In this document: positions 1-38,868 of the stretch, piece by piece
Layout: the number at the start of each line of letters is the position of its first letter
How positions within the stretch are numbered: position 1 is the stretch's first letter
Assembly (NCBI GenBank): GCA_017624115.1
Contig: JAGANQ010000050.1
Coordinates: 1-38,868, forward strand
Direction: 5' to 3'
Length of the DNA: 38,868 nucleotides
Source of the DNA: Lachnospiraceae bacterium
GTDB lineage: Bacteria; Bacillota; Clostridia; Lachnospirales; Lachnospiraceae
Notes under the pieces: model-generated
What the model was told of the DNA's origin: nothing
Seen by the model: the letters and a program-made list of their open reading frames with translations, nothing else
The model's database searches: none
Position numbers and translations under genes: made by a program

Positions 1-157
1 ACGCTGAAGGCATCTAAGCGTGAAGCCCCCCTCAAGATGAGATATCCCTGACGAAAGTCAATAAGATCCCTTGAAGACGACGAGGTAGATAGGGCAGGGG
101 TGGAAGCATGGCAACATGTGGAGCTGACTGTTACTAATAGATCGAAGGCTTGACCAA
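1..157 (+). rRNA. 23S ribosomal RNA, 3' end (partial)
   Basis: The first ~157 bases match the conserved 3' terminus of bacterial 23S rRNA: the CATCTAAGCG segment near the start, CAAGATGAGA, GTGGAGCTGAC and TACTAATAGATCGAAGGCTT are all in the expected order. The gene enters from outside the window. The exact 3' end is estimated by analogy with other 23S genes. No 5S rRNA sequence follows; the next gene is tRNA-Trp. Confidence 0.95.
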
Positions 158-229
158 TAAAAGGAAACATTCAGCGTGGATTGAAAAGCAGTATACAGTT
201 TTGAAGGTGTAAATTTTTAGAATTTAATA

Positions 230-259
230 TTGACAAATATCTGCTTTCTATGTTATAAA
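230..259 (+). promoter_or_regulatory. Promoter of tRNA-Trp
   Basis: TTGACA (230-235) and TATAAA (254-259) are separated by 18 bp, about 20 bp upstream of the tRNA. A perfect 8-bp inverted repeat, ATATCTGC (238-245) and GCAGATAT (266-273), brackets the -10 element. This suggests that the tRNA can be transcribed independently of the rRNA operon. Confidence 0.6.
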
Positions 260-279
260 TGAGAGGCAGATATGAATAT

Positions 280-352
280 AGGGGTATAGTTCAGCTGGTA
301 GAATATCGGTCTCCAAAACCGCAGGTCGTGGGTTCAAATCCTACTGCCCCTG
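280..352 (+). tRNA. tRNA-Trp (anticodon CCA)
   Basis: A 73-base cloverleaf is visible. The acceptor arm AGGGGTA pairs with TGCCCCT, the D arm starts GTTC, the anticodon loop CTCCAAA carries CCA at 313-315, and the T arm is GTGGG-TTCAAAT-CCTAC. CCA is not encoded at the 3' end. The top pair of the anticodon stem (T306 and C322) is mismatched; a G at this position would restore the usual GCGGT/ACCGC stem. The gene is followed directly by a strong terminator. Confidence 0.95.
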
Positions 353-360
353 TTAGTAAG

Positions 361-400
361 AACACAATTTTGATATAGAGATATCAGAATTGTGTTTTTT
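361..400 (+). terminator. Rho-independent terminator after tRNA-Trp
   Basis: A 16-bp stem (361-376 with 381-396, one G-T wobble) with a 4-base AGAG loop leads into a run of Ts. It ends the rRNA/tRNA transcription unit. Confidence 0.9.
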
Positions 401-686
401 AGTGCGCATTGCGGTACATGATTGTTGTGCCCCGGAGATTACGATACGTATTATTTGGCGACCGAATTTGAAATAAGGGCGGCTGAATAGTCTATAAATG
501 AAAACCCTCTTTTTACTATCGAATTGTAAAGAGAGGGTATATTTATGTTATCGAAGACAGGATGTGATTACAGAACCGAAAACAAAACAATCTGTGAGAG
601 CAGTGGGTGATGAGATAAATAATTTTGGAAGGAACTTAAATGTTTTGAGTTCCTTTTTTGAGTTCGTTGAATAAAATTTTAGTTTC
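401..686. other. Gene-poor spacer with two hairpins and a possible ORF relic
   Basis: No intact gene is seen. A hairpin pairs ACCCTCTTTTTAC (504-516) with GTAAAGAGAGGGT (526-538) and ends in an AT-rich stretch. The frame ending at the TAA at 672-674 reads through an ITEPKTKQSVRAVG segment, which is reminiscent of the PKTxxSxR stretch before the catalytic core of some tyrosine recombinases. It has no start codon, no ribosome-binding site and no catalytic residues, so it is at most a relic. Confidence 0.35.
629..659 (+). terminator. Putative terminator
   Basis: GGAACT (631-636) pairs with AGTTCC (648-653) and is followed by TTTTTT. It would end any transcript crossing the spacer before the next promoter at 687. 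Confidence 0.55.
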
Positions 687-715
687 TTGCATAAACTTAA
701 AAATAATGATAGAAT
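687..715 (+). promoter_or_regulatory. Promoter of the AlbA_2-family gene
   Basis: TTGCAT (687-692) and TAGAAT (710-715) are separated by 17 bp, 25 bp upstream of the ATG at 741. The sequence around it is very AT-rich. Confidence 0.6.
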
Positions 716-740
716 GTAAAAAAGAATAGGAGGAACTTAA

Positions 741-2183
741 ATGACAACTGAAGAATTATTTGAAAAATTAGAGTTGATTCAAAGACTTAAATGTGAAACT
801 CCAACATTAGAAATAAAGAGTGCGGAACAAGGATGCCCTAAACATTTGTATGATTCATTGTCTAGTTTTTCTAATCAAGACGATGGAGGAATAATTATTT
901 TTGGTGTTGATGAAAAACAGAACTATAGGGAAGTGGGAGTATATGACCCGCAGGATATTCAAAAGAAAATAAATGAACAATGTTTGCAGATGGAACCGGT
1001 TGTTAGACCATTACTTACAGTCGTTGAAAAGGATGGTAAGTTTTTTGTTTCCGCAGAAATACCGGGGGCAGATATTACGGATAGACCGGTTTTCTATCAG
1101 GGAAAAGGTAGAATAAAAGGCTCTTTTATTCGTGTGGGTGATAGCGATGAGCCCATGACCGAGTACGAGGTATATAGTTACGAAGCATATAGAAAGAAGT
1201 ATCAAGATGATATTCGAGTAATTGAGAGAGTATCGTTTGCTTCATTAAATCAAGAACTCTTAGCAAAGTATATAGAATTATTGAAAAAAGGAAAACCGCG
1301 ATTGGCTGCAATTTCTGATAATGAAATATATGAGTTAATGAGCATAAAGAGAGATAATGCGATTACCTTAAGTGCTGTAATGAATTTTAGCCTTTATCCT
1401 CAAGCATATTTCCCACAGTTATGTATTATTGCAACGGTTGTTCCGGGAACGGAAATGGGGACAATTGGAGCGCAAGGAGAAAGATTCTTAGATAATCAGC
1501 GAATAGAGGGTAATATTTCAGAAATGCTTGATGGTGCAATGCAATTTGTAAGTAGAAATATGCGTACTAAAACAATTATTAATCCGCACACAGGAAAACG
1601 TGAGGATCGAACTGATTATCCGATTACTGCAATTAGAGAAGCAATACTTAATGCATTAGTGCATCGTGATTATAGCATTCATACCGAGGGGATGCCTATA
1701 CAGGTAATAATGTATGAGGATAGAATTGAAATTAGAAATCCTGGTGGAATATATGGAAGAATCCAGATTGATCAGTTAGGACAAGTGCAGCCTGATACTC
1801 GAAATCCGGTAATTGCGTCTGAATTAGAAGTGTTGAAGGTAACAGAAAATCGATATTCTGGAATTCCAACAATTCGCAGAACAATGCAGGAGTACAATTT
1901 GCCACAACCGGAATTTTGTGATGAAAGAGGAAGTTTCATTGTTAAACTGTATAAGTATAGAGAGAATATAGTTTCGGATGAAACTGAGGAAATGGAAAAT
2001 AGTGAACTGATTCTATTCTGCAAGACTCCAAGGACACGTAAGGAAATATGTGACTATTTAGGGTTGAATTCAGTAACATATGCAATTCAGACACATGTAA
2101 TGCCTTTGGTTGATAAAGGAATAATTAAAATGAGTATTCCAGATAAACCAAAGAGTCCGAAACAGTTGTTTTATAGTGAATAA
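741..2183 (+). CDS. AlbA_2/Schlafen-like ATP-binding transcriptional regulator (RecG-related family)
   Basis: This 480-residue protein has three recognisable parts. Residues ~15-145 form an AlbA_2 (divergent AAA-4/Schlafen-like) domain, with LEIKSAEQG and GGIIIFGVDE as landmarks. Residues ~285-375 form a GHKL-type ATPase module (HATPase_c_4), with an N-box at REAILNALVHRDYS and EIRNPGG as the next ATP-binding motif. The last ~60 residues look like a winged helix (TRKEICDYLGLNS). Such proteins are usually annotated as putative transcriptional regulators or RecG-like and are often found in accessory and defence regions; no target can be deduced. The ATG has a good AGGAGG site and its own promoter. 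AT content is clearly higher than in the metabolic genes further on, and the gene sits beside a tRNA, which suggests acquired DNA. No partner gene on the same strand follows. Confidence 0.8.
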   Translation: MTTEELFEKLELIQRLKCETPTLEIKSAEQGCPKHLYDSLSSFSNQDDGGIIIFGVDEKQNYREVGVYDPQDIQKKINEQCLQMEPVVRPLLTVVEKDGKFFVSAEIPGADITDRPVFYQGKGRIKGSFIRVGDSDEPMTEYEVYSYEAYRKKYQDDIRVIERVSFASLNQELLAKYIELLKKGKPRLAAISDNEIYELMSIKRDNAITLSAVMNFSLYPQAYFPQLCIIATVVPGTEMGTIGAQGERFLDNQRIEGNISEMLDGAMQFVSRNMRTKTIINPHTGKREDRTDYPITAIREAILNALVHRDYSIHTEGMPIQVIMYEDRIEIRNPGGIYGRIQIDQLGQVQPDTRNPVIASELEVLKVTENRYSGIPTIRRTMQEYNLPQPEFCDERGSFIVKLYKYRENIVSDETEEMENSELILFCKTPRTRKEICDYLGLNSVTYAIQTHVMPLVDKGIIKMSIPDKPKSPKQLFYSE

Positions 2184-2205
2184 AACGGGAACGTCATATC
2201 GTGAT

Positions 2206-2290
2206 GTTCAAATCGCAAATGGTGTAAACGAAGGGGCAGTTCTCTGTAATGTCAAAACTGCATTACGTTTACACCATTTGCGATTGTAAC
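2206..2290. repeat. Long inverted repeat (25-bp arms, 35-base loop)
   Basis: Arms 2206-2230 and 2266-2290 are complementary at 23 of 25 positions. Inside the loop, GTAATG and CATTAC, or alternatively GCAGTT and AACTGC, can pair. A smaller hairpin (2189-2209) lies between the stop codon and the left arm. There is no T-run and no visible target-site duplication, so it may be a terminator/3' stabiliser or a small non-autonomous element. Confidence 0.75.
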
Positions 2291-2292
2291 CT

Positions 2293-2354
2293 AAAGAATT
2301 TGCAAATTCTTTTGAAAGATAAAATAACTATTTTCTAGTTCAACACAAACTAGA
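2293..2354. repeat. Two small palindromes between convergent genes
   Basis: A perfect 20-bp palindrome (2293-2312, AAAGAATTTGCAAATTCTTT) is followed by TCTAGTT (2334-2340) paired with AACTAGA (2348-2354). They lie between the convergent ends of the AlbA_2 and XRE genes and are the only candidates for a terminator of the XRE gene, although no clean T-run is present on the minus strand. Confidence 0.4.
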
Positions 2355-2366
2355 TTGTAATACAAA

Positions 2367-2954
2367 TTATTTCTGTAGATATGTTACCATGAGAGATTTC
2401 ACATCCTTTTCATGCATAAAGGGAAGATAATGTCTGATATCTTTACCAGTGTCGCATGCTTCCAATGCCATTTCTTTCACATCTTCCTCATGCATAAAGG
2501 GAAGATAATGTCTGATATCTTTACCAGTCTTGTATGCTTCCAATGCTATTTCTTTCACATCTTCTTCATGCATAAATGGAAGAAACATACCAATATCTTT
2601 TATTTTAGATTTATCAATACTATCAATTACCTCTGTAATTTGATTTGGCTTTAATATAGGCAATGCCTCTTTAATCTCTTCCTCTGCTAAATTTTCATAC
2701 TTCCATTGTTCGTGATTGGAAATATTCAACACCGCATTAACTACTTTAGATTCACCTATCAATTCATCAATTGAAATTTGAAATAGTTCTGCAATCTCTG
2801 GTATTTTTCCAATATCAGGCATGCTATTTCCCCTTTCCCAACTCGAAACTGCTTGATAAGTAATACCTAATTTATCTGCCAAATCTACTTGTGTCATATT
2901 CTGATTCTTTCTTAAAGAAATGATTCTTTTACCAATATCTTGCATACTAAACAT
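2367..2954 (-). CDS. XRE-family HTH regulator with C-terminal tandem helical repeats
   Basis: This 195-residue protein starts with a classic Cro/C1-type HTH (residues ~5-62: IGKRIISLRKNQNMTQVDLA, then YQAVSSWERG and MPDIGKIPEIAELF). The C-terminal half consists of near-identical 26-residue units with the core LPFMHEEDVKE-ALEA--TGKDI, present as two full copies and one partial copy, probably helical hairpins used for protein contacts. The ATG has a GAAAGGAG site, and TATAAT on the minus strand (2999-3004) supplies a -10. Two palindromes upstream (3027-3063) are likely autoregulatory operators. The gene is AT-rich like its neighbour and converges with it. DNA binding is well supported; the target genes and the ligand or partner of the repeats are unknown. 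Confidence 0.85.
   Translation of the reverse strand: MFSMQDIGKRIISLRKNQNMTQVDLADKLGITYQAVSSWERGNSMPDIGKIPEIAELFQISIDELIGESKVVNAVLNISNHEQWKYENLAEEEIKEALPILKPNQITEVIDSIDKSKIKDIGMFLPFMHEEDVKEIALEAYKTGKDIRHYLPFMHEEDVKEMALEACDTGKDIRHYLPFMHEKDVKSLMVTYLQK
2396..2600 (-). repeat. 78-bp in-frame tandem repeat inside the XRE gene
   Basis: The sequence CATGCATAAAGGGAAGATAA recurs at 2411 and 2489, and a diverged copy starts at 2567, so the period is exactly 78 bp (26 codons). The first two copies are nearly identical at the DNA level, which points to recent duplication and possible copy-number variation between strains. Confidence 0.9.
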
Positions 2955-2998
2955 AGTGAACTCCTTTCTCTATCCAATGGCCATCCGAATATGATTTC

Positions 2999-3063
2999 AT
3001 TATACTACAAAATGCCCCAAATGCTATCAAATGGTATTTGAGCTAATGTCAAATACCATTTGA
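2999..3063 (-). promoter_or_regulatory. XRE gene promoter with double palindromic operator
   Basis: TATAAT lies on the minus strand at 2999-3004; no good -35 is seen at 17 bp. Upstream, TCAAATGGTATTTGA (3027-3041) and TCAAATACCATTTGA (3049-3063) are each palindromes of the form TCAAAT-N3-ATTTGA and are also inverted copies of one another. Their centres are 22 bp apart, about two helical turns. This is the layout expected for cooperative dimers of the XRE protein acting on its own gene. Confidence 0.6.
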
Positions 3064-3134
3064 GTTCTACACCATTTAAAACATATTAGCAAAAAGTTGG
3101 AATTTACTAATCAAACAAATTACTGTTTTGGCAG

Positions 3135-3767
3135 CTATATCTTTTTTGCGCAGATATCCTTAAGACAGCAGCGCTCGCAGTAAGGAGTGGTTCTTGCTGT
3201 ACAGATTTCTCTTCCATGGAAGACAAGACGGTGACAGAAGCTGCTTCCTTCTTCGGGCGGAATAATCTTCCAGAGAGCCATTTCTACCTTTTTCGGTTCT
3301 TTTATATTGTCGACAAGTCCCATACGGTTCGTCAGTCGGATGCAGTGGGTATCGGTGACAATCGCAGGCTTGCCAAACACATCGCCCATGATGAGATTCG
3401 CACTTTTGCGTCCGACACCGGGAAGCCGGAGCAGGGCATCGAAATCATCAGGCACCTCACTGTGATATTCATCACGCAGCATTTTCATGCAGGCACTGAT
3501 ATCCTTTGCTTTACTGTGCCCGAGGCCACAGGGCTTGACGATGGCTTCGATGTCCTCAACAGGTGCTTCGGCGAGTGCATTGATATCCGGGTATTTGGCA
3601 TATAATTCAGGAACAACGACATTTACACGGGCATCAGTGCACTGGGCTGCCAGACGGACGCTGACGAGAAGCTTCCATGCTTCGTTATAGTCCAGCGTGC
3701 AGTCGGCATCCGGGTATTCTTTTTTTAATCGTTCTATGATTTCAAGAGATAATTGCTTTTTTGTCAT
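3135..3767 (-). CDS. nth: Endonuclease III (DNA glycosylase/AP lyase)
   Basis: This 210-residue protein removes oxidised pyrimidines in base-excision repair. The HhH motif LPGVGRKSANLI carries the catalytic Lys, and the Asp in VTDTHCIRLTNR is the second catalytic residue. A C-terminal Cys cluster (CTARTTPYC-ER-C-CLKDI-C) would bind a [4Fe-4S] cluster; the first gap is seven residues rather than the six of the E. coli enzyme. Length is normal for the family. The ATG is preceded by AGGAG. It lies 34 bases downstream of the GH43-like gene on the same strand, so the two are probably cotranscribed. Confidence 0.95.
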   Translation of the reverse strand: MTKKQLSLEIIERLKKEYPDADCTLDYNEAWKLLVSVRLAAQCTDARVNVVVPELYAKYPDINALAEAPVEDIEAIVKPCGLGHSKAKDISACMKMLRDEYHSEVPDDFDALLRLPGVGRKSANLIMGDVFGKPAIVTDTHCIRLTNRMGLVDNIKEPKKVEMALWKIIPPEEGSSFCHRLVFHGREICTARTTPYCERCCLKDICAKKI

Positions 3768-3799
3768 CAGAGTTCTCCTAACAATGATTGCATTTCAGA

Positions 3800-4735
3800 T
3801 TACAGTACGGGGATAAAGTTTCTGTCTCTGTCGCAGCAGAGCAGACCATTTTCCAGCGTAAGCTCTGCCATCTGAATAACAGTGCGGGCTTCTTTTTCGG
3901 TAAATGGATATCCAGGCGTGGAACGCTGTTCTTTGGAATAATCCGGGTGAACAAAATAGTAGATATAGGCATGTCCATCCTTTACGACAACATCTGCGTG
4001 ATTGCCGATTTGTCCATCCATTGTGCGTGCTCCGGGCTCCCTTAAAATATTTCCTTCTTGTCTGACCCAGTGAGAGAAATCATCAGAGGTATAGACACCA
4101 AGACCGTTCCATGCATCGGTAATCATAAAGATTTTGCCGCCCAATTCAAAAACATTCGGGCCTTCATGGGCGCAGTCGGAAATCTCATCGCCGAGCACCT
4201 CCCAGTTATATAAATCATGACTGATGGCACTGTAGGTATGACTTTGGTGAACCTCATCCTTGTACCACAGCTTGTACGTGCCTGGTTCTATTTCATATAC
4301 GCATGCGTCAATCACTCTGTCTGAGGAGAGTGACAGAACACTTTCAAACTGCCAGTTCCACAAATCAGAAGAGGTGTAATGAATAATGTGGCGCGTATAA
4401 TTCCAGTTGGTTGGGATGCCGGGCACATAAGAGACATACATATGGTAAATGTCATTGACAAAGATAACCTCAGGTGCCCAGAAGGTGTTATGTCCCGGTT
4501 CAAATTCCAGATTCAATGTACCGCGATAAAGCCAGTGCACACCATCCGGCGAGGAGGCAACACCGACAGCGGTTCCGTGAATCGTTGAAACACCAATATG
4601 CACAGCGGTAGAACGACGCTGGGTATAGAACATAAAATAGCAGTTTTCTTTGTGGTTCCAGATAACGACCGGGTCAGTCGGACCGTCATAAACAGGGTCG
4701 CGGAACAATGGAGCGGGTACATATAATTTTGACAT
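3800..4735 (-). CDS. Glycoside hydrolase family 43-like (five-bladed beta-propeller) protein
   Basis: This 311-residue protein has the layout of the GH43/GH32-like five-bladed propeller enzymes: an early Asp in GPTDPVVIW (candidate base), WAPEVIFV, a central Asp in VIDACVYEIEPG and a Glu in HEGPNVFE (candidate acid). There is no signal peptide, so it is probably cytoplasmic and would act on imported oligosaccharides. The substrate cannot be read from sequence; arabinosides, xylosides and fructosides are all possible. The ATG has an AAGGAG site at good spacing. It is divergent from the marR-ABC operon, and the three marR-type operators at 4773-4814 lie in the shared control region, so it may be co-regulated with it. 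Confidence 0.75.
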   Translation of the reverse strand: MSKLYVPAPLFRDPVYDGPTDPVVIWNHKENCYFMFYTQRRSTAVHIGVSTIHGTAVGVASSPDGVHWLYRGTLNLEFEPGHNTFWAPEVIFVNDIYHMYVSYVPGIPTNWNYTRHIIHYTSSDLWNWQFESVLSLSSDRVIDACVYEIEPGTYKLWYKDEVHQSHTYSAISHDLYNWEVLGDEISDCAHEGPNVFELGGKIFMITDAWNGLGVYTSDDFSHWVRQEGNILREPGARTMDGQIGNHADVVVKDGHAYIYYFVHPDYSKEQRSTPGYPFTEKEARTVIQMAELTLENGLLCCDRDRNFIPVL

Positions 4736-4745
4736 AAGAATCTCC

Positions 4746-4773
4746 TTGACATTCGTGTATTTTGTATTATAAT
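4746..4773 (+). promoter_or_regulatory. Promoter of the marR-ABC exporter operon
   Basis: A perfect TTGACA (4746-4751) and a perfect TATAAT (4768-4773) are separated by 16 bp. Transcription would start near 4780, inside the operator array. Confidence 0.8.
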
Positions 4774-4814
4774 TAACCGGGTAAAAGTTAACTGGTTAAT
4801 TATTATCTGGTTAA
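4773..4814. promoter_or_regulatory. Triple MarR-type operator, 15-bp period
   Basis: Three 12-bp near-palindromes occur at an exact 15-bp period: TTAACCGGGTAA (4773-4784), TTAACTGGTTAA (4788-4799) and TTATCTGGTTAA (4803-4814). The first abuts the -10 box and the others cover the start site and early leader. Dyads of this type are typical of MarR-family targets, and the divergent marR gene starts 80 bp downstream, so autorepression is inferred. Confidence 0.65.
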
Positions 4815-4893
4815 CGATACCATATATGTTAAGTATATCACATCCGGTAAAAAAGGAAAAGTGATAATCAGCGTAAGTCGGGAGGGAAGAGAG

Positions 4894-5346
4894 ATGGAAC
4901 ACCTCATTAAAGAGACAGCCAGAAAGTTTCGCCGGGCAAATCGTGCATTGATGCGTATCATTGATAAAAAAGTCAGCACAACACAGCTCTATCGCGGTCA
5001 GCACCAGGTGCTTATGAATATCGCACATAACCCAAGTGCTTCACAGGCGGAGATAGCGGATATCATGGAGATTTCGCCTGCAGCTCTGGCCGTCTCACTG
5101 AAAAAGTTGGAAAAAGGAGGCTATATCAAAAGAAACTCAGACATTTCAGATGAGCGTAAGAAGCGAATCGAGATGACAGAGCTGGGAGAAAGTATTGTGG
5201 CAGAGAGCCACAGAATGTTTCAGGAGGTAGAAAATCAGATGTTTCAGGGATTTTCTGAGGAAGAGATATGTAAGCTGGCCCTCTACCTGGACAGGCTGAA
5301 TGAAAACCTGCTGGATGTACAGAATTGTAACAAGGAGGAAAAATAA
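4894..5346 (+). CDS. MarR-family transcriptional regulator
   Basis: This 150-residue winged-helix protein has its recognition region at SQAEIADIMEISPAALAVSLKKLEKGGYIKR and the MarR wing at SDERKKRIEMTELG. The ATG at 4894 is preferred over an upstream in-frame GTG at 4861 because GGAGGG lies 8 bases before it. The stop codon overlaps the ribosome-binding region of the first exporter gene. As in many Firmicutes, a MarR repressor heading a two-gene ABC exporter operon suggests drug- or metabolite-responsive derepression; the ligand is unknown. Confidence 0.92.
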   Translation: MEHLIKETARKFRRANRALMRIIDKKVSTTQLYRGQHQVLMNIAHNPSASQAEIADIMEISPAALAVSLKKLEKGGYIKRNSDISDERKKRIEMTELGESIVAESHRMFQEVENQMFQGFSEEEICKLALYLDRLNENLLDVQNCNKEEK

Positions 5347-5347
5347 G

Positions 5348-7081
5348 ATGAAGCAATATCTGAAATATGTCAGGCCTTATCTGTTTTCTTTTATCGTAGG
5401 ACCATGTCTGATGATTGTGGAAGTAATCGGAGAAGTGCTGATGCCATATTTTATGTCACTGATTATTAACAGGGGTGTGGCAAACCATGATGTCCCATAT
5501 ATTACATTGATGGGCGGAGCAATGATCGTGACAGCACTCCTGATGATGGCAGGAGGCATCGGCGGCGCTTATTTTGGTGCGAAAGGCGCTATCAGCTTTG
5601 CGGCCGATGTGCGAAGAGATGTATTTTTGAAGATTCAAAAGTTTTCATTTGCTAATATTGATAAGTTCAGTACAGGTTCTTTGGTAACCCGTCTGACGAA
5701 TGATATTACTCAGATGCAGAACCTTGTAAACATGGCGTTGAGAATGATGCTTCGTGCACCGGGAATGTTAATTGGCGCAGTTATTATGGCAGTTATGATG
5801 AATGCACAGCTTGCCATGGTACTGCTCGTGGTGATACCGCTTCTGGTGATTGCAATTATTTCCATTGTACGAATTGCATTTCCAAGATTTGATACCATGC
5901 AGAAGAAGCTGGACCGTGTGAATTCGGGAATTCAGGAGGCACTGACGAATGTTCGTGTTATTAAATCCTTCGTAAGAGGTGAGCATGAGGAGAAGAAATT
6001 TGCCGATGCCAATGATGATTTGAAGGAATCCAGTATCAATGCCATGAAGATTATGATTCTGCTGATGCCGATATCAACACTGATTATGAATATGACTGTA
6101 CTGGCGGTTGTATGGTTCGGCGGAAATCAGGTTATTGCCGGAACGATGCCTGTGGGTGATTTGACGGCATTTGTATCTTATGTAACACAGATTCTGATGT
6201 CGCTGATGATGCTTTCCATGGTGATTTTACAGAGCTCCAGAGCCATGGCTTCGGCAAAACGTGTGCAGGAGGTACTGAACGAAGAGGTTGATTTGACGGA
6301 TGATAATGCAGGTCAGAAGCAGCTGGAAGTAAAGAGGGGTAAGATTGAATTTAAGAATGTATCCTTCCGCTATTATAAAGATAATCATGAAAAGGTTCTG
6401 GATGGTATTTCCTTTGTAATCAATCCGGGAGAAATTGTGGGTATCATTGGCTCTACCGGCTGCGGAAAGACCAGCCTGGTGCAGATGATTCCACGTCTGT
6501 ATGATGCGGATGAGGGAGAAGTACTGGTCGATGATGTCAATGTAAAGGAGTATTCGCTTTATAACCTTAGAAATGGTGTAGGCATGGTATTACAGAAAAA
6601 CGTACTTTTCTTAGGTACAATTGAAGAAAATCTCGCATGGGGTGATGAACATGCTTCTGAGGAAACCATTGCAGCGGCAGCAAGAGCCGCGCAGGCAGAG
6701 GATTTCATCAATTCTTTTACCGATGGCTATGACACGGAGCTTGGGCAGGGCGGTGTCAATGTATCCGGCGGGCAGAAGCAGAGACTGTGTATCGCCAGAG
6801 CATTGCTGAAAAAGCCGCGGATTCTTATTCTGGACGACAGTACCAGTGCAGTAGACACTGCGACAGAGAGCCGCATCAGGGAGAGCTTTTCAACAACCTT
6901 AAAGGATACGACAAAGGTAATTATTGCACAGAGAATTACCTCTGTTATGGAGGCTGATAAGATTCTGGTTATGGACGAAGGAAGAATTGTCGGCGAAGGA
7001 AAGCATGACGAGCTTTTAAAGAGCTGTGAAGCATATCAGGAAATCTATTATTCTCAGATGGATAAGGAGGTGGAAAAGTAA
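5348..7081 (+). CDS. Heterodimeric ABC exporter, degenerate-site subunit (permease-ATPase fusion)
   Basis: The protein has 577 residues from the ATG at 5348 (AAGGAGG site); an upstream in-frame start is unsupported. Six membrane segments (residues ~10-305) are followed by an ABC domain with Walker A GSTGCGKTS (~368), signature VSGGQKQR (~472) and Walker B ILILDDSTS (~492). The catalytic Glu after Walker B is Asp, and the H-loop His is Gln (IIAQRITS). This pattern marks the non-catalytic site half of exporters such as BmrCD or TM287/288. It overlaps the second subunit gene by one base (TAATG). The complex would export a drug-like or lipid-like substrate from the inner membrane. Confidence 0.93.
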   Translation: MKQYLKYVRPYLFSFIVGPCLMIVEVIGEVLMPYFMSLIINRGVANHDVPYITLMGGAMIVTALLMMAGGIGGAYFGAKGAISFAADVRRDVFLKIQKFSFANIDKFSTGSLVTRLTNDITQMQNLVNMALRMMLRAPGMLIGAVIMAVMMNAQLAMVLLVVIPLLVIAIISIVRIAFPRFDTMQKKLDRVNSGIQEALTNVRVIKSFVRGEHEEKKFADANDDLKESSINAMKIMILLMPISTLIMNMTVLAVVWFGGNQVIAGTMPVGDLTAFVSYVTQILMSLMMLSMVILQSSRAMASAKRVQEVLNEEVDLTDDNAGQKQLEVKRGKIEFKNVSFRYYKDNHEKVLDGISFVINPGEIVGIIGSTGCGKTSLVQMIPRLYDADEGEVLVDDVNVKEYSLYNLRNGVGMVLQKNVLFLGTIEENLAWGDEHASEETIAAAARAAQAEDFINSFTDGYDTELGQGGVNVSGGQKQRLCIARALLKKPRILILDDSTSAVDTATESRIRESFSTTLKDTTKVIIAQRITSVMEADKILVMDEGRIVGEGKHDELLKSCEAYQEIYYSQMDKEVEK

Positions 7082-8976
7082 TGGATGAGAGCAGAAAAGA
7101 ACGACTTGTAAAGAAATATGAACGTACCGTGGCGAATCAGCCGAAGGGCGGCATGCCGGGGCCGGGACATGGACCGGGAGGAGGTCCGGGCAGAGGCAGA
7201 CATATGGGCCCGGGCGGAAAGCCGAAGAATACAAAAGAGACATTGAAGCGTCTGTTTGGGTATCTGGAAAAGGATAAGTGGAAGCTTATTCTGGTATTTG
7301 TATGTGTGCTTGTGGCTTCCGGTACAAATTTGGCAGCTTCCTATATGTTGCGTCCGATTATCAACACGTATATTGCTCCTGAGAATGGTGCAGGAAGAGG
7401 TGATGCAGTTGGTCTCATCGGCGCGCTGGCTGTTATGGCGGCGGTTTATTTCTGCGGAATTATTGCCAATTACCTTCAGCACAGGGTTATGATAGGGGTG
7501 TCACAGAATGCATTAAATGTACTGCGTAAGGATTTATTCTGCAAGATGCAGAAGCTTCCGGTACGCTTCTTCGATACCAATAATCATGGTGATGTTATGA
7601 GCCGTTTCACCAATGATGTGGATACGATTGGTGAAATGATGAACAATACGATTATCCAGCTGATTTCGGGAAGTATTACGCTGGTAGGAACCTTCTGCCT
7701 GATGCTTTATACGAATGTCTGGCTGACGCTGGTGACAGTTGTGATGATACCGTTGCTTATGAAGGCAGGACAGTTTGTCAGCAGCCGAAGTCGTAAGTAT
7801 TACAAGGCACAGCAGGCAGCACTTGGTACGCTAAACGGTTATGTGGAGGAAATGGTTACAGGACAGAAGGTAGTCAAGGTATTCTGCCATGAGGATATGG
7901 CGGTGGAGGAATTTGAATATCTGAATTATGACCTTCGTGACAAGCAGATTAAAGCACAGTTTTTCGGCGGAATCATGGGGCCTGTTATGGGGAATTTAAG
8001 TCAGGTAGGATATGCGCTGACAGCAGCTATCGGCGGCATTCTCTGCGTACTCAGAGGCTTTGACATCGGTGGTCTGACTGTATTTGTAAACTATTCCAGA
8101 CAGTTCAGCCGGCCGATTAATGAGATTTCCATGCAGGTTAATACGATTTTCTCGGCTCTTGCCGGAGCAGAGCGGGTTTTTGACGTTATGGACAGAGAAC
8201 CGGAGCAGCCGGACACAGAGGATGCGGTAGATTTCCCGGGCGGAGATGTCAGTGTTGTGTTGGAGCATGTAACCTTTGGTTATAATCCGGATAAGGTTAT
8301 TTTAAAGGATATTTCTCTGTATGCAAAGCCGGGACAGAAGATTGCCTTTGTAGGCTCTACCGGAGCAGGAAAGACAACAATTACAAATCTGATTAACCGT
8401 TTTTATGATATTGATGAGGGAAGCATCAGCATTGGCGGTGTGGATATCAGAAATATTAAAAGAGAGGATTTGCGGAGAAATATCGCCATGGTATTGCAGG
8501 ATACCAATCTCTTTACCGGAACTGTGCGTGAAAATATCCGTTACGGCAGGCTTGATGCAACAGACGAGGAGGTTATCCAGGCAGCAAAGACAGCCAGTGC
8601 ACATTCCTTTATCATGCGTCTGGAGCATGGTTATGATACGATGTTAGTCGGAAACGGAGCAAACTTAAGTCAGGGGCAGAGGCAGCTTCTGAATATAGCC
8701 AGAGCAGCGATTTCAAAGGCACCGATTCTGATTCTTGATGAGGCAACCAGCTCTGTCGATACGAGAACCGAGCGCCATATTGAGCATGGTATGGATCGTC
8801 TGATGAAGGACAGAACCACATTTGTTATCGCACATCGTCTGTCTACAGTAAGGAATGCCAATGCCATTATGGTACTGGAAAATGGTGAGATTATCGAGCG
8901 TGGTGACCATGAGGATTTGTTGAAGCTCAAAGGAAGATATTATAATCTGTATACCGGTCTTAGCGAGCTGGAGTAA
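7081..8976 (+). CDS. Heterodimeric ABC exporter, catalytic-site subunit (permease-ATPase fusion)
   Basis: This 631-residue partner has an unusual cytoplasmic N-terminal extension of ~55 residues, of which ~20-48 are almost only Gly, Pro, Arg, Met and His. Six membrane segments follow, then an ABC domain with Walker A GSTGAGKTT (~424), Walker B ILILDEATS with the catalytic Glu, and the H-loop His in IAHRLST. Its signature is LSQGQ instead of LSGGQ. In such heterodimers the altered signature completes the degenerate site of the partner, so the two genes fit as one transporter with a single active ATPase site. The start overlaps the previous stop, so the two are translationally coupled. No clear terminator follows. 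Confidence 0.93.
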   Translation: MDESRKERLVKKYERTVANQPKGGMPGPGHGPGGGPGRGRHMGPGGKPKNTKETLKRLFGYLEKDKWKLILVFVCVLVASGTNLAASYMLRPIINTYIAPENGAGRGDAVGLIGALAVMAAVYFCGIIANYLQHRVMIGVSQNALNVLRKDLFCKMQKLPVRFFDTNNHGDVMSRFTNDVDTIGEMMNNTIIQLISGSITLVGTFCLMLYTNVWLTLVTVVMIPLLMKAGQFVSSRSRKYYKAQQAALGTLNGYVEEMVTGQKVVKVFCHEDMAVEEFEYLNYDLRDKQIKAQFFGGIMGPVMGNLSQVGYALTAAIGGILCVLRGFDIGGLTVFVNYSRQFSRPINEISMQVNTIFSALAGAERVFDVMDREPEQPDTEDAVDFPGGDVSVVLEHVTFGYNPDKVILKDISLYAKPGQKIAFVGSTGAGKTTITNLINRFYDIDEGSISIGGVDIRNIKREDLRRNIAMVLQDTNLFTGTVRENIRYGRLDATDEEVIQAAKTASAHSFIMRLEHGYDTMLVGNGANLSQGQRQLLNIARAAISKAPILILDEATSSVDTRTERHIEHGMDRLMKDRTTFVIAHRLSTVRNANAIMVLENGEIIERGDHEDLLKLKGRYYNLYTGLSELE

Positions 8977-8983
8977 GAATGAC

Positions 8984-9012
8984 TTTACATTCCGGCATAA
9001 AAACGCTATAAT
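8984..9012 (+). promoter_or_regulatory. Promoter of the zinc-ribbon gene
   Basis: TTTACA (8984-8989) and TATAAT (9007-9012) are separated by 17 bp, about 60 bp upstream of the small ORF. Confidence 0.8.
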
Positions 9013-9071
9013 GAGTATAATCAGACGAAGTAAGCTGCCGTGTAAGGACAGCGGGAAAGGAGCTACAGATT

Positions 9072-9239
9072 ATGAAGAGAGCGGAGTTTTGCCCATTCTG
9101 CGGGGAAACGGGAATTATGCAGAATCCTGATGCAAGCTATGACTGCTATCGCTGCCGCGTACGTTTCAGTATCGTGGAGGGTGTGGCAGAGGATAACCGT
9201 ACACCGGAAGAAAAGATTATGGAGTCTTTTGATTTTTAG
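9072..9239 (+). CDS. Small zinc-ribbon protein (55 residues)
   Basis: The protein begins MKRAEFCPFCGETG, continues to YDCYRCRVRFSIVE and ends in an acidic tail. Two CxxC pairs (Cys7/Cys10 and Cys29/Cys32) form a compact zinc ribbon. An AAAGGAG site precedes the ATG. The gene has its own near-consensus promoter and a strong terminator at 9254-9290, so it looks like a genuine monocistronic gene. The function is unknown; such small ribbons may bind nucleic acid or a partner protein. Confidence 0.75.
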   Translation: MKRAEFCPFCGETGIMQNPDASYDCYRCRVRFSIVEGVAEDNRTPEEKIMESFDF

Positions 9240-9253
9240 AAAAGGAAAGCAGG

Positions 9254-9290
9254 CAGCCGCATTGCCATAGCAGGCAGTGTGGCTGTTTTT
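9254..9290 (+). terminator. Terminator after the zinc-ribbon gene
   Basis: A 13-bp stem (9254-9266 with 9273-9285, two G-T wobbles) with a 6-base loop is followed by TTTTT. Confidence 0.85.
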
Positions 9291-9331
9291 GTCCGTAGAA
9301 GGAATTATTTCGGTGATTGGCGGAGGCAGAG

Positions 9332-10549
9332 TTGAAGAAAATTATGGCAGCCGTGTGTGCGGCATCATTTACGGTATTATTGGCAGTGCTGCTGGCAGCA
9401 GCAGTGCATGAGTACAGGGAAATCGTAACAGTCCCTGCGGTGTGGGAAGCTGCAGCAGACGAGACTAAACCAGGAGAAAACGGAAGAAAAGAAACTGAGA
9501 TAAAAGAAACTGAAATAAAAGACAATGGAATAAGCGAAGCTGAAACAAACGGGGCCGGAATGCAGGAAACGGAAACAAGCGTACCAGCAGTGATACTGGA
9601 AGTGACAGCTAAGGCAGATGTGCTTTTGGCTGGTGATATCTGCATACAGGATTATATAGCAGGGTATTACGATGACCAGGGTATTGGAAGGCTAGTGACA
9701 GAGGACTTAAAGAAAACCATGCTTGAAGCAGATATTATGATGGCAAATGAAGAATTTGCCTTCAGCGAGCGCGGCACTCCGATGGAAGATAAGCAATATA
9801 CATTCCGTATCGCGCCACGCTATACAGCGATATTTACAGAGCTGGGAATTGACATCGTAAGTCTGGCAAATAATCATGCGCTTGATTTTGGAGCGGAGGC
9901 ACTGATGGACTCCTGCCTGGCACTGGAGGAAGCAGGCATCCGCTATGTGGGAGCAGGAGAAAATAGGGAACGGGCGAAAAAACTGGAAATCATAGAGGCA
10001 GACGGCTTGAAAATTGGCTTTTTGGCGGCTTCCCGGGTGATTCCGGTGACTGATTGGAATGCAGGAAAAAATTCGCCGGGAATGCTTACGACTTATGACC
10101 CTTCAGAGCTTATTGAAGAAATAGAGAAAGGTAAGGGAACGTGTGATGCACTGATTGTCTATGTGCACTGGGGCGAGGAACGGATGGAGTTCCCGGAGGA
10201 GTATCAGAAGACAATGGCGCGTCAGTATATTGATGCAGGGGCAGACGCTGTTATCGGCGCGCATCCTCATGTGATGCAGGGACTGGAATATTATAAGGGA
10301 AAGCTGATTGCGTACAGTCTTGGAAACTATATTTTCAGTCCGAGAACCGGTGACGGGGCAATGCTCAGACTGACCTTTGAAAAGGGTGGTAAGCAGCAGG
10401 CACAGCTCGTACCTTTTGATGCCTCTGCATTCCCTGTTGCAATGATGGAGAAGGAAAAGCAAAGGGAATTTTTTGACTATATGGAAAGCATTTCTTTCGG
10501 CATAAGCATTGATGAAGCCGGAAGGATATGCTATACTGATGGTAATTAA
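9332..10549 (+). CDS. CapA-family (PGA_cap) membrane-anchored metallophosphatase-like protein
   Basis: The protein has 405 residues from a TTG start at 9332, chosen because GGAGG ends 5 bases upstream; an upstream TTG at 9317 lacks a site. A single N-terminal membrane segment (residues ~4-25) precedes a Glu/Thr-rich linker (to ~90) and then a PGA_cap domain. Landmarks are LLAGDICIQD, ANEEFAFSE, LANNHALDFG, VYVHWGEE, IGAHPHVMQG and SLGNYIFS, which carry the His, Asp and Asn residues expected for a two-metal site. CapA proteins are linked to poly-gamma-glutamate export, but single copies without capBC, as here, have uncertain roles at the cell surface. It is probably cotranscribed with glgB (18-base gap). 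Confidence 0.85.
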   Translation: MKKIMAAVCAASFTVLLAVLLAAAVHEYREIVTVPAVWEAAADETKPGENGRKETEIKETEIKDNGISEAETNGAGMQETETSVPAVILEVTAKADVLLAGDICIQDYIAGYYDDQGIGRLVTEDLKKTMLEADIMMANEEFAFSERGTPMEDKQYTFRIAPRYTAIFTELGIDIVSLANNHALDFGAEALMDSCLALEEAGIRYVGAGENRERAKKLEIIEADGLKIGFLAASRVIPVTDWNAGKNSPGMLTTYDPSELIEEIEKGKGTCDALIVYVHWGEERMEFPEEYQKTMARQYIDAGADAVIGAHPHVMQGLEYYKGKLIAYSLGNYIFSPRTGDGAMLRLTFEKGGKQQAQLVPFDASAFPVAMMEKEKQREFFDYMESISFGISIDEAGRICYTDGN

Positions 10550-10567
10550 ACAGAAATGGGGGATTAT

Positions 10568-13030
10568 ATGAAGGAAGCTTTATACAATATGATGGACTGG
10601 CCTGCGATAGAGGCGATTGTGTATTCGGAAGAGGATCTACCCCGTAAAACTCTGGGACCGCATAAGATGGAAACAGGCATACTGATTCAAGGCTTTTTTC
10701 CGGGAGCGGTAAAGGCGGAGGTTTTGACAGGAAGCAGCCGGTATGAGATGGAGCTTGCAGATGAGGCAGGATTTTATGCAGTTTTAATTCCGGGAAAAAG
10801 GATTCCAGATTACAGATACAGCATCACCTATGAGAGCGGACAGGTGCAGGAGTTTTCAGACCCGTATGCGTTTCCAGAGGTAATCACGCAGGAGGAGCAG
10901 AAGAAGTTTAATGCCGGCATTTTTTATAATGCGTATGAAAAGCTGGGCGCACATCCGATGAAAATAAATGGCACAGAGGGTGTTCTGTTTGCAGTGTGGG
11001 CGCCGATGGCGATGAGAGTCAGTGTCGTGGGCGATTTTAACTGCTGGGATGGCAGACGCCACCCGATGCAGAGACTGGGCGACTCCGGTATTTTTGAGCT
11101 GTTTATTCCAGGGCTGACGGTAGACACTATTTACAAATATGAGATTAAGACAAAGGCAGGGCTGCCGGTGCTGAAGGCAGACCCATATGCCAATTATGCA
11201 CAGCTTCGACCAGAAAATGCCTCGATTGTCTGTGATTTGAACCAGTTTGTCTGGGGTGATGAGGCGTGGCTCAAAAAGCGGAGTGCCGTGGATTATGATA
11301 AAAGCCCGGTTCTGGTGTACGAGCTTCATCTGGGCTCTTTTAAAAAGCCGGAGGATGGAAGAGAGTTCTTAAGCTATCGTGAGCTGGCGCCGATGATTTG
11401 CGATTATGTGAAGGAAATGGGTTATACGCATATTGAACTGATGCCGGTGATGGAGCACCCGTTTGATGCTTCCTGGGGGTATCAGGTGACCGGATATTAT
11501 GCGCCGACAAGCCGCTATGGCACGCCGGAGGACTTCATGTACTTTATCAACTATATGCACCAGCATGATATCGGTGTGATTCTCGACTGGGTACCGGCGC
11601 ATTTTCCACGGGATGCCTTTGGTCTGGCATGCTTCGACGGCACTTGCCTGTATGAGCACCGGGATCCGAGACAGGGAAGCCATCCTCACTGGGGGACACT
11701 GATATATAACTATAGAAGACCGGAGGTGTCGAATTTCCTCATTGCCAATGCGCTGTTCTGGGCGGAGAAATATCATGCAGACGGAATCCGTATGGACGCA
11801 GTGGCATCTATGCTCTATCTGGACTATGGCAAGCAGGATGGTGAGTGGGTTCCAAATATTTACGGCGGCAAAGAAAACCTGGATGCTGTGGAGTTCTTTA
11901 AGCATTTGAATTCAATCTTTAAGAAAAAAGAAAAGGGAGTTATGCTGATTGCGGAGGAATCTACAGCATGGCCGATGGTGACAGGTGATGTAAAGGATAA
12001 TGGCCTTGGCTTTGATTATAAGTGGAATATGGGATGGATGAATGATACGCTGGAGTATATGCGTATAGACCCGTATTTCAGAAGTCATAATTATAATCTG
12101 CTGACGTTCAGTATGATTTATGCATACAGTGAAAAGTTTATGCTGTCGCTGTCCCATGATGAGGTGGTGCACGGCAAAGGCTCTCTGCTTGGCAAGATGC
12201 CGGGTGAGACACTGGAAGAGAAGGCAGCGAATCTGCGCGTCCTGTATGGCTTTATGATGACACATCCGGGTAAAAAGCTGCTCTTTATGGGACAAGACAT
12301 TGCGCAGCTGGATGAGTGGTCAGAGGAAAGAAGCATCGAGTGGGAGCTTCTGAAATATGATCTGCACAGCCAGATGAAGGAATATGTGAAAGCATTGAAC
12401 CTCTTATATCTGACTCATCCGGCATTGTATGCGCAGGATTTTGTGACAGACGGGTTTGAGTGGATTAACTGTATTTCGGCAAATGAAAATATCCTCGTAT
12501 ACCTGAGAAGGTCTGAGAAAAAAGAAGACACTTTGTTAGTGGTATGCAACTTTACACCGCTGGTATATGACAATCATAAGATAGGTGTGCCGTTCAGGGG
12601 TAAGTATAAGGAAATCTTTAACAGTAATAACAAGGCTTATGGCGGTGACGGTGAAGTGAATCCGAGACTTAAGCAATCGAAAAAGGATGAATGTGATGGC
12701 AGGCCGGATTCGATTATGATTAAAGTTCCATCCATGGGTGTAGCGGTATTCCAGTATATTCCGATGGAAGAAGAGCAGAAGGGAAATAAGGCTGCAAAGG
12801 CCAAGACTCCGGCTGCTAAAAAATCGAATAGCGGCAAGAAGCAGGTAGACCGTATCCGCGAGGAAATGATGGCAGAGACCGTACTGCCTGATATTGTGGA
12901 AACAAAGCCTGTTGTGAAGGCTGCTGTGGCAAAGACCTCTGAGAAAGGCACTGTGCAAAAGTCCACAGCCAGAAAAAGCACATCAAAAGCTGCAGATAAA
13001 ACAAAAGCTGCCAATAAAAAGAAAAAATAA
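10568..13030 (+). CDS. glgB: 1,4-alpha-glucan branching enzyme with basic C-terminal tail
   Basis: The protein has 820 residues from the ATG at 10568, which has a GGGGGA site; the ATG at 10556 has none. It introduces alpha-1,6 branches into glycogen. An N-terminal beta-sandwich region and CBM48 (FAVWAPMAMRVSVVGDFN) precede a GH13 barrel with LDWVPAHFPRD, the nucleophile Asp in GIRMDAVAS (~409), the acid Glu in IAEEST (~461) and LSHDEVVHG (~530). After the usual C-terminal domain (ending near VAVFQYIP) there is an extra ~88-residue Lys/Ala/Thr/Ser-rich tail ending AANKKKK, which is absent from typical 630-730 residue GlgBs. The other glg genes are not in the window. Confidence 0.95.
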   Translation: MKEALYNMMDWPAIEAIVYSEEDLPRKTLGPHKMETGILIQGFFPGAVKAEVLTGSSRYEMELADEAGFYAVLIPGKRIPDYRYSITYESGQVQEFSDPYAFPEVITQEEQKKFNAGIFYNAYEKLGAHPMKINGTEGVLFAVWAPMAMRVSVVGDFNCWDGRRHPMQRLGDSGIFELFIPGLTVDTIYKYEIKTKAGLPVLKADPYANYAQLRPENASIVCDLNQFVWGDEAWLKKRSAVDYDKSPVLVYELHLGSFKKPEDGREFLSYRELAPMICDYVKEMGYTHIELMPVMEHPFDASWGYQVTGYYAPTSRYGTPEDFMYFINYMHQHDIGVILDWVPAHFPRDAFGLACFDGTCLYEHRDPRQGSHPHWGTLIYNYRRPEVSNFLIANALFWAEKYHADGIRMDAVASMLYLDYGKQDGEWVPNIYGGKENLDAVEFFKHLNSIFKKKEKGVMLIAEESTAWPMVTGDVKDNGLGFDYKWNMGWMNDTLEYMRIDPYFRSHNYNLLTFSMIYAYSEKFMLSLSHDEVVHGKGSLLGKMPGETLEEKAANLRVLYGFMMTHPGKKLLFMGQDIAQLDEWSEERSIEWELLKYDLHSQMKEYVKALNLLYLTHPALYAQDFVTDGFEWINCISANENILVYLRRSEKKEDTLLVVCNFTPLVYDNHKIGVPFRGKYKEIFNSNNKAYGGDGEVNPRLKQSKKDECDGRPDSIMIKVPSMGVAVFQYIPMEEEQKGNKAAKAKTPAAKKSNSGKKQVDRIREEMMAETVLPDIVETKPVVKAAVAKTSEKGTVQKSTARKSTSKAADKTKAANKKKK

Positions 13031-13054
13031 TATGGGATAAAGGATAGAGATAAA

Positions 13055-13942
13055 ATGCAGACATATATGATGCAGGCTACTGACATAGAAGAAGCCATGA
13101 GGGCTCTGGCTGAAGCTGCTTCTCCGGGAAAACTTCAGCAGCTGATTAATCAGCTGCTGCCCGGGGTTCTGGGATTTTTACTGAATGTTGTAATTGCTTT
13201 GGTATTACTGCTTGTGGGAAGAAAGCTGATTAAGATGATTTTGAAGTTTCTGAATCGTTCTTTCGAGAGGGCAGGGACGGACCTGAGTCTGAGAGGATTT
13301 TTAAATTCGCTGATTAAGGTTGCACTGTATGCTGTACTGATTATGATTATCGCTGACCAGGTAGGAATACCGACGACCTCTTTCCTTGCTGTGCTAGGGT
13401 CTGCGGGTCTTGCCATAGGTATGGCGCTGCAGGGCAGCCTTGCCAATTTTGCAGGGGGTGTGCTGATTTTATTCCTGAAGCCCTTCCGTGTAGGCGACTA
13501 TATCGTGGAGGACAGTAAGGGAAATGAAGGAACAGTAGAAGCGATAGATTTGTTCTATACACATCTGGTGACAGTGGATAACCGCAGGATTGTTATTCCG
13601 AACGGAACACTTGCCAATACAAGCTTGACAAATGTCAGTGCAAAGAGCATCCGCAGGCTGGATTTGAAGGTAGGAATATCCTATAGTGCTGATTTGAAAA
13701 AGGCGAAGGAGTTGCTGAAACAAATACTGGATGGCAGGGAGAAAGTGTTAAAAAATCAGGATATCACGATATATGTGGACAGCCTGGGTGACAGTAGTGT
13801 AAATATCGGTTTTAGAAGCTGGGTCAATGCAGCGGATTACTGGACGGAGAAATGGGCGATTCTTGAGCAGGTGAAGCTTACCTTTGATGAGAATGGTATT
13901 GAGATACCGTTTAACCAGCTGGATGTGCATGTAACGAAATAA
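13055..13942 (+). CDS. mscS: Small-conductance mechanosensitive channel (MscS family)
   Basis: This 295-residue membrane protein relieves turgor on osmotic downshock. Three predicted membrane segments occur at about residues 35-60, 85-105 and 110-150. The third is the pore helix, GSAGLAIGMALQGSLANFAGG, with the typical Gly/Ala pattern, followed by LKPFRVGDYI and the beta domain (NEGTVEAIDLFYT, IVIPNGTLANT). The length matches the short MscS type. An AAAGGA site lies 11 bases before the ATG. It follows glgB by 24 bases and is probably the last gene of that unit. Confidence 0.93.
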   Translation: MQTYMMQATDIEEAMRALAEAASPGKLQQLINQLLPGVLGFLLNVVIALVLLLVGRKLIKMILKFLNRSFERAGTDLSLRGFLNSLIKVALYAVLIMIIADQVGIPTTSFLAVLGSAGLAIGMALQGSLANFAGGVLILFLKPFRVGDYIVEDSKGNEGTVEAIDLFYTHLVTVDNRRIVIPNGTLANTSLTNVSAKSIRRLDLKVGISYSADLKKAKELLKQILDGREKVLKNQDITIYVDSLGDSSVNIGFRSWVNAADYWTEKWAILEQVKLTFDENGIEIPFNQLDVHVTK

Positions 13943-13947
13943 AAAGC

Positions 13948-14041
13948 CGGTCATATTTAACTGGGCTGAAAAGCGGATAGTTATTATTATAAATTCTTAT
14001 AATAATAACTATCCGCATTTTCAGCATATTGAATATGACCG
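13948..14041. repeat. 94-base near-perfect hairpin downstream of mscS
   Basis: Arms run from 13948 to 13992 and from 13997 to 14041 around a 4-base ATTC loop. The inner ~28 bp pair with a single bulged base and the outer ~10 bp pair perfectly, with a short interrupted middle. It is too long and lacks the GC-rich short stem plus T-run of a simple terminator. It may act as a 3' stabiliser of mscS mRNA or be a small miniature element. Confidence 0.7.
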
Positions 14042-14072
14042 TCTTCTTTATTCGTTATATGCACATAAAAAG

Positions 14073-14100
14073 AACCATGGAGTGGGTCAGCTCCATGGTT
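14073..14100 (-). terminator. Terminator of rpsT
   Basis: A perfect 10-bp stem (AACCATGGAG with CTCCATGGTT) has an 8-base loop. Read on the minus strand it is followed by CTTTTTATG, and it lies 23 bases beyond the rpsT stop. Confidence 0.85.
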
Positions 14101-14122
14101 TATTTATATGCTCTGTCTTGAA

Positions 14123-14386
14123 TTAAGCAATCTTATTAACAGCAAGTGCTAAACGGGAAATTTTTCTTGCAGCCGTATTTTTGTGATAAACTCCCTTAGA
14201 AGCAGCCTTGTTGATTTCAGCAGAAGCAGCTCTTAAAGCTTCCTGTGCAGCAGCCTTGTCACCAGCAGCGATAAAAGCATCTACCTTCTTGATATAAGTC
14301 TTAACCTTAGACTTAATTGCCTTATTTCTAGCAGTTTTCTTGTCAATTACTAAAATTCTCTTCTTAGCAGATTTAATGTTAGCCAA
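14123..14386 (-). CDS. rpsT: 30S ribosomal protein S20
   Basis: The 87-residue basic protein begins (M)ANIKSAKKRILV and contains NKAIKSKVKTYIKK and a C-terminal NTAARKISRLA segment, as S20 proteins do. It binds 16S rRNA in the small subunit. The start is TTG at 14386, with GGAGGTG just upstream; the longer reading frame upstream has no support. TTG initiation is also used by E. coli rpsT. A perfect promoter (14472-14500), a hairpin leader and a terminator define a single-gene unit. Confidence 0.97.
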   Translation of the reverse strand: MANIKSAKKRILVIDKKTARNKAIKSKVKTYIKKVDAFIAAGDKAAAQEALRAASAEINKAASKGVYHKNTAARKISRLALAVNKIA

Positions 14387-14428
14387 TCCGTACACCTCCA
14401 ATGATTTTATTATTTGTCTGATGTTTCG

Positions 14429-14457
14429 CATTAGAGCCGGACACGGACGTCCTAATG
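14429..14457 (-). promoter_or_regulatory. Leader hairpin of rpsT mRNA
   Basis: CATTAG (14429-14434) pairs with CTAATG (14452-14457), and GGAC pairs with GTCC inside. It lies between the promoter and the TTG start. S20 of E. coli represses its own translation; whether this leader is an S20 target is inference only. Confidence 0.4.
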
Positions 14458-14471
14458 TTACACACCTAGAT

Positions 14472-14500
14472 ATTATAGTCAGAACAGAGATATTTGTCAA
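14472..14500 (-). promoter_or_regulatory. Promoter of rpsT
   Basis: On the minus strand a perfect TTGACA (14500-14495) and a perfect TATAAT (14477-14472) are separated by 17 bp, as expected for a highly expressed ribosomal protein gene. Confidence 0.9.
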
Positions 14501-14572
14501 TACATATTTTATATTTTTATGAAGAAAATACATAGAAACAGAGAGTGTTTTTAATATGAAACAGGAGTGATT

Positions 14573-15466
14573 ATGATGGAAGAGAATAAAAGCTATGAAG
14601 GCAGGACAGACCTTGCACTGGAGGCAAGTGAGAGCCTGAAAACCACAGGGCAGCAGGAGAACGGGATTCTGATTGAGGAAGAGTATCAGAAAAAAACAGA
14701 CATCCGCATTACCTGCGTGAGGATTACGAATGAAGAGGCAGAGCAGGCAGTCGGAAAGCCGAAGGGAACGTATATCACTTTGGAATCCCCGGCACTTTTG
14801 TATGAGGATGAGGGCTATCACAGGGAAATATCCACGGAACTTGCCAGGCAGATAAAAAAATTGTTATCAAAGGAGCAGAGACAGTCACTTCTTGTGGTAG
14901 GTCTTGGAAATAAGGAGGTGACGCCGGATGCGCTGGGACCGTTGGCGGTGGGCAATCTTTGTATAACCAGGCATCTGGAGCCGAAGGGACAGACAATCAG
15001 TGCGATTGTTCCCGGTGTCATGGCGCAGACTGGTATGGAGACAGCGGAAATTGTAAAAGGCATTGTCAATGAAACAAGGCCTACAGCGGTAATAGCGATT
15101 GATGCACTTGCCGCCAGAAGTACCAGAAGACTCAATGCTACGATACAGATAGCAGACACGGGAATTCACCCCGGTTCCGGTGTGGGAAATCACCGCCATG
15201 GACTTACAGAAGAAAGTCTGGGTGTTCCTGTGCTGGCGATAGGTGTGCCGACTGTTGTGGATGCGGCAACGATTGTGGGAGATGCGATGGGGCAATTACT
15301 TGACACAATGGAGGAGACAGAGAAGAGAAAGCTGATACACGGAATGCTGGATGAGAGACTTAAGAATCTTTTTGTGACGCCGAAGGATATAGATGAGACT
15401 GTAAAGCGAATCAGCTATACCATTTCAGAGGCAATCAATATGGCTTTTTCGGGCACACGGTACTGA
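14573..15466 (+). CDS. gpr: Germination protease GPR (spore protease)
   Basis: The 297-residue protein initiates degradation of alpha/beta-type small acid-soluble spore proteins during germination. Family landmarks are EGRTDLALEA near the N-terminus (the region where the zymogen is cleaved), LLVVGLGNKEVTPDALGP, AIDALAARSTRRLN and TGIHPGSGVGNHR. An AGGAG site ends 5 bases before ATG 14573 and 8 before ATG 14576, so either ATG may be used. It is divergent from rpsT and heads a sporulation cluster; in Bacillus gpr is also next to spoIIP. A forespore sigma factor is expected to drive it, but I could not fix a convincing sigma-G promoter. Confidence 0.95.
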   Translation: MMEENKSYEGRTDLALEASESLKTTGQQENGILIEEEYQKKTDIRITCVRITNEEAEQAVGKPKGTYITLESPALLYEDEGYHREISTELARQIKKLLSKEQRQSLLVVGLGNKEVTPDALGPLAVGNLCITRHLEPKGQTISAIVPGVMAQTGMETAEIVKGIVNETRPTAVIAIDALAARSTRRLNATIQIADTGIHPGSGVGNHRHGLTEESLGVPVLAIGVPTVVDAATIVGDAMGQLLDTMEETEKRKLIHGMLDERLKNLFVTPKDIDETVKRISYTISEAINMAFSGTRY

Positions 15467-15519
15467 ATTAAAGGTCAGACGAATATACTTAAATACAGAA
15501 AGGTGTGCAGAAAGCGATA

Positions 15520-16797
15520 ATGAAAAAAACACGATGGATTCGGAAATTAATATATGGGCTGGCATGGTCTTTTATTTTGCTGACAGGAATCAGAATAGTG
15601 GTGCATGGATTTTCGGATGTGGGAAATAAATGGTGGAAGGCTGTTTCATATTCTGTTACCGGAGCTGTTTTTCAGACAACAGCTCCGGCTTCTGCTTATG
15701 TTATGGAGGAAAAAAGTGAGACGTTGGCGGAATTTCTGATGCGCTCTGTGCGAAATGCCGCACCGGTGTGGGAGTACGCTGCAAAAAAAAATGCAGGTGA
15801 CAGCAGTCTGCAGGATCCGTTTTATATGGAGAACAGCTATGCAGAGGAGGACAGGGAAGAAGCAACGGATGTTTATATGGCAGAAACGGAAAATATGCGG
15901 ACGGATACCGCTGGGGTATCGGAAATACCGGAGCCGGGTACAGAAGCTTCGCAGGAACAGACTGTGGTTGTGGCAGATAATATTCCATTATCTGCGGATA
16001 TATTTTCTCCGCAGATAGTAGGGACAGAGTATCCGCTTGCCAAGCTTCAGGATTATGATTTTCTGATACAGAATTTTTATGCGGTCAGTGAGATAACGAC
16101 AATTACCAGCAGTGAATTAGATGCAGGTGTATTGCTGGGAAAGGATTTGACGATAACGCAGGGATTTGGAGAACCTCAGATTTTGATTTATCATACGCAT
16201 TCGCAGGAGGAGTTTATGGATTCCAGACCTGGCGCTGTAGAAGATACCATTACAGGCGTGGGTGATTATCTGGCACAGCTTCTGACGGAGCAGTATGGAT
16301 ATTCGGTTTACCATGACAGAACTGCGTATGATATGGTGGGTGGGGTCTTGGACAGAAATGAGGCATATAATTGCGCAGCGGAAGGGGTAGAGGCGTTACT
16401 TAAGGAATATCCGTCGATTGAGGTTGTGATAGATTTACATCGTGATGGTGTCGATGACGGTGTGCATCTTGTGACAGAGATAAACGGAAAGCCGACGGCG
16501 CAAATCATGTTTGTAAATGGCATCAGTAAGACTACTCTGCAGGGGGACATTCCCTATCTCGCCAATCCATACATAGAAGATAATCTGGCATTCAGTCTTA
16601 AGATGCAGCTCAAGGCAGAGGCATATTATCCCGATTTTACCAGAAGAATTATGATTAAAGCATATCGATATAATATGCACTTTAGGGCGAGGTCGCTTCT
16701 GATTGAGGCGGGGGCACAGACGAACACCCTGCAGGAGGCTAAAAATGCCATGGAGCCATTGGCAGTTATACTGCATAAAACGCTGAGTGGAGGTTGA
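15520..16797 (+). CDS. spoIIP: Stage II sporulation protein P
   Basis: This 425-residue protein has one N-terminal membrane anchor (residues ~10-30), a variable linker rich in Glu and Ala, and a C-terminal amidase/endopeptidase domain with LIYHTHSQEEF, VYHDRTAYD, VVIDLHRDGVDDG and LLIEAGAQTNTLQEA. SpoIIP cleaves peptide stems of septal peptidoglycan during engulfment, working with SpoIID and SpoIIM. ATG 15520 is preferred over GTG 15505, which overlaps its own AAAGG site; the spacing from AAAGGTG is long. The next gene is spoIID, 3 bases after the stop. Confidence 0.95.
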   Translation: MKKTRWIRKLIYGLAWSFILLTGIRIVVHGFSDVGNKWWKAVSYSVTGAVFQTTAPASAYVMEEKSETLAEFLMRSVRNAAPVWEYAAKKNAGDSSLQDPFYMENSYAEEDREEATDVYMAETENMRTDTAGVSEIPEPGTEASQEQTVVVADNIPLSADIFSPQIVGTEYPLAKLQDYDFLIQNFYAVSEITTITSSELDAGVLLGKDLTITQGFGEPQILIYHTHSQEEFMDSRPGAVEDTITGVGDYLAQLLTEQYGYSVYHDRTAYDMVGGVLDRNEAYNCAAEGVEALLKEYPSIEVVIDLHRDGVDDGVHLVTEINGKPTAQIMFVNGISKTTLQGDIPYLANPYIEDNLAFSLKMQLKAEAYYPDFTRRIMIKAYRYNMHFRARSLLIEAGAQTNTLQEAKNAMEPLAVILHKTLSGG

Positions 16798-16800
16798 TAG

Positions 16801-17727
16801 ATGAATAAGAAGCTAAACAGAGGAGTTTTTTTCCTTCTGCTTGTGATACTGATTCCGGTGTTCACGACACGTTTTATGAACAGTGCAGGAGGAATAGCGG
16901 AACGCAGCGCAGAATCAGAGAAATGCTATATTATCAGCGGACAGGAGAAGATTCCGCTGGAGGAGTATCTTACGGGAGCGGTGGCCTATTATATGCCGCC
17001 TGATTATGAGGATGAGGCATATAAAACGATGGCGGTGCTGCTTCGCACCTATGTGATAGGGCAGATGGGCGAAGACAGCGAAATCAAAGAAGAACAGCTT
17101 ACGATATCCAGATGCAGCATGGAAGAAATGGAGGTTGCCTTCGGAGAGCAATTTTTACATACCTATTCCCGTTACCAGAGGGCGGTGAATGCAACCAGAG
17201 GGGAGCTCGCAAGCTATGACGGAAAACTGATAGAGCCATATTTTCACCAGGTAAGTGCAGGAACGACGAACAGTCTTAATGGTTATCCGTATTTAAAAGC
17301 GGTTGACAGCAGTCAGGATATTCAGGCAAAAAATTATCTTTCACTCCTGACAGTGCCGGTGGAGGAATTTGTATCAGGACTTCTTAAGGCAGCAGACGCG
17401 AAGGAGGATATTTTCTGGAAAACAGGAACAACAGCAGAGGAACTGATGTCGCAGATAACTTTTCATATGAGAGAGGGCGACTATGTGCAGAGTGTGGTAT
17501 GGCAGGAAACAGAGATAAAGGCGGTAAAGATACAGGAGGCATTTAGTCTTCCTTCGACAGCATTCCGTTTTGAAGCATATGAGGGAAACATCCGCATTAT
17601 GACGAAGGGACTGGGACATGGAATCGGTTTAAGCCTGTACGGTGCAGCACGGATGGCAGAAGAAGGCAAAAATTACCGGGAGATTTTGACCTATTATTAT
17701 ACAAATATTACGGTTTCTGGTGAATAA
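16801..17727 (+). CDS. spoIID: SpoIID-like protein lacking the catalytic glutamate
   Basis: This 308-residue protein has an N-terminal membrane anchor (residues ~8-27) and a SpoIID/LytB domain (IPLEEYLTGAV, LLRTYV, PYFHQVSAGTTNSLNGYPYL, GLGHGIGLSLYGAARMAEEG). SpoIID is a lytic transglycosylase that trims glycan strands opened by SpoIIP. In well-studied SpoIIDs the catalytic Glu lies in a VAAEMP motif; here the same place reads VAYYMP, with Tyr64 in place of Glu. GGAGG precedes the ATG. Gene order spoIIP-spoIID with almost no gap implies coexpression in the mother cell. The identity is firm; enzymatic activity is doubtful. Confidence 0.92.
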   Translation: MNKKLNRGVFFLLLVILIPVFTTRFMNSAGGIAERSAESEKCYIISGQEKIPLEEYLTGAVAYYMPPDYEDEAYKTMAVLLRTYVIGQMGEDSEIKEEQLTISRCSMEEMEVAFGEQFLHTYSRYQRAVNATRGELASYDGKLIEPYFHQVSAGTTNSLNGYPYLKAVDSSQDIQAKNYLSLLTVPVEEFVSGLLKAADAKEDIFWKTGTTAEELMSQITFHMREGDYVQSVVWQETEIKAVKIQEAFSLPSTAFRFEAYEGNIRIMTKGLGHGIGLSLYGAARMAEEGKNYREILTYYYTNITVSGE

Positions 17728-17767
17728 GGAAAGAAACTTCGGTAAGACTATTATCGAGGTGATTGAG

Positions 17768-18595
17768 GTGAGAAGAAATAAATTTTCTACATTTATTAAG
17801 GAAAAAGCGTTTTTATTATTACTGCTCTTGTCAATCTTTGCAGTGGCAGGCATTGTAGCAGTGAATATGGCAAAGGAGGAAAAGGATACAGCACCAAAGC
17901 TTCTGGCAGAGCTGGAAAGCGAGACAACTGTTTCGGAACAGGAAACCAGACAGCAGGCAGAGAAGGAAACGACGACAAAGGCAGAGGAAGAGACGAAGCA
18001 GGTGGCAATGGGGGAAACCTATCCGGGTGATGCAGTTTTGGCAGAAGGAGAATCCGCTTCCGTTCCGGATGTGACAAATCTGATGGATGCGACGGATGAG
18101 CCAAAGACAGACAGTGTGGATGAGCCAGAGCCGGAAAGCGAGGTATCAAAGGCGGTAGATGTCACACCGATGAAGCTTTCCTTTTATGAGGATTCCAAAC
18201 TGGCATGGCCGGTTGAGGGAAATGTAATTCTGGATTTCAGCATGGATGCGACAGTATATTTTGCTACTCTGCAGCAGTACAAGTATAACCCGGCCATTCT
18301 CATTCAGGGAGAGATAAATACACCGGTATTTGCGGCAGCAGACGGTGTTGTCACAGAAATTTCTTCGAATGAGGAAATTGGAAATTATGTGATAATGGAG
18401 CTGGGAAATGACTATACGCTACAGTATGGACAGTTGAAAGCGCTGGAGGTTACCGATGGTGAGGAAGTGAAGGCAGGAGAAATCATTGGATATATCAGTG
18501 AGCCGAGCAAATACTTCGTGACAGAGGGAAGCCATCTGTATCTGAAGATGATGAATGGAGAAACAGCGATAGACCCATTGGATTATATTCAGTAG
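17768..18595 (+). CDS. spoIIQ: SpoIIQ-like membrane protein with degenerate M23 (LytM) domain
   Basis: The protein has 275 residues from GTG 17768 (GAGGTG site at 17755-17760); an upstream GTG at 17720 lacks a site. A membrane segment (~10-32) is followed by a Glu/Thr-rich linker to ~135 and a LytM fold (LAWPVEGNVI, NTPVFAAADGVVTEI, GNYVIMELGN, GEEVKAGEIIGYI). The zinc-ligand motifs of M23 peptidases are lost: HxxxD reads NPAIL and the final HxH reads HLY. B. subtilis SpoIIQ is also an impaired LytM protein that pairs with SpoIIIAH across the septum. Position after spoIID supports SpoIIQ, which in clostridia is commonly adjacent to it. Confidence 0.8.
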   Translation: MRRNKFSTFIKEKAFLLLLLLSIFAVAGIVAVNMAKEEKDTAPKLLAELESETTVSEQETRQQAEKETTTKAEEETKQVAMGETYPGDAVLAEGESASVPDVTNLMDATDEPKTDSVDEPEPESEVSKAVDVTPMKLSFYEDSKLAWPVEGNVILDFSMDATVYFATLQQYKYNPAILIQGEINTPVFAAADGVVTEISSNEEIGNYVIMELGNDYTLQYGQLKALEVTDGEEVKAGEIIGYISEPSKYFVTEGSHLYLKMMNGETAIDPLDYIQ

Positions 18596-18603
18596 AAGCT
18601 GAC

Positions 18604-18673
18604 AGAAAAAGTCTTCTCAGCTTCACACGGGTTTACTTTCTGGAAAACCATGTGTGAAGTGAGAAGACTTTCT
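18604..18673. terminator. Bidirectional terminator between spoIIQ-like and folD
   Basis: A long stem pairs AGAAAAAGTCTTCTCA and CTTCACAC with their complements at 18648-18673. T-runs are present on both strands outside or within the stem base, so it can serve both convergent genes. Confidence 0.85.
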
Positions 18674-18696
18674 GTATGCTGCTTCTGCGAGGTACT

Positions 18697-19536
18697 TTAC
18701 TTTCCGGCTCTGCGTGCTGCCTGTATAACATGCTTGGCAAGTACGGAGGTTGTCACGGTACCGACACCGCCAGGCACAGGTGTAGCCATGGAGGCAGTGC
18801 TCTGGATATCGTCAAAATTGACATCTCCGCAGAGCTTATTATTTTCATCCACATTGATACCGACATCGATGACAATAGCATGAGAGCCTACATATGAGCT
18901 GTCAAGCATTTTTGCACGTCCGGCGCAGGCAATAAGGATTTCTGCCTGCTTGCAGGTCTCCGGCATATTTATGGTTTTCGTGTGGCATACGGTAACTGTA
19001 GCATTGCGCTTCATGCAGAGCATGGCAAGCGGCTTGCCGACAACCAGACTTCTGCCTACGATAGTTACACGCTTACCGCAAAGGGAGATACCGGCATAAT
19101 CAAGCATCTCAATGACAGCCTCTGCAGTGCATGGAGCGAAGCCGCTTTCATCTCCGGCAAAGACCTTTGACATATTGTATGGGCTGATTCCGTCCACATC
19201 CTTTGCCGGGTCAATCATTTTTTCTATAGCCGTTTCGTCAATATGCTTTGGCAGCGGGCGAAGCAGAAGAATACCGTCAATGTCAGAATCGGTATTGATT
19301 TTCTGAAATTCTTTCACGAATTCATCATTTGTAATGCCTGCATCAAATACATAAGAGTCACAGCGAAGCCCAATGGTGCTCATGCGTTTAGTGGCACCTC
19401 TTTCATAGGACATATCATCCGGCTTTTCTCCTACGCGGATGATAGCGAGGTGAGGGATGTAAGAGGAGGCGGAAAGCTCCTGCTTCATAGTATTATTCAT
19501 GGCTGATACAACATCAGCACCTTTTATTATTTTCAT
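18697..19536 (-). CDS. folD: FolD-type methylene-tetrahydrofolate dehydrogenase (cyclohydrolase residues replaced)
   Basis: This 279-residue protein has the FolD architecture: an N-terminal catalytic half and a Rossmann domain with VTIVGRSLVVGKPLA, CHTKT, DVGIN and PVPGGVGTVTTSVL. Ungapped comparison of the stretch VGEKPDDMSYERGATKRM with the usual VG-P-S--YV--K-KA pattern shows that the catalytic Lys four residues after Tyr44 is Ala48, and the usual VQLPLP reads LLRPLP, so the conserved Gln is Leu92. Both residues are needed for cyclohydrolase activity in bifunctional enzymes. NADP(H)-linked dehydrogenase activity is still plausible. AAAGGAG precedes the ATG. It lies 21 bases after fchA in one operon, which would supply the missing cyclohydrolase. 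Confidence 0.92.
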   Translation of the reverse strand: MKIIKGADVVSAMNNTMKQELSASSYIPHLAIIRVGEKPDDMSYERGATKRMSTIGLRCDSYVFDAGITNDEFVKEFQKINTDSDIDGILLLRPLPKHIDETAIEKMIDPAKDVDGISPYNMSKVFAGDESGFAPCTAEAVIEMLDYAGISLCGKRVTIVGRSLVVGKPLAMLCMKRNATVTVCHTKTINMPETCKQAEILIACAGRAKMLDSSYVGSHAIVIDVGINVDENNKLCGDVNFDDIQSTASMATPVPGGVGTVTTSVLAKHVIQAARRAGK

Positions 19537-19557
19537 CTTGAAACTCCTTTCCGTTGT

Positions 19558-20184
19558 TTAGCGCAGTGTATGGCAGATTTGCTCAAAAATTGTATCGGCA
19601 AGTGTGCGTCCTGTTTCGATAAGCCTGTCTGCTTCATCGTTAAGTCGGTCGGCTTCTGCTCTGTTCTTCATGCTTTTGGTGTTGATATAAACATTCATAG
19701 AGGCGCCGAGCAGTGCAGCGCGGAGAAACTGGACACCGACAGCCACATCGCTGATTGCCATGCGGGTTCCCTTTTTGGAAAGCTCCTCCTGCAAAAGCAG
19801 GGCCTCGACAGTCTTGCGCATGATTTCCAGAGGAACGAGGGATGCAGAAAGCAGGGCTTCCTCCAGGACAGCCTCCTTATGTGCCAGCTCTTCTTCGGTA
19901 TTTTTCGGAAGGGAGTAGGCACGGGAGAGTGGTTCAAAGGCTTCGGCATCCTTGTCCATCAGTTCCAGAAGCTCCTGCTGGTTTTGTGACAGCTTATCCA
20001 GAATAACGAGAATGTCCGGTTCATATTCGGAATATTTCTTTTTGCCGAGGGTAAGATTTCCGACCATGCTGCCAAGTGCGGAGCCAACGGCGCCGCCGAG
20101 CGCGCTTGCACCGCCGCCGCCCGGTACAGGGGCTTTGGAGGCCAGGTCAGAAAGAAAGTTTTCGATAGATTCCTGTTTCATCAT
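19558..20184 (-). CDS. fchA: Methenyl-tetrahydrofolate cyclohydrolase / cyclodeaminase family protein
   Basis: This 208-residue protein belongs to the formiminotransferase-cyclodeaminase C-terminal family. Landmarks are the Gly-rich APVPGGGGASALGGAVGSALGSMV near the N-terminus, the helical middle and a C-terminal helix. In clostridia and acetogens stand-alone members act as FchA, interconverting methenyl- and formyl-tetrahydrofolate. The start is the first of two consecutive ATGs (20184), 10 bases after AGGAGG; a much longer in-frame extension upstream has no ribosome-binding site. folD follows directly, so both would serve one-carbon metabolism. No histidine-degradation genes are nearby, which argues against a cyclodeaminase role. 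Confidence 0.88.
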   Translation of the reverse strand: MMKQESIENFLSDLASKAPVPGGGGASALGGAVGSALGSMVGNLTLGKKKYSEYEPDILVILDKLSQNQQELLELMDKDAEAFEPLSRAYSLPKNTEEELAHKEAVLEEALLSASLVPLEIMRKTVEALLLQEELSKKGTRMAISDVAVGVQFLRAALLGASMNVYINTKSMKNRAEADRLNDEADRLIETGRTLADTIFEQICHTLR

Positions 20185-20220
20185 AAAGGAAAATCCTCCT
20201 GTCATGTTCTGATTGTAACT

Positions 20221-20249
20221 AGTATAAAGGAAATGCCGTAAGGTTGCAA
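20221..20249 (-). promoter_or_regulatory. Promoter of fchA-folD
   Basis: On the minus strand TTGCAA (20249-20244) and TATACT (20226-20221) are separated by 17 bp, about 37 bp before the fchA start. Confidence 0.65.
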
Positions 20250-20300
20250 GTAGTCTTGAATGAAAAGTGTATAAATAGCATATATTTGTGAAAAAAACAG

Positions 20301-20382
20301 TTTCGTTATTGTGCAAAATATGGTATTATGACTATAACAGAGAAGTCTGTAGGAAAAACGAATGAGAAGGTCGATGACCTTC
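20301..20382 (+). promoter_or_regulatory. Weak promoter and leader hairpin before the MIP-like gene
   Basis: TTTCGT (20301-20306) and TATTAT (20324-20329) are spaced by 17 bp. A perfect 7-bp hairpin, GAAGGTC-GAT-GACCTTC, occupies 20366-20382 in the leader, ahead of the AAGGGGG ribosome-binding site. Confidence 0.4.
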
Positions 20383-20408
20383 AGAAAAAGTACGAAGGGG
20401 GCTAAGTA

Positions 20409-21143
20409 ATGAAGTATTTAGCAGAATTTATGGGAAGTTTGGTTTTTCTTCTGGGAGGATATGCTTATATGTGTAATATTTCTCTCAAGAAGACGCTGGT
20501 ATCTGCGCTGAACTACATTGAGCTTGTAGTTGCATGGAGTCTGGCAGTAGGCTTTGGACTGGCTGTTGCAGCGATTATGGGTGGTCCGGCATTCCTGAAT
20601 CCGGGTGTTGTGCTCGGAAGTATCATCTGGGGCGGCCTGCCAATCGGTGAAGCAGTATTGTACCTGCTGATGGAATTTCTGGCAGCAGGCGCGGCGGTAG
20701 CTATATGTATGATTTTCTTCTGGGATTCCTTCAAGGCATCCGGCGATGCACCAAAGAGAGGCATTTTTTCTGCATATCCGGTAGAGAAGAATGTACCGCT
20801 TAATTTTATACAGGAGGTTATTGCTACATTTGTATTCCTGTTCCTGGTATTTATGGGGATTGCAGGAGTAGGAAGTCTGACAGCAAGCAATCAGGCGCTG
20901 GTAGTAGGATTGGTAGGCTTTGGCGCAGTTGCATTTCTGGCGCTTACACTTAACAGCACAGGCTTCAGCATGAATGCCATGCGTTCTGTATTCAGCAGCA
21001 TTTGGTTTACTATCCTGCCGATTCCGAATAAGGGAAAGGAAAAGGTAGACTGGAGCTATCAGCTTATCGTAAATCTGGTTGGTTCTTCTATTGGTGCAGT
21101 TCTGGCAGTTATTGTCACATCATGTATCAAGGCTGCCTTATAA
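20409..21143 (+). CDS. Aquaporin/glycerol-facilitator (MIP) superfamily protein with altered NPA boxes
   Basis: This 244-residue membrane protein has about six hydrophobic segments arranged as two repeats. The first pore motif reads AFLNPGVVLG (Asn64-Pro65-Gly66 instead of NPA). The second reads STGFSMNAMRSV (Asn189-Ala190-Met191-Arg192 instead of NPAR). Both Asn residues and the Arg of the selectivity filter are kept, but the half-helix caps differ from ordinary aquaporins. Glu7 and the other repeat-start positions fit the family. Substrate (water, glycerol, other small solutes) cannot be stated. AAGGGGG precedes the ATG. No glycerol kinase or other metabolic partner is adjacent. Confidence 0.75.
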   Translation: MKYLAEFMGSLVFLLGGYAYMCNISLKKTLVSALNYIELVVAWSLAVGFGLAVAAIMGGPAFLNPGVVLGSIIWGGLPIGEAVLYLLMEFLAAGAAVAICMIFFWDSFKASGDAPKRGIFSAYPVEKNVPLNFIQEVIATFVFLFLVFMGIAGVGSLTASNQALVVGLVGFGAVAFLALTLNSTGFSMNAMRSVFSSIWFTILPIPNKGKEKVDWSYQLIVNLVGSSIGAVLAVIVTSCIKAAL

Positions 21144-21174
21144 GCAGGTAGTACAGAAAGAACAGGAAGTTCTA

Positions 21175-21203
21175 TTTACAAGAAAATGATTTCGTGTTAA
21201 AAT
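21175..21203 (+). promoter_or_regulatory. Promoter of rnpB
   Basis: TTTACA (21175-21180) and TAAAAT (21198-21203) are separated by 17 bp. The predicted start, 7-8 bases downstream, coincides with the 5' end of the RNase P RNA. Confidence 0.8.
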
Positions 21204-21210
21204 AAAAAAA

Positions 21211-21579
21211 TGAGTAGGACAGATGGTCGCGGCTGCAATGCCGAAAGGCAGCAGGTGAGGAAAGTCCGGGCTTCACAGGGCAGAATGCCGGATAACGTCC
21301 GGTGGAGGTGACTCCAAGGCTAGTGCAACAGAAATAAACCGCCGATGAAACAGCAAACCTGTTTGCTGTTTCATTTGGTAAGGGTGGAAAGGCAGTGCAA
21401 GAGACTACCGCCCTGTTGGTAACAGCAGGGGCACATGTAAACCCCATTCGAAGCAAGACCGAACAGAAAGCGATACGGCTGCCCGTCGTGCTTTCGGGTA
21501 GGTTGCTTGAGCCTGCTGGCAACAGCGGGACTAGATAGATGACCATCAAAAACATAACCCGGCTTATAGTCCTGCTCAT
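21211..21579 (+). ncRNA. rnpB: RNase P RNA (catalytic RNA of ribonuclease P)
   Basis: The universal segments are present in order: GAGGAAAGTCCGGGCT near the 5' end, ACAGAAA, GAGACTACCGCCC, GTAAACCCC and CCCGGCTTATAG near the 3' end. The termini pair (TGAGTAGGAC with GTCCTGCTCA), defining helix P1. Length (~369 bases) fits the bacterial RNA. It matures the 5' ends of tRNAs. It has its own promoter. Confidence 0.95.
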
Positions 21580-21663
21580 ATTACAATGAAAGTCATTTCA
21601 ATCGATTTTCAGACATGTGATGCCTGTGCAGGCAGACATGCAGTTTAATGTTTAAAATCGGGG

Positions 21664-21701
21664 CTGCTGCAAAATCCAGTTGAATTTGCAGCAGTCTTTT
21701 T
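21664..21701 (+). terminator. Terminator downstream of rnpB
   Basis: CTGCTGCAAA (21664-21673) pairs with TTTGCAGCAG (21685-21694), followed by TCTTTTT. It ends only 10 bases before the proposed ATG of the GDPD gene. Another dyad (GATGCCTGTGCAGGC region, ~21621-21635) lies upstream. Confidence 0.85.
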
Positions 21702-21711
21702 GAAAGCAGAT

Positions 21712-23517
21712 ATGGCAAAGACAATTAAAAGAACAATACAAATTCTCAAATTTAATTTTAAGGAAATTCTTTTGTTTGAGGTGTTATACCGCCTTATTAC
21801 AGGAGTTATCTTTCTTTCTATGGCAACAAGAGGTATTTCTCTGGCGATAAAGTATTCGGGCTATAGCTATCTCACGGCAAAGAATATCGGACTTTTTCTC
21901 ATAAGACCATTGACACTGCTTGTATTACTGGTGATGACTGTCGTGGGGGTGGCGATTCTTGTCGTTGAATCGGCTGCCCTGCTGGCAGCCTTTCAGGCAT
22001 CAGAGCGTTGTGAAAAACTGCCGGCGCATTATATTTTTATTCGCGGAATAAAAAAATGCAGCTATTACCTGAAAAAGGGAAATTTTTATATTGTCAGCAT
22101 TAACCTGCTGATGATAGTGATTGTTCATTATCCGGTGCTTTCAAAGGGCTTGTCGCATATTAAGCAAATCGGAGACTGGATAAAAAATCTGGGACAGAGC
22201 ACGTGGGGAAGCGCGCTGATTCTGTTACTTGCCGTGCTGGCTGTTGCTGTGGTTCTGCCAGGCTTATATACGATGCATTTTGGACTGCTGAATCACGAAA
22301 GCGGAAGAGAAGCGTGGAGGAAGAGCTGGTATCTGATATCACGCAATGCGTTCAGTGCGGTGCTGCATATATTTTTTCTGAATGTGGGAATGTATCTTGT
22401 TCTGCGTTTGGCATTGCTTGTACTGGGATTTCTGGCTGCACTGATTATCTATCATTTTGTCAGTAAGTCCATTACCCTGGCACTTCTGCTTACTGCTTAT
22501 GAGTGGCTGGAGATAGGGAGCCTGTTCACAGCGTCGAGTGTAAATATGATACTTAACATGGCGCTTCTCACAGGAATTTATTATACCGGAAGAGATAAGA
22601 CCGGAATGGCGCCGGAGCTGCTGATTCCTGACGAGGACAGGGAAGAGGACTACAGAAGCAGAAAAACATGGACGGTGCTTGCAATCATGATGGTGTTTTT
22701 CTTTGGATGTTTTTTATATGATACAGTGGAGAATGGCATCCGCTTTGCGAAGGAGGCTCTGGTGGAGACAGAGATAACGGCGCATCGCGGAAGCTCCGTG
22801 GAAGCACCTGAGAATACGCTGGCAGCCATTGAGCTTGCGATTGAACAGATGGCAGATTATGTGGAAATTGACGTGCAGGAGACGATGGACGGTGAAGTGA
22901 TTCTTCTGCATGATAAGAGCTTTAAGAGAACCTGCGGCGTAAGCAAAAATCCATGGAATATGACGCTTTCACAGGTGAAGCTTCTGAATGCGGCAGCCTA
23001 CATGAAGGATTATGAGGAAACGGAGGTCCCGACGCTTCGTGAGGTGCTGGAGTGCTGCAGGGATCAAATCAATCTCAATATAGAGCTAAAAAGCAATGGA
23101 CATGATCCGGAGCTGCCGGACAAGGTAGTAGAGCTGATTAGGGAGTACGATATGGAAAATCAGTGTGTGTTTACCTCCAGCAGTATGAGCTTTTTAAAAA
23201 GAGTAAAGGAGCTGGATGAGGATTTAAAGACCGGATATATTCTGTCTACAGCGTATGGAGAGTTCTATAAGGATGATGCGGTGGATTTCTTAAGTGTGAA
23301 TTCTGTGCTGCTGGATGAGAAGAACATGGCTCTAATCCATGAAAACGGACGGGAAATCCATGCCTGGACTGTAAATTCCAAGCAGGAGCTGGAGCGCCTT
23401 AAGCATCTGGGCGTGGATAACATCATTACGGATTATCCGGTGCTCACAAGAGAGATTTTGTACCGGGAAGAGGATACGGAAGGGTTTCTGGAATTTTTGT
23501 CGATAATTTTGAAGTGA
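21712..23517 (+). CDS. Membrane glycerophosphodiester phosphodiesterase
   Basis: The protein has 601 residues from ATG 21712. The N-terminal ~340 residues contain about seven or eight hydrophobic segments (GDPD membrane-domain type). The C-terminal ~250 residues are a GDPD TIM barrel: ITAHRGSSVEAPENT with the catalytic His-Arg and Glu, VEIDVQETMDG, ILLHDKSFKRT, NLNIELKSNG and the final HAWTVNS and IITDYPV. It hydrolyses glycerophosphodiesters to glycerol-3-phosphate and an alcohol, probably at the membrane face. The start is uncertain: only GAAAG precedes it, the rnpB-side terminator ends 10 bases upstream and no promoter is seen, so a later start or readthrough is possible. Confidence 0.88.
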   Translation: MAKTIKRTIQILKFNFKEILLFEVLYRLITGVIFLSMATRGISLAIKYSGYSYLTAKNIGLFLIRPLTLLVLLVMTVVGVAILVVESAALLAAFQASERCEKLPAHYIFIRGIKKCSYYLKKGNFYIVSINLLMIVIVHYPVLSKGLSHIKQIGDWIKNLGQSTWGSALILLLAVLAVAVVLPGLYTMHFGLLNHESGREAWRKSWYLISRNAFSAVLHIFFLNVGMYLVLRLALLVLGFLAALIIYHFVSKSITLALLLTAYEWLEIGSLFTASSVNMILNMALLTGIYYTGRDKTGMAPELLIPDEDREEDYRSRKTWTVLAIMMVFFFGCFLYDTVENGIRFAKEALVETEITAHRGSSVEAPENTLAAIELAIEQMADYVEIDVQETMDGEVILLHDKSFKRTCGVSKNPWNMTLSQVKLLNAAAYMKDYEETEVPTLREVLECCRDQINLNIELKSNGHDPELPDKVVELIREYDMENQCVFTSSSMSFLKRVKELDEDLKTGYILSTAYGEFYKDDAVDFLSVNSVLLDEKNMALIHENGREIHAWTVNSKQELERLKHLGVDNIITDYPVLTREILYREEDTEGFLEFLSIILK

Positions 23518-23537
23518 GAGCTGCAGGAAACAGATAT

Positions 23538-23573
23538 ATGGGTGCTGCGTATCGATGCAGCACCCATTTTTTC
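23538..23573. terminator. Bidirectional terminator between GDPD and HAD genes
   Basis: A perfect 11-bp stem (ATGGGTGCTGC with GCAGCACCCAT) around an 8-base loop is followed by TTTTTT on the plus strand. It touches the end of the convergent HAD gene. Confidence 0.85.
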
Positions 23574-24375
23574 AGAAAAACTTTTCTATGACCGCCACAA
23601 TTCCATCCTCATTATTGGAACCAGTGATGAAATCGGCGGACTGCTTTACAATTTCCTGTGCATTTGCCATGGCAACGCCGACTCCGGCGAATTCTATCAT
23701 GGAAACATCGTTATAGCCATCACCGCAGCAAATCATCTGATTCTGAGTAAGCCCGAGAGAGCTTAACAGCTTTTGCAAAGATGCTGCCTTGTCGATATTC
23801 TGCGGCATGATTTCCAGAAAATAAGGTTCGGAGCGGTAGATATTGAGCAATCCGTGAAAACGTTCCTTCAGACGTTTCTCAACAGAAACAAGGTGTTCTG
23901 GTTCGCCGGTCATCAGGCACTTATTGACCGGGAACGTAACATAAGAAGGAAAGTTCTCAACCCTTCTGATAGCGATGCGGTTGATGCGTGCTTCGTATTC
24001 CATATAATGGTCAATTTCCGTAGCGGCGATAGCATCATTTCCTTCATAGCTGATAAGTCCGGTGTGGGAAGCAAGCGCTTCTTCATACAGGATGGGAATG
24101 GCATCTGCCGGAAGCGTCTTATCATAGATGATTTCATTTGTTCTCAGATTAAGGATTCTGGCTCCGTTAAAGGAGAGAATATAATTTCCATAATCCTCCA
24201 GCTGAAGCTCCCTGGCATAAGGCAGAATTCCGGCAGTCGGGCGTCCTGATGCAAGTACGACATAGACGCCGTCCTTCTGCAGCTTAAGCAGAGCCTTATG
24301 CGTGGCAGGGGAAATCTTTTTTTCTGAGGTGGTGAGTGTGCCGTCAATATCCAGCACCAGCATCTGATATTTCAT
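23572..24375 (-). CDS. Cof-type HAD-IIB phosphatase
   Basis: This 267-residue haloacid dehalogenase-fold hydrolase has motif I LDIDGTL, motif II LASGRP, a Lys before the IIB cap exit (DKAASLQKLL) and motif IV CCGDGYNDVSMIEFAGVGVAM. Such enzymes dephosphorylate sugar phosphates, nucleotides or flavin precursors; the substrate is not predictable. AAGGAG precedes the ATG. It lies 11 bases after pyrI and is the last gene of the dut-pyrB-pyrI unit. Confidence 0.92.
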   Translation of the reverse strand: MKYQMLVLDIDGTLTTSEKKISPATHKALLKLQKDGVYVVLASGRPTAGILPYARELQLEDYGNYILSFNGARILNLRTNEIIYDKTLPADAIPILYEEALASHTGLISYEGNDAIAATEIDHYMEYEARINRIAIRRVENFPSYVTFPVNKCLMTGEPEHLVSVEKRLKERFHGLLNIYRSEPYFLEIMPQNIDKAASLQKLLSSLGLTQNQMICCGDGYNDVSMIEFAGVGVAMANAQEIVKQSADFITGSNNEDGIVAVIEKFF

Positions 24376-24386
24376 GGGATTACTCC

Positions 24387-24809
24387 TTAACTGTATTTTT
24401 CTTCGCAGTACATACAGCGATAGACGGCGTCTTCTTCATTAGTAAGAACAAATACCTGCTCCAGCTCCTGCTCGATAGAGGTGATGCAGCGGGGATTTTT
24501 ACATTTAATGACATTGACGATTTTCTTTGGAAGCGTCAGATTTTTCTTGCCTACAATTTCGCCGTCCTTAATAATATTTACAGTAATATTGTGGTCAATA
24601 AAGCCCAGAATATCCAAATCAATACTGTCAATTGAGGTTTCAATTTTAATGATGTCCTTTTTTCCCATTTTATCACTGCGGGCATTCTTGATGATAGCAA
24701 CGCAGTTATCAATTTTATCAAGCTTTAAATCGCGGTAGATATCCATAGCCTTTCCGGCTTTGATATGGTCGAGAACAACACCTTCATTTAATTTTCCAAC
24801 GTTTAACAT
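24387..24809 (-). CDS. pyrI: Aspartate carbamoyltransferase regulatory subunit
   Basis: The 140-residue protein starts MLNVGKLNEGVVLDHI, which carries the nucleotide-binding region, and ends with a zinc domain in which Cys103, Cys108, Cys132 and Cys135 (CKNPRC and CMYC) bind zinc and contact PyrB. It would make pyrimidine synthesis responsive to CTP/ATP. It is coupled to pyrB with a 12-base gap and an AAGGAGG site. Confidence 0.95.
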   Translation of the reverse strand: MLNVGKLNEGVVLDHIKAGKAMDIYRDLKLDKIDNCVAIIKNARSDKMGKKDIIKIETSIDSIDLDILGFIDHNITVNIIKDGEIVGKKNLTLPKKIVNVIKCKNPRCITSIEQELEQVFVLTNEEDAVYRCMYCEEKYS

Positions 24810-24821
24810 AATGCCCTCCTT

Positions 24822-25739
24822 CTAAACCTGTATTTCCAATAGCTTAAGAATCAATGCCATGCGGATGTAGACGCCGAACTGTACCTGCTTAAAATAAACG
24901 GCACGCGGGTCCTTATCTACCTCTACGGAGATTTCATTGACACGCGGGAGCGGATGCAGAACCAGCATGTCAGGCTTGGCAAGCTCCATCTTTTTAGCAT
25001 CTAAGATATAGCAGTCCTTCATGCGGATATATTCCTCTTCATTGAAGAAACGCTCTCTCTGCACACGGGTCATGTAAAGGATGTCCAGCTCAGGCATAAC
25101 ATCCTCTAACTGGGTAACCTCCTTGAATTCTGCGTGGTTCCCGGTCAGAACCTCCTGACGGATATAATCAGGAACACGAAGCTCATTCGGAGAAATCAGG
25201 ATAAAGCGGACATTATCATAACGGACGAGTGCGTTAATCAATGAGTGAACCGTACGGCCGAATTTCAGGTCACCGCACAGACCAATCGTGATATTGTTGA
25301 GACGTCCCTTCAGGGAACGGATTGTCATAAGGTCTGTGAGTGTCTGCGTCGGATGCTGATGACCGCCGTCTCCGGCGTTAATGACCGGAATGGAGGAATT
25401 GAGGGATGCAACAAGCGGAGCACCCTCCTTTGGATGGCGCATCGCGCAGATATCGGCATAGCAGGAAACCATACGGATGGTATCGGCAACGCTTTCTCCT
25501 TTGGCAGCAGAGCTGGAAGCAGCAGAAGAGAAGCCCAGAACGCTTCCGCCCAGATTCAGCATAGCGGCTTCGAAGCTTAAACGGGTTCTTGTGCTTGGCT
25601 CATAGAAAAGAGTTGCGATTTTTTTGCCTTTACAGCATTCTGCGTATTTCTGGGGATTTTTACTGATATCAAGAGCGACATCCATCAGCTCGTCAAGCTC
25701 TTCTACAGAAAAATCCAGTGGGTTTAATAAATGTCTCAT
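24822..25739 (-). CDS. pyrB: Aspartate carbamoyltransferase catalytic subunit
   Basis: This 305-residue enzyme condenses carbamoyl phosphate with aspartate in pyrimidine synthesis. Visible active-site motifs are [13 protein letters not shown] (carbamoyl-phosphate loop), AAKGES with the mobile-loop Lys, [14 protein letters not shown] and VLHPLPR. Length is typical. AAGGAGG precedes the ATG. It is 20 bases downstream of dut and followed by pyrI, so the holoenzyme is likely of the allosteric PyrB-PyrI type. No PyrR-type attenuator is seen in front of this gene. Confidence 0.97.
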
Positions 25740-25759
25740 AAGTCCTCCTTACATGTACG

Positions 25760-26206
25760 TTAATATTTTCCAGTGGAGCCAAAGCCTCCTGTACCACGGG
25801 CAGTATCATCTAAAGCTTCTGTCTCTTCAAAGCATGCAGAATAATACGGGGTGAAAATAATCTGGGCAATTCGCTCTGCCGGCTCTATGGTCTGGTCAAT
25901 GGAAGAATGATTGTGGAGCGGAATCATAAGCTCTCCGCGGTAATCAGAATCAATTACACTGACTTTGTTGGCAGGAGCAAGTCCGCGTTTTACAGCAAGA
26001 CTGCTTCTCGCATAAACGAGTCCGGCATATCCGACAGGAATTTCCATGGCAAGACCTGTGTGGATAAGTCTGGTTTCACCAGGAGCCAGAGTGATGCTTT
26101 CTGTGATGCAGGCATAAAGGTCAGCGCCTGCGGAGAATTCTGTGCCGTAGGTAGGAATTACGGCATGCTCACTGAGCCTTTTGATACGAATAGGTCCTTT
26201 TAACAT
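25760..26206 (-). CDS. dut: Deoxyuridine 5'-triphosphate nucleotidohydrolase (dUTPase)
   Basis: This 148-residue trimeric-type dUTPase keeps the five motifs: AGADLYA, ARSSLAVKRG, VIDSDYRGEL (with the catalytic Asp), ERIAQIIF and the flexible RGTGGFGSTGK tail. It hydrolyses dUTP to dUMP, protecting DNA and feeding thymidylate synthesis. AGGAGG precedes the ATG. It appears to head the dut-pyrB-pyrI-HAD unit; only a weak -10 (TACAAT) is visible upstream. Confidence 0.96.
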   Translation of the reverse strand: MLKGPIRIKRLSEHAVIPTYGTEFSAGADLYACITESITLAPGETRLIHTGLAMEIPVGYAGLVYARSSLAVKRGLAPANKVSVIDSDYRGELMIPLHNHSSIDQTIEPAERIAQIIFTPYYSACFEETEALDDTARGTGGFGSTGKY

Positions 26207-26262
26207 AATATCCTCCTGAAATTAGTATTGTACGGAATAATCAGAACAGTTACATAAAGAAA

Positions 26263-26289
26263 GAGACATCGTGAATATCACAGTGTCTC
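26263..26289 (-). terminator. Terminator of nrdDG (bidirectional)
   Basis: GAGACA (26263-26268) pairs with TGTCTC (26284-26289), and GTGA with TCAC inside. T-rich stretches lie on both sides. It separates nrdG from dut. Confidence 0.7.
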
Positions 26290-26306
26290 AATTTTTTTAA
26301 CAACAA

Positions 26307-26834
26307 CTAATCCGGTGGTGTCCAGAGGACAAGGGAACCGGTTTTTAAAGATTCCTGAACCAGAATAGAACGCTGGTTGGCAGAACCACGAAAGATTAAA
26401 TTAGCGTTTTTCTGTTCCTCGATAAACTCACCGTCTACCAGAACATCAATATAAGAAAGCATTTCTTTGGTTTCTTCCCATTTTTGACACATCGTGCCGA
26501 CAATATCCCGGTCAAAAAGATAACCTGACCAGCACCAGATATTCTTATCAGGATAAATACGGCGAACCTCTCTTAGAAGAGGGAGAAGACCAAGCTGATT
26601 CACATGCTCAAACGGTTCACCGCCAAGTAAGCTTAAGCCTGCAACATAAGAGGGCTTAAGATATTCGATAATCGTATGAATGGTATCAGAGGTAAACTCT
26701 TTTCCGTAATGGAAATCCCAGGCTTCCTGATTGAAGCAGTTTTTGCAGTGGTGTGTACAGCCGCTGACAAATAAGGAAACGCGTACACCTGTGCCATTGG
26801 CAATATCGTACTGTTTAATATCTGCGTAGTTCAT
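26307..26834 (-). CDS. nrdG: Anaerobic ribonucleotide reductase activating protein
   Basis: This 175-residue radical SAM activase generates the glycyl radical on NrdD. The iron-sulfur motif is C26-x3-C30-x2-C33 (SGCTHHCKNCFN), followed by LSLLGGEPF, the SAM-binding GGE-type motif, and IWCWSGY. Length is standard. GAGGAG lies very close to the ATG. It follows nrdD by 64 bases on the same strand, as usual for class III systems. Confidence 0.95.
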   Translation of the reverse strand: MNYADIKQYDIANGTGVRVSLFVSGCTHHCKNCFNQEAWDFHYGKEFTSDTIHTIIEYLKPSYVAGLSLLGGEPFEHVNQLGLLPLLREVRRIYPDKNIWCWSGYLFDRDIVGTMCQKWEETKEMLSYIDVLVDGEFIEEQKNANLIFRGSANQRSILVQESLKTGSLVLWTPPD

Positions 26835-26898
26835 ATGCTCCTCATATTCTGGCGCCAGACAGATAACCTGTCCGGCGCCGGGGTAATTTTTTATGAAA

Positions 26899-29025
26899 TC
26901 ATAAGTGCAGAACCCGGGCTTTGATTTCTTTGGTTTTACCTACATTCCAGAAATTCTCTCCGAGATATCCGCATGTACGTCTGGTGACGTTCATTTTGCT
27001 GTGATCCTTGTTGTGACAGTTCGGGCATTCCCATTCCAGATTGTCATTGATGATGATTTCACCGTCAAAGCCACATACATGGCAGTAATCCGATTTTGTA
27101 TTAAATTCGGCATACTGGATATGGTCGTAAATATATTTTACCACCTCTTCCAGAGCTGCCAGATTGTGCCGCATATTCGGAATCTCTACATAGGAGATAG
27201 CACCGCCGGAGGAAATAGACTGGAACTGGCTCTCAAACTCAAACTTGCTGAAAGCATCAATCTTTTCTCTTACATCTACATGATAGGAGTTGGTATAATA
27301 ACCCTTATCGGTAATGTCCGGGATATCGCCGAAACGCTTCTGGTCAATTCTTGCAAAACGGTAGCAGAGAGATTCTGCCGGGCTTCCGTACAAACCGAAG
27401 CCGATACCGGTTTCCTTTTTCCAGCGGTCTGTGGCTGCACGCATATGACGCATAACACGGAGTGCAAAATCTGTACCCTTCGGGTCGGTATGGCTGACGC
27501 CGGTCATAAGCTTGGTTACTTCGTAGAGTCCGATATAGCCAAGAGAAATTGTGGAATACCCGTCATGTAACAGCTTATCAATCGTTTCGCCCTTCTTTAA
27601 ACGTGCGATGGCACCATACTGCCAGTGAATCGGACTGACATCGGAGAGAGTTCCCTCCAGTGCATAATGTCTGCACATCAGAGCCTCATAGCAGAGCTGC
27701 AGACGTTCATCCATCAGCTTCCAGAAAGTAGTCTCGTCGCCTTTGGCAAGAATACCAATCTGGGGAAGATTCAGACTGACAACACCCTGATTGAACCGTC
27801 CTTCGAATTTATAATTGCCATTTTCATCCTTCCATGGTGTCAGAAAGCTGCGGCATCCCATAGGACTAAAGACATTTCCTTCATAGTTCTCGCGCATCTT
27901 CTTGGCGGAAATGTAATCAGGATATAAACGCTTGGCAGAGCATTTTACTGCCAGTTTTGTGATGTAGTCATACTTGCCGCCCTTTAAGCAGTTATGCTCA
28001 TCCAGAACATAAACAAGCTTCGGGAAAGCCGGTGTTACATAGACACCCTTTTCGTTCTTGATGCCCTCGAGACGCTGACGCAGGATTTCTTCGATAATCA
28101 TAGCGTTTTCTTCCAGATATTCATCATCCTTGTCCAGATTTAAGAACAAAGTAACGAAAGGTGATTGACCGTTTGTCGTCATCAGCGTATTAATCTGATA
28201 CTGGATAGTCTGTACACCGGAGCGCAGCTCGTCGCGCAGACGGTCAGCTACAAGCTTTTCCAGTACTTCATCGGAAATAGAATCACCGAATTCTTCTTTA
28301 AAATGGCTGCGGTATTTATTGCGGCTGTAGCGAAGATATTTGCCGAGATGGCGCACGTCAACAGACTGACCGCCATACTGGCTGCTTGCTACGGCAGATA
28401 TAATCTGTGTCATAACAGTGCAGGCTACCTGAAAGCTCTTCGGACTCTCAATCAGCTTGCCGTTCATCACTGTGCCGTTTTCCAGCATATCACTGATGTT
28501 AATGAGGCAGCAGTTGAAGATAGACTGCAGAAAATAGTCGGCATCATGGAAATGAAGGATGCCTTCTTCATGTGCTTTGGAAATATGTTCAGGAAGAAGA
28601 ATACGCTTTGTTAAATCTTTGGATACCTCTCCGGCAATCAAGTCTCTCTGGGTAGAGGCGATTGCCGCATTCTTATTGGAATTTTCTTCTGCTACGTCCT
28701 TGTTGCGGTTCTGAATCAGATTCATAATGGACTCATCAGTCGTATTTGCCTTACGAACCAGCTCTCTGGTGTAACGGTAAATAATATACTTTTTGGCAAG
28801 AATAAACTTCTTGTCATCCATTAACCTCTGCTCAATAATGTCTTGAATTTCCTCGACATACATGGTATCACGACTGCGGTTTTCAACATCAGCAAGAATC
28901 TCTTCGATTTTATCATCTGATATTTTTTCAGCACGTGGCAGCTCCTTGTTTGCCTTCTGTATAGCAGTTATAATTTTTTCCCTGTCATAGGGGACCTCTC
29001 TGCCATTACGCTTGATAACTTTCAT
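26899..29025 (-). CDS. nrdD: Anaerobic ribonucleoside-triphosphate reductase (class III)
   Basis: The 708-residue enzyme reduces NTPs to dNTPs without oxygen. Residues ~1-90 form an ATP-cone that senses ATP/dATP. The C-terminus has the zinc knuckle CHVCGFDGE with CPNCHNKD, then RRTCGYLGE, in which Gly686 is the likely glycyl-radical residue. The ATG has an AGGAGGAAGG site. The operon has a TAGACA-17-TATAAT promoter with two NrdR boxes. Presence of this enzyme is strong evidence for an anaerobic lifestyle. Confidence 0.97.
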   Translation of the reverse strand: MKVIKRNGREVPYDREKIITAIQKANKELPRAEKISDDKIEEILADVENRSRDTMYVEEIQDIIEQRLMDDKKFILAKKYIIYRYTRELVRKANTTDESIMNLIQNRNKDVAEENSNKNAAIASTQRDLIAGEVSKDLTKRILLPEHISKAHEEGILHFHDADYFLQSIFNCCLINISDMLENGTVMNGKLIESPKSFQVACTVMTQIISAVASSQYGGQSVDVRHLGKYLRYSRNKYRSHFKEEFGDSISDEVLEKLVADRLRDELRSGVQTIQYQINTLMTTNGQSPFVTLFLNLDKDDEYLEENAMIIEEILRQRLEGIKNEKGVYVTPAFPKLVYVLDEHNCLKGGKYDYITKLAVKCSAKRLYPDYISAKKMRENYEGNVFSPMGCRSFLTPWKDENGNYKFEGRFNQGVVSLNLPQIGILAKGDETTFWKLMDERLQLCYEALMCRHYALEGTLSDVSPIHWQYGAIARLKKGETIDKLLHDGYSTISLGYIGLYEVTKLMTGVSHTDPKGTDFALRVMRHMRAATDRWKKETGIGFGLYGSPAESLCYRFARIDQKRFGDIPDITDKGYYTNSYHVDVREKIDAFSKFEFESQFQSISSGGAISYVEIPNMRHNLAALEEVVKYIYDHIQYAEFNTKSDYCHVCGFDGEIIINDNLEWECPNCHNKDHSKMNVTRRTCGYLGENFWNVGKTKEIKARVLHL

Positions 29026-29122
29026 TAAAAATCCTTCCTCCTAATACATCTGATACGTGTGTAAATATGTAAATTTAAAAAGAGCGGTATAACTGCCCTT
29101 TGGTGAACACCTGACGAAAATC

Positions 29123-29151
29123 ATTATAGCACTTCAAACAGAATATGTCTA
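29123..29151 (-). promoter_or_regulatory. Promoter of nrdDG
   Basis: On the minus strand TAGACA (29151-29146) and TATAAT (29128-29123), the latter preceded by TGC, are separated by 17 bp. The leader to nrdD is about 90 bases. Confidence 0.75.
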
Positions 29152-29193
29152 TATCTAGTGAGATAAAATTCACTAAAGTACTAGATATTGTAT
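29146..29193. promoter_or_regulatory. Pair of NrdR boxes
   Basis: The NrdR consensus core is CwAtATaTwG. Two matches with 9 of 10 positions occur: CTATATCTAG (29149-29158) and CTAGATATTG (29181-29190). They are spaced by exactly 32 bp, three helical turns, and the proximal one overlaps the -35 box of nrdDG. This is the known layout of NrdR repression of ribonucleotide reductase operons. Confidence 0.7.
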
Positions 29194-29266
29194 TTGCGCT
29201 ACAATTTGAGCAAAATACGGAAAGTGTGAAAAAAGACTGTAAATACACAGGATTTTGAAAGATTCG

Positions 29267-29295
29267 TAGACAGAAAGTCGCAAATATGATATAAC
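29267..29295 (+). promoter_or_regulatory. Promoter of lepA-hemW
   Basis: TAGACA (29267-29272) and TATAAC (29290-29295) are separated by 17 bp, about 70 bp before the lepA start. The leader contains AAAAGG/CCTTTT that could form a small hairpin. Confidence 0.6.
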
Positions 29296-29363
29296 CATAG
29301 GTAAAAGGCTGAAACGCATGACCTTTTGATCCCGGTATTATGGCATATATAAGGAGGAAATAG

Positions 29364-31172
29364 ATGGAACAGAGCAGAATCAGAAATTTTTGTATTATTG
29401 CCCATATCGATCATGGAAAATCTACTCTGGCAGACCGTATTATTGAAAAGACGGGTCTCTTGACCGAGCGTGAGATGCAGGCACAGGTTCTGGATAACAT
29501 GGAACTGGAACGAGAGAGAGGCATTACAATTAAGGCACAGGCGGTGCGTACTGTATATAAAGCGAAGAATGGGGAAGAATATATCTTCAATCTGATTGAT
29601 ACTCCCGGACATGTCGATTTTAATTATGAGGTGTCCAGGAGCCTGGCAGCCTGTGACGGCGCCGTGCTGGTGGTCGATGCGGCACAGGGCATTGAGGCAC
29701 AGACGCTGGCGAATGTATATCTGGCTCTGGATCACGATTTGGAGGTACTGCCGGTTATCAATAAAATTGACCTTCCGAGTGCGGAGCCACAGCGTGTGAT
29801 TGATGAGATAGAGGACGTAATCGGACTGGAGGCACAGGATGCCCCGCAGATTTCAGCCAAAACAGGGCTGAATGTAGAAGATGTTCTGGAACAGATTGTA
29901 CAGAAGCTTCCTGCACCGGCAGGCAATCCGGATGCTCCGCTTAAGGCATTGATTTTTGATTCGGTATATGATTCCTATAAGGGTGTTATCGTATTCTTCC
30001 GTGTGAAGGAAGGCTGTGTGCGTAAGGGCATGAAGGTAAGGATGATGGCAACCGGAGCAGTGTGCGATGTCGTAGAGGTCGGCTACTTCGGAGCCGGGCA
30101 GTTTATTCCGTGCGATGAGCTTTCTGCCGGTATGGTTGGTTATCTGACTGCAAGTATCAAGAACGTAAAGGACACGACAGTGGGTGATACGATTACGGAT
30201 GCGGACAATCCGTGCAGTGAACCGCTGCCGGGCTATAAGAAGGTGAATCCCATGGTATACTGTGGTATGTATCCTGCAGACGGTGCAAAATATCCTGATT
30301 TGCGTGATGCACTGGAGAAGCTGCAGCTTAATGATGCATCACTGCAGTTTGAACCTGAGACATCAGTGGCACTGGGTTTTGGCTTTCGATGCGGATTTCT
30401 GGGACTTCTGCATCTGGAGATTATCCAGGAACGTCTGGAGAGAGAGTATAATCTTGATCTCGTGACAACGGCACCGGGTGTAATCTACCGTGTGCATAAG
30501 ACCAACGGTGAGATGATAGAGCTTACGAATCCTTCCAATCTGCCGGATCCGTCCGAGATTGACTATATGGAGGAGCCGATGGTAAGTGCGGAGATTATGG
30601 TGACAACTGAATTCATCGGGTCTATCATGGATTTATGTCAGGAGCGGCGCGGCATCTACAATGGTATGGAATATATGGAGGAGACAAGAGCGCTCTTAAA
30701 ATATGACCTGCCGTTAAATGAAATTATCTATGATTTCTTTGACGCGCTGAAATCACGATCCAGAGGATACGCTTCCTTTGACTATGAGATGAAGGGATAT
30801 GCAAAGGCTGATTTGGTGAAGCTGGATATTCTGATTAACAGAGAAGAGGTGGATGCTCTGTCCTTCATCGTGTTCAGCGGAACTGCTTATGAGCGCGGAA
30901 GAAAGATGTGCGAGAAGCTTAAGGATGAGATTCCGAGACATCTGTTTGAAATTCCGATTCAGGCAGCTATCGGCAGCAAGGTGATTGCCAGAGAGACAGT
31001 GAAGGCAATGCGAAAGGATGTACTTGCCAAGTGCTATAGCGGTGATATCAGCCGTAAGAGAAAGCTTTTGGAGAAGCAGAAGGAAGGAAAGAAGCGCATG
31101 CGCCAGATAGGCAATGTAGAGATACCGCAGCAGGCGTTTATGAGCGTATTAAAATTAGATGATAAAAAGTAA
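29364..31172 (+). CDS. lepA: Elongation factor 4 (LepA), ribosomal back-translocase GTPase
   Basis: This 602-residue translational GTPase has G1 [10 protein letters not shown]2 RGITIKAQ, G3 DTPGHVDF and G4 NKIDLP, followed by EF-G-like domains and the LepA-specific C-terminus ([20 protein letters not shown]). It acts on the ribosome under stress and in initiation/assembly. AAGGAGG precedes the ATG. Its end overlaps hemW by 14 bases, a common pairing in Firmicutes. Confidence 0.98.
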
Positions 31173-32295
31173 AAAAGGGTTGTATCTTCATATACCATTT
31201 TGTGTGAAAAAGTGCAATTACTGTGATTTCCTATCGGCGCCTGCCGCAGAGGAGGACAGGAAGGCTTATGCAGCCTGCTTAAAAAAAGAAATTCTGGCAT
31301 ACAGAAGTGCCGAATATGAGGCAGATACGGTGTTCTTCGGAGGAGGAACACCGTCGCTTTTATCAGCTAATAGTATCAAAGAGCTGATGCAAACGCTGCA
31401 TACGGCTTTTATTATAGAAGAGACAGCAGAGATTACGATGGAATGTAATCCGGAGACAGTGGATAAGGAAAAGCTTTGTGCCATGCGTAAAGCAGGAATT
31501 AACCGTATAAGCTTCGGACTGCAGTCGGCGGTGGACAGAGAGCTTGCACTGCTTGGCAGAATTCATAATTATGAACGTTTCTTAAGAGCGTATTATGATG
31601 CGAGGGAAGCTGGCTTTGAAAATATCAGTATCGATTTGATGTCAGCAATACCGGAGCAGACAGAAAGCTCCTGGGAGGAAACGCTGAAAAAGGTCATTGA
31701 TTTAAAGCCGGAGCATATCTCAGCATATAGTCTGATTATTGAAGAGGGAACAGTGTTTTATGACAGGCAGAAGGAGCTTATGCTGCCGGATGAGGATACA
31801 GAGAGGCAGATGTATCACCGGACGAAGGAGCTTTTGCAGAATGCCGGATATGCACGCTATGAGATATCAAACTATGCCCGCCCGGGCTTTGAAAGCCGCC
31901 ACAATCTGAAATACTGGTCGGGAGCGGAATATATCGGCATGGGTCAGGGGGCGTCCTCTCTTCTTGGAGGAATACGTTTTCACAATCCGTATGACGGCAG
32001 AAGATATCGCGAAAGCTGTGAAAATCTTACCGCTCTGCGCTGTGAGGAGGAACGGCTTACGAAAACAGCACAGATGGAAGAATTCTGTTTTCTGGGACTT
32101 CGCCGTATGAAGGGTATATCGGAGGAGGAATTCAGGGAGCTGTTTGGCCGAAAGCTTGCCGAGGTCTATCCAGGTGTGGTGGAAGGATTTGTGGAACAGG
32201 GACTGCTTGCGAAGCAGGGAGAGTGGATTTTCCTCACAGAGAAGGGAACCGATGTGAGCAACCGGATATTTGCAGAATTTCTGCTGGATGAATAA
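31159..32295 (+). CDS. hemW: Heme chaperone HemW (radical SAM, HemN-like)
   Basis: This 378-residue protein has [17 protein letters not shown] with C15-x3-C19-x2-C22, the radical SAM cluster motif, then [10 protein letters not shown] and the HemN C-terminal domain ([14 protein letters not shown]). Short HemN-like proteins of this length act as heme chaperones rather than coproporphyrinogen dehydrogenases. The start overlaps the end of lepA and has no own Shine-Dalgarno sequence, so it is presumably translationally coupled. Confidence 0.93.
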
Positions 32296-32355
32296 ACTTC
32301 CTGCTTTTCCATATACTAGTAGGGATAGGAAAATATAATATATGGAGGCAGGACA

Positions 32356-32958
32356 ATGGAATTGAAAGACAGTGTAACGAAGGACAATCTTATGCGGGCA
32401 TTTGCAGGGGAGAGTCAGGCGAGAAACCGCTATACCTTTGCGGCTTCCAAAGCAAGAGAGGCAGGACTTCCGGTGATAGCGGAGGTGTTTACCTATACGG
32501 CAAATCAGGAGAGGGAGCATGCGGAGATTTTCTATAATCATCTCAAGGAGCTTGCCGGAGAAAATATCTGTGTCGATGGCTGCTATCCGGTCAATATCAG
32601 TGAAGATGTCATAGAGCTTCTTTCTGCGGCGCAGCACAATGAGTATGAGGAGCATGATGATGTCTATAAGAGCTTTGCTGACAAGGCAAGAGAGGAAGGC
32701 TTTATGAAGGTGGCAGCCTCCTTTGAGATGATTGCGCAGGTAGAAAAGACGCATGGAGACCGTTTCGGATACTATATGAAGCTGATGCAGGAGAACAGAC
32801 TGCTTCAATCTGATAAAAAAGAGGTCTGGATTTGCCAGAATTGCGGATATATCTATGAGGGCGAGAGTGTTCCGCCAATCTGCCCGGCATGCCGTCATGA
32901 GCAGGGATATTTCCTGCGGGTGGAGGATACCCCGTACGGAATCGGAAAAACCGAATAA
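32356..32958 (+). CDS. rbr: Rubrerythrin
   Basis: This 200-residue non-heme diiron peroxidase has a four-helix ferritin-like domain (GESQARNRYTF, QEREHAEIF, EYEEHDDVY, VEKTHGDRF supply the Glu/His ligands). A C-terminal rubredoxin domain follows with two CxxC pairs (ICQNCGYIYEG and ICPACRHEQGYF). It reduces hydrogen peroxide in anaerobes. A GGAGG site lies 9 bases before the ATG and TATAAT occurs at 32334-32339, without a good -35. No clear PerR box is seen. Confidence 0.96.
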   Translation: MELKDSVTKDNLMRAFAGESQARNRYTFAASKAREAGLPVIAEVFTYTANQEREHAEIFYNHLKELAGENICVDGCYPVNISEDVIELLSAAQHNEYEEHDDVYKSFADKAREEGFMKVAASFEMIAQVEKTHGDRFGYYMKLMQENRLLQSDKKEVWICQNCGYIYEGESVPPICPACRHEQGYFLRVEDTPYGIGKTE

Positions 32959-32976
32959 AAGCAGGGAATATTGGTG

Positions 32977-33019
32977 ATACTCCAAGTACACAGGAAAGTT
33001 GTGGAAAGGAGTATTTTTT
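32977..33019 (+). terminator. Hairpin with T-run overlapping the spore-protein ribosome-binding site
   Basis: ATACTCC (32977-32983) pairs with GGAGTAT (33008-33014), followed by TTTTT up to the ATG of the SASP gene. It could terminate rbr transcription, or hide the GGAG Shine-Dalgarno of the next gene in readthrough RNA. Confidence 0.5.
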
Positions 33020-33265
33020 ATGGGAAAGAAAGTATCAAAGAAAGAAAATAAACCTGATTTGAATAACCTGACACCGGAGGAAAGCTTAAAGCTTGAGATT
33101 GCCGAAGAGCTGGGACTCTTAGACAGGGTATTGGAGAACGGCTGGAAAAGCCTGTCTGCAAAGGAGACGGGGCGTATCGGTGGATTGCTGGGAAAGAGAA
33201 AGAAGGCGATGAAGCAGGAAGCACTCAGACAGGCTGAGGAGGAAAATACAGGCAGTATCGGTTGA
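33020..33265 (+). CDS. Small acid-soluble spore protein, alpha/beta-type (SspF-like)
   Basis: This is an 81-residue Lys/Glu-rich protein from ATG 33020 (AAAGGAG 9 bases upstream; an upstream frame extension is unsupported). The core LKLEIAEELGLLDRVLENGW and SLSAKETGRIGGLLGKRK resembles the SspF branch of alpha/beta SASPs, which bind and protect spore DNA. The Glu-Ile-Ala-Glu-Glu segment resembles the site where GPR cuts SASPs, and gpr is in this window. It is expected to be expressed in the forespore; no convincing sigma-G promoter could be fixed. Confidence 0.78.
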   Translation: MGKKVSKKENKPDLNNLTPEESLKLEIAEELGLLDRVLENGWKSLSAKETGRIGGLLGKRKKAMKQEALRQAEEENTGSIG

Positions 33266-33290
33266 CATTTTACACCGGGGATTTTATAAT
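33262..33290 (+). promoter_or_regulatory. Promoter of the sufC-sufB pair
   Basis: Perfect TTGACA (33262-33267) and perfect TATAAT (33285-33290) are separated by 17 bp. The -35 overlaps the stop codon of the spore-protein gene. The leader is only about 27 bases. Confidence 0.9.
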
Positions 33291-33323
33291 GGAAAAATAA
33301 GGCAAACCGATGGAGGAAAAGAT

Positions 33324-34064
33324 ATGCTGAAGCTACAGAATGTTTCGTTCGGAGTAGAGGGCGAACATGCAAGAAAGGAAATATTACGGGATATTAACTT
33401 AGAAATAGAGGATAAGAAGTTTATTGTCATTACAGGTCCGAATGGCGGCGGAAAATCAACACTGGCGAGAGTGATTGCCGGCATAGAGAGACCGACTGGT
33501 GGTAAGATTTATCTGGATGATACGGATATCACGGATATGTCTGTAACAGAGAGAGCGAAGCTTGGCATCAGCTTTGCGTTCCAGCAGCCGGTGCGTTTCA
33601 AGGGAATTACAGTCAAGGACTTAATTGTACTGGCATCGGGGAATCCAAAGCTGTCAACCGTGGGCGCCTGTGAGTATCTGTCGGAGGTTGGTCTGTGTGC
33701 AAGAGATTACATTAACAGGGAGGTAGACGCAAGCCTTTCCGGCGGAGAGCTGAAACGAATTGAGATAGCGACAGTTATTGCCAGAGACACGAAGCTGTCT
33801 GTTTTTGATGAGCCGGAGGCTGGTATTGATTTATGGAGCTTTAATAATCTGATTCGTGTGTTTGAGAAGATGCACACGGAGAAGGAACGTTCCATTCTGA
33901 TTATTTCTCATCAGGAGAGAATTCTGAATATTGCAGATGAAATTGTGGTCATAGCAGATGGAAGAGTGGAGAAAAAGGGAAGTAAGGAAGAAATTCTTCC
34001 AAAGCTTCTGGAGGCCGCAGGAGGCTGCCGGTTTTACCGTGAATCACAGGAGGAAGAGAAATAG
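33324..34064 (+). CDS. sufC: SufC-like Fe-S cluster assembly ATPase
   Basis: This 246-residue ABC ATPase has Walker A GPNGGGKST, signature LSGGELKRIEIA and Walker B LSVFDEPEAGIDLW, typical of SufC (DEP-xGID). No transmembrane partner is present; the neighbour is a SufB/SufD-family protein. It would power scaffold rearrangement during Fe-S cluster assembly. GGAGG precedes the ATG and a consensus promoter drives the pair. Confidence 0.92.
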   Translation: MLKLQNVSFGVEGEHARKEILRDINLEIEDKKFIVITGPNGGGKSTLARVIAGIERPTGGKIYLDDTDITDMSVTERAKLGISFAFQQPVRFKGITVKDLIVLASGNPKLSTVGACEYLSEVGLCARDYINREVDASLSGGELKRIEIATVIARDTKLSVFDEPEAGIDLWSFNNLIRVFEKMHTEKERSILIISHQERILNIADEIVVIADGRVEKKGSKEEILPKLLEAAGGCRFYRESQEEEK

Positions 34065-34106
34065 CAGAGGAAAGAGGCGTGAGAACGCCGGAAGCGAGGT
34101 TAAGAT

Positions 34107-35024
34107 ATGGATGCAATACAGAAGAATTTACTGGAGCAGATTACAGACCTTCATGCCGTAACGCAGGGAGCTTATAATATCCGTGCCAACGGTGCCAGTG
34201 TGGAGCGTAATACAACGGCAAATATTGATATTGTGACGAAGCAGGATAAGCAGGGGATTGATATTATCATCAAACCCGGAACGAAGAAGGAAAGCGTGCA
34301 TATTCCGGTGCTGTTATCCCAGAGTGGTCTGACAGAGATGGTATATAATGATTTCCATATCGGAGAAGACTGCGATGTGTTAATCGTGGCTGGCTGCGGT
34401 ATTCATAATGGTGGTGATAAGCTGTCAAAGCATGATGGTGTCCATACATTTTATATAGGAAGAAATTCCAGGGTGCGTTATGTGGAAAAGCATTATGGAA
34501 CTGGTGAAGGAACCGGAGAGCGTATTATGAATCCGCAGACGGTCATTCATCTTGAGGAGAACAGTTACATGGAGATGGAGACGGTGCAGATACGCGGAGT
34601 AGATTCTACGGAGCGTGTGACAAAGGCAGATTTGGCGGACGGGGCGACACTGGTCATAAAAGAAAAGCTGATGACGCATGGAAAGCAGTATGCGAAGACC
34701 AGCTTTGAGGTAGATTTAAACGGAGAGAATTCCGGCACGAATGTGATTTCCAGAGCAGTGGCAAAGGACAGCTCAAAGCAGCTCTTTTTTGCAAAGATTA
34801 ATGGAAATAATAAGTGCAGCGGGCACAGTGAGTGTGATGCAATTATTATGGATGATGCGAAAATAAGCGCGATTCCTGAGATTACAGCGAACCATCTGGA
34901 TGCTGCACTGATACATGAGGCGGCTATCGGTAAGATTGCCGGAGATCAGATTATAAAGCTGATGACTCTGGGACTTACTGAGGAAGAGGCTGAATCACAG
35001 ATTATCAATGGATTTTTGAAATAA
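34107..35024 (+). CDS. sufB: SufB/SufD-family Fe-S scaffold protein (minimal, single copy)
   Basis: This 305-residue protein is shorter than E. coli SufB (~495) or SufD (~420). It keeps the beta-helix core and the C-terminal family signature: KCSGHSECDAII, ISAIPEITANHLDAALIHEAAIGKI. A single SufBD with SufC and no SufS, SufU, SufE or SufD nearby matches the SUF-like minimal system (SmsCB) described in anaerobes and archaea. A GAGG site precedes the ATG. A terminator at 35043 ends the pair. Confidence 0.88.
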   Translation: MDAIQKNLLEQITDLHAVTQGAYNIRANGASVERNTTANIDIVTKQDKQGIDIIIKPGTKKESVHIPVLLSQSGLTEMVYNDFHIGEDCDVLIVAGCGIHNGGDKLSKHDGVHTFYIGRNSRVRYVEKHYGTGEGTGERIMNPQTVIHLEENSYMEMETVQIRGVDSTERVTKADLADGATLVIKEKLMTHGKQYAKTSFEVDLNGENSGTNVISRAVAKDSSKQLFFAKINGNNKCSGHSECDAIIMDDAKISAIPEITANHLDAALIHEAAIGKIAGDQIIKLMTLGLTEEEAESQIINGFLK

Positions 35025-35042
35025 TTAAGTCAGCATAATGAT

Positions 35043-35079
35043 TCCCCTGCAAGTTACGCTTGACAGGGGATATTTTTTA
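35043..35079 (+). terminator. Terminator of the sufC-sufB pair
   Basis: TCCCCTG and CAAG pair with CTTG and CAGGGGA (one bulged A) over 35043-35070, followed by TATTTTTT. Confidence 0.85.
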
Positions 35080-35114
35080 TGTTATAAGTGTATTAAGATA
35101 ATTAGTACACTTAT
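35060..35114 (+). promoter_or_regulatory. gntR-ABC promoter with 31-bp palindromic operator
   Basis: TTGACA (35060-35065) lies inside the upstream terminator stem. After 17 bp comes TATAAG (35083-35088). A 31-bp palindrome (35084-35114) has outer arms ATAAGTGTA and TACACTTAT and inner TTAA/AATTA symmetry. It covers the -10 and the start site. Sites of the AGTGTA...TACACT type fit YtrA-subfamily GntR repressors; autoregulation is inferred. Confidence 0.6.
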
Positions 35115-35187
35115 GATATATCATACAGTTGAAAGAGTCAAAATGCTGATATGATGCACTGAATGCAGAGTGCAGAAAGGAGGAGCT

Positions 35188-35559
35188 ATGATAATTCTGG
35201 ACTATCGTGACAAAAGGCCGATTTATGAGCAGGTCACAGAAAAGCTGCAGAATCTGATTATCCGCGGGGCACTGGAAGCGGACAGTAAGCTGCCGAGTGT
35301 CAGGAGCCTTGCACTGGAGCTGTCTGTGAATCCGAACACGATTCAGAGGTCGTATGCAGAGCTGGAAGAGAAGGGATATATCTATACTGTGAAAGGCAGG
35401 GGGAATTTCGTGGCAAAGGAATCTGAATGGAGAGAGGACAGAGAGCATCTGATAGAGGAGGAAGCAAGAAGTCTGGCAAAACATGCAAAGGAGGCAGGCG
35501 TCAGCAAGGAGCGTCTGGTATCCAGGCTGGCAGCTTATTATGAGGAGGCGAAACTATGA
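35188..35559 (+). CDS. GntR-family regulator (YtrA subfamily)
   Basis: The 123-residue protein starts at ATG 35188 (AAAGGAGG site); an upstream GTG at 35170 is less likely. It is almost only a winged HTH: RPIYEQVTEKLQNLIIRGAL, LPSVRSLALELSVNPNTIQRSYAELEEKGYIYT and GNFVA, with a short C-terminal helix for dimerisation. Short GntR proteins of this type control adjacent ABC transporter operons, and here the stop overlaps the ATPase gene by 4 bases (ATGA). Confidence 0.95.
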   Translation: MIILDYRDKRPIYEQVTEKLQNLIIRGALEADSKLPSVRSLALELSVNPNTIQRSYAELEEKGYIYTVKGRGNFVAKESEWREDREHLIEEEARSLAKHAKEAGVSKERLVSRLAAYYEEAKL

Positions 35560-36458
35560 TTGAAGCAAAAGGAATTAGTAAATCCTTCGGCGGAATAAAG
35601 GCAGTAGATAATCTGACGGCAACGATTCAGGAGGGAACGGTATTCGGACTGATAGGTACGAATGGAGCCGGAAAGAGTACATTCCTGCGGATGGTATGCG
35701 GCATTCTCAAGGCTGATGAGGGAAGTATTCTTGTGGATGGAAAGCCGGTTTATGAAGCACCGGAGGTGAAGAGCCAGATATTTTATATTTCAGATGAGCA
35801 GTATTTTTTTGCAAATGCTAATCCGCTCGATATGAAGCACTATTACCAGAGTATCTATCCGGGCTTTGACGGAATGCGTTTTCTGGAGCTGTTGGAGAAA
35901 TTCGGACTTAGCGGCAGCAGGAAGATTAACACCTTTTCCAAGGGCATGAAGAAGCAGCTTTCTGTTATTCTGGGTATTTGCGCGAATACGAAGTATCTGC
36001 TCTGTGACGAGACCTTTGACGGACTTGATCCGGTGATGAGACAGGCGGTTAAGTCGTTATTTATTAAGGATATCGAGGAGAGGGGACTGACACCGGTAGT
36101 GGCTTCCCATAATTTAAGAGAGCTGGAGGATATCTGTGATCATGTAGGCTTGCTACATCGCGGCGGTATCCTGTTATCCAGGGATTTAGATGATATGAAG
36201 CTGAATATTCACAAGCTGCAGTGTGTATTTAAGCAGCCTGGGGATCTGGAGTATGTGAAGCAGCTTCTTGAGGTAATGAAGGTAGAGCAGAGAGGTTCAC
36301 TCATAACGATTACTGTGAAGGGCTCTGCAGAACATATAGAGAAGACAGTCGCAGACAGGGAACCATTGTTCTATGAGCTTCTGCCATTGTCTCTGGAGGA
36401 AATCTTTATCAGTGAAACGGAGGTGGCAGGCTATGACATCAAAAATATCATTTTTTAA
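35556..36458 (+). CDS. ABC transporter ATP-binding protein (YtrB-like)
   Basis: This 300-residue ATPase has Walker A GLIGTNGAGKST, signature FSKGMKKQL, Walker B YLLCDETFDGLD and the H-loop His in VASHNLREL. The C-terminal ~80 residues are a regulatory domain. It overlaps the regulator by 4 bases and the permease by 26, so the three are tightly coupled. Related systems export or sense cell-envelope-active compounds. Confidence 0.94.
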   Translation: MIEAKGISKSFGGIKAVDNLTATIQEGTVFGLIGTNGAGKSTFLRMVCGILKADEGSILVDGKPVYEAPEVKSQIFYISDEQYFFANANPLDMKHYYQSIYPGFDGMRFLELLEKFGLSGSRKINTFSKGMKKQLSVILGICANTKYLLCDETFDGLDPVMRQAVKSLFIKDIEERGLTPVVASHNLRELEDICDHVGLLHRGGILLSRDLDDMKLNIHKLQCVFKQPGDLEYVKQLLEVMKVEQRGSLITITVKGSAEHIEKTVADREPLFYELLPLSLEEIFISETEVAGYDIKNIIF

Positions 36459-38574
36459 GCTTTGCCGGGAGAATATGAAGCGCCGGATGTGGCTTCTTGT
36501 GCTCACGATACTTACTTATTTTATTTCCATGCCGCTTGCTATGATGATTATGCTGCAGAATGAAGCAGACAATCGCAACAGAGTGTCGGGATATATAGAA
36601 ATTTTCAGTGACTTCTTTGGTATGGGCTTTCACAGCATATTGGCAGCAGGTTTTGCAATTCTCTGTGCGGTGGCAGGCTTTGCATGGCTGTTTTCTAAGA
36701 AAAAGGTGGATATGTATCATTCCATGCCGGTAAGGAGAGAAAAGCTGTTTGCAGCAGTATACCTGAACGGGATTCTTGTCTGGCTGGTACCATATCTGGT
36801 AAGTATACTTATCTGTCTGCCGATGATTGGAAGTCATGTAAGGATTAGCGGTGAGATGGCTTCAACGGCAGTGATAACCATCGGAATCAATATCCTGTTT
36901 TTTGTGTTTTTCTATAATCTCATGCTGGCAGCGGTGATGCTGACTGGAAATATGATTAACTGTCTGATAACAGGCGGTGTATTATTTGCATATGCGGTAG
37001 CACTGCGCGGATTGCTGGAGGTTTATCTGTCATATTTTATGGCAACCTGGTATTCCGATGCTGATATACTGGGAGAGGTAAAATTTTTCTCTCCAATCAT
37101 GTCCATGGCGTATTTTGCGGATAATTTTACAAAATGGCAAAACCATATGCTGGTATATGTAACAGGGGGAGCCTTTGCGCTGTATCTGCTCCAGTGCCTG
37201 GTGTTGGCTGTGATTGCCGGAGTGATTGCTCTGATTCTGTATAAGAAGCGTCCGTCGGAGGCAGCAGGAAAATCGATAGCCTTTGAAAAGATACTGAATA
37301 TTTATCGTATTATGCTGGTAATTCCTCTTTCACTGGGCAGTGGAATCTTTTTCTCTGCATTGGTGGATGGTGGTACTCCCCAGAACATAATGACAGCATG
37401 GATGATTTTTGGACTGATTTTTGGTCTGGTATTGTCCCATGGCTTTATCGAAGTATTGTTCCAGATGGATATTAAAGCAATGTTTTCTTATAAAAGACAG
37501 CTTCTGGCAACAGGTGTGGTTGTATTTCTGGTAGCTTTCAGCTTTAAAGGTGACTGGTATGGAATTGGCCGTTATATGCCGCAGGAGGAAAAGGTAGAAT
37601 CCATGGCGATTACTGCAGGCACCGATTATATTTATTATAATAATTTTGAAACAGATGGATATCTGTCAGGTGAGACATATATTTTAACAAACATGGAGCT
37701 GACAGATACGAAGACGGCATATGAGCTGGCAAAGCTGGGAATGGAGTGTACGGGCAGTAAAGCGATTTATAATATACAGGGGGAAGGTCCATATATTTGC
37801 TATGCGGTGAGATACCGTCTTAAGAGCGGAAAAGAGATAACGAGACGGTACTGGCTGCCGGAGAAAACAGCCTGGCCATATATTGAGCAGCTATATACGC
37901 AGCAGGAATTCAAGGACGGCATTATGGGAGCGTTCTGGGAAAACGCATCAGCGGCTACAGAACTGACAGTCATGGATATGAATTATGACGAACAGGCGCT
38001 GGGGCGTCAGTGGATTGCAGAATTTATGGAGATTTACCGTCGGGAATACGAGTCTCTGACAGCAGAACAGATTCTTAAGGGTACCACGGTAGCAGAAGTC
38101 AGTTATGAAATCAGGGAATATGAAGAAGCCGATAGCAGCGGGCATGTTATAGCCAGACTGGGAAACGGCTGTATCTATTCTGCTTGTACAGAGACGCTGC
38201 AGTTCCTTAAGGAGCATGGCATAGATACCAGCAGCATGACGCAAGAGTTTGATCCGGAGAAAGTGACCCGGATTGAGCTGCGCTCGTGCAGTGAAGAGGG
38301 GGATGCGATGCTGAGAGGTGAAGTAACCGAGGACTGGGGAACGATGGTTATAATAGAAGACAGAAACGAAATAGAGAAGCTTCTGCCGTATCTGGTCAGC
38401 GACCTCACACGGTATAATGGCTTTAAGGATTATGATGATAATTTCGACGTATATGTGGTATATGAGTCGGGGGCAGAGTCAGAGTATGAGGAGAAATATC
38501 AGAATAGCAGATATATGCGTCTTAAAAAAGGTGCACCGATAGGTGAATTGAAATTTGATATCATGGAAGACTAA
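36433..38574 (+). CDS. ABC transporter permease with large C-terminal soluble domain
   Basis: The protein has 713 residues from ATG 36433 (GGAGGTGG site); a start further upstream inside the ATPase gene is unsupported. About eight membrane segments lie in residues ~15-385 (for example LLVLTILTYFISMPLAMMIM, ILVWLVPYLVSILICLPMI and LIFGLVLSHGFIEVLF). The last ~320 residues (from about GRYMPQEEKVESMAI) are soluble, acidic and probably extracytoplasmic, as in the DUF6449-type permeases found beside YtrA/YtrB-like genes. The soluble domain may bind the substrate or envelope target. Confidence 0.85.
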   Translation: MTSKISFFKLCRENMKRRMWLLVLTILTYFISMPLAMMIMLQNEADNRNRVSGYIEIFSDFFGMGFHSILAAGFAILCAVAGFAWLFSKKKVDMYHSMPVRREKLFAAVYLNGILVWLVPYLVSILICLPMIGSHVRISGEMASTAVITIGINILFFVFFYNLMLAAVMLTGNMINCLITGGVLFAYAVALRGLLEVYLSYFMATWYSDADILGEVKFFSPIMSMAYFADNFTKWQNHMLVYVTGGAFALYLLQCLVLAVIAGVIALILYKKRPSEAAGKSIAFEKILNIYRIMLVIPLSLGSGIFFSALVDGGTPQNIMTAWMIFGLIFGLVLSHGFIEVLFQMDIKAMFSYKRQLLATGVVVFLVAFSFKGDWYGIGRYMPQEEKVESMAITAGTDYIYYNNFETDGYLSGETYILTNMELTDTKTAYELAKLGMECTGSKAIYNIQGEGPYICYAVRYRLKSGKEITRRYWLPEKTAWPYIEQLYTQQEFKDGIMGAFWENASAATELTVMDMNYDEQALGRQWIAEFMEIYRREYESLTAEQILKGTTVAEVSYEIREYEEADSSGHVIARLGNGCIYSACTETLQFLKEHGIDTSSMTQEFDPEKVTRIELRSCSEEGDAMLRGEVTEDWGTMVIIEDRNEIEKLLPYLVSDLTRYNGFKDYDDNFDVYVVYESGAESEYEEKYQNSRYMRLKKGAPIGELKFDIMED

Positions 38575-38868
38575 GAGGAGCAGCCGCATCTGATATAGCT
38601 GTAAAGTTGTGATAATTGCTGTTGTGAGAAATGAGAAACCTGTATATTTCAAATATATGCTTTGGAGAGGTTAGCACGAAATTTGAGAGTTTCTTGCATC
38701 CGGAGCTTTGGAAAGCAAAGTTTGTGTCTTTGATGCAATCGACAAGCCCGGGCAGATGTCCGCTCAGGGAAAAACAGACAATCAAAGTTCCTAGCCGCTC
38801 TAAGGCAGGCAACTCACAAACTCAATATAAAAGCGCATAAATGCGAACTCGCTCTGAGTATCCTTAAT
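38575..38868. other. Noncoding terminal region with nested dyads
   Basis: No credible gene is seen; short frames exist on both strands but lack ribosome-binding sites. Structure is concentrated at 38690-38845. TTGCATC (~38694-38700) pairs with GATGCAA (~38732-38738), enclosing CTTTG-GAAAG-CAAAG. A GCCCGGGC palindrome and a CGCAT-AA-ATGCG hairpin follow. It resembles a structured RNA or a dispersed element more than a simple terminator. The strand is unknown. Confidence 0.45.

Follow-up and report, generated by a model that had tools for sequence, protein, structure and literature searches.

The window analysed here is a stretch of 38,868 nucleotides from a Lachnospiraceae bacterium (contig JAGANQ010000050.1, positions 1 to 38,868), in which two genes, fchA and folD, lie one behind the other on the reverse strand. 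The first of the pair, fchA (19558..20184), encodes a protein of 208 aa, a predicted methenyl-THF cyclohydrolase of the FTCD_C family (PF04961), and is followed on the same strand by folD (18697..19536; an open frame with PF00763 and PF02882), which encodes a predicted monofunctional 5,10-methylene-THF dehydrogenase of 279 aa. The stop of fchA is separated from the start of folD by 21 bases (19537..19557, reverse strand) that hold the folD ribosome-binding site AAAGGAG, and a plausible ribosome-binding site also precedes fchA. A possible sigma-70-like promoter, TTGCAA-17-TATACT, with a weak match to the consensus, is located upstream of fchA (20221..20249, reverse strand); the scan returned 7 such sites against 2.7 expected in shuffles. 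Rfam gave no match to a folate riboswitch or any other known RNA upstream of fchA, and a scan of 18500-20500 for rho-independent terminators listed none in the interval that separates folD from its convergent neighbour, although inspection of the sequence shows an inverted repeat near 18610-18680.

The neighbouring genes lie on the opposite strand. A gene for a MIP-family channel (20409-21143, forward strand) diverges from fchA across a short gap, and the bacterial class A RNase P RNA (21211-21582, forward strand) was recovered at full length with 308 bits, about 1 kb from fchA. Convergent with folD is a run of sporulation genes (14567-18595, forward strand; germination protease, SpoIIP, SpoIID, and an M23 peptidase), which makes the organism probably a spore former. 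The closest named relatives are Lachnospiraceae genomes, for example Lachnospira, Hungatella, and Lacrimispora.

The folD product is matched end to end by PF00763 (catalytic domain, 98.9 bits) and PF02882 (NAD(P)-binding domain, 184.9 bits), each of which exceeds its cut-off, and all NCBIfam models among the best 25 listed scored below their own cut-offs, the bifunctional FolD equivalog included. It is the single FolD of the source-genome assembly (2.0 Mb, 94 contigs, 76% complete), and no second, bifunctional FolD was found elsewhere in this assembly, which at 76% completeness could miss one. A sequence search of solved structures gave Thermus FolD (6v6y) as the best relative. The predicted model, with a mean pLDDT of 95 and residues 39-55 forming one helix, has the same whole-length two-domain fold as the bifunctional FolD/MTHFD1 enzymes (Z 37-40, rmsd 1.0-1.5 Å): Z was 40.5 with an rmsd of 1.0 Å over 275 residues for 6v6y, 38.5 with 1.4 Å over 275 residues for human 1a4i, and 37.3 with 1.5 Å over 278 residues for E. 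coli 1b0a. The substrate-binding Tyr44 (human Tyr52, E. coli Tyr50) is kept in all 314 FolDs scored in this study, the substrate-binding Asp115 (human Asp125) in 313 of the 314, in both cases including the FolD of the window, and the Gly-rich loop and the Rossmann GRS motif are likewise present.

Two catalytic residues are missing. Codon 48 (19393..19395, reverse strand) encodes Ala where bifunctional FolDs carry the catalytic Lys of the YxxxK motif (E. coli K54, human K56), and codon 92 (19261..19263, reverse strand) encodes Leu, within LLRPLP, where they carry the Gln of VQLPLP (E. coli Q98, human Q100). An earlier note on this DNA had proposed both substitutions from an ungapped comparison, and the HMMER alignments to solved FolDs bear this out, being gap-free from Tyr44 to PLP96 and placing Ala48 under the Lys and Leu92 under the Gln. 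The residues that mark a bifunctional FolD, catalytic Lys and VQLPLP Gln, are thus both absent. In the proposed cyclohydrolase mechanism, the Lys serves as general acid-base and is held in place by the Gln (PMC3338484; PMC3368264), so that a FolD lacking both is expected to lack cyclohydrolase activity. In agreement with the note's statement that mutations at these two sites abolish that activity, E. coli FolD K54N has undetectable cyclohydrolase and about 19% dehydrogenase activity, while Q98H retains about 1% and about 8%, respectively (PMC5688156).

Across 314 readable FolDs, site 48 was occupied by A, V, I, L, or M in 184 sequences, by Gln in 10, and by Lys in 120. The VQLPLP Gln was kept in every one of the 120 sequences with Lys at site 48 and was replaced by F, L, or M in 182 of the 184 with a hydrophobic residue there. 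The double change at Lys48 and Gln92 is fixed across a whole subfamily of FolDs and is not a chance event in one sequence.

The earlier note had raised the question of a correlation between Lys loss and fchA across genomes, and this correlation turned out to be nearly perfect: an FchA-family (FTCD_C) gene was present in 192 of 192 sampled Clostridia genomes with a Lys-less FolD and in 2 of 114 with only a Lys-bearing FolD (Fisher p ~7e-83, a value that ignores kinship). The window's family was sampled with 200 genomes, one per genus and each at least 85% complete, in which the score of the FolD N-domain was bimodal and an FTCD_C gene scored above cut-off in 90. FolDs were fetched from nearly all FTCD_C-bearing genomes of this family and from a sample of the others, the Lys-less FolDs of the family having been reached largely via their FchA loci. 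With the exceptions listed below, site 48 was A, V, I, or L and site 92 was F or L in every FolD from FchA-bearing genomes of the family, while Lys and Gln were found in every full-length FolD read from its genomes without FTCD_C; FolD was read in 112 of the sampled genomes without FTCD_C, and the call on the remainder of the window's family rests on the bimodality of the score. Gene order was also well conserved, with fchA directly upstream on the same strand at 81 of 88 Lys-less loci of the family. Among the named relatives, the Lys was absent in 80 of 80, and fchA lay within the fetched flanks in 69.

The same pattern held in a class-wide sample of 293 genomes spread over Clostridia, 111 of which carried FTCD_C. 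A profile built from Lys-less FolDs ranked the FolDs of FchA-bearing genomes at the top and those of genomes without FTCD_C below, and most class-wide sequences combined a hydrophobic residue at 48 with F, L, or M at 92. An attempt to break the rule with FolDs from genomes without FTCD_C that had the lowest Lys-less-profile scores or came from other families returned Lys and Gln in 38 of 38. Nine families held both types of FolD (the window's own, f7, f15, f32, f36, f37, f38, f53, and f64), and the type tracked FchA in each of them. Outside the window's family fchA was frequently unlinked, at 38 of 91 FolDs of the hydrophobic type and at all 10 of a second, Gln type, and it was never missing.

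This second form, found in family f37 (10 FolDs; L298-L301 and L303-L308), has Gln in place of the Lys, keeps the Gln of VQLPLP, and has a non-adjacent fchA in 10 of 10 cases. It represents another way of arriving at a FolD that lacks the Lys and is accompanied by FchA.

Exceptions were few. Two genomes (G152 and G246) had a Lys-bearing FolD and yet an FTCD_C gene, the product of which was just 36% identical to the window FchA in G152, and three others (G014, G269, and G352) had FchA with no FolD found. Both FolD types were present in G077 (L141/L066), G136 (L140/L071), and G202 (L278/L374), with the Lys-less copy beside fchA; such genomes are natural cases for asking whether the two types serve different pathways. 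In G029, G054, and G104, the apparently divergent FolDs without FchA proved to be fragments truncated where a contig ends; the one in G029 has L92, and a search of that genome, which is 88% complete, gave no FchA. Family f30 (L323/G299, L319/G277, and L322/G225) contains very divergent Lys-less FolDs together with lower-scoring FTCD_C proteins, which are fast-evolving versions of the pair.

Further columns distinguished the two types. Besides 48 and 92, the positions that best separated Lys-bearing from Lys-less FolDs included 263, 93, 45, 34, and 41, with changes in the Lys-less type from Ile or Val to Thr at 263, Leu to Arg at 93, Val to Glu at 45, to Arg at 34, and Ser to Asp at 41. The window FolD accordingly differs from the bifunctional enzymes not only by Ala48 and Leu92 but also by Asp, Glu, Arg, and Thr for Ser41, Val45, Leu93, and Ile263; its Thr263 is encoded at 18748..18750 (reverse strand), a codon for Ile, Val, or Arg in Lys-bearing FolDs. 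By numbering, positions 263, 93, 45, and 41 correspond to human Val280, Leu101, Ile53, and Ser49, all of which are listed among the residues that line or serve the catalytic site (PMC3368264; PMC6443876). Thr263 recurs in 9 of the 10 Lys-to-Gln FolDs. From these columns, the Lys-less active site looks rebuilt rather than merely broken. It is conceivable, though on balance doubtful, that the Lys-less FolDs make up a distinct, ancient subfamily in which all these residues (hydrophobic 48 and 92 with D41, E45, R93, T263, and R34) were exchanged together when the site was rebuilt, in a way that would improve hydride transfer or allow methenyl-THF to be handed directly to FchA; the recurrence of Thr263 in the Lys-to-Gln form would then suggest convergence on an enzyme with dehydrogenase activity only. 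As a separate observation, the column of folD codon 186 was Ser in 117 of 120 Lys-bearing FolDs and Thr in 105 of 184 Lys-less ones, including the window FolD. The equivalent human residue, Ser197, binds the 2'-phosphate of NADP (PMC9173628), and the Lys-less subfamily may accordingly differ in its choice of coenzyme.

Taken together, the lost residues, the adjacency of the genes, the fold, and the almost invariable pairing of Lys-less FolD with FchA across Clostridia point to a division of labour in which the window FolD acts solely as the dehydrogenase and the cyclohydrolase step falls to FchA, a reading to which I assign a probability of roughly 0.88. The fchA-folD pair would then be a two-gene unit dividing the step of a bifunctional FolD, as the earlier note had suggested and as the genome counts support at the level of sequence. 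FolD would convert 5,10-methylene-THF to 5,10-methenyl-THF with NAD(P), or catalyse the reduction in reverse, and would no longer open the methenyl ring, the Lys/Gln pair for that reaction being lost; FchA would hydrolyse 5,10-methenyl-THF to 10-formyl-THF, or catalyse the cyclisation in reverse. We infer both the absence of cyclohydrolase activity from the window FolD and its presence in FchA, and FolD probably keeps its dehydrogenase activity, since the remainder of the site is conserved. Among the points against this model is that in E. coli, loss of either residue weakens the dehydrogenase as well, so that the remodelled site must compensate.

It is improbable that the window FolD is still bifunctional through another group, such as Lys50 or a new residue near R93 and E45, with FchA as an additional cyclohydrolase that boosts the step. 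A site remodelled as a set (S41D, V45E, L93R, and I263T) might conceivably have a new catalytic arrangement, but a bifunctional FolD of this kind predicts Lys-less FolDs in genomes lacking FchA, of which there were none among the 192. Lys50, the residue that the earlier note had singled out as a potential refutation of its own proposal, is ruled out by sequence as a catalytic Lys that has moved: among the 120 Lys48-bearing FolDs, 85 have K and 21 have R at position 50, and bifunctional enzymes thus carry a basic residue here in addition to the catalytic one. Moreover, the E. coli K54N enzyme keeps a basic residue at 56, yet its cyclohydrolase activity is undetectable (PMC5688156).

The identity of FchA has a bearing on a second alternative, namely that the FTCD_C protein acts in histidine or purine breakdown as a formimino-THF cyclodeaminase, and that its adjacency to folD reflects a mere cluster of folate genes. 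The Pfam family is indeed named after the cyclodeaminase domain, and the NCBIfam FchA equivalog (NF045657) covered the full length of the window protein with 183.4 bits, below the cut-off of 275, which weakens the FchA name and not the kinship. PF04961 itself matched with E 2e-65 and 220 bits, in agreement with the note's description of a separate cyclohydrolase-family protein, and here FTCD_C occurs as a stand-alone protein of the size expected for an FchA (~205 aa). The closest solved relative is a methenyl-THF cyclohydrolase, the Methylorubrum-type FchA of 7vg4/7vg5 (201 residues; E 2e-43 for 7vg4), and the FTCD enzyme follows only at 5e-24. The methylotroph FchA partners MtdA, which is not a FolD homologue. 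In the 76%-complete source assembly, the window fchA is the one FTCD_C gene and no glutamate formiminotransferase (PF02971) was found, which makes histidine breakdown a less likely job for the window FchA. No formyl-THF synthetase was found in this assembly either. Since a cyclodeaminase would also leave the strict link with the loss of cyclohydrolase residues in FolD unexplained, this alternative is considered very improbable. Neither FolD nor FchA reaches a curated NCBIfam cut-off among the models listed, and the automatic annotation of both hence rests on weaker rules.

The counts are also to be read against the history of the genes. A quick FolD tree, calculated with the trait columns removed, showed one change of Lys state (split support 56, with several long branches), and the Lys-to-Gln FolDs fell near Lys-bearing ones. 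A paired-contrast test on this tree had no power, with a single change of state. Loss of the residue and acquisition of fchA were thus not many independent events on the gene tree, and the Lys-less FolDs are probably, as far as the tree can tell, an old subfamily that moved or was kept with fchA rather than the product of many separate losses. That shared ancestry alone accounts for the association, Lys-less FolD and fchA being co-inherited without functional dependence, is hardly credible, for although kin sequences inflate the count of 192 against 2, the FolD types alternate within nine families with FchA tracking the type each time, fchA is never missing where it is unlinked, and the Lys-to-Gln form, a second chemical solution, has the same companion, all of which argues against mere co-inheritance.

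A division of the FolD step between two proteins is already established for several clostridia, and the split is consequently less novel than it first appeared. C. perfringens FolD is reportedly a dehydrogenase only, and E. coli FolD is said to be replaceable only by folD and fchA in combination. A separate cyclohydrolase, FchA, is described for this species, next to FolD and Fhs (Aluri et al. 2016, cited in PMC7219735). The proteins of Clostridium formicoaceticum and Acetobacterium woodii are monofunctional, unlike that of Moorella thermoacetica (PMC9124964), and the enzyme of Peptostreptococcus productus, the present-day Blautia producta, is described as monofunctional and NADP-dependent (PMC6443876). 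These clostridial and acetogen pairs use two proteins for two reactions, like the pair in the window, which in contrast comes from an uncharacterised Lachnospiraceae-type genome. Two Blautia FolDs (L221 and L232) resemble the window FolD in having SYERGATKRC and LLFRPLP (A48/F92) and an adjacent fchA, the sequence of the assayed strain not being among them. Most acetogens are reported to have both fchA and folD, with folD still named bifunctional (PMC10103890).

Outside bacteria, the monofunctional, NAD-dependent 5,10-methylene-THF dehydrogenase MTD1 of yeast (1edz) matched the window FolD structurally over the whole length (Z 29.1); at 21% identity and E 4e-7 it is much more distant in sequence than the bifunctional bacterial enzymes, and a separate origin is likely. 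The main addition made here is the sharp rule linking residue to FchA, together with its hold across the class, the exclusion of Lys50, the Gln form, and the co-varying residues.

Lys-less FolD and FchA occur in nearly half of the sampled genera of the window's family and in many other Clostridia, and annotation passes the name 'bifunctional' to such FolDs by similarity. Lys-less FolDs would form a natural set with separated activities that is useful for working out the roles of the Lys and the Gln. The inhibitor carolacton fails to bind E. coli FolD K54N (PMC5688156), and by extension one would expect natural insensitivity to it in Lys-less FolDs. The rule itself concerns a single residue of YxxxK, where Lys, a hydrophobic residue, or Gln predicts with almost no exceptions whether a separate cyclohydrolase is present, and metabolic models of gut anaerobes and acetogens could accordingly be corrected from sequence.
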